Positions 1 to 64,000 of a DNA stretch of 64,000 nt are shown piece after piece. A program made the position numbers and the translations under genes. Origin of the DNA: Balamuthia mandrillaris (taxonomy: Eukaryota > Discosea > Longamoebia > Balamuthiidae); contig JAVKOQ010000029.1 in the NCBI GenBank assembly GCA_031835245.1, positions 62,001 through 126,000 on the forward strand, read 5' to 3'. Within the stretch, counting starts at the first letter, position 1. Every line of letters begins with the position of its first letter. Below the pieces are notes generated by a model. That model worked only from the letters and a program-made list of their open reading frames with translations. It did no database searches and had not been told where the DNA came from.

Positions 1-1088
1 TTACTTGCTTACGAAGAGAAGTGGAACACTATTACCACCACCAAGAACATGTAGAACAGCAAAAACAAAGCTATCGTCAACAAAAAGAGCAACTCAAAGC
101 TCAAACAGAAGGCATTCTTGTGTTGGACTACAAAGAAACTCTTCGCCTAGGACAGAGTCTGGATGAAGAAACACGAACCTTCTATAAACAGCCACAACGA
201 GCAGTCTTTGGTGCTGTTCTCTTGTACCGGGAGGCAGAGGGACAACCTTTGCGTATGCACTACTTTGATGTGGTGTCTGCTGTGCTGATGAATAACTCTT
301 GGATCACGGTGCGATGGCTAAGGGAGATCTTCGCATGTCCTGAATGGAAGCAGTTCAACTTCAAAACGATACATGTGTGGATGGACAATGGACCGAGCCA
401 CTTTCGTACAGGAGAGACCTTCTTTTATTTTCTTTCAATGATGTGTAAAGACGCTGGCATTGCTGATAAGCTCTCTATCAACTTTTATGCAGATAACCAC
501 GGCAAGAGTATCTGTGACTGTCACTTCTCCATGGTATCGAAGGCTGTTTCCAAGTGGACTAAACATCAAAACGAAGAGGGCATCAACAACGAACTGTGGA
601 CATCACAGGACCTCAAGGCTTGCCTTGACCAGAAGTTCTCCGAGTGGCAAGAGCAAACAAAACAAAAAAACAAACGATGAAGAAAAAGCACAAAGCCAAA
701 GAAGGAGTGGAATTACTCTGTGTTGATTCGTGATGATACTCCTCTTACCACCAACTCCTCTCACTCTTCTTACAATCAAGCTCTTCCTAACGACTTGAAA
801 GTGTATCATCACTTCCTCATCTTCGCCAATCCATCCTATCAGCCTTCATCTTCACTTCCAGAAACAGTCCTTGCCGCTATTTGGTCCAGTCATACAACTC
901 TCACGCCTGTAAAACTCAAGTACAAGCACACCTCTCCACCTCTTCTCTCAAGCGCTCAATTTCTCCACCAACTTTGTGGACTGTTGGAAAAGGTTTGCTG
1001 GCCCGTGAAGCAAAGCGTCGAAGAATACTGCAAGGTTAGTAATGCTAAGTTTATTTATTTTAAAATATTAACAGTTGTCTTTTGTTAA
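1..1088 (+). mobile_element. Transposase-like gene fragment (DDE-type), 5'-truncated by window edge, with an in-frame stop
   Basis: The frame is open from the window edge (no ATG before residue 1), so the start lies outside. It carries HVWMDNGPSHF near 376-408 and INFYADNHGKSICDCHF near 475-525. The D-x-GP-x-HF and HGK-x-x-CD spacing is what I associate with eukaryotic DDE-type transposon proteins. A TGA at 678-680 interrupts the frame. The same frame then stays open for another 135 codons, with protein-like composition (YHHFLIFANPSYQ near 810-845), up to 1088. At 1032-1037 there is a GTTAGT donor-like site, so the second part may be spliced to something downstream. Either this is a decaying element with one nonsense mutation, or two proteins are made. 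The transposase assignment rests on motif memory only; the family name is uncertain. Confidence 0.5.
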
Positions 1089-1121
1089 ATAGACACACAT
1101 AGCAAGGAAGAACAAAGATAC

Positions 1122-1500
1122 ATGAACCCAAATGCAAATGAAAACACAAACAAAAACGAATACAGAAACCAAAACGGAAACAAAAACGAAAACGGAAACA
1201 AAAATGAAAACAGAAATGAAAACGAAAACGGAAACAGAAACACAAACATAAATGAAAACGAAAACAAAAACGAAAATGGAAATGGAAAAAAAAACAGAAA
1301 CGAAAACAAAAACAAATACGAAAACGAAAACGGAAACAAAAACGAAAACGGAAACAAAAACGAAAACAGAAACGAAAACAAAAATGAAAACGAAAATGGA
1401 AACAAAAACAGAAATGGAAACAAAAACGGAAACAAAACCAGGAACAGCAATAGAAACTCAAACAAAAACGAAAAAGAAAAAGAAAAAGAAAAAGAACTGA
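1122..1500. repeat. A-rich low-complexity tract of AAAACG/GAAAAC-type units
   Basis: A degenerate array of 6-nt purine-rich units (AAAACG, GAAAAC, GGAAAC). All forward frames translate to Asn/Lys/Glu/Thr mixtures and the reverse frames to Phe/Leu/Arg mixtures. The long open frames here are therefore a by-product of composition and I do not call them genes. Confidence 0.8.
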
Positions 1501-1501
1501 A

Positions 1502-2041
1502 CAAGAAAAAACAAGAGAAAGAAACAAAAAAGAACAACAAAGAACAAAAAAAATCAAACAAAAACAAAAAAAGAATCCAACATCAACAAAAACAAAACCA
1601 CAAACCAAAAAAAAGAAAAAACCAAAAAAAAAGAAAAACCAAAAAGAAAAAACACAAAGAGAACAAGAGTGCTGGATGAGAGATAAAGAAATTGATGATT
1701 GGGTAGCATCAATAACGCAACTAAAAGAAGCAGAAGAAACAGAAGAAGAAAAAGAAGAAAGGCAAAGAGAGCAAGAGAGTCAGATGCGAAATCAAGAAAT
1801 TGACAATTGGGTAACACAACTTCCACAATCTACAGAAGACCTAATGGAACTAGAAGATCAACCAGAGCGGACAGACCAAGGATCAGTGCTAAACCCACTC
1901 ACAATACATCCAGATAATATCCTTTTCCCTTTCTTTGCTTTGTCTACACCATCCTATTCTTTTAGCTTTCCTAAAGATCCAAATTTTATTTTGCCTTCGC
2001 TTCAATCAATGGACCTTGAAACAGCGATGGACTGGCAATGA
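1502..2041 (+). CDS. Hypothetical acidic protein or exon with an internal 36-codon duplication
   Basis: This frame is open from about 1502 to the TGA ending at 2041. Its first part is Lys/Gln-rich repeat sequence. From about 1661 it encodes two related blocks: QECWMRDKEIDDWV and, 36 codons later, QESQMRNQEIDNWV, separated by a Glu-rich spacer. The C-terminal third (LNPLTIHPDN onward) is ordinary-looking sequence without repeats. I recognise no family. The only ATG upstream of the first block is the one inside it (1676), so the piece may be an exon, possibly joined to the transposase-like gene through the donor-like site near 1032. It could also be a chance frame in repeat DNA. Confidence 0.25.
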   Translation, partial: QEKTRERNKKEQQRTKKIKQKQKKNPTSTKTKPQTKKKKKPKKKKNQKEKTQREQECWMRDKEIDDWVASITQLKEAEETEEEKEERQREQESQMRNQEIDNWVTQLPQSTEDLMELEDQPERTDQGSVLNPLTIHPDNILFPFFALSTPSYSFSFPKDPNFILPSLQSMDLETAMDWQ

Positions 2042-2139
2042 ATCACCCCAAAAAGAGCATCCAAAACGGCCTTCTCTCTTGCTCTTATTCTCTCTGTCTT
2101 CTTGACCCTGTGATAGTGGAGAGAAGAAAGGGAATGGTG

Positions 2140-2309
2140 GTGATGAAGATGGGGATGGCAGTGGCAGTGGCAGTGGCGGTGGTGGTGGCGGCGATGGCGA
2201 TGGCGATGGCGGTGACGGCGGCGGCGGTGGCGGCAGTGGTGGTGGCGATGGCGATGGCGATGGCGCTGGCGATGGCGATGGCGATGGCGATGGCGATGGC
2301 GATGGCGAT

Positions 2310-2344
<35 letters not shown>

Positions 2345-2450
2345 TGGCGATGGCGATGGCGATGGCGGTGACGGTGGCAATACTGATGGCAATGGTGGTG
2401 GCGAAGGCGATGATGATGGTGATGATGATGGTGATGATGATGGCGATGAT
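2140..2450. repeat. GATGGC-type hexanucleotide array
   Basis: About 300 bp built from GATGGC, GACGGC and GGTGGC units, grading into GATGATGGT units near 2400-2450. Every frame on both strands is open (Met-Ala, Pro-Ser or Ile-Ala dipeptide runs), so open frames across it are not evidence of genes. Confidence 0.9.
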
Positions 2451-2676
2451 GTCCGTGAATGGTAGATAGTGGATAGTGATGGCAAAGGGTAGTAAGAATT
2501 GGGACAAAGCAAAGGGGATGACGGAAGTAGAGGGGAAGAAGGGAGAAGAGAGGAGAAACCGGACATGCTGTGGATGTTTCTCTTTTGGTTTGGTTCTGCT
2601 ACGCCTTGCTTGGGACATTGGTTGAGGTAAGTACCACAATTGAAGTCAAAGAATAGAAATAGCAAAGGCAGAAAAG

Positions 2677-2712
<36 letters not shown>

Positions 2713-2883
2713 GAGAGGAGGAGGAAGAGAGAATAAAAAAACAAAACAAAAAGGAAAAAGAGAAGAGAAAGAAAGAAGGAGAACAAAAGAGAAGAAAAGC
2801 AAAACCATCACCACCAAATTAGGAGGGAACATGCCATCACTATCCACTATCTACCATTCACGGACATCATCGCCATCATCATC
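2433..2883. repeat. 52-bp perfect inverted repeat (arms 2433-2484 and 2832-2883)
   Basis: The arm at 2832-2883 is the exact reverse complement of 2433-2484. Each arm combines about 30 bp of unique sequence (containing GTCCGTGAATGGTAG on the plus strand of the left arm) with the edge of a GATGATGGC array. The arrays continue outward from both arms with imperfect matching. The 347-bp interval between the arms contains a (GA)n run (about 2681-2709) and no gene that I can support. Confidence 0.9.
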
Positions 2884-3183
2884 GCCATCATCATCGCCAT
2901 CATCATCGCCATCATCATCACCACTGCTATTGTCACCGCCACCATCGCCGCCACCATCACCGCCACCGTCACCGTCACCGTCACCGCCACCGCCACCGCC
3001 ACCGCCACCGCCATCGCCATCGCCATTGCCACAAAAGGAACGTCATCACTTTATTCTTCTTTACTACAACTGCTCTCTATTAACCAAGACTTTCTGTTTC
3101 TCTCTTTTTCTCTTTTTCTTTTTTATCTTTCTCTCTTTGTTTTTTTTTTTGTTTGTCTTTTAGTATGAACCCAAGCAAATAAG

Positions 3184-3209
3184 GGTGTGTTTCAAATTTG
3201 AAACACACC
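3184..3209. repeat. 26-bp perfect palindrome
   Basis: The sequence starting GGTGTGTTTCAAA is followed directly by its exact reverse complement, giving a spacer-free 26-bp palindrome. It stands alone in otherwise ordinary AT-rich DNA between the repeat block and the ABC-F gene. Confidence 0.95.
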
Positions 3210-4166
3210 GTCAGTGTAAGTAAAACCACAGGTTGATATTGTTCTTTTATAAAACATTACAGCTTGTAAGACAGAAGATTTCAGAGCTCAAGCCGTTCAA
3301 TTGGAAGAAAGCCTTCACTTAACTTCAAGGTAGGTTACCATGAGTTTTTTTACAAGGTCTGTTTGCTGAACTTAAGCTGACAACAACAGCTTAGGCAGAA
3401 TCTATTTGAAGTGTGAAGAGCTATTGCATAGCAGAGGAGCTTTGCTCAACAGCGAAAAAGACTGCTCAGTGCTACCCTGAGCGAGAAGTGAGAAAGCAAA
3501 AACGAATGGGCACCCAAAAGAATGAAGGGGCAAAACCGGGAAAGGAAAAAAAGGACAGAGCAAAAAAGGGAAAAATGGACAGGAATAAGGTCATGTCGTC
3601 CTGTAAAACACATTTAGGGGGATTCAATTTATTGGAGGGGTCATGCTGCATTTTTGATTGAAGGGACGAATTTTTCCCAATATCATTGCTTTTCAGTCAA
3701 TGAAAGTATGTTCTTAAAAATTCATATTATCCTGATAAATACTTTGCAAGTCACATTCAGAGGACGCTAGAAGAGAAATTTGTGCAAGACGGAGGAAGCA
3801 CACGATCATGTTCACAATTGTTCACCCAAGCAAAGAGTCAGCTAGTGTTGACTGTTGAGTGCATCTCATCCGCTTCTGAGTCCTCCTCTGTTTGCGCCAT
3901 CATTGCCGCCTGTGCCTTGCGAGGTTGGAGGTCTCCCTCCTTGTCAAGTGGGCGCTCTCTCCCTCCTCTCTGGTCAACGCTTCGGCTTCTCCTCTCTGTC
4001 TCGGAAAACGCCAAAACTCTCCACGCGAGCACACAAACACGTCTACGTACGAAGGTCCCGCCCCTTCCCGCTCCTCTCTGCCCTCTCCGTTCACATTCCC
4101 CTCGATCAATACCTCCTGCTTTGCTTTCTCTATTATTCAACGCTTAGGCACCAGCCAATTGGATCG
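3210..4166. other. Intergenic stretch upstream of the ABC-F gene
   Basis: I see no supported gene. The ABC-F frame is open back to about 3855 without an ATG. The 312 nt before its start are Ser/Arg/Pro-rich in that frame and could be a spliced-in leader or plain 5'UTR. Confidence 0.4.
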
Positions 4167-5906
4167 ATGTTGCGTCTCACCTCCTTCTCCCTCTCCATCT
4201 CCTCTGCTCCACTCCTCGACTCTGTCGACGCTGTTCTCGTCCAAGGGGAAATCGTCGGTCTCGTTGGGCAGAATGGCAGTGGGAAGTCGACCCTCTTGAA
4301 GGTTCTCGCTGCAGCCGATGATGGCAGTGGGGCTGACGAGTCTCCTCACGAACAACAATATTGGTTGGTGTCCTCAGGCCGCATCGAGGGCTCTCTTTCC
4401 CCCAAGGAGCGTCCTCCCGGCTCAGTTCTCCTCGTCAATCAGGACACACTCTCCTGGAAGTCGCTCTTTCCCTGCCTCGACCTGGACGAGGAGGAGATCT
4501 GCGCGATGGTGCTCCAGGACGTTCTCGACCTCGCCATCGCCGAGGGAGATTGGAATCAAGTGGAGGAGGAGAAAACGTGGCAACGATTGAAGGCCGCAGC
4601 AGACGATGCGCTCCATTGGAGTCTCTCCCACTACGACGAAACGCCCATCAGTCGTCTCTCCCCTGGCTCTGCCGTCCGTGCCTACCTCGCCATCGCATTG
4701 CATCGTCCAGAGGTGGAACTGTTACTCCTCGACGAGCCAACGAATCACCTCGACCTCCCGAGCATTCTCTGGTTTGAACGATCGCTCCTTGCGAGCCACA
4801 AGACTGCCATCATTGTCTCTCACGACGAAGCCTTCCTCGATGCTGTTGCTCAGCGTGTGTGGGAGATTGACCGATACTCTCACACTCTCACTGTCACAAC
4901 CTCAACTTACTCGGCATTCAAGCACGCCAAGCTGAGGGCCAAGGAACAACAAAAACACGACTACGAGGAGCAGCAGAAGCGGCACCAGCGCCTTTCTTTA
5001 GCGGCGGAGAAGCTGAAGTTGGCGAGCAAAGCAGGAGAGAAGTTCGTCTCCTCAGACCACGACCTTCTCCAGAGGGATTTCTTCCGCGAAAGGGCCGGAC
5101 GGTCTGGGTCGAAAGCTGCTGCGTTGGAGAAGGCAATAGAGAAGGAGGAGAAGATTGAGAAGGTGCAGGAGCACGTCCCCCTGCAGTTGAAGTTTGACCC
5201 TTTGGCTGCGGGGATGGACAGCTCCATCCAAGCCGCATCGCTGCAACTCGGTTTCCCCAAGAAGGGCGATGGGGACTTTGTCCATCTCCCACTCCCGCCT
5301 ATCTCTCTCCGATTCGACTTTGGAGAACGTGTAGCCATTATCGGTTATAATGGCATCGGCAAGAGCACCCTCCTTCGCACCCTCACGGGAGACCTCCAAC
5401 CTGTCTCTGGTTCTGTTGCGGTTGGCCGTGCTCTTCTCATTGGCAATCTCATGCAAGAGCACCAATCATTGCCAAGGGACAAGACACCTCGCCAATATCT
5501 TGCAGCCCTCACAGGCCTCCAGCCTTTCACCGCTGGCAGTCGCGTCATTCGCTACGGGCTCACTCTCCACCAAGTCGATTCTCCAATCTCAGAACTCAAC
5601 CCTGGAGCCCGCGCCCGTCTTCTCCTCGCCACTTTTGCTTGGCGAAAGGTCAATGCGCTCATTTTAGACGAGCCTACGAATCATCTCGATGAGGAAGCTG
5701 TGCACGAGGTTGTGGCCTCTCTCAACTCCTTTGCAGGGACAATTGTTGCTGTCTCTCACGACCGCCACTTCCTCGATTCACTTCGCCTCACACGGACTCT
5801 CTCCCTCTCTTCGTCTGGGTTGGAGGAGATTGACTCCGTTGCACATTTTGTCAATGACACAATGGAAGCTGTGGATAAGGTTGTCTCTATAAGCTTTGCT
5901 CATTGA
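4167..5906 (+). CDS. ABC-F family ATPase (twin ATP-binding cassettes, no membrane domain)
   Basis: A single uninterrupted frame of 579 residues from the first in-frame ATG (4167). Cassette 1 has Walker A GQNGSGKST (about residues 34-42) and Walker B LLLLDEPTNHLD. Cassette 2 has Walker A GYNGIGKST and Walker B ALILDEPTNHLD. A charged, helical linker (HDYEEQQKRHQRLS onward) sits between them and there are no transmembrane segments, which is the ABC-F plan of ribosome-associated translation factors. Both signature motifs are unusual: ISRLSPGS and ISELNPGA instead of LSGGQ/E; LSPG-type signatures are known to me from some bacterial ABC-F proteins. The gene has no introns and its codons end strongly in C, unlike the split genes further right. 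This suggests a bacterial or organellar ancestry (inference). The exact substrate or role cannot be read from sequence. Confidence 0.85.
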   Translation: MLRLTSFSLSISSAPLLDSVDAVLVQGEIVGLVGQNGSGKSTLLKVLAAADDGSGADESPHEQQYWLVSSGRIEGSLSPKERPPGSVLLVNQDTLSWKSLFPCLDLDEEEICAMVLQDVLDLAIAEGDWNQVEEEKTWQRLKAAADDALHWSLSHYDETPISRLSPGSAVRAYLAIALHRPEVELLLLDEPTNHLDLPSILWFERSLLASHKTAIIVSHDEAFLDAVAQRVWEIDRYSHTLTVTTSTYSAFKHAKLRAKEQQKHDYEEQQKRHQRLSLAAEKLKLASKAGEKFVSSDHDLLQRDFFRERAGRSGSKAAALEKAIEKEEKIEKVQEHVPLQLKFDPLAAGMDSSIQAASLQLGFPKKGDGDFVHLPLPPISLRFDFGERVAIIGYNGIGKSTLLRTLTGDLQPVSGSVAVGRALLIGNLMQEHQSLPRDKTPRQYLAALTGLQPFTAGSRVIRYGLTLHQVDSPISELNPGARARLLLATFAWRKVNALILDEPTNHLDEEAVHEVVASLNSFAGTIVAVSHDRHFLDSLRLTRTLSLSSSGLEEIDSVAHFVNDTMEAVDKVVSISFAH

Positions 5907-6169
5907 AGCTGAAAAACAATTCATTGATCTATCTATCTCTTTGCTGAGCAGACGTCGAGATATGACAAACCCCCCACTCCCCCGTCTCCCTTGGTGTCAA
6001 TTTTTTTCCATCATCAAAAAATGTAGTCACCGAGTGGGGCAAAGCGGACATCAACGAGATAGGCAAGCTGTGATCGCTTTTTTACTCTACATGCACTTAC
6101 CACCTCCTCCTATTCCACCTCCGGCTGATTATCTTTTTTCCCTTTCACTTTCCTTTTGCTTTAGAAACA

Positions 6170-7738
6170 TTACATAGCAAGAACATAGCTGCTCATCAAA
6201 GGCACTTTCATCATGTGTTTAGGGTTGTGGTCTTCAATAAAGGCGGCCACCTGGTCATGAAACCAAGCCACTGATGGGTCAGGTAGTCCTATTTGTGCCA
6301 TATATATAAGCATCTGCAACCAGCGCTCAATTCCACCTCGCTTGTATCGTTCCCAGCACTCCTCCAAAGGGAAGGTGTGCTCACAAATTCCCTTCTCCAC
6401 TAGGCGGCGGTGGTATCCTTTAAAGATTCGGTGCTCATGCTTGCGTCGTAGCTTGATTGTGGCGTTGCTAATCATAAACTGGGCAATATCAGTAAAAGGG
6501 CAGAAAATGCCCACTTCCGACCAATCCACCATGTACACATTCTCATTGCTACCTCTGGGCTGTTTCTCATCAGGCACCCAAAGGATATTAGCTGCATGAA
6601 AGTCGCCATGACAAAGCGTGAATGGTGTGTTGGCGGATGTGACATCAAAGCTCTGTCGAAATGATTCCCAGCTCGTAGCAGCCAGTGAGTCCTCTATCGA
6701 TCGTATGACCGTTTCACTCCACTTCACACTCGTTTTCTTCTGTTGTATGGATTCGAGGAGAGTTCTCCATTTGCGCCTCATGCCTTCCACTGCGAGCTCC
6801 CACCTGGCACGGTCACGCCCCTTGAGCCAATCTGCTGCCTTAAGCCAAGAGTGTTCAAGAAGCTTTTCATCACGCCAGAAGGCCGCATGAACATCCGCCA
6901 TTGCGACGAAAACCTCCTCCAGCATTTGAACGCCCACTTCCTCCGTTTGCAGTAGCTTAGGGAAGTTCTTCACCGGACCCCAACATTGATTGCCAAGCAC
7001 ATGACTTCCCAGGCAAGCCTCTCGATGGGAGAGATCCTCCATCACTAGCACGTAGTCGCCAGTGAAGTAAGAGCCCTCAGCGTGGTAGATGCGAGGAACC
7101 ACTGAACGAACCGCAGCACATTCTGAGACAGAGCCGAGAGCCCGTGGTGCTTGGTAAGAGGCGAATCCATGATAGAAGTGGGCCTCGCGCGCGCTGCCCA
7201 GAAGGATGGACGAGAGACGCTTTGTGAAATCAGGAGCAAGCGTCTTCACCACGAACGAGTGAGGGCGTAGAGTTGGACTTTCGGGAACATTATCAGAAGA
7301 TGTGCTGCCGTCATCAGCCCATGTGAGGTGCAGCCTGAACATGGAGCCATTCAGACCGCCTCCGAGACCCTTGCCGGACACCTCCACGCATTTAAGTTCG
7401 CTTCGTGCCTCCTCGTAGGGAAGAAAACTTTGTGTCCACTTGAGCAGCTCCGATGCCGACGGCATGGGCGTGAAGGTCGAACCAGAACCCGTCGTAGCTA
7501 GCGCGCTCGAGATACGACACGGCACTGTGCCAGCCGCCCACCGGCAGCCCACATGCGCTCTGAGCCAGCACCACCTGTAGAGGAGGACATAGTGCCACGC
7601 TGCTACCGTAGCAGAGAGTCGGCGACGGCAGAACAGGATGCGCCATGCCAATAGCGCCAAAGGGACAGCAAGAAGGGCTGGAACCAACAACGACAACAAC
7701 AAGGAGAAGGGGAAGGAGGACCAGGTGGCGGCCAGCAT
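6170..7738 (-). CDS. EcKinase/aminoglycoside-phosphotransferase-like kinase with an N-terminal membrane segment
   Basis: One intronless frame of 522 residues starting at the ATG at 7738; the frame is open further upstream but only from non-ATG codons. The N-terminus (SFPFSLLLSLLVPALLAV) is a hydrophobic segment, probably an anchor. The kinase core shows CHGDFHAANILW, the catalytic HGDxHxxN loop, followed by VYMVDWSEVG with the metal-binding Asp. This order fits the APH fold and the EcKinase/DUF1679 group (choline-kinase-like small-molecule kinases). The substrate is unknown. The stop lies 263 bp from the stop of the ABC-F gene, tail to tail. A 25-bp duplication (about 7740-7797) just upstream of the chosen start encodes a doubled NNNKWSA if translation begins higher up. 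Confidence 0.75.
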   Translation of the reverse strand: MLAATWSSFPFSLLLSLLVPALLAVPLALLAWRILFCRRRLSATVAAWHYVLLYRWCWLRAHVGCRWAAGTVPCRISSALATTGSGSTFTPMPSASELLKWTQSFLPYEEARSELKCVEVSGKGLGGGLNGSMFRLHLTWADDGSTSSDNVPESPTLRPHSFVVKTLAPDFTKRLSSILLGSAREAHFYHGFASYQAPRALGSVSECAAVRSVVPRIYHAEGSYFTGDYVLVMEDLSHREACLGSHVLGNQCWGPVKNFPKLLQTEEVGVQMLEEVFVAMADVHAAFWRDEKLLEHSWLKAADWLKGRDRARWELAVEGMRRKWRTLLESIQQKKTSVKWSETVIRSIEDSLAATSWESFRQSFDVTSANTPFTLCHGDFHAANILWVPDEKQPRGSNENVYMVDWSEVGIFCPFTDIAQFMISNATIKLRRKHEHRIFKGYHRRLVEKGICEHTFPLEECWERYKRGGIERWLQMLIYMAQIGLPDPSVAWFHDQVAAFIEDHNPKHMMKVPLMSSYVLAM

Positions 7739-8060
7739 GGAGGCGGACCACTTGTTGTTGTTTTGGGCGGACCACTTGTTGTTGTTTGGGGCGGAAGAAG
7801 ATGCCCGTGACGGCACGAACAGGACAAAACCTACTACTCCTCAAGCACATCTCCAGGGATTTAATGAGCCCCTCCCTCCTCTCCCCCGCCCCCCCGCAAG
7901 GCGCAACCAACCACAACACAAAGAGAAAGAGACACACAACTGCCGAGTTTAGCAGCAGGGCGGTTCTAGCCTACCACACCTAGCCTCGCACCCCCCGTTT
8001 CAGCTCTTGCCTTCCATTTCAGCCTTATTTGCTCCAACCATCCTGGAACCAAGCCTGCGG

Positions 8061-8243
8061 ATGGAGCCACCTGCAACGGAGGAAGCAGCGACGGAGAACG
8101 TGGAGATTATTGAAGAAAACAAAGTTACGAGTCCCAACCCGCTGTATGGATCCCGTGAGCTCTTGAAGAGGATGGGCAAAGGAAAGCAAACGCAAAAAGA
8201 TCCAGAACCAGACAAGAAACCAGACGAGACGCAACCCTCCTGA
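8061..8243 (+). CDS. Hypothetical 60-residue protein
   Basis: A short ATG-initiated frame: acidic N-terminal half (EEAATENVEIIEENK), basic C-terminal half (ELLKRMGKGKQTQK). It lies between the start of the EcKinase-like gene and the 3' end of the RasGAP gene. No family is recognised. Composition is protein-like but the length alone does not establish it as a gene. Confidence 0.3.
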   Translation: MEPPATEEAATENVEIIEENKVTSPNPLYGSRELLKRMGKGKQTQKDPEPDKKPDETQPS

Positions 8244-8384
8244 AAACCTTTTCCTTGACCAACTTTTTGCGGTGTGGGGGTAATCTTTGGAATTTATTGT
8301 GATTTTTTGTTACTTTCATTTATTGGTTGGGGTCGGGTTCACACCTTTGGCCCCTTGTAATCTAAATCTCATTTTTGTCCCAAC

Positions 8385-11300
8385 TTAATGACTTGCCTCT
8401 AGCTCTTCCATGATTGCATCTAATTCCTCCAATAACTTTTGCCATTCCTACACAGTAAGTTGCCAGTTAGTTGGTGGAAATGACTCCTGTCAAGAGGTGT
8501 GGGAGTGATGGAGAAGCAGAGAAGGGAACAGAAGAAGAAGAAGAAAAAGAAGAAGGAAGATAGAGAAACAAGGGAAAAGTACCGCAGGATGTGTTGTTTG
8601 CTTCCACTGATGCCAATGCGCACTAAGCTGGGCATGAAGTGAAGCTAAATGCTTTTGGACGTTGATATTAGGCCTATCGAATACTCCCTCAGATGCATTT
8701 GGGACCTGAATGAGGGCGGCAGCGAGGAACAGACACAGCATACAAGGTATGTTTAGAAGCAAAAGAGATACGCGTATTAGTAGGGAAGAGAAAAGAAGAG
8801 GCGCACCGCCACAGATTCAAGGTATTGCTTCATTCCTGCCATCTGGGCCTCGATCAAAGTGTTAAGTGGTGTCATGTAGGCTTCCTTTTGTCCAAAAGTA
8901 ACTGCTCAGCCGTCACAAAATTAAGCATGGAGGTAATGATATTGATATGTGATGTAGGCGGCATAAGCAAAGAATTGTGTATGAGACCAAGCGAGGGAGG
9001 CAATAGGAGTACCCAGATTAGCCAAATTCTGAATAGTCTTTGCAATGAGAGTGAGAGTACGAGCAGCTTCCATTGTGGGATGGGCTTTGATCAACGAATT
9101 GAGAAAACAAAAAGAGAGAAGCGGTATACGATGAGAAATGATTGCAAACGCTATGCACTTAAGCTATAACAAAAATCTAAAGCACAAAGCACGACATTGA
9201 AATTACCTTGGAGAAGTCCAAAGAGCTTTGGGCCAAGAATGGCTGGATTGAAGAAACGCAAAAAGATAAAGCCAGAAATTGCAGTGTATCTACAGGTCTC
9301 ATCTGAAGGCCATTTTGAGGCAACTTTCGTTGCTATATTGTGAAAAACCTGCTTAAATAACCTGCAAGAATGATGGTCAACACGACAATGTTCCTATAAG
9401 CAAAGTCACTGAAAAAAGCAAGCAAAAAATATACTGCGGGCAGTCGTTATGGGAATTGAAGATGTGGTGGCAAATCTCCTCCGTCTTTTGTGTAAGGGCA
9501 ATCATGTTCTTTTCGGGATTGTCATCTTTATCCATTCTAGAAGGGTCAATCTGAAAAGAGCCACCAAAATAATAAATGGCTCGTTAGTAGGGGGGAGAAT
9601 AGGCAGAAAAAGGGAGAAAGCATTTCTCATCATACCTCACAAGAACGCTTTTCTGTTGCGATCTGCACAATAAGATCTTTCAAAACGCTGTGTAAATAGG
9701 GTAAACCGATAAGCTTCATAAGGCAATCAACGGTTTTTGTAGCAAGCGAATTTCCTCGGAATATTACACCAGCAGAGGCTGGAAGATAGAGAGGTTAAAC
9801 CATCATTAACAATACCACAGGGGATATGTACGCGTGGAGTCTATTTCGAGGTCGCAGAGGACATTAGTAAGTGAGGCCAGCTTTCCTTCCGCCCAAAAGA
9901 TAGAGACGAGATGATTGGCCAACACAGCGTGCTCCATGTTCTGTTTGTATAACCAGCAAACAAACTGGTGGGAATCGTCCAGTAGGAGCTAGTTGAGAAG
10001 AAAACGCATTAGAGCGTTGCGCTTGAAAATAAACAAAGGGAGTGGTACTGACATTGAGAAGTCTTTTATAAGCCTCTAGCGGTAAAAGTCGCTCTTGCTG
10101 AGATAGAGTTAGAAAGGTGCCGGCGCACTATCACTCAGATTCAAGTTACTTACGGTAAATTGGACTTTGAGTCTAATGTCCCCAAGACCCTCTGCACCTC
10201 CTCTACTTCTGGTATTGCAAACAGCTTTCTTTATATTAACCAGCTTGGAACTCTTTCTTTGCAGAGCGCGCTTAGGTCCTTTAGTTGGACCTTTTTTTTC
10301 TTTTATTGTTTTGTTTCTTGTGAGTAAGTAACTCAATTTAACCAAGACAACTCCATACCACGAGCAGATAGCAGGCACCAACGATCCTCGGATTGTTTGT
10401 GTGGTAGGTCATCCAAAGAAATACATATTTGGCCCATAAAATCACTTGAGGACACTCGGTCCCAATCCTTCCCGTGTGGCAGAGAGAGAGAGAGAGAGAG
10501 AGAGAGCCAGAGATCGGATGTATAAATGCCAAACAATCATAGCAAGCAAATAGAAAACAGAGGAAGAGGAAGAGGAAGAGAAAGAGGAAGAGGAAGAGGA
10601 AGAGGAGGGAAATACCCAAACTGAAGCCCGCAAATGTGTAGCCTCGCCTAAGTCATATTCTTTGAATGAAATAGCGCTGTGGATGAGCACACGAACGGGT
10701 AAGTGAGAAGCCAAATAGTGGCACACCTCGAAACAAAATAAAACAACATAAAAAACAATAAATATGTAAAATAAGTAAAAAATGCAACGCACAAAACAAA
10801 ACTTTCATTCCACACGGGATTAAGGCTCTTCTTCACTATCGTGATGTAAGAACGAATGACAGGGAAATGTTAGAATGGTTCGACGAACAGCCATCACTCC
10901 ATTCCACCTCACCGCACCGCAACTCAATCCACCCAAACCACAGGTTTACCTGTTTTGGTCTTCTTGCGTTGTTTGCCCACCTTCAATTTGACAAAAGGAT
11001 CGCTGAAGCCATTGGCATCTTTAGCTGCTAAGTTACGCGCTTCAAGCACTGTGCGATCAAAACTCGTTATAAACTTCTAAGCAAGATCAAATCTGCACAG
11101 GTTACGCACCGGAAACAGTTAATGTCCCGTCCTGAGTAGGAGAAGGCGGGTGCCATTGGAGAGCCAAACGCACCGACCCAGCCACGAACTCATCGCCACT
11201 CATTGGCATTATTGGATAGAACCGTTCATGCACCTGGTTGTCAGCCAGGAGGGTCATTGGTAGCTTCACAGCCCCAATTATATCGTCTTTAGAGATCTTG

Positions 11301-11929
11301 TCTTCGTCCCAAATGGTGAATGTCAATTCTTGCAGCTCTTTTGCCTCTTCCGGGGTGAGCTCTATGTTGTATTCCTCTCCCCAAAAGGGGTTCAAACTCT
11401 TTGTGGGAGGTTAAGACCCCGCGGCCAGCAACGGAACGGTTTTTGTACCACAAGTCAGCAAGAGTTGCACCGTCACAACTAACCCATCCACCCACCCACC
11501 CACCCCCAACTGCTGACCAGCGGTAGCAGAGGTTCTCTTCTGAAAAGGAGTTACCGACCTTCCATACAGTTCTGGTTCTGATGGCATGCTCCAGGGCTTG
11601 CACAATGACAAACGGGTCGCTTTTCCCTACAAGAGAGCATGCCCAAGAGTTACAAGTGCTAAGGCGAAGGGAGAGCAATGGGGTGACCGAGAACATGCAG
11701 GCGAGGGCAACCCTGCTACGTACCTGTTACGTCCATGACAGGAAGGTTTCTGGCCTCCGCCACTGCAACCAACGAATTTAGCGTGAACGAATGCCAAGTT
11801 GGTCGCGGAGGGTTGGTTAGGCGCTGCTGACAAATGCCAAGAAGGAGAACCTACTGGTGCTTTCTACTTACCCACTACCCAAAGGTTGCATAGCGTGCTA
11901 ACTTGAGAGGAGGCAGAGGAGGATAACAT
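8385..11929 (-). CDS. C2-C2-RasGAP protein (RASAL/RASA4-like), 18 exons
   Basis: Exons (high to low): 11929-11872, 11762-11724, 11626-11559, 11398-11110, 11048-10950, 10835-10793, 10676-10616, 10467-10359, 10299-10154, 10097-10053, 9988-9832, 9778-9636, 9550-9435, 9361-9207, 9084-9013, 8901-8807, 8705-8583, 8447-8385. They join into 626 residues with no frame conflict. C2 domain 1 has DVTGKSDPFVIV and WDEDKISKDDIIG. C2 domain 2 has NGFSDPFVKLKVG and WDWDRVSSSDFMG, both with the Asp loops expected for calcium binding. The RasGAP domain has IFRGNSLATKT, whose Arg is the expected arginine finger, and GFIFLRFFNPAILGPK, the FLR-PAI motif. A helical tail ends at LEELDAIMEELEASH. Likely role: calcium-dependent recruitment to membrane and inactivation of Ras. 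No PH/Btk domain is seen, unlike animal RASAL proteins. Confidence 0.85.
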
Positions 11930-11985
11930 TTCCTTGGTGGGGGTACTGTTTTATTATAAACGTTTCTTCTCAGAGGTGGTGGTGC

Positions 11986-12084
11986 TAAAGCGGCGCCACG
12001 CAGCAAAATTTGGTGGGGAAAAAAAAGGACAACACTTTGCCTTCTCTGCTATTTTAGCTGGTGGCAATTTCTGTCGACTGCTTC
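11986..12084. repeat. 99-bp dispersed repeat, copy 1
   Basis: Identical base for base and in the same orientation to 20008-20106. It lies 57 bp upstream of the RasGAP start codon and about 660 bp upstream of MCCC1, so it is in the divergent promoter interval. No terminal inverted repeats or target duplications are obvious. It contains AATTTGGTGGGG (12007-12018) and TGTCGAC (12073-12079). Confidence 0.9.
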
Positions 12085-12392
12085 GCTTACCTCCCCCGCC
12101 CCCGCAAGGCAGCAGTGGGGGAGAAGGATATTAGGGAAGGGGTGGTAAAGACCTCTATTAGGATGATAATTGGGGAATCCCCGCAGATGAGGATCCTTTC
12201 CCGTAAAAAGAACCAAGCGGGGGGAGGGAGGGGCACCACCACTAAAGCAAGCAGCAGCAGGAGCAGCAGTGGCAACAGTGGCACTCTTATCATCATGATG
12301 CGACAGCATGCCTGTAGGCGAGGCGGCCTGCTTCAGGTTGGCATAATTACCAAGTCGTCTGTCCTTACCACGTACGTTTCCACTCTTTCCCA

Positions 12393-12483
<91 letters not shown>

Positions 12484-12742
12484 TTACTTTGCTGGCGCTG
12501 AAGCTGGGTGTGGGGTGGTGGTGGTGGTAGCGGCAGCAGCTCCTTCCCTTTTTCTTCCTTGGGTGTCACTTCTGTCCGCCATAGAAACAGCTTGGCAGGG
12601 GAAAGGCAAGGTACGCTAAAATATTACTGAGTGAGGTGAGGTGGAGTGGGTGAGGTTCATGCGGCTGGCCCTGAATATCAACCAGTTTCACTGATGCTCT
12701 TCTTCATTTCACCCCACAGCAACAGCCTCTACGAACACCAGA
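12085..12742. promoter_or_regulatory. RasGAP-MCCC1 divergent interval with a CT array and a possible 5'UTR intron
   Basis: Contains a (CT)n tract at about 12394-12481. A donor-like AAG|GTACGC near 12609 and an acceptor-like CCCCACAG ending at 12720 could bound an intron in the MCCC1 leader. I find no upstream exon that would add an in-frame N-terminal peptide. Confidence 0.35.
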
Positions 12743-13300
12743 ATGTTTGATAAGATTTTGGTGGCTAATAGAGGAGAGATAGCGTGCCGCGTCATGCGCA
12801 CTTGCAAAAAGCTTGGCGTTAAAGCAGTGGCGGTGTACAGTGAGGCTGATGCCAAAGCGCAACACGTTGCCATGGCAGATGAAGCTTTCTTGATTGGGCC
12901 TGCCCCAGCAAGACAGTCCTATTTACGAGGGGAGGCCATACTGGAAGTTGCCCGAAGAACGGGTGCACAGGTAGTCTTCCTTTCTTTCCTGTTATTATGC
13001 GCGCTGCACTCCGTTTTGAATGTTGCTGTGGTACCACCAGGCTATCCACCCTGGTTATGGTTTTCTCTCAGAAAACGCCACCTTTGCCGACATGTGCAGT
13101 CAGCATGACCTCGTCTTTATTGGTCCTCCTGCTTCTGCCATCACTGCCATGGGCTCTAAAAGGTATTTCTTCTTTGTCATGCGTGTGCTTCTATCCTACT
13201 ACTCTCTCCTGCTGTCTTCGTTCTTCCTTCTCTCATTCTTCTCCTCTAGTACTCTCTCCCTTCTCTTGTTACTTTTTCTGCTTCGTTGCTGCTCTTTCTC

Positions 13301-13338
<38 letters not shown>

Positions 13339-15834
13339 CTCTCTCTCTCTCTCTCTCTCTTTCTCCCTCTCTTTCGTGATGGCCGTTGATGCTTACTATG
13401 CTGTTAAATCGACAGCGAGTCGAAAAAGATAATGACGGCAGCGGCGGTGCCGGTGGTACCAGGCTACCATGGCTTGGACCAAGATGTAGCACGCCTAACT
13501 GCAGAGGCAGATCGCATCGGTTATCCAGTACTCATTAAAGCAATAATGGGCGGAGGAGGAAAAGGCATGCGCATTGTCCATTCTAGAGAGGAATTTGAGG
13601 AAGCTTTGCTTTCTGCTAAACGAGAGTCCATGGCCTCTTTTGGTGATGACCGTGTGTTAGTGGAAAAATACTTACAAAGGTAGACCTCTCTTTTAGTTGG
13701 TGGCTGTTCTGCTGCATTAACCATCGTTATTACTTTATTGCTGTTGGATGGATTGCACTTACGGTTGAAGGCCCCGCCATGTTGAGTTTCAAATCTTTGG
13801 AGACAGTTTTGGAAATGTTGTACATTTGAATGAAAGAGACTGTTCTGTACAAAGGAGACACCAAAAGATTTTGGAAGAAGCCCCCGCAGTATGTAGCCCC
13901 AGCCATAGTCTTTAGTTCTCATTTATCCAATCTAACGCAGACCAGCCAAACATCACAGACGAGCTGCGTAAAGCTATGGGATTAGCTGCTGTTAATGCTG
14001 CAAAAGCAGTTGGCTATGTGGGAGCAGGTACGTTAATTAGCCTTGTTGTATTGTGTTGCGCTGTTGGCGATGTGGTTGATATCCTGTGTTACGCAAAAAC
14101 ATAACATAGGCACTGTGGAATTTATACTGGATGAAGATGGCTCCTTTTACTTTATGGAAATGAACACGCGGCTACAAGTAGAGCACCCAGTAACAGAAAT
14201 GATAACTAATGTCGACTTGGTGGAATGGCAACTAAAGGTTGCATCTGGGCAAAGCCTTCCTTTGCAACAAGACCAAATCAACAGAAATGGACACGCCTTC
14301 GAGGCCAGGGTGTACGCCGAAAATCCTAACAGGTATTTGTTCGTTTGAAGTGTGACTGCTTGTCAGTTTTCTGCTGCCAATGCTAATGTAAAATTGGCCT
14401 GAAAAGAGGATTCCTGCCTGGCACCGGCAAGTTGGTTCATTTAAGTCCACCAAAGGCTGATCATCATCACGTCAGAGTAGAAACAGGCGTGAAACAAGGG
14501 GATGAGGTGTCTGTGTACTATGACCCTATGATTGCTAAGCTTGTTGTGTGGGACCGGGATAGAAACGCTGCCCTTCGACGTCTGAAACTTGCCCTGGAAG
14601 ATTATCAGGCAAATCTGGCTGCCTCCTCACTCTCTTGCTTTCCGCTTATTCTTTCTTTCCGTTCATTCTGACTTTACTTGTTGGGTTGTTCAGATTGTAG
14701 GCTTGAATACCAACATTGAGTTTCTGCAAAAGCTAGCCATGCACCCTTCCTTTATTGCTGGAGAGGTAGAAACTGGCTTTATTCAGGTACCTGCAATTTC
14801 GTACGCAGAGTTTTCTTTGTTTGTGTATTTATTGTTCATTTCTGATATTTTATTCTTTGTACACAGCGCCACCATAAAGAGTTGTTCGAACCAGCACAAC
14901 CACCATCCACACAGGAGCTTGCCCTTGCTGCTCTTTATGTACTCCATGAAGAGAAGGAAGATGCATCACAATCAGCTTTTGCTACAAGTACTAAATCCTG
15001 ACGATACTTTTCGTGACAATCATGATGCTTTGAAGCTGACCGTTACGTCCTACATCAGGTCCTTGGTCCCAGTTGACGGGATGGCGCAGCAACGAGCAAG
15101 CAGAGCGAGAACTTAAGTTCTTATACAACGAAAACGAGGAAACTGGTGAAAGTGGTGATAGGCCACAAACCTGCTCTGTCCATGTGACTTACTGTGGCAA
15201 TGATCAATTCGAGCTTCGAACTTCCTCCTCACTTGCAAAACAAGAAGATACGACCCATGCAAGTGCTAGGCAGCAGCAACAAGGCATCCTTGCTACCTCT
15301 GTTCAATATGACAAATCTAGTGGCAAAATAAGTGCGCAAGTGGGTGGAGAGACAGTGAAGGCCCGCCTGGTTAGAGATGGCAGCACATTGCATATTTTCC
15401 ACAATGGCATCAAACACACCCTAAATATCCCTGTGGTTCGCCATAGTCTTTCCGCTCATTCCAAAGGCAGCTTGTTTGCCCCGATGCCTGGCAAGATCAT
15501 CAAAGTCATCGTCAAGCCTGGCCAAAGGGTCCAGAAAGGTCAACCCGTTGTCATTATGGAAGCTATGAAGATGGAGGTTTGCTCACCATACTTTTCGTCC
15601 CTTCGTTTGTTATTCACCTTCTTCTTGTTCTTGTTCTTGTTCTTCTTGTTCTTCGTGTTCTTCTTCTTCTTCTTCTTCTTCTTCCCTTTTTACAACACCT
15701 TCACCACTAATGCATCCCAACAGCACACCATTCGCAGCGCAGAGGATGGCGTTGTCAAGAGCGTTCACTGTGCACCAGAGGAATTTGTAGCCAACAAGCA
15801 TTGCCTTGTTAGAATGGAAGGAGAGGAGCAATGA
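12743..15834 (+). CDS. MCCC1: Methylcrotonoyl-CoA carboxylase biotin-containing (alpha) subunit, 11 exons
   Basis: Exons: 12743-12970, 13041-13162, 13416-13679, 13771-13888, 13946-14027, 14110-14332, 14407-14608, 14694-14786, 14867-14987, 15059-15576, 15724-15834, giving 693 residues. Biotin-carboxylase motifs are [17 protein letters not shown] at the start, [12 protein letters not shown], the ATP-grasp glycine loop [14 protein letters not shown], and [29 protein letters not shown] marks the BT region, and EAMKMEH (split by the last intron) carries the biotinylated Lys near the C-terminus. The order and the linker match MCC alpha rather than propionyl-CoA or pyruvate carboxylase. It works in mitochondrial leucine breakdown with a beta subunit not in this window. 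No clear mitochondrial presequence is visible at the chosen start. Intron 7 has a GC donor (CAG|GCAAAT). Confidence 0.9.
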
Positions 15835-16005
15835 TCCTTCTTTCCCTGCTTGCCTGCCTGCCTGCCTGCCTGCCTGTTGGGTGTAACACGAATTCCCCTC
15901 TCCTCTTTTTTTTGTTGTGGCAGCAAAAACCAAAGAAATAAAGTACACGCAAAAGCGTTGGGGTGACCAAACAACCCACTGACAAGCATAGGCTAGGGGA
16001 GAGAA

Positions 16006-18010
16006 ATGAAGGGCAGCCATGATACACCACCACCCCCCTTGAGCGGGATGCCTCAGCCCTCGCAGAAGCAAGAGGAACACGAGATTTGTGCGGTTGTAGT
16101 GCTGGGCTGCACGGGCACGGGCAAGTCTCGTCTCGCCATCCAACTAGCCAAAGCTTTGCAAGGGGAGGTTATTAGTGCTGACTCTATGCAGGTCTACAAA
16201 GGCTTTCACATCGCCACCGCCAAAGGTTCCCATCTCCTCCTATCTTCCAAATCTTTGGCTACAGGCTGCTCACTGAAGGTTGGCTGATTGGGTGGGTCCC
16301 AATAGTTACACAGGAGGAGATGGAGGGAGTTCCTCATCACCTCCTCGACTTTGTAGAACCCACGGACACCAGTTTCAACGTGAGTTCTTACTGCAGATTG
16401 GCTTTACCGTTGGTGCGCACTTCACCCTTTTCTTCTCAGTCATGTCTTCGGAACTGTTGTTGTAGTAGTAGTGATTGTATAACAGCATGCGCCTCACCCT
16501 CCCTCCAAAATGCAACTTTACAACCACGAACAACAAGGTGGAGGAACTGGCCGTTCCTCCCCGTTGCACCCTTCCAATCATTGCCGGAGGCACCAACTAC
16601 TACTTGGAAGGACTGCTGTGGCAAGACAGTCTTTTGTTCCCAGATGCCACCGCTACTGCCACCACAGAAATTCCGCTGGACAAGCGTGCAGACTCCACTG
16701 ACCTCCTCCGAGAGCTTGCGATGGTAGATCCTGTCATGGCAGAGCGCTTGCACCCGGAAGACCACCGCAAAATTGCTAACAGCCTACATGTATGCCTCTT
16801 ATTTTGTTTGGTTCCGCTTCTTTCTTGCTTCCTTCCTTCCTCCTCCTGTCTCGATGAAGAGTGCTCCTACAGCGTACCTTCCCACATCCATATGCAGGTG
16901 TTTAAGCAAACTGGCAAAAAACACAGCGAGCTGCTACGACAAAAGCCAAAGCCAACTCTAAGGTTTGTGCATGCCGTACATCCTCACACTCCTCTCATTG
17001 TAAGAGCGCTTTCAAAGGTTTCCCACTTGCTTCCTGTGGATTGACTGCAAGATGGATGTACTCGACGCTCGCTTGGACCGGCGAGTGGACACTATGATGG
17101 AGGTTTGTTTGACAACGTAAATACCCCACCCTCCACTATCTCACCCCCCCCCCAACATCACAGAATGGCCTGCTGAAGGAGGTGGAACAGCTGCAAGATC
17201 TATTTTTGCAAAAAGGGATACACCTTGATTATAGCTCTGGCATTTTACAATCCATTGGTTCGTACTTGTTAGTGAAGAGGAAAAAGGTGATACAAAGTCA
17301 AACATTAACCCTCAACCCCGAACGTGACAGGTTATAAGGAATTTGCGCCTTACTTTCAGGCTAAATCCACTATGAAGGAAACGCAAGAGGATGAGCTTAA
17401 TGCAATTCTACGAGAATGTGTGGCAGCACTGAAGAGGCGAACAAGGCGCTATGCCAAAACGCAAAGAGCATGGATAAGAAACAAGTTTCTTCCACGAACA
17501 CCCATATTTTTAGTAGACTCAACACGGCTCGATCAGTGGGACGAGCAGGTGCTAAATCCTGCCCTCCACTTTGTGCAAGAATGGCATGCACAAGTATGCA
17601 ACAAGCAGCACCACGGAAAGAATCTCGTTGAGTTTTTTGCTGGCTTATCAGTTCATGCAGAGAAGTTATTGCTGCCCTTTCCCGGCCTTCATCCGCCTAT
17701 GGAGAGAGACCAAGAAGAGCGGGGACACAAACGAGCAGGGGAGGAAGAAGAAGACGGGTTGGAAGGTCAGCAACAGTCCACCGGTTTCCCTTGGAAGATT
17801 TTTACTTGTCAAGAATGCAACGGGAGGAAGCTTAGAGGAATCAAAGAGTGGGAGGCTCACATCCGCTCCAGATCACACCGACGACACCGACAAAAGAAAA
17901 CACGACGCAATAATACAAATCAAGGTGACGTTGATGCCATCAAACTTGCGACAACCGAAAAAGACGAGGAACAAGCAGACAAAACGGAAGGCTTAACAAG
18001 GCGTAACTGA
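16006..18010 (+). CDS. TRIT1: tRNA dimethylallyltransferase (adenosine-37 isopentenylation), 7 exons
   Basis: Exons: 16006-16225, 16306-16412, 16538-16789, 16898-16962, 17018-17102, 17164-17257, 17331-18010, giving 500 residues. The N-terminus has the P-loop [12 protein letters not shown] and [28 protein letters not shown] and [11 protein letters not shown] are diagnostic of the MiaA/MOD5 family. The C-terminus has [20 protein letters not shown] followed by SRSH, a C2H2 zinc finger as in animal TRIT1. It transfers a dimethylallyl group to A37 of tRNAs reading UNN codons. It begins 171 bp after the MCCC1 stop and its stop faces the DNMT2 stop 201 bp away. Confidence 0.9.
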
Positions 18011-18211
18011 CAGCCGGTTCTTCCGCAAAACCCCACCGTGTTGCCTGTGGCAAGGAAACGTTAGCAAACGCTTGCAAATTGCAAACGGAACGAAAGAATA
18101 CGAAGAGAGAAGAGTAAAACGAGCATGAAACAAAAACTGCTCACCCGGTACTCAATTGGACATCCCACTCCAAAAATAATAATTGGAGTGCCCATGAACG
18201 AGCAACCCTGC

Positions 18212-18425
18212 CTAACTTGTCCCAGGGGACTGAAAGAGGTATTTGATGAGGTCTGCAACCACCGTTATGCTAAGGCTGTTGCCTAGCAGTCTGTACCGCT
18301 GCTTTATGGTGACGTCGGCGGGAAAGCTAAACAGCGATGGAAAGCCCAACAAATTCGCGACTTCCCCTGTCGTATGTTTGTGAACTTCAGTTGCTAAATA
18401 AACGACCCTCAAAGACAGAAACCGC

Positions 18426-18476
<51 letters not shown>

Positions 18477-19974
18477 AAGAAGGCACTAACTAGGTGTAAA
18501 AAATCGCAGTGGCAGAGAGCAGACGAATTCTGTATCAGCAAAATCTATTTCATTCACCGAAAGCTGGGCGGGAGATCATCCTTAGTGCGAACAAAGTTAT
18601 GGATCCAGAGGGTGCCAGCAAAACCTACCTCACAGGAGGTTGATGAAAGCAAGAGTGGACCAGCCGCCCAAAAGTTCTGGCCATAGCCCTTAGTAAAGCA
18701 GCTCGAAGTCATGCTCTCCGGTGACACAATGTCTGTAGGCAGGCAACGCGAGGAATGAGCAGTGAAAAGCCAACTAGTGGAAAGAGGAAAGCAGTAACAC
18801 CAACCATGACGATATCCCACGGACCTGAAAAAGGAAGGGGGAACCGCAAAGCAGGACGAGGGTTGGTCGTCACTGCCCTTCTCTAGAAAAGATGACAAAG
18901 GTAGGCAAGTAGATGCATGGCCTCGGTAATCGTTACCCGGTTGAGGTGGTAACAGTCCAGCTAAATTTTCAATCAGTTGGCCGGCGCCATCGTAAAATGA
19001 TCCCTTGTGCATTGCCTTTTTTTGGTGTGGATGACCACATGGGTGATAGAAAGAGGGGATTACCATCCACAAGAAGGAAGGAACGAACGAAGACAACAAA
19101 AGACAACAAAAGGCAGCATACGACAACATAAGACAACATAGCCAACGATGGAACCTTAGCAAGGCAATAGTAACGCAAGCGTTGATTCGGCACTCCGAAT
19201 TGGGTTGGAGTAAGCAAAAAGTGTTGATGGGCGTAGTTGCAGTAATCTAACACCTGGGTTAGCACCTGGCAAGTGTCACTTTGTTCAAAACCCTTCACAT
19301 TCTCCAGCAATAGATAAGTTGGGCGTGATGATGCTGGCAGCATTTGGAGAAGCGAAAGAAGGTGCAATAAACTGTTTGTCCGGTTATCTTGGTTACCGCG
19401 TTGCAGGCCTGCCTGGTTGCAGCCGGTGTCAGCAGGGGACGGATATTTGTATGTTTAGTCGACAACAACCTGATCAACTCAGAAGAGGGGAAGGACGTGC
19501 CTGCACGAGTGTAGGGCTGACAAGGTGGTGACAAAAGATAGAGATCCGCTTCATAGCGAGTAAGTTCTTCCACGGTCAAGTGCTCGATTGCTTTCTGGAG
19601 GAGGGGGAGGTGGGCAAGAAACACAAACACACACATTCACACATAAATAGCTCTCTGTGGAGAAGCTACGTACACTGCTTGGCTCTTCTCCAAAATTATG
19701 TGAGTAAACGCGGTTGGCCACTTGGTTCATATCAAAGGCCTGCACGACAGTGGCAGCTACTCCTGACTGTAGCAAAGAATATCGCTGGCAGGGAGGTGTC
19801 AGTCCCCAAACAATAAACTCATTCAAGCACACATACCATGCCCCCTATCCCTGAATAAAACTCCAGCACCCGCAACGTTTGCTTCTTGTTTGTTTTATGT
19901 TCTTCTGCATCACATTGTTGTAGCATGTGGGTGGTATTGGATTCTGTTGTATCCTCCTGTCGCTTTTGTTCCAT
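18212..19974 (-). CDS. TRDMT1: tRNA cytosine-38 C5-methyltransferase DNMT2, 8 exons
   Basis: Exons (high to low): 19974-19837, 19784-19674, 19594-19501, 19408-19155, 19015-18825, 18773-18634, 18544-18491, 18366-18212, giving 378 residues. Motif I is LEFYSGIGGM, motif IV is SPPCQPYTRAG with the catalytic Cys, motif VI is LLLENVKGFE, and motif VIII is QFGVPNQRLRYY. The DNMT2-specific CFT motif appears as SSCFTKGYG, and motifs IX-X as KQRYRLLGNSLSITVVADL. Intron 3 uses a GC donor (GTGCAG|GCACGT). The boundary of exons 6/7 was chosen to keep frame (donor GTGAGG, acceptor AAATAG) and is the least certain join. Known role: m5C38 of tRNA-Asp and relatives. Confidence 0.9.
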
Positions 19975-20007
19975 TGAAGCAAGCTTTCTCGTGGGGTGGT
20001 GGGGGAG

Positions 20008-20106
20008 TAAAGCGGCGCCACGCAGCAAAATTTGGTGGGGAAAAAAAAGGACAACACTTTGCCTTCTCTGCTATTTTAGCTGGTGGCAATTTCTGTCGAC
20101 TGCTTC
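20008..20106. repeat. 99-bp dispersed repeat, copy 2
   Basis: Exact copy of 11986-12084 in the same orientation. It lies 33 bp upstream of the DNMT2 start codon and about 160 bp before the Rac start, again in a divergent promoter interval. Confidence 0.9.
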
Positions 20107-20269
20107 ACTTTAGTGGGGGGAGAGACGAGAAAGACCAGCAGCAGCAAGGAGGAGCCACCGAGCAGGGTTGAGAGACCGCCCTTGATCTTCGCCGCCGCTT
20201 CTTTGTTTTGCTATTTGTGGGACTTTGTAGCGCGGTTCTGGCCTGAATAATTCAGTGAACGCGACTTCC

Positions 20270-21614
20270 ATGCAAGCTCAATCTGCCAAGTGCGTCGTGG
20301 TTGGGGACGGCGCTGTTGGTTAGCCTATCCCTTCTTCGAAGTCATATAGTTTATGTCGTGTTTTTGTTCCTTTCTACTTTGTTTTTTTTTTTTGAGTTGT
20401 GTTGTTCTTCTTTCTCCTTTCTTCTTGCCCTTGCTTTGTGGTTATCATTTCCTACTTGTTCTTGTTCTTCGTGTTCTTCTTCTTCTTCTTGTTCTTCTTC
20501 GTGTTCTTCTTCTTCTTTCTTCTTTCTTCTTTCTTCTTTCTTCTTTCTTCTTTCTTCTTTCTTCTTTCTTCTTTCTTCTTTCTTCTTTCTTCTTTCTTCT
20601 TTCTTCTTTCTTCTTTCTTCTTTCTTCTTTCTTCTTTCTCCTTCTTCGTGTGATTACTTCCTTTATTCTTTTCTTATTCTTTCTTGTTGTGCTGCGGCTG
20701 CTTAAAGGCAAAACATGTTTGTTAGCAACATATTCTCGGGACGAGTTCCCATATGAGTATGTGCCTACTGTATTTGACAACTACGAAACTGCCGTCATGG
20801 TAAGTTGGGCGTGTTAAAGTAATTGTGAAGTTATGCTTTCTTTTTGCTCATTTCATGTAACAAATGTTTCAGATCGATGGAATTTGCTACAATCTAAACC
20901 TTTGGGACACAGGTAAACCAGCTCTCTCCTATATTAATCATCCTGGCATTGGCGGTGGCAAGGCGTAGCTGACTGACGCGATTTGCATTTGTGTTTTTAA
21001 AACCTCTCGGTCTTGGTTCTTGCCATTCATCTCAACGGCATCGGCACCCTCAGCTGGCCAAGAAGGTAAGCGATAGGTCCAATCGGTGAGTTCTCTTCTC
21101 TCAAGCTAACAAAGTACAAAACTAGAATACGACAAGCTACGTCACTTAAGCTATCCAGAGACTGACATATTTCTGGTATGCTTTTCGGTGGTGGATCCAG
21201 ATTCCTTCTCCAATGTGTCCTCCCGGGTATGTACCCCATGCCGCTATTTTGTGGTCAACGCCCTAACGTCTTGCCAATCACGTGGTGCATGTTGAGGACG
21301 TATAGTGGGTAAAGGAGTTGCGAGAGCACTGTGCCTCAACCCCAATACTTTTGGTGGGCACTAAGGTGGACCTGCGAGGAGACTCAGCCACAGTGAGCGG
21401 ACTGGCTTCACAGGGCAAAAAGGTCATCACCACGGCAGAGGGAAGCAAGCTCGCTGCTGACATCAGAGCCGTTAAGTATGTTGAATGTAGTGCTTTAACT
21501 CAACAAGGAGTCAAGACGGTGTTTGATGAAGCCTTGCGATGTGTTATCCGGGGTCGAGGGGGCAAAGCTGGCAGCTCTTCTGCTGATAACTCCAAGTGTT
21601 GTACATTGTTTTGA
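20270..21614 (+). CDS. Rho-family (Rac-like) small GTPase, 6 exons
   Basis: Exons: 20270-20318, 20708-20799, 20873-20912, 21054-21065, 21126-21226, 21306-21614, giving 200 residues. P-loop GDGAVGKTCLL is split by intron 1. The effector loop is [10 protein letters not shown] and switch II DTAGQE spans a 12-nt micro-exon (21054-21065). The G4 motif is [10 protein letters not shown] and G5 is VECSALTQ. The Rho insert ([14 protein letters not shown]) is present. The C-terminus CTLF is a CAAX box ending in Phe, predicting geranylgeranylation and membrane attachment. Likely role: actin regulation. Intron 1 carries a large TTCTTTC array (about 20513-20640). Confidence 0.92.
20513..20640. repeat. (TTCTTTC)n array in Rac intron 1
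   Basis: About 128 bp of near-perfect 7-nt units. It is pyrimidine-rich on the sense strand of the gene that contains it. Confidence 0.9.
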
Positions 21615-22232
21615 TGGTGGTGGGGGTTTTTTTTTCCTAGAAGCAATTGGCCATCCACTTTAGTGGTTGTTTGGCACGTTTTCTTTCTTCCTCGTTGCTC
21701 TCTCCCTCTCTCCCTCTCTCCCTCTCTTCTCTCTATCTCTCTTCTCTCTTCTCTGCTTCACTCTCCCTGTTCTCCCTCTCTTTTCTCTCTTCTCTCTCTT
21801 CTCTCCTCTCTCTTCTCTCCCTCTCTCCATCTCTCCATCTCTCCATCTCTCTTCTCTCTTTTCTCCGTTTTTCCACGGTAGATCTCGATTAGAGCAAGAT
21901 CAAGATGAAAGCCTCCATCTGATCTAAGCATTAATGCCTTACAGCGACCCTCGGTCATCGGAGTTATCCTAAAACGGAGTTAGGCAATAATTAATGAGCA
22001 AGCAACCAATGGTGGCATTTGGTGAATGCTAGCCATTGGTCCTTGGATGTAATTCATTAACCAACCTACCAATGTTTCGGGTAGGGACTGTTATTATCCG
22101 AGGGTCACCCGCCCCGTCATTTTTCTCAATTTCTGGGCTTGTCTGTTACCCGCAGTTACTTAACGTGCCGGTAAAACAGAAATAGCTTCCTTTTGCTAGT
22201 CTGACCGACAAAACAAAACAACTACACACACA
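21615..22232. other. Intergenic: CT-rich tract followed by a nested inverted repeat
   Basis: About 21699-21870 is CT-rich low-complexity DNA. About 21946-22106 is a nested inverted repeat listed separately. No protein gene is supported. Confidence 0.6.
21946..22106. repeat. Nested inverted repeat, candidate structured RNA or fold-back element
   Basis: Three pairs of complementary segments are nested around one centre: GACCCTCGG (21946-21954) with CCGAGGGTC (22098-22106); TTAATGA (21991-21997) with TCATTAA (22054-22060); ACCAATGG (22005-22012) with CCATTGGT (22033-22040). The element ends 126 bp before the start codon of the Ser/Glu-rich gene. No known RNA family is recognised. Confidence 0.55.
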
Positions 22233-22490
22233 ATGGGAAACTTACTTGATTGCTTGGGCAAGGGCATCGAGCCTCCCCCTAACTTGGTCGACGCTGAGAC
22301 CGCCGAAAAGATTGCTGAGGCTCTGAAGGAAGCCCTCGAGAACTTTCCAGAGGTCTTTAGACATGAGAAACATAACATCATATGGTACCATACCGCCCTC
22401 CGCTTGACCTTTATATTTGTGTTGTCGTTCGGAGCGAGCGAGCGAGTGAGTTGTAGTGAGAGAGAGAGAGAGAGAGAATGAGATAGAGAT

Positions 22491-22522
<32 letters not shown>

Positions 22523-23302
22523 TTGGAGTTTCGTGTGCGGTGCCAGCTTAACATGGCAAATGCCGGCTGCTCTGCTAGCGGGCGTGGGGGTTGCTTTTCC
22601 AGTGATCTTACTAACCACTTTTCTCGCCGAATTTACAGGGAGATGCATCAAGCGGACGGGGAATACAAACACGAAGTCTTTGGCGACGTGTTGAAGAAGG
22701 AGGAGTGGGATGAAAACCAAAGCAAAGTTGACGAGTTGGCCCTCAAAGTGGCTGCTGGCGAGTCTTTGAAGGAAGCACTAATTGGAGTGGTTCAGGATAT
22801 TGTTGGAGAGGAGATCGACAGAAAACTGGAAGAAGTGGAGAGCGAAATGGTGAAGAAGACCGCCAAGAAAGCGGCTGATACTGCCATCGAAAAGCTCATT
22901 AACAAAGCTGTGGACGAAGCCCTAAAGGAGCTCCGGAAAAAGTTGGAGGACTTTGCCGAGAAGAACATCCCCGACGCCAAGCCTGGTGCCAACTCCGCCT
23001 TGGCTGCCCTCAAGGGTGGCAAGAAGGCCGTTAAGAAGGCTGCCAAGGCTGCTTCCAACGATTCCGAGTCGGAATCTGAATCCGAATCCGAATCCGAGGA
23101 AGAGGGCGAACAAAAGAGCGAGGCCAAGAGCGAGGCCAAGAGTGAGGCCAAGAGCGAGGAGAAAGCTGGCGAGGAATCTGAATCCGAGTCGGAGTCCGAG
23201 TCCGAGGAGGAAGAGAGCAAGGGAGAAAGCAAGGGCGAAGAGGAGAGCAAGGGAGAGGAGGAATCTGAATCCGAATCCGAGTCGGAGGAGAGCGATGAAT
23301 AA
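22233..23302 (+). CDS. Unknown Ser/Glu-repeat acidic protein with a possible myristoylation start, 2 exons
   Basis: Exons 22233-22384 and 22603-23302 give 283 residues; the join (ATATG|GTACCA to TTTTCCAG|T) keeps frame, but other joins cannot be excluded. It starts MGNLLDCLGKG, with Gly2 and a nearby Cys, fitting N-myristoylation plus palmitoylation. The middle is amphipathic helix with repeated Lys/Ala/Glu (KKAADTAIEKLINKAVDEAL). The last 90 residues are SESESE blocks alternating with KSEAKSEA units, encoded by TCCGAA/GAGTCC repeats. I recognise no family. It could be a membrane-tethered, phosphorylated scaffold (inference). Its intron contains a GA tract on the sense strand, opposite to most introns here. 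Confidence 0.7.
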
Positions 23303-23527
23303 ATTTACCCCCTCACTTGATATCTTATATCTTCACCACGCAACTACTGTTTTCACGTTGCAACTGACAACAACGACAAGAACTTCTTTTGTGTACTATT
23401 CCCTTTTGCTGTTCTCCCTCTATTCTCTCTTAGCAAATTGAAGAAGATTCCTATCTTACAAGGCGAGGTATATTTTTATTTTTTTTCAATGGGGGCATAA
23501 TAATAAGCAAGCATTTCGCTTGGGTGG

Positions 23528-25672
23528 TCAGAGCTTTTGTCGTGGGTGCAACTGCATAACCAGGTCATCGGGACGAAGGGTAATGCTGAGAACTGGGGTC
23601 ATTGCGTGGTTATTTGCCATACGGAGGGTGTACTTGTTGAGGATCATGCAGAGGACGACCTTGGACTCGAGCAAGGCAAGCCCCTGACCTATGCAGTTTC
23701 TTGGTCCTTGCCCAAAAGGTGCGTATTTGTGATTGTAGTCGGAAGGAGGCCCTGCAAAGCGTTCGGGCCGAAAAGAAAGGGGATCTTCCCACAGTTCCTC
23801 TGCTCTGTGCATCAGCCATGGATATATCTCAATGAAAGTCTTTCATGGTTGGTGGCAAAATGGCACGTGAGTTCACAAGACACAATTGTGGGGAAACCAA
23901 AAACAGAGAAGGACGAACCCCTTTGGGGATGAAATAAGAACCAATCCGATCATCAGCAGCAGTGATTCGGGTTGTCTGCATTGAGACAGGCGGGTACAAT
24001 CGCATACTCTCCTTCATGACTTGAGGAAGGTAACATAGCTTTTGTAGGTCTTCAAAAGTAGGTTCATCACGTCCCGCCATGACGTGATCAACTTCCTCTA
24101 ATACCTTTTTCTCAATATGAGGATGTTGCGAGATGAGATAAAGTGTAAAGGCCAAGGATGCGGCCGTCGTCTCTATTATACCAAGGTTGAGCTACAGAAT
24201 GCATAGGACTCAGAATGAAAGAATCGAATAAAAAACCTACCGTGACCCGCTATTAAAAATGTTATCAACTCGTCGCTTAATTGAGTATCACTAATAGTTT
24301 CACCAGTGTCAGGGTCTTCTGCTGCCAGCAGTCTGCCGAGAAGGTCTTTTGACTTGGACAAGTCTTCTCCTATGCACAGGAATTTAAGCACCCCAAAACT
24401 TTTAAGAGTTGCACAGACTATACTCACCCGAAGCCCTTCTCCTTGCAATCATATCCGATATTTCTCGCATCAGCACAGCTTTCGCCTTTGAGAACTTGTT
24501 ATTCGAAGGCAGTGGGAGCTTCCACCACCACGACGGTCGCCGTTGAAATATTCTGTACTCTGTTTCAGATAAGACTGTTGTAACAGCTTTTGGAATAACG
24601 CCTGTGGAAAAAAAAAAACGAGGCGTCAGTAACCACTCCATACGTCTCTCTTTCGCTCTCCTGTGGTTATGCAGTTGTGGTTGTGGTGCTTCTTAACTTC
24701 ATCTTCATTTCTTTTTCTTTTTTCTTTTTTCTTTTCTTCCTACTATAATGCAGGACTGTTTTGTACCTTCACTATCAGTTAACGAGTTAAACTCATAGCC
24801 AAAACCTGCTACGCCAATAATGTCGAGCGTCACTTTGGTCATATCAGAATGAAGGTTGAAGGGCTGCGAGGGGACAGAATGGGACAGCCTCTCGCGACCA
24901 TTTGAGTTAGAGAACAAGCTATCTTCCCAGCTCTGCAACAATACCGACGTCACTTGAGTAAAACATGGAACCATTGCTTTAAGATACAAAGTGCCAAACG
25001 TAGGGCTCTGCAGTAGTGCATCCACAAAAAAGAGAGATAGAATGCTTCATTAGAATTTGCAGCTATCATCAGAAAAGAGAGGATGAGTGGGAGGACTCAC
25101 CATTATTTTCCTTTGGCGTCGCCAAAAATGACCTGCACCATAACGAGAGAGAGAGAGAAAGAGAGAGAAAGCAAATGAGGAACCTGCCTGTTCTTCGTCA
25201 AAGAGGAAGGAAGGGAAGAAGCAACAACAGGCAAACCATTGGTGAGGAGGAGGCCATTGCCGATAACGTCAATGATGACAGGATCACGATCTTTTGGATA
25301 ATTGTCGCTCTTTGTACTGAGGATTTGCTTGACGTGCTCGGGGTCAGAGATGGCGACGACTGGGTCGGTAAAGTAATAGTACTTAAATATGCCACCGTAC
25401 TCAGCTCGGTAACGGGATAGCACCTGCAGCGGGTCGTGCATTAGCTCTGTGACGTTCCCAAAGAAGGCTTTCGGTGGAGGACCCGGCACCTCCCTCAGCT
25501 TGTCCCCTCCATAGGCATACTTGGCCAAAGAAAGAAGGGAGAAGAAGGAGATGAGACGAGTCAAATGGTAGGTTCAATCAGCGCAAGGAGTGCGTACATG
25601 TAACAGAAATACTTTGAACAACCAAATGAGGGCCAAAGCAATGGCTACGTCAAGAAGTAAGCCTATCGTCAT
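23528..25672 (-). CDS. Cytochrome P450 monooxygenase, 8 exons
   Basis: Exons (high to low): 25672-25598, 25519-25237, 25132-25101, 25007-24767, 24601-24428, 24369-24241, 24172-23919, 23839-23528, giving 499 residues. The N-terminus IGLLLDVAIALALIWLFKV is a membrane anchor, followed by PGPPPKAFFGNV (proline hinge). The I-helix FLIAGHETTAAS (split by intron 6), the K-helix KESMRLYPP (ExxR), FRPERF, and the haem loop FGQGPRNCIGQ with the Cys ligand are all present. It is therefore likely an active, ER-bound enzyme. The subfamily and substrate cannot be told. Confidence 0.92.
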
Positions 25673-25982
25673 TCTGTGGCCCGCGAAGCTGTCTGTCCGC
25701 TACTGGTGTACAGTTCGGCCCAAAGAGCAGCACTGAAATGGAGTAGTAGTAGCCAGTAGAGGGGGGGCCCGCAATTGGTAGCAGGGCCCGCGGTGGCTAC
25801 TACTTCTGCTGCTTCTTGAACAAGGAAGGGGGAAGAGGAGCGAGCGCGGGTGAAGAGGAAGAGGGCAGCACCAAACCACCACCAGCTGCCGCGCCCCCCG
25901 CTGCTGCTGCCGCTGCTGGTTTGAAGCGTTCAGCGAGCCGCCGAACCTCCTGCTGTTGGAGCTTTCCCCCTAATAGCCACCT
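25673..25982. promoter_or_regulatory. P450-DsbA-like divergent interval
   Basis: 310 bp, GC-rich with CCG/CAG-like runs. It presumably holds both promoters. I see no distinct motif. Confidence 0.3.
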
Positions 25983-26153
25983 ATGAGGTTGAGCACCGCT
26001 ATTCTCTGCGCAGTAAAATCTATCGGGTGCTCCGCCTTCACCCTCCTCCTCCTCCTCCTCTTGCCTGCTGTCTGGCTGTGGTTGTCGTCCTCCTTTCCTT
26101 CATGCATAGTACTCCATTCCCGCTCTGTCTTCTCGCCGTCCTTTGGTGCTCTT

Positions 26154-26196
<43 letters not shown>

Positions 26197-27072
26197 CTCT
26201 CTCTGCGCGTGGCGCAGAATGATTTCAAACAAAACAAAACACTAACGGGGGGGGAGGGGTATGTGGTGGTGGCAGCAGCCTGTGCACATGGACGGCAGCC
26301 CAAGCCCCCATACCAGTAGCAGGGCAGGTGCATGCCATCGGTGATGCGGATGCCCCTCTGCAGCTCGAGGCCTTTATTGACTTTCAGGTAGGTCGAGAGT
26401 GAGGTTCCCTAAGTAGTTCCTCGAGAACTGGCTGCAACCAGCTCACTAACGCTTTTCTCCCAGTGCCCAGACTCCAAAGAGGCGTGGCCCACCATGCAAG
26501 CTTTGATGCAGTATTACGGACCGGCTAGGCTGCGTTTTGTGGCGACGGTGTTTCCCTTGCCCTACCACCACAACGCTTTTTTTGCCAGCCAGGGCGCTGT
26601 CGTGGTGACCAACCTCACCAACAACGCTGCCTCTTTCTGGAAATGGGCAGACGTTCTTTTTGAGCGGCAGGTATTTCCTTGCTCTGAATCCCCGCTTTGC
26701 TCCAACAAAACCACCACCTTTGGCTTACCATTTGTAACACGTATGATGGTGATGATGATGATATGAGCACAGAATGAATGGGGAGACCAGCCCACCCAAA
26801 GCAAGACACCGCTGCAAGTGATTGCTATGATGAGCCAGTATGCCCAACAGTGCTGTGCGGTGCAGGCTTCTTCTTTTGTGGAGCAGATGGGCTGGGTTAC
26901 GCAGCAAAACATCCTGGCCAGAACGGCCTGGAAGTATGCTGCCGCCTCTGGCATATACGGCACCCCAATGTTCAAAGTCAATGGGGTGCTCACCAACGCT
27001 GCCTCTGACTGGACTTTTAAGCAATGGCTCGCGTTGTTGGACCCGCTACTTGCCCCACCATCATCCCTCTAA
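25983..27072 (+). CDS. Secreted DsbA-like thioredoxin-fold protein, 4 exons
   Basis: Exons 25983-26145, 26317-26387, 26464-26670, 26773-27072 give 246 residues; exon 1 and its join are the weakest part. The N-terminus has a long hydrophobic run ([16 protein letters not shown]) like a signal peptide or anchor. The redox site region is FIDFQCPDSKEAWP, i.e. CxxS rather than CxxC. GIYGTPMFKVNG provides the cis-Pro loop typical of DsbA/thioredoxin-like folds. With only one active-site Cys it is more likely an isomerase-like, glutaredoxin-like or binding protein than a dithiol oxidase (inference). Confidence 0.7.
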
Positions 27073-27182
27073 TACGCAAAACTAACCACGTTGTTGCCCA
27101 TGTTTGGGGGAGGAAGGGTGCGGCTCGCCAATTGTCCCCCCTAAACAAGAATGCCCAAACCACTGCTGCTGCTGCTCCCACA

Positions 27183-27378
27183 AAGACAAGAGGAGAGGAG
27201 AGAGAGGAGAGGAGAGAGCAGAGAGCAGAGAGCAGAGAGCAGAGAGCAGAGAGCAGAGAGGAGAGAGAGGAGAGAGAGGAGAGAGGAGAGAGGAGAGAGG
27301 GAGAGGAGAGAGGGAGAGAGGAGGAGAGGGGAGAGAGGAGAGAGGAGAGAGGAGAGAGGAGAGAGGAGAGAGGAGAGA
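27183..27378. repeat. GAGAG/GAGAGCA purine array before the OTUD6-N-like gene
   Basis: About 195 bp of GAGAG, GCAGA and GAGGA units between the DsbA-like stop and the next start codon. All frames are open (Arg/Glu-rich or Ser/Leu-rich), so no gene is called within it. Confidence 0.85.
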
Positions 27379-27431
27379 ACAACTCACTTGCACCACCTCA
27401 TTCGCTCAACACCACCACTCAGCCGTGACAA

Positions 27432-27731
27432 ATGGGCAAAGCTAAGAAACGCAAAGGACAGGTCAGGAGTGTGCCCTACACTACTGCCTCTTCGGGCATG
27501 GAGCTGCAGGCCTCAGAGGAACAAGCGTCCTCCGGCAAACCTCGCCGAGGGAAAGAGCCGGAGAAGAAATCCTTTTTGGAGGAGGCCGCCGATAATCCAC
27601 TGGAAGAAGGAGGAGACACAGAGGGCAGCTGCACTAACACTAAAGGCAAAATACTTCAACGGCATAAACAAGAATGGAAGCAGGTCCGCAAACAAATAGA
27701 AGCCCTACGGCAAAAAAGGTGTGGTATACCG

Positions 27732-27774
<43 letters not shown>

Positions 27775-28087
27775 GCGTTGTTCACACTCACTCACTCACT
27801 CCACTCCACTCTTCATGTTGCCGCCTATGCGCTGCTTGATGGAATAGACTGAAGCTTAACAAGAAAAGTGTCGATAAAAAAGAAGGACGAAAGCAACTGA
27901 CAAAGCAAATGAAGTACTTGGAAGATAGCATGAAGGAGAGGCATCGCCGAGAACTAGAAGAGTTTGAAGCACAGCAACAAACAAGGTTTGGCCCGTCCTC
28001 TCTCTTGTTGGTTTATGTAACTTGCTGATTGTTCCTTCCCAATCCCCTCTCAGCACACCGGTAGAACAGAACGTTACTTCAATGTAG
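27432..28087 (+). CDS. Small charged coiled-coil protein resembling the N-terminal region of OTUD6 deubiquitinases, 3 exons
   Basis: Exons 27432-27718, 27848-27985, 28054-28087 give 152 residues. From residue 80 on it reads QRHKQEWKQVRKQIEALR, then DKKEGRKQLTKQM and MKERHRRELEEFE. The succession RHK-x-E-W/K-x-L, KKxRRKQLT and HRxELEE is the pattern I know from the helical N-terminus of OTUD6A/B. No OTU protease domain follows: the protein ends soon after at VEQNVTSM with a stop. It is either a free-standing regulator made of this domain, or a truncated paralogue. Intron 1 has a CT microsatellite. Confidence 0.6.
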
Positions 28088-28298
28088 TTATCCAGCGCCC
28101 CGCAAGCACCTCCCCTCTCCTCCTTTCTACTTAACTCTTCTTCCATATCTAGGAGTTTTTTATTTGTGCTCTTAAATGCTGCTACTATCGCATCCTACTT
28201 TAGAGCAGAGTTGAGAATGAGGTTAGATGGAATGGGTGGGCGGATAAACTTGAACACACAAACCCACCAAGAAAGATGAAAGAACAGCCCTAGAATCA

Positions 28299-28711
28299 TC
28301 ACATGTCACCAACCTCATTGAGAGAGGACCAGCCAACATCCAGCTCCTCCTTTTCCACTTGAACAGCCAAGTGGTGGATGAAACTGGAAAAGAGGTTGTG
28401 CATCTTGGCTAGTATCAACTGCTCGTCTGTCTCAGGTTTCACTCTAACGTAGAAGCTGCCTACATATTCGCCTGTTTTTTGGAGACAAGACATTGCTCAC
28501 TCAGTATTTTGACCACATTCATCCTGTACTTAAAATGATGCGGAAAAGAAGCAAGAGATACGCAACTTGGAGCTTGTGTCCAAAAGTGCTCGTTGCGGCA
28601 TTCCAGCACACCCTCGTATGTTGATGCCTTCATTGGAGTGGTGTTGCCACAGAAGGTGAAGTATGAACCCATTCAAATAGGCAGCGTAAAGGCAATGTAG
28701 TTAGCAAGGCT

Positions 28712-28768
<57 letters not shown>

Positions 28769-30211
28769 TCCCTATTCCCTCTTCCTGTGGACAATGCTAC
28801 AAACCTCTCGAAGGCTCCTATCAAGTCTATCTTTGATGGAAAGGGGGGTAGTCTGCAGCAACACCCTACCCATACTCTTTGCGGAGGGCAGCACCTCATA
28901 CATCAAAAATAGAGTGCAGGCTATGGCCGCCGTTGTGTCAGCCCATATCACGTTCCTGTATTTATGTTGGTTGATAGAAAGAAGGATAGGAAAGCGCGAG
29001 GTTGATCGAGAGAAGTAACGAGCACGCACAACAAACAAAAGATAGGGAAGCCGTGCAGAAAAAGAGAGTACTAACCACTGCGACATAAACGCAGAAAGTA
29101 CGATTCCCAGTGTCATAACGATGGAGGAGACGATCCCCCAAAATGTGCTATCAAAGTCATCGTTGGTTGTCCTGCTTTCTGTTATTTTGGTATAACCACG
29201 ATAAAAAGTGATGTTTATCAACCACCGCCACTTCACCCCATTACGCCCGCCATCATATTCTGAACACAGAAGTGCACAAGTGGATAATAGAGTTATGAAG
29301 CGTACCAGAGCCATGAGCGCGAAGATGCACCTTAAAACCAACAATGGCAACCAAGTTCAACACCATTCCCATCACTGATATGACCAGCACGCTAGACCTA
29401 GACCAAGAGAGAGGAATGAAGCATGAAGGAAGAGAGAGAGAGAGAGAGAGAGGAGAGAAGGAGGGGAGCGTTATTATGGCCCATGTCACTGAGCGAAGAA
29501 ACATTAAGGGCGAAATAGAGAGAAAGAAGCGAGGAGGTGCCAGACATATCCTACGTGTTAATTTCAGGCAGCTCAGGTCCAGTAATAATATGCTCCAAGA
29601 CTTCAAAAATCACAAAGAGGGCACAAAAGGCGAGAAGGACAGCGCCAGTGAAAGCCACTACGACCTGCATGCGCTGATAGCTGCAGTAGCACCTCCCATT
29701 AGTTGGCCAACTCCTCTCAGAGAAAATAAGGTCTGCTCACCCATAAGAGTAGCTTTCAGAGGGCTTGTGCCGGTAGCAACACATGGAAACAAGGTTCACA
29801 AACAAGGCCATCAGACGATGGGAAGTTGCAAGGCCTAGTGCCACCATGGCTGAGTGAAGGGTTAGAGGAGGAGAAACACAAAAAGGTTTAGTCGCCGTCA
29901 CCAATGAATGAATGAATGAATGAATGAATGAGAGCAAACAGTGATACAAGGAGCCACAAACCAAGACTTCCAGTAGAGTAACCGTATGCCATTTGGAGGG
30001 CCACTACACTGAAGAACAGGCACGCCAACAGAAACAAGTGCCGCGTTTCTCTCTGTTGGCACAGGCACTGCACCTCTCTCCAAGCAAATTGTTGCCATGA
30101 CCGTAGCTGTGTAGCCAAACGGAAAAGGAGACCAAGGAAAACGTTGTTGTGCGACAGGTCGTGACGGTGAGCAGTGAATCCCGGCACCCCTGGCCCAAAG
30201 TCTTGTTCCAT
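28299..30211 (-). CDS. SLC30A6: ZnT6-like cation diffusion facilitator (SLC30A6 type), 8 exons
   Basis: Exons (high to low): 30211-29962, 29849-29741, 29680-29555, 29397-29306, 29259-29076, 28955-28805, 28627-28567, 28471-28299, giving 381 residues. Several hydrophobic spans are visible (LFLLACLFFSVVALQM, VLLAFCALFVIFEV, VLVISVMGMVLNLVAIV). After WADTTAAIACTLFLM comes GRVLLQTTPLSIKDRLDRS and GVLECRNEHFWTQ, then GSFYVRVKPETDEQLILAKM, which follow animal ZnT6 closely. TM2 lacks the HxxxD zinc site of transporting ZnTs, as in ZnT6, which works as the non-transporting partner of ZnT5 in the early secretory pathway. The exon 7/8 join is inferred from homology. Confidence 0.82.
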
Positions 30212-30552
30212 TTTTTATTTTTTGCTTGTCTGTTGTAGTCTTAGGTGGTGGTGGTGGTTGCCAACTGCCTTTCTTTCCCTCTCCTTCTTCCTTGTCCCTC
30301 CTCTTCCTCCTTGCTGTTTCTTTTCTTTTCGCGGCAGAGTGACGTGCGCCTGCCCTACTTCAGGACAAACGTGACATCATCACCAGCACGGAAAAAATTC
30401 GGAAAATTTTGCTCTCCCTTCTTCTTCCCCCCTCTTCTTCTTCCCCTCTTCTTCCTGTGCGCGTGCGTTTGCTTCTGAAGAACAAGCTTCTTTTCGTACT
30501 GCTGTTGCTCACAGCGTTCCCCCCCACCACCAAGTATAAGTGCTTCGCCAAA
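30212..30552. promoter_or_regulatory. ZnT6-TRAP1 divergent interval
   Basis: 341 bp, C/T-rich on the plus strand, presumed to hold both promoters. No defined motif was found. Confidence 0.3.
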
Positions 30553-33500
30553 ATGTTGACCCAACTGAAGAGAGGGCAGTGCCCCACTAGCAGCATCCAG
30601 TGCTCCCCCTCCGCCCTCTTCCGGGGTGTCTTTAAGCCACAGGAGAGGGCTAGGCTGGCTTCCACCCTTTCCTCGCCTTCCGTTGCCGTACGCCTCCCTC
30701 TGTAACCGCAAGTGCTTCTGTGCTCACTCCTTGTATTTCAGCAGAGGAACAGCGCAGCGTTGAGTAGCGGTTGCTTGTTGCCGCGTCGCTACTCGCCGCT
30801 GCTCCACCTCAACGGAAGGAGGGGGGTGCAACTGACCGCGTTCCCTCACTGCAGCAACAACAGGTCGGTGCGCGGCAGGCCCTTCACCTCTTCTGCATGG
30901 CAGAGGGCCGCCGCTGGTGGTCCCGTCGACGCTGAGATAGTCGAGCCAGAAGCAACCACACAGAAACCAACCTCTAATCAGAAGAAGGAGGAGGAGGAGG
31001 AGGAAAGGGGCACCATTGAAGAGTCCGAAACACTGAAAGGTTCTGAATTACCCTCCTCCTCCACCCATTTTTGCTGGTTTTATTTTTCCACCGGTGATTG
31101 ATTAACTTCTTCTGCTCAAAAAAAGGCAAGCCCGAGAAGCATGAATTCCAGTCGGAGACGAGAAAGCTTCTGGATATCGTCGCCAAGTCCCTCTACACTG
31201 AAAAAGAGGTCCCTCATACTTCTCATTCTCCCTTTCTCTCTCTCTCTCTCTCTCTCTCTTTCTCCTTATATACTCAGTGATTGTGCTTAGGTCTTTATTC
31301 GAGAGCTTATCTCAAATGCCTCAGACGCTTTGGAGAAGGTTAGGCACATGCAGCAGTCCAAAGAAATAGCAGACAAATATTTGGATATGGAAGTCCAACT
31401 CTCCGTGGATGAGAAAAAGAAGACGCTCACCATTCAAGACTTTGGCGTGGGCATGACTAAAGAAGAATTGGTGGAAAATCTTGGCACCATTGCTCACTCT
31501 GGTTTGTTGTTCTTTTTTTGGAGTGATGCCATGATGAGCAGGCTTCTCACTTCTCTCTTTTGCTTTGGCTAAAAGGCACTGAACAGTTCATCAAGAACAT
31601 GGGAGGAGGCATCTCACCTGAAAATATCATAGGCCAGTTTGGTGTCGGCTTTTATTCGGTGTTTATGGTGGCCGATCATGTCAACGTATACTCCCGCTCA
31701 GCAACACCCGATTCCCTGGGCTACTGCTGGAGCTCCGATGGGTACGAGCACCTCGCTCTTAGTTTTGTTGTTATAGCTCTTGATCTCTTACTTCTTCACT
31801 TCTTGGATGGCGCATAGCTCTGGAACGTACACTATTACTGAGGCTGATGGTGTTACTCGAGGTACCAAAATTGTAATTCACTTAAAGGAAGGCTGCAAGC
31901 AGTTTGCCAAGAAGCTTAACGTAGAAAGTAAGTTTGGTTATTTGTTCGTTTCAGTAGTTTATTTGGCTAATCTTAACGATCTCAACGTAGACATCATCAA
32001 AAAGTACTCCAACTTTGTTGGTTTTCCGATAAAGTTAAATGGCGAGCGGGTTAACACTGTTAAACCCCTGTGGACATTGCCAAAAGACAGCATTACTGAA
32101 CAAGAACACAAAGAGTTCTACCAGTTTCTTGCTCACTCCTACGATGAGCCCATGTATCGCCTGCATTTTACAAGTGACAGTCCCTTCAGTCTTCAAAGCA
32201 TTTTCTACGTGCCTGAGCAACATCAAGAAAAGTATGGTATGGGAAGGATGGAGCCTGGTGTTAACCTCTTTAGCCGAAAGGTCCTCATCAAGCCGAAGAT
32301 GAAATCTTTGCTGCCTGACTGGCTTCGATTCATAAAAGGCGTCGTAGATTGTGAGGACATTTCTCTTCATGTGAGCAGAGAGCATTTTCAAGATAGCGAG
32401 CTGATCAAACGTCTTGGAAACGTGCTGACTTCCAGGTATTTCCTTCTTCCTATATTTGAGCTTATTACCTTTGTAGCCACCGATTGCTGTTCTACTTAAC
32501 TTGTTGGTATTCTCTACGCAAAGATTGCTTAAGCACTTTGAAGCCGAGGCCAAGAGCGACCCGAAGAAATATAACACTAAGTTCTGGGCTGAGTTTGGCA
32601 ACTTCTTGAAGGAAGGAATTTGCACGGACACCAAGTGGAAGGTTGGTTATCTTATATGCAAAACGAAGCAGAGCGTGAGCTCATTATTTCTTTTATTACG
32701 TTCATATTGCTAGGATGACCTTGGAAAGTTGTTGAGGTGTGAATCATCTCATGTGCAAGATGGTGAGTTGATTACGTTGGAGGAATATGTGGACAGAATG
32801 CCTGAACAGCAGAAGCAGATCTACTATCTTGTGGCCCCCAACAGAAAGTTTGCCGAGGGCTCTCCCTACTACGAAGGATTCAAGAAGGAGGGCCTCGAGG
32901 TGTTGTTCCTCTACTCCAATATCGATGATTTTGTGATGCAAAATTTGGGAGAATTTAAAGGCAAGAGGCTTGTCAGCGTTGAGTCGGCTGAGGCACCTTC
33001 CAGCAAAAAGCCTGTCCAGGACGAGGAGGTAGCAATGGCTCCCTCCGAAGTTGAAGACTTTTCCAAATGGCTGCAAAACTCTTTGTCAGACAAGGTTTCC
33101 AGTGTCAAGGTATCGTTGGCAACATTACAGTTTGCTCTTGTTTAGAAGTACTCTTCTCATATCGTGTTTGGTGAATTGAACAGGAAACAAAACGGCTGGT
33201 AAGCACCCCTGCCATTGTGGTTGACCACGAATCTGCCTCTTTCCGCCGAATGATGAAGTTTGTGGATCCTTCGCGTGCGCCTAAGCTGCCCAAGCAGAGA
33301 CTGGAGATCAACACAGCTCATCCCGTCATATCCAAGCTCAACCAAATTCGCCAAGTCCAACCCAACATTGCCAAGATGGTTGCCGAACAGGTATTATTTA
33401 TTTCTTGTTGTATTTTGTTAGGTTTTTTAACAAGAATTGTCTTACATTTTGGTGTGATTGGTTACGGTCAGATCTACGACGATGCTCTGATAGCAGCAGG

Positions 33501-33568
33501 CCTAATGGATGACGCTAGGGCCATGCTCCCGAGGCTTAATTCGATTCTTGGTACGCCTCCCTTTCCCG

Positions 33569-33609
<41 letters not shown>

Positions 33610-33727
33610 CTTTCCCTCACCAGCCCGCCCCCCCTTTGCAGAATTGGCGCTAGAATCGAGGGCAGCGGCTGATCACCACAAAGCATCCGATGCTAGCGAC
33701 AAGGCCGATACCACCGCTGCTAACTAA
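30553..33727 (+). CDS. TRAP1: Mitochondrial Hsp90 (TRAP1), 12 exons
   Basis: Exons: 30553-30687, 30742-31039, 31126-31208, 31291-31501, 31576-31741, 31818-31927, 31991-32435, 32524-32641, 32714-33109, 33184-33390, 33472-33550, 33642-33727, giving 777 residues. The long Arg/Ser-rich N-terminus including [17 protein letters not shown] looks like a mitochondrial presequence. ATP-fold motifs are [24 protein letters not shown] and [24 protein letters not shown] and [16 protein letters not shown] belong to the middle domain. The C-terminal dimerisation region ends without MEEVD, as expected for TRAP1 and not for cytosolic Hsp90. Introns 3 and 11 hold CT microsatellites. Confidence 0.92.
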
Positions 33728-33949
33728 ATGCGTTGGGCTCTCTAATGATGATGGGCTTCTTCTTCTCGCTGGGAGGGGGCGCCTCATTGAGTCACCCCTC
33801 AAGCATTAATTCATTAATAAATGAATAAATTAATGATGAAAAGCCAAGCAAGCTACGGGTTTCCCCTTTTTATTTAAAAAGACGAAAAGAAAGCGAAGCG
33901 GCACAAAAAGCAAAGCAACCTTCTCGCAGCATCACCCGACTTGCTAACA

Positions 33950-35381
33950 ATGCCTCTTACCCACAGTATTGGCTTGGAGGAGCTCGCCAAATATTTTCAC
34001 ATGCCTATTAACAGTAGGTTTCCACTCTGTTCAAACGATAAAGTCATTTTCACTCAAACACTGGTTGATCAGGCGTGGCCAAAGAACTGGGAGTCTGTGC
34101 CACCGTCTTGAAGAAAATATGCAGAAGGAATGGTGAGTGGTTCGTTCGTAGGGTTTTTTTTTTTGGTAACTCGCTTCTACTTCTCCTGACTGATGCGCTC
34201 TGCACCCAGGAATTCCCAGGTGGCCCCACCGCAAGATTAAAAGCTTGGACAAAATGATCAAAACGCTTTCTGCGGCAGGTTCGTCGTTTGCATTATGAAC
34301 TTAAACAACAAAGGCAATAAGTAGGCAAGCTTTGCTAACATAACCCTTCGTAGTTCCGAAAAATGAGGAAGATGAGGAAAGGATCAAACAAGAAATCAAC
34401 ACCCTGAAAGAGAAGCGAAGTTTTTTGGTAACAAATCCCAATGTGCTGTACGTCCTTTCCCATTCATTTATGCTTGGTTTCTGTTGTACGTGAAGACCAA
34501 CCTAATCTTGCTCCCCCTTGCGAAGATTAAAGACCACAAAGAAGCCAAGCGCTAACAGGAGACGAAAGAAGCCTGCCGATGAGGAGGCAATGACAGGAGG
34601 TCCGCAGCCGGGTCCTTTGCCTACAAACTGGGCCACTAAAAGACAAAAACTCAACAACTCTGTCGCTCGTAGACTTCCGGCTTTCGGCCAGTCGCCATTT
34701 GCAGAAGGAGAGTTGGAGTCGCTCGTCATAGCAGCTACTTCTGCCACTGCCGCAAGAGACCGACCATTTGCATATATGTTGACCCAAATGCACACCGCAA
34801 GTACAAGCACTACAACGCAGAAAAAGACGATGCCCATCAACCCCCTGCCACAGCCAATCACAGCTCTTCCCTTTTCGCCTACATTCCCTCAAAGAGGTTC
34901 CTCTGACGTCAAAAGTGCAACTCCAATGACCTCCTTGTCTGCATTTTCGCCACCACTCATTTCACAAAAGGACACCGAGAATTCTTCTTTGGAACTTCCT
35001 CGTTTGCAGCTAAAAGCGGAGCCAGACGGCAAGGACAAAAATGAAGAGGCAGAGAGAACTCAAAGCGACCAAGAAACAGGCACAACATCACAACCAAAGC
35101 TTCACACCGTGGAGCCCCCTATTTTTGATTCCTCGCTGGACTACTACCCCGCCCACGAGCCTCTTGCTAAGATACACGAGAGCAAAGCTGCGAAGCAAAC
35201 AATCTCTTCCCACAGGCCGCCACCCGCCTCCCCGTCCAAAAACAAAGCCAAATCAAAGGCAAATTCCTCTCGCCCGGTGCGCACCATAGTGTTTCACACA
35301 GAAACTCCCTACATTCCCTCGTCTTCCTTTGCCTCTTCCACCAGTACAACCAGCAACACCAAGTCCCGCCAGAAGGAATAG
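33950..35381 (+). CDS. RWP-RK domain transcription factor-like protein, 5 exons
   Basis: Exons 33950-34013, 34073-34132, 34210-34278, 34354-34447, 34526-35381 give 380 residues. The domain starts directly at the N-terminus: LEELAKYFHMPINSVAKELG, then ATVLKKICRRNGIPRWPHRK with the invariant RWPxRK. A short acidic helix (KNEEDEERIKQEINTLKEKR) follows. The remaining 280 residues are disordered, rich in Ser/Pro/Thr/Lys. The domain is best known from plant NIN/NLP proteins but also occurs in dictyostelids and other protists. Predicted role: DNA-binding regulator; target genes are unknown. Confidence 0.9.
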
Positions 35382-35674
35382 AAGGAGATGCCAGCACTCT
35401 TCTACTGATGGATTAAAAGTCACACAAGTGAGTAAACTCACAAAATGAAAGTTCTTGCGAGGATGTGGTGATGGGGTGGACTAGAGAAGGAATAGAAGAG
35501 TGCTGGCACAGAATAAACACATGGTGTCATGTGTAAAACTCATTTTTTTTTCAACAAAAAGCAAATTTCAGTATGTATACGAAGCAGGTGAGGACCATGC
35601 AGAGAAGAAAGGCAAGCATGTCCTCCACGTTGTCTGTCTTGTCACAGGAGAAGAAGCGCAAAAGAAGGCGTTGC

Positions 35675-38600
35675 TTACTCGGCAGAACCCGAACCCTCCT
35701 CTTCCTCCAAAGGAGGACTGCTCAGAGAGGCCAGAACCTCACTGACTTGCTGCAGAATTTCTCTCTTTCCAGGCGTTTCGTCGGAGCTGTCCTCTGCCCA
35801 GTTGGAAAAAGTGTCGGGATAGACTACCCCTGTCTCGTGCAAATAGCTGAACGCTCTGCTGGCTAGACCTGTACACAGGTTTTAAATGTTAGGAAATGCA
35901 AAAACAAAAACAAAAAACAAAAAGAGAATGGGAACAAGATAGGCCATCAGGGTTTGCTTGTTTGTCAGCACTTCAATGCTCAGGTCTCAAAGATTAATGG
36001 AACATCTGCTGGCCACAGAGCAGAAAGAGAGAAGGGGCAATACCTTCGGGGAAGTCTTTATCGAAACAAAACTGCTGAACGGCGAACAAGCCTCCCAATT
36101 GGGCGCTGTCATCGGGCATTACCAACTTCAGAACCGGAGACAAGGCCAAATAGAATTCTCTCTCTTCGGTCAAGGTCTCGGGTGCGGGAACACCGCCTCG
36201 GGCTACTCCTGTCTTGTTGGCAATGTGATCCAGCACAACACTCATTACAGAACGCGCGAGCTCTTCTGTGCCTATTTCATCGGAAAGATTTCGCTGCAAT
36301 AAAGATTTGTGTTTAGCCGACCTCGTACACAAAACAAGCAAACAAACAAGACCAACCTTGAGCCATGCCACAATGGAATCAACGCTGGCTCCCTCTGCTA
36401 ACATGTTCGTAACCTTTGTGCCTGTAACCCGCATCGGGAACAAACGGCCCAAGTTCTAAAAAAAAAAGAAGATAAAGAATACAGAGATAAGTACATTCAT
36501 TTGAAACAAATCACATAAGAGCAACACGGGTACATTTTTCTCGACCCATTGTGCGATGTGACTGTCACCACGCTTGGCAGGTGCGAAGAAATCAGTGAGG
36601 TTGAGGTTGGCTGCCCGCCAGGTATCTTGCGCCTCCGAAGCACTCTGTTCATTTTTTGAGAGACATTAAAAAAAATAGAGCAAGGGCTTAGTAATGAAGA
36701 GAAGATAAATACCGTTTCATCACTCAGATGTCCAAGGACGGATGCCAACACAGTTTCAGCGAGGCCGATGGGTACCAGCTCCTCTAACCCTGTTTTCAGG
36801 TAAGAGAGATCAAAGCACTCATCGAGAATAGCGGTGGCCAAGAAGGTTCCAACTATCTTGGGTGCTAAGGGGGCATCCACCGTGATGTCCGGTAACTCCG
36901 CCAACACCAAACCAAAACTGAGTGGTGATGATGTGGTTGTTAATTGTTGGAGCTACAATTAGGCAAACAAAGTGCAAAACAAAAAACATACCCTTCCTCG
37001 AATTGGGCCGGGCTGAGGACGTCGTTCTTCCGTAGTTCACCGAAGAGCTTTTGCGTGAGGTAACGATCATCTTCCTTCTTGTCAACAGACATAACGATAG
37101 CAAAGCGGATAAACTCTGGGTAGTAGGAAGAATCCAATTCCTGAACGCATTGTACTGCCTCAGCTTCGTCGTTGGTGTCGAAATATTCCATGAGTAACAT
37201 GTTGGCTTCTTTTTCTAGCTCTTCCTTGGGTGGGGCTGCCTTTTCTGGAGGAGGCGAGACTGAAGTTTTCTATTTGAGAGATTGAGGAAGGGAGGGAATA
37301 AACGTAAGCTTTAGCCCACAGTCAACAACAGCGCCGTAGAGAAAAAAAAACGAACCTTGGGAGAGGGCTCCCTTTTTGATGAACGACGGGTAGGTACATA
37401 TTCAGCTCCTGGCGAGGCTGATCCTGCCAATGCGCTGTAGTATTATTTAAAAACAAGGTAAAGAAAATATTCTTCACTTTTTTGGTCTGAAAAAAAACGA
37501 TAAAGAAAATAGACATACCTAAACATGTTTCCTTTGGTAACGGGTTCTGGCGCTGCACGTCCCCTACCTGCTGGTCCAGTACTGCTCTTTCTGTCTGGCT
37601 GCCACCCTTTGGCTCCCTTGGACACTGATGTGATGGGTCCCATCCGACTATTAGGCCCCAACACCAATGGTTCGTCTTGTGCCTGCATAAGGTGGAGTAA
37701 AATACGAAAATGAGCAGACCAACAACATGAGAAAGGCAACAAAATGAAAAAGGAGCTCGTACAGAGTCAGCAACTTTCTTGGAACCGACGGTCTCCCAGC
37801 CTTCTGTCGAAGCAGAGCGAGCTGATGACGATGCACCAGCAGGTCCAGCAGTAACTCCAGCAGCAGAGGCCTTTGGCCCGACAACAGCGGGCTTGTTGGG
37901 CCGTCCAACAGGGTTAGTTGCTCTGGTGGCTTTGGGATTTTTGGGATCATTAGCCTTCTTGGAGACCCACCTATTGGCACGCAAGTCGATTACGTCCTGC
38001 AGCATGAATCGCAGGCGCGATGGCAACTTCTTGTCCTGAGCCAACGTTTTCATGCGTCTAAAATAGGCATCCATGTGAGAGCCGGCCTTGGCGGTATCCA
38101 GAACCTTGCCTATGGTAGTCATCAATTTGCAAAGGGCCTCGATGTCTCCCTCCACAGGGTTTTTGATGTCACCCAGCAACCTCCGGAAGATGCACTCGTG
38201 CATAATCCTATCCGTGAGCATATGCTCCTTATAAAGCTCGCCGATAAACACAATGTTACCGATCATCCGCTTCTTTTGTTTGATCTCCTCCAATTCGGCT
38301 TCTTCGGGGGTCTTGGCCTTGATCTCTTTGTCTTGAGGCTTTAACTCGAACTCCTCCTGGCATTTGTTGAGCAGAATTCTCTTGAATACGTTTTGTGGTT
38401 TGCCTCCAGCCGTCTTCGGTTGATCCTCGAATTGAGGGCAATGGCGGTCCAGCACACGACAAAGAAGCGCGTACATAGTACAAAAGCCGGGCTCGGCGAG
38501 AGCCTTGTCGAAGATCGTTCCTATCACTTTCTTCAACATGCCAATGGTCTTGACGTCTGCTTTCATAACGTCGACAATCTCTTTACTCAAAGGCTCAAAC

Positions 38601-41600
38601 TTCTCTTCTGTCAACTTGTTAAGAGCCAACCTAAACTTCTTGATGGTGACCTCTGACTCATCTGCTTCTTTCAACCGTCTGCTTGGCCGCCATACGCCTT
38701 CAGCCGGCTCTGGTATAGGTACCTAGTTATTGCAGCAAAATTTAAGTAATTGGGTATCTGCAACGGTAAACAATTAAAAAAGGAAGTGGGAATATACCAA
38801 TGGTAGTTCAGGTCCTTTGCCTGGCATCTTTCCTTTGCCTCCAGGCATGCGCTGATGCCCTCGCATCGGCATGCCAGGTGGTTGCTTAGGTGTGGGAAGA
38901 CAACATTTAGAATACTGAAACCTTAATAAAAACAGAAAAGCATGAACTAACCCTAAGGCCAGGAGGAGGCATTACCATGCCTCTACCACCAGGACCACCT
39001 TGGAAACCACTATTGTAACGATAACACATCGATTAATGTCTAAACGAAAACACGAAAGAGCATAGAGAGAGAGAGAGAATGAGAAGTACCCAAATCGAGG
39101 GTGGACCATGGCTCCTCCACGAGCTCCGCCTCTAGGCGAGAAGGTTCCTCCAGCAGGACCACGGTTCCACTGCTGTTGTTGTGGGCCGCCTTTTGTCCTA
39201 GGCGACACGCCGCCGCCAGGGGCACCACCAGATTTCCTATCGTCACCCAAAATAACCTCAATGGATGGAAGGCCTGGTGGTTTATCTCGGCAAAGCTGCA
39301 AATTAAATAAAAGAGGTTAACCTCTCTGCAGCTCAAACAAAAAGATGATGTGGCAGAGGATGTAAAGCTTACCTGCTGGAACTGAAGCAAGAAGTCGCGG
39401 GCATACATCTTTTTACCAGTGGGATTGCTGGGGCTCCAGGCACTACCTGCTCCGCTTTCATCATCTTTGGTTGACGAGCTGAAGGTCCATGAGCCCTGTT
39501 TTCGTTGTGTTGGGCGATTGATTAATATATCTTCTGACGAAAAAAGTGTTTTTACGCGTTTATCATGATTTTAATTTTACCCCAAAGTTTGGTCTAAGAG
39601 AAATGTCTGCCGGTTTTTCCAGAGAAAGGTCCTCCTTCTCTGCTTTGGCTTCCCAATCATCTTCCTCGTCCTAACGCCACAACAAGATTAGCAATCGTGC
39701 CACATTCTTGATTTAAGTTATAAGTGGCGTACCTCTTCCTCAGTGGCTTCCTGTGATTCCTCTGGTGCCACTTCTTTGTTTACAAAGAGAATGAGTGACT
39801 CCACTACAAACGGGAGAAAAAACCGTAAAAAGTGGTACCTTGCTCTGCGCCCTTGGGTTCGGGCTGCTGCTTTTCTTCTTCTTTTTCTTTGTTAACGGGT
39901 TGTTCGGGCTCTTTGTTAGCTTGTTTCTCTTCTGTCTTTGGTTGTGCTTCTTTCTCTTCGGTTTGGCCAGAACTTTTTTGTTCCTCCTTTAGTGGCTCTG
40001 CCGCGGTGCTAGGCGTTTCGTCAGCACCGCCTTTCTGCATCGCTTTTCTTTGTGCCGGGGTGAGGTATGTTCCTGATGATTTCTTAGTGATTTCCCTGCG
40101 CTGTAGGTCTGAAACCTCTTTCGTTTCCTGTGACTGTCCCTCTTCAGTGGTAGGAGATGGAGCTTCAGGCTTCGAAGCGGGTGTGATTTCATGTGTGGAA
40201 GGTGTGGATGACAGCACAGGTTCAGCGGATGATGGTGTGGTGGCTGATGGTTCGGAGGCCGTAGAGGGAGAAGGCGCCAACTCAGTCGGTGTACTGGGAG
40301 TAAATGGTTCTTTTGCAGGAACCTGTTCTGAGGCGGGTTTTTCCGATTCACCTGTTTCCGTGACACTAACCGGGATCGTTTCAGCCTCTTCAGGAGAAGC
40401 ATCGCTTGTCTCTGGTCCTTGGTCCGACTTAGCTGCCATTTGGCTCGAAGTGGGTGTTGTTGAGCTTTCTGGTGCTCCGTTACTCGTAGAGGAAGATTGT
40501 TGCGCAGCCTTCATGGCAGGAGAGACAATCTGCAGCTTTTTGCTTCCTTGTGGTGGCACAGGAGAAGCTGCCGGTGGCTCTCTCTCTGCTGGAGGTGGTG
40601 CTGCTGCTGCAGTTGCCGCTCGTCCAATAACCTGCTGTCCAGTAGAAGGATTGAAGATGGGGATGGCTCGGCTCACTCTGCGAGGTTGATAGGCTACCGG
40701 CTGGGAAAGGTGTGATCCACCCACTGCAGCTGGGTGTTGATAGGGACCGTAGGGTTGAGCGACAGGAGGGCGTTGCATTTGCTGAGGAACTGGATGTTGG
40801 AGGTGTGGTGGTACTCCAACGCCAACACCAGGCACTACTCCAGGCACAGCCATGCCAGGCATTCCCATCGAGTGAGGTATTTGAGCGGCACTATGGGCAG
40901 GGGGCCTAAATGTTTGCGGGTGAGGTCCGCGTTGAACTTGTTGGGGCGAAGTGGATGCCTGTGCTTGTTGCGGAGGGGGTTGTTGTTGTCCTGGCTGTTG
41001 TGTTTGTTGCTGAGGTTGTGGTTGCTGTGTTTGTTGCTGCTGTGTCTGTTGGGGTTGTGCAGGGACATGGGAATTTGTTGGTTGCATGTGAGGATAAGGA
41101 GGATGCCCCATGGGATTTTGCTGATAGTATGCTGTTGGCTACATCGGTAAAGAGTGTTGAGAAAGTTCATTAGTAATTGAGCTGAATAACAAACATAATA
41201 AAAGCACATACGTATCCGTAAGGAGGTTTGAAGGGCCGGAAAAGTCGCGGTTGCTCCCTTTGTTCTTTGAGATTTGGAGGGGCAGATTGTACTCGAGGTG
41301 GTACCATGGTTCGACCCTAATATCATCAACAGGAGTTCGGGTTAAGGATATAATTGAAAACATTAACGATTAAACGAAATGAGACGAAGAAAGTTTAACG
41401 AAACAATAAACACTACAAAACTAGAGACAAAGACTTACCTGTCCATTAGGAAGAAAGTTGACTCCGGCAGCAGGACCTATAGATGGAAATTGAGTGCAAA
41501 TATGAGATAACCACCATTTCATGTGAGAGGAGGAAATATATACGTTGAGGTGTGACACTGGTAGGGCCACGGAGCGGATGGTTGCTCTCACCGTTCGAAG

Positions 41601-42319
41601 TCGCCGGAGTGGGTGTTGTTGTGCTGCTGATTGTGGGGGAGGCGGTGGTTACAGCAGGAGCTGTAGCAGATCCTAGTGCAGGAGCTGTTTGTTGACTAGC
41701 GCTTGTTGTCGGACTCATGCCAACAGCTGCAGCGGCAGCGGCAGCAAAGGAGGGGGCAGGAGTCGAAGTTGGAGGTGTTGTTGGTGCTGAGACAGTGGTA
41801 GGTAAAGAGGAGGTGGCAGGAGAGGCGGGTGGGGAGGGCGCCTTTTGTTGTGTTGGGCCGGGCTCGGTTTTTGGAAGCACAGGCATAGACTCGGCCCTAG
41901 CTTTTTGGGCATAGGTAACCTCCGGTTGATGCTGGGGAGCTTGTCTAGTAGGTTGCTGTTGCTCGGTATTGGTTTGGGGACCTTGACTACGGCTAGGTCC
42001 TCCTGTTCGAACGATCAAGATTAGAACCAAACATAAACGGATGCATCAGACATGAGAAAACGTACTGTGAGAGTATGAAGACTGTTGAGTTCCGGACGTC
42101 ACGTGTCTTCTGCCGCTAACAGCAAACTAGGTTGTGAGCGGAAATAAAGTCCATCAAGAGAGAGAGAGAGAAGAGAGAGGGAGGGAGAGAGAATGAACGG
42201 AAAAAAGGTGAAAGAACTAACTGTTGTTGTGAGGGTGAGACCTTAGAGCTGCCACCTCTGCCATGGCGTCGTCCTTTGGCCTTGTACTGTCCGTCATGCT
42301 TGGGTTCCCTTGTAGACAT
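35675..42319 (-). CDS. EIF4G: Translation initiation factor eIF4G, about 21 exons
   Basis: The coding chain runs from ATG 42319 (MSTREPKHDGQYKAKGRR) to TAA 35675, roughly 1,650 residues. The N-terminal third is Gln/Pro-rich and disordered (large exon about 39838-41135). An eIF4E-binding motif YARDFLL (YxxxxL-hydrophobic) lies at about 39385-39405 before QFQQ. The MIF4G domain is in one exon, 37763-38722 (VTIKKFRLALNKLTEEKFEP to SRLRFMLQDVIDLRANRW). An MA3-type region starts in exon 36992-37269 (EEELEKEAN, MEYFDTNDEAEAVQCV). A W2/AA-box-like C-terminus ends LEEEEGSGSAE. Thus the eIF4E-, eIF4A- and kinase-binding sections are probably all present. The exon 1/2 join is ambiguous (donor at 42241 or near 42221). 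Other small N-terminal exon edges were not all fixed. Confidence 0.88.
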
Positions 42320-43127
42320 GGGGTTTCGTACAATAGAAACGTAGAAGTAGGTAGAAAATAAATAAGCCTGCGTGCGCAAGTTTGAATGTGTTAGAGTAAA
42401 AGAGTTTTTGAGAAAAGAAGCATAGTTAGTGTTTTGTGTTCTTCTAGTTTACAAATGTTTGCTTGGCGTGATGCGGAAGAAAGGGAGAGAGGAACAAGGT
42501 TCTTGGATCGAGTTAACCGAACCCATTCAGAAGATATAAGAATAAAGAAGGAAAAAGCCAGAACGCACCAAGAGAAGGCAAATAAGCACTACCACACTAC
42601 ACCAATAGCAAAAGCAAAAAAAGAAAAGGGATCAGGCCACACAGTGGTGAGAGAGGGAACCCAAGAAAACCTCAAATAAAAAAAAGCAAAGAACTGGCGA
42701 GAAAGGGACAGGAACTGACCTGGGCTCACTGCTTTACAACAAAGCAGGCTCGGCACAGAGCGAGTAGTAGTAAAGAACCAACCGAGTAGGAAGGGGGACG
42801 ACGTGCACTGCTGTCCGCCTGTCTCAAAGTTGGTTCAACAACAAACAAAGAAAAAAAAGGGTAAAGCTAGCCGCAGCGCAGCGCACCAAAAATGGGTGCA
42901 GCAGGGAAGAAACGGGGAAAGAGTGGAAATTTCTCCTGCCTGAGGAGTATTGCTGCTCACCATGGGCAAAGGAAAAACCGTGTGGAGGGCCAAGGGAGCA
43001 CCCCACCAAATTGGGAGCACCCCACCAAAACTCAACACCCACAAGCAGCTCACATTGTCACCAAAACAAAGGGGCAAATCAACAACAACAGGAGCGAATA
43101 AAAGCGGAAGAAGGAATGAACAGAAGG

Positions 43128-43174
<47 letters not shown>

Positions 43175-43286
43175 CACGAACAGAAGGGAGAAGATAGAGA
43201 GAGACAAGTCTAGCGCAAAATGATTAGGGGAGGCCAACAAAAATACCGAGGGCGTTGTTGCTGCTTTGTTAGAACGAAAAAACAAT
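42320..43286. other. Interval upstream of eIF4G with short repeats
   Basis: Holds a 17-bp direct duplication (42994-43010 and 43013-43029), a (GA)n array (about 43133-43172) and mostly purine-rich DNA. The duplication includes, on the minus strand, AATTTGGTGGGG (43001-43012), the same 12-mer as in the 99-bp repeats. No protein gene is supported. Confidence 0.5.
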
Positions 43287-44066
43287 TTACTGAGCAGAAG
43301 CGGGGGCGTGAAGGCGTTGCTTAGCAAGCTGCTTCTTGGAAAGCTTCTTGGGGGTCTTTTCAGCAGACTTGGGTACGGGAGTTTCCTTTTCAGAGACAAT
43401 CAACTCAATGTGGCAAGGGCTAGACATGTAGGCTGCATAGTGGGGAAAAGATAATACTTCAGCACAGAGACACCAACTCAAAGAAAAGTACAAAGGTCAC
43501 GTACGATTGATTCTGCCATGAGCCCTGTATGTCCTTCTCCTTTGCTTCTGAGCCTGGTTGACCTGGATCCAGCTTACGAAAAGAGAATCTATGTCCAAAC
43601 CCTTGGCCTGTAACCGAGAGCGACAGCATGAGTTACCAAAGGCAAAATGAGGGCAAGAAAAAAGAGGAATGACGACGCTACCTCGGCGTTGCTCTCAGCG
43701 TTCCTCAACAAGTTAAGAAGGAACTCGCAAGACTTCTTGGGCCAGCGGGCTTGAGTGGCCAAGTGGTGAGCCTTGGCTTGAGCGTGCCTGCCGACACCAC
43801 CGTTGAACCGCCTGAAAGGCACGGCTTGCTTGTGCTCAAGAACGTCGTTCAAGAACTTCTCCGCTTTCCTCAAGGGCAAGCCAGAAATAGCTTGAGCGGT
43901 TTCGCGGGTGTTCTTGAAGTGAACACGAAGGTCGGATCCCTTGGCCTTGGCGGCTGATGGCAAAAAAAAACAGTTAGAAACAAACTGATCCCAGCCACTA
44001 GTTGCTCACTAATCCCGTACATTTGGAAGGGTTTTCTGGTTCTTTGGCGTACTTCTTGGCAGGCAT
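43287..44066 (-). CDS. RPL17: 60S ribosomal protein L17 (uL22), 4 exons
   Basis: Exons (high to low): 44066-44021, 43953-43682, 43607-43505, 43432-43287, giving 188 residues. It starts [15 protein letters not shown], then [39 protein letters not shown] and [16 protein letters not shown]. The third exon has [20 protein letters not shown], the conserved basic loop that lines the exit tunnel. The C-terminal tail is Lys-rich. Length and order match eukaryotic L17. Confidence 0.95.
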
Positions 44067-44509
44067 TGTGACTTTAGCGCCCCGGCAGTCTTTTCGATTC
44101 TGGCAGCAACTCCAACGCGGTCACGCGGATGTATGGATGTCTAAGTGTGAGAGGGAAAAAAGAAGGGAAGGATGAGGATGCGAGAAACTGCTTCCCGTCG
44201 GTTCAGAAACCCTCGAGTTAATGTCGACAGAAATTAACGCTGGAAAAAAAAAAAAACAACAACACGCGGCTGCTTTCTTGGGTCAAAAAAGATAAAGAGA
44301 CATGTGTACAAAATAAATGTTTTTAAAAAACTGGATGGCAGTGGGGGGGGGCTGAAGGAGCATAAGAATGAAGAGAGAAGGCTGTCCCTCCTTTCCTCCC
44401 GCCTGATAAAAATGAGACACCGTTACAAACAAAAAAAAAAAACAAAGAATCTTTGGCAAAAGGCTGCATGGTGGAAGTGGATTAGATAGGTATTAGTTGT
44501 GGATCCCAT
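44067..44509. other. RPL17 upstream region and 3' flank of the DCN1-like gene
   Basis: 443 bp of AT-rich DNA with homopolymer A and G runs; TGTCGAC is at 44224-44230. It should contain the RPL17 promoter. Nothing else is seen. Confidence 0.35.
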
Positions 44510-45883
44510 TTAAGTTGAAGCCTCGCTAGCATCCTCTTTCTTGGTGGCCCATGACACCCATTCGTCCAAAATGGTAGGCCCTGCATATTAAACGAGGGAC
44601 GTGGTTATTTTTTGCTTATGGAACGAAGAAAGAAGAAGAGAAGAAAAACCACAAGAAAGAGAAGCCAAAGGAGAGATAGAAAGAACGAACGCCTAGAAGA
44701 AGGAAGGAGGGAGTCGACAACAGAGAATACGTACATGCTCCATTCTCGTCGTAGTTAGAGAAGTCCTCTTTGATGGTTTTACAAAACTCCAAAAGGCTTG
44801 CCCATTGGTCACCGTTTAGTCCTTTATAGCTGTCTTGCTGTAAATATGTTTTTAAAAGCCAGAAAGTTAGAGAATTTCTCAGCCTCTAGCAAAGATCAAC
44901 ATGAAATTGTTACCTCTTTTAGGTAAGCAACAAAGGATTTGGCCAGCGGATAGCGAGGGGCAAGTATTATGTCCAGCATTCCTATAGCCATGTCCATGTC
45001 TTTGAAATGAAGCAGTAGAAAGAAAGAAAGAAAGCTTAAGTACGATGAACAGAGATCTCCTTACAAATAATAAACTCACCCAAGCATTTTTGTTCTGCCT
45101 CTTTTGCAAAAGTGAAAACAAACCGATAGATGTTTTTGAAAAGCTCCGGCTCAGACAGCTCGTCTCTCAGTTTTGGCATTTTCTCTTTGATCTTTTCTAC
45201 TGAGTCGCACCTAGCGTATGCATACATAGATTCGTTTAGAACTCTTGTTTGTTTTTTTTTTTCCACGACGAATGAAGGACAAGGAAGATGCAACGTACCC
45301 CAACTTCTTGAAGCCCGTCAGGAACTCATCTTTGTAAAAATAGCCCATTTCAGTGGCGTCAAGGTGGTAGGCTAGGACCAACATTACCACCTTGCAATAA
45401 AACAGGTGAGTTGGATAAAAAAAGAAGGGGACATGAAATAAACATACATCGTCTGGGTTCACGCCAATATCTTTGCAAAAGTTCTCGATGCCATTTGGCC
45501 CAATGGCGTCCTCTTCGTCCTTGTACTTGTTGAAAATAGACTCTAGTCGTTTGTCTGAAAACGTACTCTCAGGAGTCTAAGTTTAACCAAAGTGAAACAT
45601 CAGTGCGTTGCATTTGGAGTTGAGTTTTTTTCAAAAAAAAAAAATGAAAAACGAACCTTTGTGGAACGGGGTGTGGAGTTGCTGTGTTGAAGAAAAAGTA
45701 AAGTCGTTAGAAAAGGAGTTTTGGTTATAAAGAGGTTCGAAGTCGGTGAACCTACTTGGATTGGCTCGAAGTTTTGGAGGGCTTGGCGCCTTGATTGGCT
45801 TGGGTGTTGTAGTTTGGTGTGGCACTGGTGGTTGGTTGGACAGGTTTGGTTGGCTTCGATTTCTTCCTGTTGCTGTTTCCCAT
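44510..45883 (-). CDS. DCN1-like cullin-neddylation protein (DCUN1D type), 8 exons
   Basis: Exons (high to low): 45883-45756, 45681-45657, 45576-45448, 45390-45299, 45210-45080, 44999-44914, 44837-44735, 44580-44510, giving 254 residues. A Lys/Thr/Ser-rich N-terminus starts MGNSNRKKSKP; its Gly2 suggests possible myristoylation, as in DCUN1D3-type proteins. The potentiating-neddylation domain shows IFNKYKDEEDAIGPNGIENF, MGYFYKDEFLTGFKKLG, YRFVFTFAKEA, and LLEFCKTIKEDFSNYDENG followed by WPTILDEWVSW, which fits DCN1 helices. It would act as E3 co-factor loading NEDD8 on cullins. Exon 2 is only 25 nt. Confidence 0.85.
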
Positions 45884-46039
45884 CGTTCGTTTTACCCTAA
45901 CTAACCAGCCACCACTACTTCAAAAAAAAAAAAAAAAAGACTAGACTATAAATCCACCACCTACTACGTGGTGCAATCAGAAGTGCAAAGGTTTTTTTTG
46001 GGACTTCTCTTCAAACACTTGGCTGCTCCTTTTTTTTCT

Positions 46040-46098
46040 TTGCGTTGCCTAATGTCGACAAGCAAAAGCCGTAGGTTCGATTCTTGCCATAGGTACAT
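46040..46098 (+). other. tRNA-like B-box segment, no complete tRNA
   Basis: GGTTCGATTC at 46074-46083 is a perfect B-box/T-loop core, and flanking bases allow a weak T-stem. A matching D-arm, anticodon stem or 5' acceptor strand could not be found upstream. It may be the relic of a tRNA 3' half or chance. Confidence 0.25.
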
Positions 46099-46184
46099 TT
46101 GTTTTTTCTTCTTCTTTTTGAATATTTTTTTTTTTGGCTGTGGTGTTTTGTCGCTACGGGATTCAAGGGGAGGAAACGAACGAG

Positions 46185-48151
46185 TCAACTGTTGAGCAGC
46201 TCGAGAACCTTACGCACATGCTGCGTCACAGAGTTGGCAAGAGATTGGCTGCTTGTCACGAGCTGCTCCAGAGGATGTGGAAAAGGCTCCAAGTCCTTCA
46301 ACGCCTTGTTGGCATGGATGGCCTGGTTGTAGGCCTCCGCCTTGCCCCAAGCGTCAAACAGTCGGAGCATGTCGTCCACGTCCTCCAAGAAGGCTAGTTG
46401 CTTGTTTCGGTCAGAGGAACTGAGCACGAAACTTGAGGGAGCAGCTGGCGCTCCCCCTTCTCTTCCTCTTCCACCCGAGGAAAGCCCAGCATCACTAGGC
46501 GAAGGGGAAGGAGAAGGGATGGAGGAGGTGTCTTTGGTGGAGATTGGAGAGGGCGTAAAGTGGTTACTTCCAGAGGTCACACCGGCAGAGTTAGGGGAGG
46601 GAGAAGGGCTAGTTGGGGTGGGGCTGGCTTCGCGCAAGGTTTTGTACAGATCGTCACGCATCCGCCTAAGGTGCTCTCGTTTCAACGCTATGACGCGTGC
46701 AAACGCCACTCCCATACATTTGTAACTGCGTTGCAACAACAAAACAAAAATTACTTGGTAAGATACGACCGGCTAAACAGAAAGATAGCACAGAGCGAAC
46801 ACAAACCAAAGGTAAGCCCTACATCGGTCCTTTTGTTCGGCGCTTATCCGGCCACAGCGTTCGAAAAACTTAGCGGTTTGTTTGTATACAATAGCAGCGC
46901 TTTTGATGCCTGCTTGGTTGCCGCCAGCTTCTCTCTGCCATAACGCAAAAGGAGATAAAATATCAAAATTAAATGCAAGAACACATAGCTGGTAGTTGGG
47001 ATAGTTCTTTATGGGTTACTTCACCTCTAGCTCGTGGCAATGCTCCAAGAATTTGAGACCTGACTCCAAGTACAAGTCCAAAGCTTCTTTTTTCTCGTCC
47101 TGAGAGATACACAAAGCGAAACAGATGTCAGCACGACTAAGTGGAGGATGGGAGAGGAGAGAGCAAACATTTTTCATTTGAGAGTCCGCAATGCGCTTCA
47201 ATTGAATAGCTTCTTGTTGTAAAGCTGCGGACCGTAAAGCCGTTTTTCTATGAAACATATTAAAAACACAAAAAATAAAAAAAATTACAAATGTTAACCT
47301 AGAAAGAGGACAACGGAGTGTTGGAGAAGGAGGAACACACCTGCTGCCATCATCTTTGTTGGAAGCTCTAGCTGTAGCACTTGGAGAGGCGGTGGCCTTG
47401 GTGGGATTATTTACATTGCTCGCCTCGCCACCAGAAGAAGACTGCCGCTTTGTGTCAGGGCTCCTCTCCTTTGAATTATACAGGCGCCTCTCCCTGTCGT
47501 CGCTCTTCTTTTGCCGTTTTCCGGTATTACGGTCGCGCTCTGACTCACTGGAAATTTTTCCATTGGACCGATCCTTTTCGGCCATCCTACTTTCTCGTCT
47601 CGACTTACTTCTGGGCTTATCCTGTTCACTTGGTTCGTTACCTTTGCTTCTCGTCCTCCCTGGAGAAGGCGACACACTTTTCACCGTTTCCTTTTCTTTT
47701 TCTTTCCCTCTTCCCTCTTTATCTTTTCGTTTGTCCTTTCTTTTTTGTGTTGCTCGGCCAATCGAACTTGTTGTTTCAGACTCTGCGGTTTTCTTAGTTG
47801 AGTCTTCTTGCCGTTTGCTTTTGGTTATTTGAATCTCATCCTCGCTACTATCGCTTGATGAACTGATGCCACTATCGCTGCTGCTTTCACTACTGCTACT
47901 GCCACTGCTCCTTCGTAACCTGCTATCCACTTTCTGTCTCTTGGAAGAAGTGAGAGTGTCTTGCTCCTTAGATGTTTCTTTGTGTGCTCGTTTTCTTCTG
48001 TTCGTGTTATTTAATTCCTCCACTCCAAATGCTTTGAAGCTCTCCAAGTTGTCCAGCGATGGTGGAGGGGACATTAACGGGGTAACGGGTTGCACCATCA
48101 CCTGTCCAACGGAGAAAAAGAATCAGCACGATGAAAAAAAAAGGAGTTCGA

Positions 48152-48195
<44 letters not shown>

Positions 48196-48947
48196 AGAAG
48201 AGAGAGACCTTAAGGAGGGCCAGTACAGGAGGCGTCAATGGGGCTGGTTCATAATCCTGATTTGCAAAGGAATGAAATGGAATGGAAAGCTTCAGCCAGG
48301 CTCTTAAAACTGAAAATAGAAGGAACCCGGCAAGTATGACAGACCTTTTTGAGGTTAGGAGAGCGCTTGGGACTATCTGCACTGCCGCCACTAGTTATCG
48401 GAGTTCCCCCACGCGAGCTCTTTTTCTTAGCAGCACTAGGCGAGGGGGAAGGCGAAGTAGAGGAGGACGAAGAAGCGTCTCTGCAATTACAAAAGAGGAC
48501 CCAAGACAAGACAAGGTACAGGTGATATTACCTGGTTACATATCTTGAAGGAGAAAAAGAAGAGCAATGAAGGTTGGTCACAAACCTGGACCTGCTTCGA
48601 CGGGAAGAACTGCTGGTGCTATACCTGCGACCATCTCCTCGTTGTGAGGAAGAAGAAGCAGAAGCAGAGCTTCTGCTTGAAGACCTTCCACTACCAGCGG
48701 TTGCAGCAGAGGAAGGAGAGGAGCGCAAAGCCGTACCGTGAGAGGAAGAAGACTGGCGCCTGTGTGACTTGGTGGGGATGTCTGGAAAGAAAGTCAATTG
48801 GTGCTCCTTAGGGTAGAAAGTGCCATAGGGGTCGTGGTTTCCGTCGATTCTGGTCTTCTTGAGATGAGGTTTTAGACGGCGAAAACGCTCCTCCCAGGAT
48901 GTTTCCAGCACGTTTCTGGTCTCGCTTGGCTGCACACTGGCTGTCAT
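46185..48947 (-). CDS. AF4/FMR2-like protein with C-terminal homology domain, 8 exons
   Basis: Exons (high to low): 48947-48586, 48480-48345, 48256-48209, 48101-47341, 47247-47169, 47099-47025, 46934-46807, 46725-46185, giving 709 residues. The N-terminus WEERFRRLKPHLKKTRI and HDPYGTFYPKEHQL is followed by long Ser-rich and Lys/Arg/Ser/Asp-rich disordered regions with nuclear-signal-like clusters. From exon 5 on: LQQEAIQLKRIADSQ, KEALDLYLESGLKFLEHCHELE, AAIVYKQTAKFF, AEQKDRCRAYL and VAFARVIALKREHLRRMRDDLYKTL, then VDDMLRLFDAWGKAEAYNQA. This helical order mirrors the AFF C-terminal homology domain, which dimerises the scaffold of super elongation complexes. The match is by eye. A start at 49064 is possible. 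Confidence 0.55.
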
Positions 48948-49644
48948 GACTTGCCCAACAAACCGCTGTTGGAAAACACCCTTTTTCTTTTTGTTTGTTT
49001 CAGTGGTTTCGTTTCTGTATATTCTTTGGTGAAAGCCTTTTATATTTGTAACAAGATAAAACATCACAGTGAGGTGAGAGAGTTGGTTTTTTCAAACGAG
49101 ACAGTTTCTTTTTCATGGGCATGGTACGCACCAGTTGAGATTAATCTTCGTCTTCTTTTTATTTTTGTTCCCACGGAAGTGAGGCACAAATAACAATCGC
49201 CACAAGAGGCTATCCCTTAATCATACCCTTTGATTTCGTTTGTACAACACCAACGCACAAAAAAAAAAATAAATAAATAAAATAGCACGGTCACAAAAAA
49301 AAAATAAAAGTTTTAAATCAAACGCCTCTCTCCTGTTGCTCCTTGCTACAGTTTTTGATTTTGTTTTTTTTTTTGGTAGCAGATGTTGTTGTTGCTGTTG
49401 GTTGGGTTCAACACCACCACACAACCACCAAAGTTGCTTTTCTTTCCTTTTCCCCTTTTCTCTTTCCTCCACCACCACAAACAAAACAAAAAAACAAAAC
49501 CGGTCACTCTGCTCTGCCGTCGAACGAGATAGCAAGGGGCGCGTTAAATTCGAAGAAAAACATTTAGGTTAGGGTTTGGGGTTTGGGGTTTCATCGTTTG
49601 GGTTTTTTTCTGATTTTTCTGTGTTTATTCCGTTATTCGCGTCG
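48948..49644. other. Interval between the AF4-like and RNPC3 genes, with a telomere-like patch
   Basis: AT-rich, with A and T homopolymers. About 49566-49591 reads TTAGGGTTTGGGGTTTGGGG followed by TTTC, G-rich units like degenerate telomere repeats. No gene is supported. Confidence 0.4.
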
Positions 49645-51459
49645 TCATGATGTAGGCTTCTTGCTGAATACCTGAGGGGGGAGAGAGAGAGAGAGAGAGA
49701 AAGAGAAAGAGAGAGAGAGAAGATTGTGAGAGAAATGGACAGGAGAGAAGAGAAGCGTTTCGTACAATGACCATGGGCTTGCCTTTGAAAGTAAAACCGT
49801 GCACGTCATCCAAGGCCTGGGTGGCCATTTCCACAGAGGGAAAGGTGACGAACGCTTGTCCCTTCATTCGTCCTCGTTGAAACAGTTGTACCTCCAGTTC
49901 GCTGGGAATGGGTGCTAAATTTTAAAAAAGAGAACATTGGGTCTAATAGAACAAGGGTATGGTACCGTTGAGCATCCTCTCGAGAATCAAAATAGCGGCC
50001 AAAAACAAAGTAAAGGTCATCTTCCGCAACTCCTTTCGCCAAGTTTTTTATGTACAACCGTTGACTCGGCTCTCCTTTTGAGTAGTTGGAAAGCAACTTG
50101 GGATTCGAAGCGAGAATATCTACAGGCACATAAAACGTATTCAGTATTACTGTCAACATTACAATCGTGCAACCAAGAAATTCGGATTGTACCTTCAGCT
50201 GTAAGTTTGTTGGTCCTTAATTCTTCATCGGAGAGAGTTGCATTGCTGATGGGATGAGTGGATGGTGGCAGTTGGGCGGTGGCTGTTGGTTCGGTCGTGG
50301 TTGGGCTGCTGAGTACTATCTTCATAGTGGGCACTTCCTTTGCTGGAACATTGGAGGCAGCAGAGGAGGAAGCGCCCATGGATATGGTATGTACAGGATA
50401 TTTGGGCGGCGCGCCAACTTTATGTGTTCGTTGTTGCTGTTGTTGTGGTGCAGTTGCTGCTTCACCAACCGACTCTTCTGATGGTGGCTTGTGTCGCTTC
50501 TGCATGATCAAGAAGAGCAAGAAGAAAGAATAAGACAGAAAGAAGAAGAAAAATAAAGATAAAAAGGAAGAATGGAGAACGAAGAAAGAAGGAGAGAACG
50601 GAGAAAGGAGCAGAAGGCGAACCAAAGGAGGAGTGGGAGTAGGGGGGCCAAAGGGAGGAGGAAGGTTAAGCTTGTTCATGAGGTGGAGAACTTGGGTGTA
50701 GAATTTAGGTACTGCGATGAGAGCGTTCATGATATTGGTGATAATGGTGGTGTCTGGTGGTGGATATACGTATTTGAGGTCCGGTGGCGCTGGGTAGTCC
50801 ACTCTAGCGTTATGCGAACGAGAAGGGTAAGAAACAACATCCCTCATCCACCAGGAAAAAAATAAAATAAAATGAACAAAGAACAAGAGCACTAACCCTA
50901 GACTAGGAGCGATAGGTTCTGGTTCTCTCCTTCTCTTTTGGCTACGGCGGCTGTTGTTGTGTAGGGTGGAAGCCTCTTGTTCTCGGATGGTGTTTGCAGA
51001 GGAGGAACCGTCAGCAACCACTTGCTGTTGCTCCTTTGGAGGAGGCTCTGCGGTTGTGTTGGTTGAAGAAGAAGAAGAAGAAGCAGAGGGAGGAGAAGGT
51101 GCAGTTGCTGGTGTTACATCCAGGTGTCGGCCCCACAGTTCCAATGATTGCAGTTGCGGCACGATACGCCCCGCCACTTCCTCACTGGGAAACTCCACAA
51201 AGGCCCTTCCTCGCTATAGAGACAGCAAATGCAGTTGCCGGGGAGGCATCTCAGTTCAGCACTGCTAAGAAGAAAAACACTTGGCCAATGAGAGGGACAA
51301 AGACTCTTGCCGTACCAGTTTGCCTTCCATTACGCGCACTCGCGCAGCACCATAATGCCGCAACAGCTCCTCCACAGAAGCCTTGGAAAGGTGCACAGGA
51401 ATGTGCTTCACCAGAAAGCAACAGCCAGCAACTTCACGCTCACCATCTCCTCCTTGCAT
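49645..51459 (-). CDS. RNPC3: U11/U12 snRNP 65K protein (minor spliceosome), 7 exons
   Basis: Exons (high to low): 51459-51316, 51213-50897, 50803-50623, 50499-50193, 50119-49966, 49901-49766, 49671-49645, giving 421 residues. RRM1 starts CCFLVKHIPVHLSKASVEEL and continues RGRAFVEFPSEEVA. The family hallmark is in exon 3: YPPPDTTIITNIMNALIAVP, then VLHLMNKLNLPPPFGP. RRM2 has RLYIKNLAKGVAEDDLYFVF and GRMKGQAFVTFPS with GKPMVI. This arrangement (RRM, proline-rich linker with PPPFGP, RRM) is specific to U11/U12-65K, which bridges U11 and U12 snRNPs. It implies that the organism splices U12-type introns; two candidates lie within 12 kb. Confidence 0.92.
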
Positions 51460-51684
51460 TCCTTTTTTTTTGGCGTGTAACTTTATCAAGGCAGTGGGCC
51501 AAGGTTAGGCAGGGTTAAGCCTTGCACGTTTAGTGTAATCCATGTCGTCACGAAATGCATAGCGTCGACATGAGGAAAGGGTTTTTGGTTTTACAAAAAA
51601 AAATGGCGAAAGTGCGAAAACAAATAAAAAAGAAAGAGAAAAAAAATGGGAGGAGACAGGGAGAGCAGACGTCTCCCTTTCTCA

Positions 51685-54375
51685 TCAGAGTGCCATGCTC
51701 TCTCCTGCTCCGCTCGGACCCCCCAAGGAACTGCCCATGTTGACGTCAATGACGCACACCGTATTGTTCGAGAAGCAAGCAGCTACCTTGTCTCCCGTTG
51801 GATTCCAACACACCTCAAAAATGCCACCACTTCCTTTGTACGTTCGCACCAAGCTTCCATCCTTTTTGTTCGTTTGTTCGGTTTTGAAATATGAGAAGAA
51901 GAACGGTATGATTAAAAAAACAGAATAGAGCAGGAATGGGACATTACCTTCACCGACCAAATGTGCAGACATCTGTCAAAAGAACCACTGGCCAAATATT
52001 CTCCAGAAGGACTGAAAGCAACAGAATAAACGGGGTCCCTGTTCGTTGTTTTTTTTTTCCCTTTTGGTGAGCGCCTGTTTTTTTCGGGTAAGATGAAAAC
52101 ATAAAAGGTGAGATACTCACGTATGCTTAGTGAGACTATAAAGACATGTGCCTCTTTCTACTTCCCACAGCTTAATAGAGGCATCAAAGGAAGCACTGTT
52201 TTAAAAAAAAATGAGAAGATAAAGAATGAAAACCAAATACATACGTCAGTGAGCAGAAGCATTTTCTCACAAACTTAATAAAAAGAAAACAAAAAAGTAC
52301 CTCGCCAAAACGAGCGGGCGGTTAGGATTGTCGGATCCAATCCCCGTTGGGCTCCATTTGATGGTGTATATCTCTTTTGTGTGTTCCTCAAAGTCGTAAA
52401 GACACCGCTCTTGTTTTAGGCTCCATATCTATTACATGTCAGATGAACTGGCGTATCAAAGAAAAAAAATGGCGTAGTACCTTAGCTGTGAAGTCGTCTG
52501 AGCATGAAGCTAAAAGAGTTCCGCTTGGATCCCATTTAATTGCGTTTACTTCATCCTTAATAAAAAGCGAGAATGTAAAAGTAAGCAAGAGTTGTGAGTC
52601 AATCACATGAAGTAATGTATCTCATCTCAAACCTGATGTCCTTGGAAGCATTTTAGAGGTCTTGTTTTGCCTAGTTCGCATACATAAATCATTTTATCAG
52701 TCGAACACGTGGCAAAGCATATGTCGTTTTTCCAATCAACGTCCAGCGTTGGAGCTACAATAATAAAATCAGATGGCTGACGAAGAAAGAGAACAGAGGA
52801 AAGAAATACAAACCGCTGTGAAACTCAAATTGTTGCTTGACGTCACCAGTTTTGGCATCCCAAATAATGGCCGTTTTATCAACACTGCCACTGAGTAGAC
52901 TCGTGCCAGATTTATTCCACTTGAGCGAAAAGATAGGACCTTTGTGCTTGTTCAGAGTGTTCTTCAACACACCTTTTAACATGAAATCAAGCATTTAATG
53001 AGAATGAGCACAAATCTTTAGACTATTTTGAGGTCGTAAATGAAGAGAAAAGGTCATACCTGCTGACGTCCAAATTCGTGCAAGACCATCATAAGAGCCA
53101 GTAGCTAGCAAAGTGCCCTCAGTTGGAGAATACTGTTCCGTGATTTGTTGAGCAATGGTCTCGTCTCAGCAATGCTTCTCTTGCTCTCAAACAAACCATG
53201 ATAACATAAATTGAAGGAGTAAACGTACATTCCAATCTAGAGTGGTAACGTCCTTACTGCTTTCCTGGGCTTTGTTGAAATGCTTTAGTACCAATGGAGG
53301 CTCAAGTTCACTCGAGCCTACAGGCCCTGAAGGAATCTTCCATATTCTGGCTGTAGAGTCACCTGATCTAAACACCACAAGGTAAGCTAGTAAGCACCAC
53401 AAGCTTGAAGCTGTACTAACCCGGAAGCAAGCAAGGATTGGCCAGGAGCTGGGCTCCACGAGCATATGAACACCTGTAATAGCCAGTTAAAAGAGAGCTT
53501 CCTTATGGAACACATCAACAATGGTTGCAGTACCTCTGACGTGTGGCCTTCAAGTTTTAGCACTTGGTCTTCTGATATTTCAAGAGTGCTAGTTGGTTCC
53601 TCCACCACTTCCATTCGTAATAAAAGGTTAAGGTAATTACATGTAGCTTCTCAAACAAAGGAAAGATTAAATGACAGCATATGCAAAAGGATATCAGTCT
53701 CTGGTTTGGGTTTTTTGCGTTCGGTTTTGACGAAGCACTTGTGTGGCGAAGTGAGACTAAATGGGGCATCGCAGGGAATCTCTGTTCCATCCTGGTTTCA
53801 CGACCACACAATAAATAGAAGAGCAAGGGAGAAGCAAAAAAGAAATTCAGACAAGAGAGAGAAAGAGAGACGAGAGAGACGAGAGAGTGAGAAACGAGAA
53901 AGAAAGGGTGAGAAAAAACAATGGAGAGCTAGAAAAGAGAGCACGAGAGGAGATAACAACAGAAACAAAAAATAGAAGCGACAAGAGGAGGCCGAAAGAG
54001 ACAAGAAGCGAGAAAAAACGGGAGAGAAACAGAGAGACAGGCCAAAGGAGTGAGAGAATATACCTCGTTTACGTGGGTTTCAATCTGTTCATACTGGAGA
54101 CCTTTCTGTACATAGGAAATCAAAGCGCCAGGCTGCACTTCAGCTCCATTAAAGGCCTTGGCCACCAGGCTCTCATTGGCAAACGCAAAGGCAGAGTGCT
54201 GAAAGCCTTTTAAACAAACAAAAGAACGAACAAACTCAATACACCACTCCCAAAATCAAAACCAGCAGCCTGGCAATAAAACAAAAGAAGTAAAACAAAC
54301 ACAAAAAAATAAAGTACCTGACTCCAGCAAATACCTATAAATAAGAAAATTCAACTCATCGCTGGTGAACGACAT
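51685..54375 (-). CDS. TBL1: TBL1-like LisH/WD40 co-repressor subunit, 14 exons
   Basis: Exons (high to low): 54375-54318, 54206-54064, 53791-53695, 53616-53534, 53473-53421, 53367-53229, 53132-53060, 52973-52815, 52754-52633, 52555-52481, 52428-52301, 52195-52121, 52038-51948, 51861-51685, giving 490 residues. The LisH motif is [16 protein letters not shown], followed by an F-box-like section. Eight WD repeats follow, e.g. [65 protein letters not shown] and [19 protein letters not shown]. They align block for block with animal TBL1 of NCoR/SMRT complexes. Intron 3 (53617-53694) has U12 AT-AC signals. Confidence 0.9.
53617..53694 (-). other. U12-type AT-AC intron in TBL1
   Basis: On the coding strand the intron begins ATATCCTTTT (exact U12 5' site), has TACCTTAACC as branch site (53626-53635, one mismatch to TCCTTAAC) and ends TTATTAC. 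The branch A to 3' end distance is about 11 nt. Removing it joins ...PKPETG to MEVVEEPT in frame. No GT-AG alternative keeps the frame. Confidence 0.85.
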
Positions 54376-54747
54376 GATGAGGAGAAGAGATGTCGTTACT
54401 TCACCGTTGTTAAAACCAGGTGAAGTAAAGCAACGGTTGGGGAACCCGAGAGATGGGAGCAGCAGCCGAGCAAGCCGTTTTGCTTTCTCTCTCTTCTTTT
54501 TTGTTTTGTTTACTTTTCTTTTGTCGACTTTCTTATTTGATGTCGACAATTCAACCCCTCATGCCAAATAATTATCAAAATAAAACGTGGGGCCGACCCC
54601 TCAGGTTGTGTTTGTCGACAAAAAGAAAAAGGGGCAGAGAGAGAGAGAAGGTGGCGCGTTGGCCTTCTTGAAAAAGAATAGACTCGTTTGTGTACTACCA
54701 CTACCGTTACCACTACTGTTGCTGCTGCTCGCAATCTGAATAAAATC
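54376..54747. promoter_or_regulatory. TBL1-VPS33 divergent interval
   Basis: 372 bp. TGTCGACA occurs twice (54541-54548 and 54616-54623). It presumably contains both promoters. Confidence 0.35.
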
Positions 54748-56289
54748 ATGTCGACGGCACCACCCCTTGAGAACGCGGTGATCAACCTGGCGGCGCTACG
54801 CGAGCACGCTCGTAACGAACTGATTCGGGTGTTGGACTCGGTTGGTGTTGCCGCTCCTTGTTTCTTTTCTTTTCTTCAACTCAGACTCTCATGCTGGCAA
54901 CACAGGTCAAAGGCAAGAAAGGTCTTGTGTTGGATCCGAAGCTCTCTGGCCCGCTTGGTCTCATTGCTGAAGGTTCTTTGCTGAAGGAGCACGGCGTTGA
55001 GAAGTTCTATCACTTGACGGAGCGCTTAGAAACCGAGTGCAAAACTCTCATTTACCTCATTCGTCCCAAGTGCGCTTTCTTTTCTTCATCTTTTTATTTT
55101 TTCTCTTGTTCTATTCCTTTATGTGCGCTTCTTTCTTGTCGTTTCTTCTCCCTAAGAGCATTTATTGTTTGTATACAGGTTGAGTTTCATGAAATGTGTG
55201 GCGGATCACATCCACGAGCACCAACGGGAGGAGCAGAAGAAACAGTACAACGTCTTCTTCGTGCCTCGTCGCACCATGATAGCTGAGCGGCATTTGGAAG
55301 AGGAGGGCGTCTACGATGACGTTGTCATCGGTGAATACCACCTCGACCTCATTCCCTTTGAACAAGACGTGCTCAGCCTGGAGTTAGAGGATTCCTACAG
55401 AGAATGTTTCTTGGTTTGTCTCTCTTGGCTTTGTTGGCTTTTGTCTTTGTCTTTGTCTTTGTCTTTGGCTTTGGCTTTGGCTTTGGCTTTGGCTTTGTCC
55501 TTGTCCATGTTTGCTTATGTCTTTAATTTCTTTTACAAAAGGATGGAGATAGGACGTCCCTCTTCTACATGGCACGTTCGCTAATGAAAATACAATCCAT
55601 GTTTGGAATCATACCACACATCAAAGGAAAGGGTGCCTGTGCCAAGGTGTGCTTCTCTTTATTTCCTCCTCGACGATCTCTTTGCTCACTATAACTATTA
55701 TGTTAATTGACAGAGCGTAATGGACATGTTAGTGCGGATGCGCCGAGAGATGGGTAGGGATGAGCCCACCATGATTACACCAGAAATAGATACGCTGATC
55801 CTCCTTGACAGACAAACCGACATGGTAACACCGATGTGCACCCAACTCACGTACGAGGGCATGATCGATGAGACATTTGGAATCAAGAACACCTATGTAG
55901 AGCTCGCAGAGGAGATGGTCTCCCCTCCTGATGAGAAGAAAAAGGACACCGCCCCCCGTAAGCCTCCTGGAAGCAAAGTTCCTGTTCCTCTTAACTCGAA
56001 TGATCGTCTTTACAGCGAAGTACGCGACCTCAATTTCAGCGTCTTGGGTCCTTTCCTTAACAAACGAGCCAAAGAAGTGGACGACTACTACAAGGTATTT
56101 GCTGCTGCTTTTTCTACTGTATTTTGCTGTGCTCTTAACTTCTGCTCACTACGTTATCAACAGAAACGGTACGAATTTAAAACAGTCACACAAATTCGAG
56201 ATTTTATGAAAGGTCTTCCGGGTTACCAACAAGAGCATCAATCCCTTCGTCTTCGTACGTCTCGCTTGCCCTCTACGTTCGCTCGCTCG

Positions 56290-56328
<39 letters not shown>

Positions 56329-57474
56329 CCTCTCTCTGTTCCTCTCTCTGTTCGTATTCTAACTTGGGCTTGCAGATACCAATATTTGTGAAACTATTAT
56401 TGGCTTTACCAAGGGACCCGAGTTTCGCCGCCGTCTTGAGGCTGAACAAAGTTAGTCTCTCTCTCTCTCTCTCTCTCTCTCTTCACTATTTTCACAAATG
56501 CTCACGTTCCTCTTTAAGGTTTGTTGGCGGGGCTAGACGACAGCCTCGACTACATAGAAGAATGCATCGACAAGAAAGAACCTTTCCTGAAGGTGCTCAG
56601 GTTGCTAGTACTGCAGTGCCTCACCAACGGCATCAAAGCAAAACAATTTGAATATATTAAAAACGAAGTCCTTCAAACCTACGGCTACGAATACCTTTTC
56701 ACCCTAAAGTACAACTTCATCTCTTCTCTCTTTGCTACTATAAATAGCTAACATAACAACCAAAGCAATTTGGAAAAGCTGGGCTTGCTCAAAGGACTAG
56801 AAGGAAAGAGCACGTTTGGTATTGTACGGAAAGTATTCAACCTCATTGTGGAAGATATTGACGAGAAGCAACCGACTGACATCGCTTACGTCTATTCTGG
56901 GTATTTCTCTCTTCTTCTTTATTCATCATCGTCTCCTTAGGCTTCATTATGACAACGAGTTTTCTCGTTCACTCACTACAAATCCGAAACATAGCTATGC
57001 CCCATTAAGTGTCCGCTTGGTGCAACACGCCATGCAGCCCGGCGGTTGGCGGTCTATAGAAGAAGTATTACGAGCGCTGCCCGGTCCCACCTTTGAGAAA
57101 GAACAACAGCTGCCAGCTGGCGTAATTGACGATGGTGCCTCATCTCATTTCCATTTTTTTCCGCTTCTTGTTCTTATGGTGTAACTCCTTATTAAAAACA
57201 AAAGCGGGACGAGGACCACGACAAAACAAAGTGGTGTTGGTGGTGTTTTTGGGAGGCGTTACCTTCACAGAGATAGCTGCCCTCCGATTCCTTAGCCAAC
57301 AAGACGGTGCGTGCTTGCTTTTTTTTTTCCGAACAAAAACAAATGAGACTAACCATGTTTTTTTTTTAAAAAAAAAACAATGCAGAGAATACGGACTATG
57401 TGGTGGCGACCACGAAGCTGATCAACGGAGATTCTCTTTTAGAGTCTGTGTTCAGCTTTCCCGATCAACTTTAA
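54748..57474 (+). CDS. VPS33: Sec1/Munc18-family VPS33 (HOPS/CORVET core), 12 exons
   Basis: Exons: 54748-54840, 54906-55069, 55179-55413, 55542-55646, 55714-56094, 56164-56254, 56376-56450, 56519-56708, 56766-56900, 56995-57134, 57205-57306, 57386-57474, giving 599 residues. It follows animal VPS33A along its whole length: [107 protein letters not shown] and [22 protein letters not shown]33 binds SNAREs and VPS16 in late-endosome/lysosome tethering. Exon 2 start was chosen by homology length (an in-frame earlier acceptor exists). Introns 6 and 7 hold CT arrays. Confidence 0.93.
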
Positions 57475-57531
57475 TCAAATTTATACATGATCCCGTAACC
57501 ATTCCCACAAAGAGAGAGAGAGAGAAGAATG

Positions 57532-59045
57532 CTAGCTGGCTGCATAGTGATAGAGCCTTGTGAGAGTAGGAGGACTGATTTCTCTTCGACAGTGAGGACA
57601 CTCCGCCTTATTAACATTTGATGTTGAGCAAGAAGAAGAGTGAAAGGAGGAGAGGCGAAAGAAGAACGAATGAAAGAGAAAGAGAGAGAGACGAGCAGAG
57701 AAGTGTACCTTCACTTTGCAAGCTTCATGTATGCAGGTCCAGCAGAAAAGATGGCCACAAGGTGTGGCGGTTGTGTGCTGCCTCGGCCCCAAACAAAGCG
57801 TGCATTGCCGCGAGCTATCTTCCGCGTCCTCTTTCTCCTCTTCCTCTTGTTGTTGTTCCTGTTGTTTCTGCTGCTGTTGGTCCTGAATGGCGCGGTGCTT
57901 GTTGGCCTGCTCATTGAGCCAGAGCCCCGAACGAACGGCCAGTTGAATGTAGATGAGTATGCCCAGCAGCCAATAGCGTGGCCGTCCTTGCTCCATTCTA
58001 CGATTGAACACCTTTTTGATGGTTTGCGGTTCTGTTTAGGAAACGTTCGGAAGGAAAAGAGGAGAGGAATACTTACGTATCTGATGTTGGCGACTCGCTT
58101 TGATACGTGATAGTATGTTCCTATAGGAGAGAGGCCAGCATGAGTGAGCAGAGGGAATGCGGGTCGAATCAAACAAACAGCAATCTCACCGAACAAATAG
58201 AATAGGCCCAAGTGAGATTGTTTGAGCAGCTTGACAGCGTTTTGCAGTTGGGGCAGGTATGTCAGCAGGAAGCTGGATGTCTCCTCGCTGAACCGATAGT
58301 CATCGAGCCATCGTTTGGTCTCCCGGTATTTCTCCTTCCATGACGCCAATGGAGAACGGTCTGATAGTGTGGCGGGCAAGCATTCTTTAGCAAAGCCAAG
58401 AAGAAGAAGAAGAAGAAGAAGAAGAAGAAGAAGAAGAAGAAGAAGAAGAAGAAGAAGAAGAAGAAGAAGAAGAAGCAGAAGAAGAACAAGAAGGCAAGAA
58501 AGCAAGAACAGCAGCAACAACAAACAACCTGGAGAGCTTGAGCCAAGCCGTTGCGGAGGGAAGAAGGAGCGCTGGAAGCGAGGCCGGCTCATGATGGTGA
58601 GCCTAGCCACCGCCTTGCGGTAGGCATAGGGCACCACGATGGCGCAAAACAAAAGAAAGGTGCGGGCAAGGGGCGTGGCCGGCAGGTTGCTCCCCTCTCT
58701 CACCTGCACAATGTCGCAGTACTCCTCCCCCAAGGTTTGCGCCCCGAGCCAGGTGCTGAGGCCGTAGTAGAGCACGTTGGCGAGGAGCCTCATTTCCTGC
58801 TTGTTGTACTCGGTCCAGCGGGGTCCCATCACGCGCAGCAGCACCTCCATGCCTTCGGAGAAGAGCAGGTTCTTGTAGAAACTGTCCTTCTTGGCCGCCC
58901 GGATGATGTCCGGCTGCGCTGCCTCTGGGAAGAGCAGGAAGTTGCGAACCGCTCTGGTCCTGCTAGTACTAGCGGCGGTGGCGGTGGTGTTACCACTGGA
59001 AGGAGTGGAGGAAGAGGAAGAGGAGGAGGAGGAGGTCGAGGCCAT
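57532..59045 (-). CDS. PEX10: Peroxin-10 RING E3 ligase, 5 exons
   Basis: Exons (high to low): 59045-58529, 58384-58190, 58120-58077, 58011-57709, 57606-57532, giving 377 residues. A Ser-rich N-terminus leads into [41 protein letters not shown] and [21 protein letters not shown], the membrane-embedded region of PEX10. The RING finger is [24 protein letters not shown] and AECPHCRRE, spread over exons 4-5. It ubiquitinates the import receptor PEX5 at the peroxisome with PEX2 and PEX12. Intron 1 contains an AAG array (58398-58474). The gene ends 57 bp from the VPS33 stop. Confidence 0.9.
58398..58474. repeat. (AAG)n array in PEX10 intron 1
   Basis: 77 bp of perfect AAG units on the plus strand, CTT on the coding strand of PEX10. 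It keeps the frame open through the intron (poly-Leu, 'LLLLL'), so a continuous frame here must not be read as protein. Confidence 0.95.
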
Positions 59046-59301
59046 TGTCTTAGGGGCACCAGGCAGGCCGGCAGGAGAGGCGTGAGAAGTCTTGCGCTCT
59101 GCTCTTCTTTTCGCTTCTTTAGGAACTGCACACTTTGTGCTATTTTGTTGCTACTTTTGTCCACAATTTATTCCATATTGCAGCTTTTGTGCTACAATCG
59201 TCCACCGTTTGAGCCCATTAAACAGAAAAAGAAAAAGAAAAACAGAAATCGGCGCCAAAGAGTGAGAGAAGGCCCTACTGGGGAGGAGGAGGTGGAAGAG
59301 G
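59046..59301. promoter_or_regulatory. PEX10-AP5B1 divergent interval
   Basis: 256 bp separating two start codons on opposite strands. No specific motif is recognised. Confidence 0.3.
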
Positions 59302-62300
59302 ATGGAAAGTGGAGGTGGAGGGGTCTACGTGCATGCGCCTGCAGGTGAACAAGAATGGTACACGCTGCTGAGCTCCTTTCGCGAGTCGGCAGAGAAGCGC
59401 CGGGCCGTCATGCGGGAATACACCAAGGAGGCGCTGCTCTCCCACATGCTGGCCGCCATCTGCAAGGACGTGCCCGAGGCCGACCCCACCGTTGCTGCTT
59501 TTTCTTCCGCCGCAGCCACTGCTGGTGGCGGCGGGGGTGCTTCCTTCGTGGAGGATAGCAGCAACACGCTTGTTGCTGAGCTGCGCTACAATTTGCTCGT
59601 CTTTTTGCAGGAGAACGTTCGTTTCTTTATCGAAGGACAAGAGTCAAGGTCCTCTTTCTCCTCCCTTCTTGTTGTTCTTGTCTTATGTTGTATTATGTTG
59701 TTGTTGTTGTTGTCTTATGTTGTTGTCTTATGTTGTCTTATGTTGTTGTTCTTGTGCTTGTGCTTGTGCTTGTGCTTGTGCTTGTGCTTGTGCTTGTGCT
59801 TGTGCTTGTGCTTGTGCTTGTGCCTTGTGCTTGTGCTTGTGCTTGTGCTTGTGCTTGTGCTTGTGCTTGTGCTTGTGCTTGTGCTTGTGCTTGTGCTTGT
59901 GCTTGTTCTTCTTGTTCTTCTTCTTGTTCTTCTTGTTCTTCTTGTTCTTCTCTTGTTCTTCTTCCTTCTTTTCCGTTGCTTACAACAGTTGTTTTGAGCA
60001 CAGGCTAGACATAGTGTTCAACAATCTAAGCAAAATAATATCCTCTTCGAGCACCTCAGCAGCGGCCATGTTCCTCAAAGGGCACGTGCTGGCCACCCTG
60101 ACGACCATTCTTCTGGAGGAGCAGGAGCTGGTGCTGCTGCAACGGCCCACTCTGCTGGAGAGCTTCGTGGAGAGGCTGCTGGAGCTCTCCTCTCGCGTGA
60201 ACGTCTCCGCGGAGCGCCACCTTCGCGCCATGGCCTGCCATTGCTTGGAGGAGCTGGAGCTGGCGCACCCCTGCCTGCTGCAGGGCTACCTGGCTTACTT
60301 CTTCTCCTTTGGTCAGGAGGAGACGACCCATGCTGCTCAAGCCTACAATGACCTCTTTGCCACCACGCTGCTCCACAAGACGGATTCTCTCCTTGTTCAA
60401 CAGCACCAGCACCACCCTTCTTCTTCGTCTTCTTCCTCGTCTTTATCAGCATCAACAACGTCACCACCATCAACAGTGACGGCTGTTAGTTCGCCTTCTT
60501 TAACGTCATCTACAACAATAACAGGCGGATTCCTGCTGCAGAGCAACGCTGACCTCAAGTCGTTTACCATTCCTATCACCATGCACTTAAGTGCTCCTTC
60601 GCTCTCTGCTCTGTCACTAGATCCATCTACCCCCACCAGTAGCAACAGAAAAAATTCACCAAGCAACAAGTTACGCCATAGTGGAGCGATGCCAGAGGCA
60701 TGGCACAAAGAAGCGAGGCGTTGTGTCTCGTTGTTGGTGGACAATGTAACAAGACTAAGCGATTATGCTCTCCTCTCCCTGGCTGCAAAGCTGGTACTCT
60801 TCATCCAACAAACGAAGCTGTCGAAAGACGTCTTCAAGCACCACTTTTTTTGCTTTCTCTACACCGACTCGGCGTTGCTCTTCCATCTCGTCATAATGCT
60901 ATTTCTGTCTCTACCTGATATCTTTGAGCCATCCGATCACTTTCTTCTTCTATCGCGGTTGTTGCACCTTGTTGATGAACCTACAATGTACCTCTTTTCT
61001 ACCTTACTTCTTTATTTGTTCTCCTTAATTCTCTTTGTTTTGCTTTGTTCTTGTGATACTCACGTTAGTTCCTCGACAGACCGATACAAAAGAGGACCCT
61101 GTTTTTGCAGTGGTTACGTACCATGCCTCGCTTGCCTCTTTCAAACTCATCAGATGGAGAGCAACCGGCTGCTCCATTGCTGTACCCTTTCTATTCGCTG
61201 TTCTATCCTTCCGTTTTTGACGAATGGGACATAAAGGAAGCTAAGTTATATCCTTTTTTCTTATCCATGTATTGCTCTATCCGTCTTTTCTTTCTTTCTT
61301 CCCCCCCCCCCTTCTCATCCTTCGTTTTAAACTTCAATCGTTTCGAATCGATTCTTCTTAACCCTACTGATAATACGTTGGCCTTGTGCTCTTGCTTCAA
61401 GACGGGAGTAGCTCCTCCACCAAGGTATTGGAGCTTAATGGATTGCCAGTGTGCAGCTTATGCCTCCTTTACTAACTTTTGTTCCATCATACCATTATAA
61501 CCGTCGCAGATCAATATTAAGCTGTCTGACTTGCCTCCAAGAATTCTGGTACTTTTCTGCGAATGCGAAACCTACTCGCATAGTCTTTCGTGTGTTACAG
61601 CGAATGCTGCTGCAATTTCCAGAGCTGTTTCCCCAACTCTATGAGTATGCTCCTCTTTTTCGTCTTTCGTCTTATAACCCTTATTCTCACTCCTGCCCAG
61701 CTATCTATTGCGGATGATGTTGGAAGCACCAAAATTTCTGCCGAACATAATCGAGTTGGTTGACGCATTGGAGCGGCATCATACTGAAGATAGTGCCTCA
61801 TCTCATCACCACAACCACCAACAAAGAGGAAGCAGGACTGAGAAGAAGACCAAAGAAGGCGCTGTAACCAGACAATCGTTAAGAAGAAAGTCGTCCTCCA
61901 CTCCACCAAAAGGAACCACTTCCAAAGAAAACAAAGCCTTGTCACTGCTCATATCCTTCGAGTCAGTGCTGCGTGATCTTCCAGACCTACATACGCACGA
62001 CCTGTCCAACTATCTGCCTATGATCCAAAGGATAGCAGCAGTGCCAACCATCAACCCTGCAGCTCTTCTGGACCGCATCACTCGCTATCTGAAATACACC
62101 AGGTGGCAAGGAGAGGCTCATCAATGGGTGGTCGGTAACGACATCCTCTCCATCTGTCGCTGCATGCTGCTGCATCATCCTGCTAGACGCATATTCCAGC
62201 CGCTGGGCGACCTTCTCCTCTTCTGCACTCGTCACTTTGACGACGTGGACATACGAGACAGAGCCCACTTTTATTATCAACTTTTGACGCATGTTTCTGC

Positions 62301-63781
62301 TGAAAGCCTCCGAGCCATTTTATCCTCCTCTTCTTCACCCTCGACCGCCTCAAACTCTCCTGTTTTGACAAGCCAAACAAACGGAGTGTCCGCAGCAAAG
62401 GCACAAGGCCCAGCGGCACCTAGCAACGATGTTATAGAATTTGCCACAGGAGAGAAGGATGGTGCCTACGTTTCCTCGCTGAAGCGCTTACCTACGTTCT
62501 TATCGCTTCGTCGTGTTTCTTCTTCACAACGCAGTGCTGCACCGGTCGAAGTGAAGGACAGCTGTAATGAACCACAAAGCGTCAACACCCAACCGAAATT
62601 GCAATCGGATCGAGAGGATCGAGAGGATCTCCTGTCAAGTTATTTCGCGTTTCAAGAACTGGCAACAAAGGAACCTATCATCCAGCTACCGTATGTTTTG
62701 GAATATGCTCTCTCTGCAAAACAGATATCTTCTTCTTCTTCTTCTTCTTCTTCATCTTCTCCTTCGGACACTTCAAGCGATGCTCATTCCTCCTCATCTC
62801 CATCTTCAAATACCATCAACAACATTACCCCCTCTTCAACCAACACAATTCCTGACAAAATATTTGCCCTTGTTCTTTCATTTTCTGAGTCGCCACTTTA
62901 TGAGAACATGCCCGAAGTGCATATCCCCTTCGTTTTACCCTATCCTATGACAAACAAAAACGAAGAAAAAGCAAAAGAGGATCATTGCTCGGCTGCTTCA
63001 GTGTCATTATCAACCACCACAGACGAGGAAGAGAACATGTTCCCTTATCGTCATAACGTTACCATAGCTCTACGACCAAGAGCACCTCTACCAGTTTCAT
63101 TCCAAGTGAAAGCCACCTTTAACGACGAAGAGGGCAACCTTTGCGAGATGGATATGCAACCCATATCTCTGCACCTAGCCGACCTGTTTCTGCCCCTTTC
63201 CTTTCCCGAGTTGCTGGAGGATGTTCCTTCTCAGCAACATCGACTATGGGATCTTCTTTGGGAGAGAGTCCTACTGCCTCCTTCTGCCAGAAAGAACCAT
63301 GGTGCAAACAGAAATGGTCGTTCTAGCAGACAGGACGAATATTCCGACTATTCCTCCTCCGAAGAAGACGAAGAAGCTGAAGACAGCAGCGATGAACAAG
63401 AAGAGTGCGTTTCTTCCTTCTCCTTTTCTTTCATGACTAACACAATAGCACAATAACAGAATGGGGGCACAGTCGGTACGCTTTATCCCGTTGCCGAAAG
63501 AAGAAGTGGTATCTCTCGTAAGCATTCAACTTGGCGCTTTCGTGATCAGACCGACAACTACAACCACACAGGAAGAGGAGGAAAGGAAGGAAAAAGAGAC
63601 AAGCATGAAAGTGGCCATACGGTTAGCTCCGCGTTACCATCTTCTCCTTCGCTTTACCATCCACGAAAGCAGCACACTGGCCTACATTCGCACAGACTAT
63701 TGGCGAATACTCCCATTCTTAGATGGCTTCTTTGATGGCTTGCTTGCAAATCATGCCAACAACACCATCCTCACAAACTAA
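59302..63781 (+). CDS. AP5B1: AP-5 adaptor complex beta subunit, 7 exons
   Basis: Exons: 59302-59648, 59989-60987, 61080-61247, 61377-61424, 61510-61644, 61701-63404, 63460-63781, giving 1,240 residues, longer than the animal protein (under 900) mainly through Ser/Thr/His-rich inserts. Signature stretches against animal AP5B1: RHLRAMACHCLEELELAHPCLLQG, DLFLPLSFPELLEDVPS with HRLWDLLWE, GAFVIRPTTTTTQ, and near the C-terminus STLAYIRTDYWRILPFLDGF. The N-terminal half is helical-repeat-like. AP-5 works in late-endosome retrieval and is absent from many lineages. The join exon 3/4 uses a U12 AT-AC intron. Intron 1 is a TTGTGC array. Other joins are GT-AG. Confidence 0.8.
59751..59906. repeat. (CTTGTG)n array in AP5B1 intron 1
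   Basis: About 155 bp of the hexamer with one interrupted unit near 59820, then TTGTTCTTC units. It is open in several frames and is intronic. Confidence 0.9.
61248..61376 (+). other. U12-type AT-AC intron in AP5B1
   Basis: Starts ATATCCTTTT (exact U12 5' site). Branch site TTCTTAAC is at 61355-61362, one mismatch from TCCTTAAC. It ends GATAATAC about 15 nt after the branch A. The intron is 129 nt, divisible by three and without in-frame stop, so it also reads through as protein. The interior is intron-like (T-rich, C11 run). Confidence 0.8.
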
Positions 63782-63825
63782 ATAGAGAGAAAGAAAGAGC
63801 AAGTTGAATCAACTGTATGTATGTT

Positions 63826-64000
63826 TTACTTCTTACCAAGATTTTGCATCAACTCTGTGATGTAGATTTGGTCCTGGCGATTCTTTGCTTTGCTGCGTAT
63901 CTCTTCGAGAGCGGCTGGGTCCTTCAGGTCCTTGAAGGCCACATCGGCCGCCTCCCTAAAGTACCCTATGCTCATGTACAACTCGATGCGCTCTCCCACC
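63826..64000 (-). CDS. VPS16: C-terminal end of a probable VPS16 (HOPS/CORVET), cut by window edge
   Basis: The last 57 residues are visible: GERIELYMSIGYFREAADVA, then KDPAALEEIRSKAKNRQDQI and ITELMQNLGKK with TAA at 63828-63826. The alpha-solenoid pattern (ERIELYxxIGxxxEAAxxAF, then IRxKA) fits the C-terminus of VPS16, the subunit that binds VPS33. A strong donor-like G|GTAAGA overlaps the last codons, but AP5B1 ends only 44 bp further on, so I prefer the stop. The identification rests on a short stretch. Confidence 0.5.
   Translation of the reverse strand, partial: VGERIELYMSIGYFREAADVAFKDLKDPAALEEIRSKAKNRQDQIYITELMQNLGKK

Follow-up and report, generated by a model that had tools for sequence, protein, structure and literature searches.

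A 78-nt stretch of Balamuthia mandrillaris DNA is, with a probability of about 0.95, an ordinary U12-type AT-AC intron of the TBL1/TBL1XR1 gene. It lies within a 64-kb window, meaning the whole stretch of DNA that was analyzed (64,000 nucleotides). The case for this intron is carried by the combination of its splicing motifs and by an exon junction found in a deposited Balamuthia protein. The features concerned are as follows:

51685..54375, minus strand: TBL1/TBL1XR1 coding region, 14 exons, 490 aa, spliced by hand and assigned by homology
53695..53791, minus strand: TBL1 exon 3, from the gene model
53617..53694, minus strand: U12-type AT-AC intron 3 of TBL1, 78 nt, phase 1, from sequence, frame, gene model and deposited-protein junction
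53685..53694, minus strand: its 5' splice site ATATCCTTTT, read from the sequence
53627..53635, minus strand: its branch site TACCTTAAC; the last base of the intron follows the presumed branch A by 11 nt
53534..53616, minus strand: TBL1 exon 4, from the gene model

The other 12 introns of the gene are all GT-AG and 52–272 nt long. The WD40 part of the encoded protein matched TBL1XR1 chains in the PDB with E-values of 2.8e-157 and 4e-157, and the closest protein was the NCBI entry "Transducin (beta)-like 1 X-linked receptor 1, variant 2 [Balamuthia mandrillaris]" (443 aa), for which LisH (PF08513) is listed among the Pfam domains. These matches support a gene product with a LisH N-terminus and a TBL1-type WD40 propeller, and hence its assignment to TBL1/TBL1XR1. 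The deposited protein is identical to our 490-aa gene model over its first 432 residues, spanning ...KPKPETGMEVVEEP... at the AT-AC junction. Since it crosses the exact 53695/53616 junction, the public annotation already splices the TBL1 AT-AC intron. Farther downstream, the deposited "variant 2" runs into the last GT-AG intron (intron 13, minus strand, 51862-51947) and ends with 11 residues of readthrough up to the stop of that intron. That the annotation kept GT-AG intron 13 yet removed AT-AC intron 3 suggests the use of transcript evidence, although the deposited protein may itself be a prediction.

Read on the minus strand, the intron has the letters ATATCCTTTT...TTACCTTAACCTTTTATTAC with AT and AC termini. 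At offset 61 begins CCTTAAC, whose second A is 11 nt away from the last base. The branch sites of U12 introns follow the consensus TTCCTTAAC and are usually placed about 10–15 nt before the 3' splice site; TACCTTAAC departs from this consensus by one mismatch, at the second base, and its distance is 11 nt. The coordinates, length, termini and branch-site distance given in the preliminary description were thus exact on the minus strand. At the other end of the intron, ATATCCTTTT satisfies RTATCCTT, which is quoted as the rule for U12-type 5' splice sites in PMC2846911. Single U12 motifs are weak evidence and their combination is stronger. RTATCCTT alone occurred 8 times in the 64-kb window versus 2.38 ± 1.72 expected, and the textbook branch core TCCTTAAC occurred twice versus 2.46 expected, neither time inside the TBL1 AT-AC intron, which carries ACCTTAAC instead.

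The length of the intron is divisible by 3, and its retention leads to an in-frame TGA 14 codons in; a retained intron 3 would cut the TBL1 protein short ahead of the WD40 propeller. The preliminary description had found no in-frame join of the exons other than by removing these 78 nt, which overstates the case. Between the start of exon 3 and the end of exon 4, the frame is kept by 14 GT-AG, 23 GC-AG, 35 AT-AC (the TBL1 intron included) and 46 AT-AG pairs at least 30 nt apart. Reading frame alone therefore allows junctions besides 53695/53616 and is not decisive, so that the motif combination and the deposited junction make the case.

The genome also holds genes for minor-spliceosome RNAs. 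U11 snRNA was found at two loci (62.6 bits each, Rfam cut-off 39) with the 5' end UAAAAGGGUU, for which a pairing of −7.9 kcal/mol with the TBL1 AT-AC 5' splice site was predicted. U12 snRNA was likewise found at two loci (80 and 79.5 bits, cut-off 53) and includes the stretch GAGUAAGGAA; its predicted pairing with the TBL1 branch site comprises 5 pairs at −4.9 kcal/mol, compared to −10.5 for the consensus. Two U6atac loci scored 84.3 and 83.2 bits with the full model covered (Rfam RF00619, cut-off 33). In the paired snRNA loci the flanks are 86–98% identical, and such near-identical flanks suggest a partly duplicated assembly.

A search for U4atac at E below 0.001 returned only three hits, each with 44.2 bits and thus under the cut-off of 53. 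These loci are mutually 92–96% identical where alignable and were set aside as major U4; the one checked (L035) scored 98.3 bits as U4. Another locus, L228 (contig C8, 13954-14119; L228:1501-1666), scored 27.4 bits, which is also below the Rfam cut-off of 53, and a second place on C8 scored 27.0 bits. Folded together with U6atac, L228 is predicted to adopt the expected two-stem form. The predicted interaction amounted to −18.1 versus −6.3 ± 2.6 in 100 shuffles (best −14.2), and versus −5.0 for major U4 with U6atac. These predictions make L228 a candidate for a diverged U4atac. On contig C8, some ATATCCTTTT places and the U4atac candidate are each present twice on opposite strands; this points to either an inverted duplication or palindromic assembly.

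The next gene downstream of TBL1 also bears on minor splicing:

49645..51459, minus strand: probable U11/U12-65K (RNPC3/RBM40) gene, 7 exons, 6 introns all GT-AG

Its product matched RNA-binding protein 40 in the PDB best (3egn; E = 8.6e-24 over residues 301–418, and also 9.7e-24), followed by RNA-binding protein 41 (7e-18); this match supports an RRM of the RBM40 type at the C-terminus. A second, N-terminal RRM would fall to residues 3–80, the stretch that scored best against nucleolin, with a whole-sequence E-value of 3.8e-08 and no single stretch significant. RBM40 is the same protein as RNPC3/65K of the minor spliceosome, and the neighboring gene probably encodes U11/U12-65K. The presence of a minor spliceosome in this genome is supported by the genes for U11, U12 and U6atac, by the U4atac candidate L228 and by the probable 65K gene.

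We infer that these parts act on the TBL1 AT-AC intron. Following the known pathway, AUCCUUUU at its 5' splice site would base-pair with U11 snRNA, and the CCUUAA branch site would do so with U12 snRNA; U4atac/U6atac.U5 would join next, and the 5' splice site would pass to U6atac. The branch A located 11 nt upstream of AC would then attack the 5' splice site, and exons 3 and 4 would be joined in phase 1.

One part of this machinery departs from the known pattern. Pairing with UCCUU in the 5' splice site falls to the AAGGA of U6atac, and the title of a 1998 study by Incorvaia and Padgett calls this pairing required in vivo. Both Balamuthia U6atac copies (L011:1501-1628, minus strand, and L012:1501-1629, plus strand) have UGAGCCGAGAGAAGG where the Rfam consensus has UGAAAGGAGAGAAGG, the variant stretch being GCCGAGAGAAGG and its canonical counterpart AAGGAGAGAAGG. 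Thus, while both copies agree with the RF00619 consensus in retaining GUGUU, GAGAGAAGGUUAGCA and the terminal U run, they differ from it in having GCCGA instead of AAGGA (GCC for AAG) as 5' splice-site element. Against the TBL1 5' splice site, GCCGA has mismatches at +6 and +7, and the pairing between U6atac and the TBL1 intron is predicted to weaken from −7.4 to −4.8 (14 nt) or −5.6 (21 nt) and to form only in a different register. Across the assembly, no place within one mismatch of AAGGAGAGAAGGTTAGCA was found that could represent a canonical U6atac copy, and compensating 5' splice sites of the form RTATCGGCTT were not enriched (74 versus 67). Elsewhere U6atac looks intact, as does the helix that it is predicted to form with the U4atac candidate, and upstream blocks are common to both copies; hence, the U6atac copies do not look dead. 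A tentative reading, which we consider rather less than an even bet, is that the U6atac of Balamuthia has lost AAGGA, that 5' splice sites such as the one in TBL1 have stayed canonical (AUAUCCUUUU) and not changed to match, and that the hand-over from U11 to U6atac would proceed with fewer pairs, in another register or with the help of proteins. Alternatively, GCCGA may be explained by a misassembly, by a canonical copy left unassembled, or by another pairing register.

The U6atac variant also counts in favor of excision of the TBL1 AT-AC intron by the major (U2) spliceosome, a rare event that we regard as very improbable here. Both U6atac copies lack the consensus 5' splice-site element, the pairing of the branch site with U12 is weak, and AT-AC termini alone are insufficient to define the U12 class. 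However, ATATCCTTTT is largely complementary to the 5' end of the genome's U11 (−7.9 kcal/mol), and U2-type AT-AC introns have, to our knowledge, neither such a 5' site nor a CCTTAAC branch site. Slightly less probable still is that the major spliceosome uses a cryptic GT-AG pair such as GTTTGAGAAG...GGTGGAG (57 nt), which would make the AT-AC signals coincidental: 14 GT-AG pairs fit the frame and intron 9 of the gene model uses a donor starting with GTTTGAGA, but none of these 14 pairs between the start of exon 3 and the end of exon 4 was flagged with a GT[AG][AGT]G donor, the acceptor of the example is purine-rich, and the AT-AC junction is the one found in the deposited Balamuthia protein. 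The assignment as a U12-type AT-AC intron in TBL1, as proposed in the preliminary description, is thus upheld by the splicing signals, the TBL1XR1 match (2.8e-157), the deposited-protein junction and the minor snRNA genes.

The 64.8-Mb assembly contains 376 places with ATATCCTTTT (108 for the reversed control) and 296 places with GTATCCTTTT (155 for the reversed control). These raw 10-mer counts were dropped as a sign of several hundred U12 introns, because most of the sampled sites had no branch site above the threshold, and branch scoring against shuffles was used instead. The sample consisted of the 100 listed of the 376 ATATCCTTTT places and, from the list of the 296 GTATCCTTTT places, of the first 70; after near-identical copies had been filtered out, 99 and 68 remained, respectively. 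The filter was loose and kept both members of L054/L055 and L053/L056, which look like copies, so that one AT-AC case was counted twice. Sites passed with a branch score of at least 9.3 and AC 9–17 nt past the branch A, and first-order Markov shuffles served as controls. As 9.3 is the TBL1 intron's own score, the threshold was set post hoc, and this intron ties for the lowest score among the 21 that passed.

Further U12-like introns in the genome, on which the preliminary description had made its reading depend, were found in this sample. At the 9.3 threshold, a branch site and AC followed ATATCCTTTT at 21 of 99 sites (shuffles 3.4 ± 1.7, maximum 9), and a branch site and AG followed GTATCCTTTT at 10 of 68 sites (shuffles 3.2 ± 1.6, maximum 8). 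With a threshold of 9.0, the numbers were 23/99 for AT-AC (6.3 ± 2.5, maximum 14) and 15/68 for GT-AG (5.7 ± 2.2, maximum 12). Cross pairings at 9.3 were observed as well: AT...AG at 9/99 sites (shuffles 3.8 ± 2.0) and GT...AC at 10/68 (shuffles 3.4 ± 1.8), the latter equaling the 10/68 with AG. Thus, GT sites do not separate AG from AC and AT...AG exceeds its shuffles, which makes the share of AT-AC soft. Many of the cross pairings (5 of 9 AT...AG and 6 of 10 GT...AC) reuse branch sites already listed with AC or AG, but not all of them do, so the branch site is better resolved than the 3' dinucleotide. In L053/L056 on contig C8, ATATCCTTTT is followed by TTCTTTAAC with AG 13 nt past the branch A in both copies, a possible AT-AG minor intron. 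As a rough estimate, extrapolation gives about 65 AT-AC and 30–40 GT-AG introns with the strict motif in the 64.8-Mb, partly duplicated assembly, which is larger than the 44.2-Mb draft reported in PMC4665321.

Anchoring on branch sites gave no sign of a large hidden set of such introns, which speaks against a very U12-rich genome. The anchor TTCCTTAACTTT occurred at 28 places, fewer than its reversed control (51). In the 320 nt upstream of these 28 loci, a complete U12 5' splice site was absent throughout; the closest approach was the partial site ATATCTCTTT in L191. The anchor TTCCTTGACTTT occurred at 35 places (42 for the control), two of which lie inside introns already sampled (L006 and L184). 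For a check of coding potential, 33 high scorers were joined in their longest frame, and 8 familiar-looking fragments were trimmed by eye and compared to Pfam. Seven of these 8 fragments, which were picked from the 33 and do not represent a rate, matched a Pfam family above its cut-off with the match crossing the junction: ubiquitin-conjugating enzyme, phosphorylase, RasGEF_N and CPSF_A (27.6 versus a cut-off of 27) among AT-AC candidates, and protein kinase, SCP2 and strumpellin among GT-AG candidates. The eighth fragment (Hydrolase, 19.8) stayed below its cut-off of 26.4, and several of the remaining 25 joined candidates look poor (e.g., L003, L021, L122).

The window contains a second candidate, which we assume to be the "first" AT-AC intron of the preliminary description:

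61248..61376, plus strand: AT-AC intron candidate in an AP5B1-like gene, 129 nt, phase 2, with CTTCTTAAC and AC and an in-frame join

The exons downstream of it matched AP5B1_middle (8.5e-22) and AP5B1_barrel (3.1e-08) in Pfam. Across the intron itself, a joined 58-aa fragment aligned to positions 121–158 of AP5B1_middle with an E-value of only 0.34, and neither a longer joined version (107 aa) nor the unspliced version had a Pfam match up to E = 1. Searches for AP5B1 homologues found none (7,993 candidates scored in one and 624 candidates in another). Judged from its motifs and frame, 61248-61376 is likely an AT-AC intron, albeit less well proven than the one in TBL1. The preliminary description had stressed the high density of two AT-AC introns in one window, but this is a weak argument. 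According to a Poisson estimate based on the sample, about 0.06 strict AT-AC introns are expected per 64 kb and two in one window with a frequency of about 0.2%, i.e., in about 2 of some 1,010 windows; genome-wide, such a pair is within chance and unremarkable.

Acanthamoeba castellanii is an amoeba that is regarded as a relative of Balamuthia. For this organism, PMC2846911 lists three AT-AC and two GT-AG U12 introns (citing Russell et al.) and U11, U12 and U6atac RNAs, and it also names a lipid transfer protein with a U12 intron. At Balamuthia locus L150, a GT-AG U12-like intron lies in an SCP2 sterol-transfer domain. According to PMC10639083, the Acanthamoeba introns classed as minor number only 12; the standard test found none of them conserved in human or Protostelium, and one position was common with human if alignment quality was disregarded. 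Our sample points to more minor introns in Balamuthia than these 12, with the caveat that the methods differ. AT-AC introns are also common in Blastocystis sp. subtype 1, where the same paper gives 196 of 253 minor introns (77%); the corresponding figure for Balamuthia, very roughly 60–70% of full-ATCCTTTT introns, holds for the strict 10-base motif only and should not be read as a share for the whole genome. In Blastocystis, the mean length of minor introns is just under 42 bp (PMC10639083), whereas the TBL1 AT-AC intron has 78 nt. Further literature used comprised PMC8199999 and PMC10228655. Literature searches for Balamuthia together with U12/spliceosome, minor intron or U6atac found no description, and the TBL1 AT-AC intron is thus already implied by the public annotation yet not described in the literature searched.

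The TBL1 intron adds one more solid AT-AC case. Taken with the loci of the sample, it points to a minor splicing system in Balamuthia whose AT-AC introns seem no less common than its GT-AG introns. The U6atac variant would matter more than the TBL1 intron itself. If the proposed loss of AAGGA is true, Balamuthia would be a natural exception to the pairing of U6atac with the 5' splice site that is regarded as required, and if both U6atac copies are really used, the need for this helix in minor splicing would become testable.
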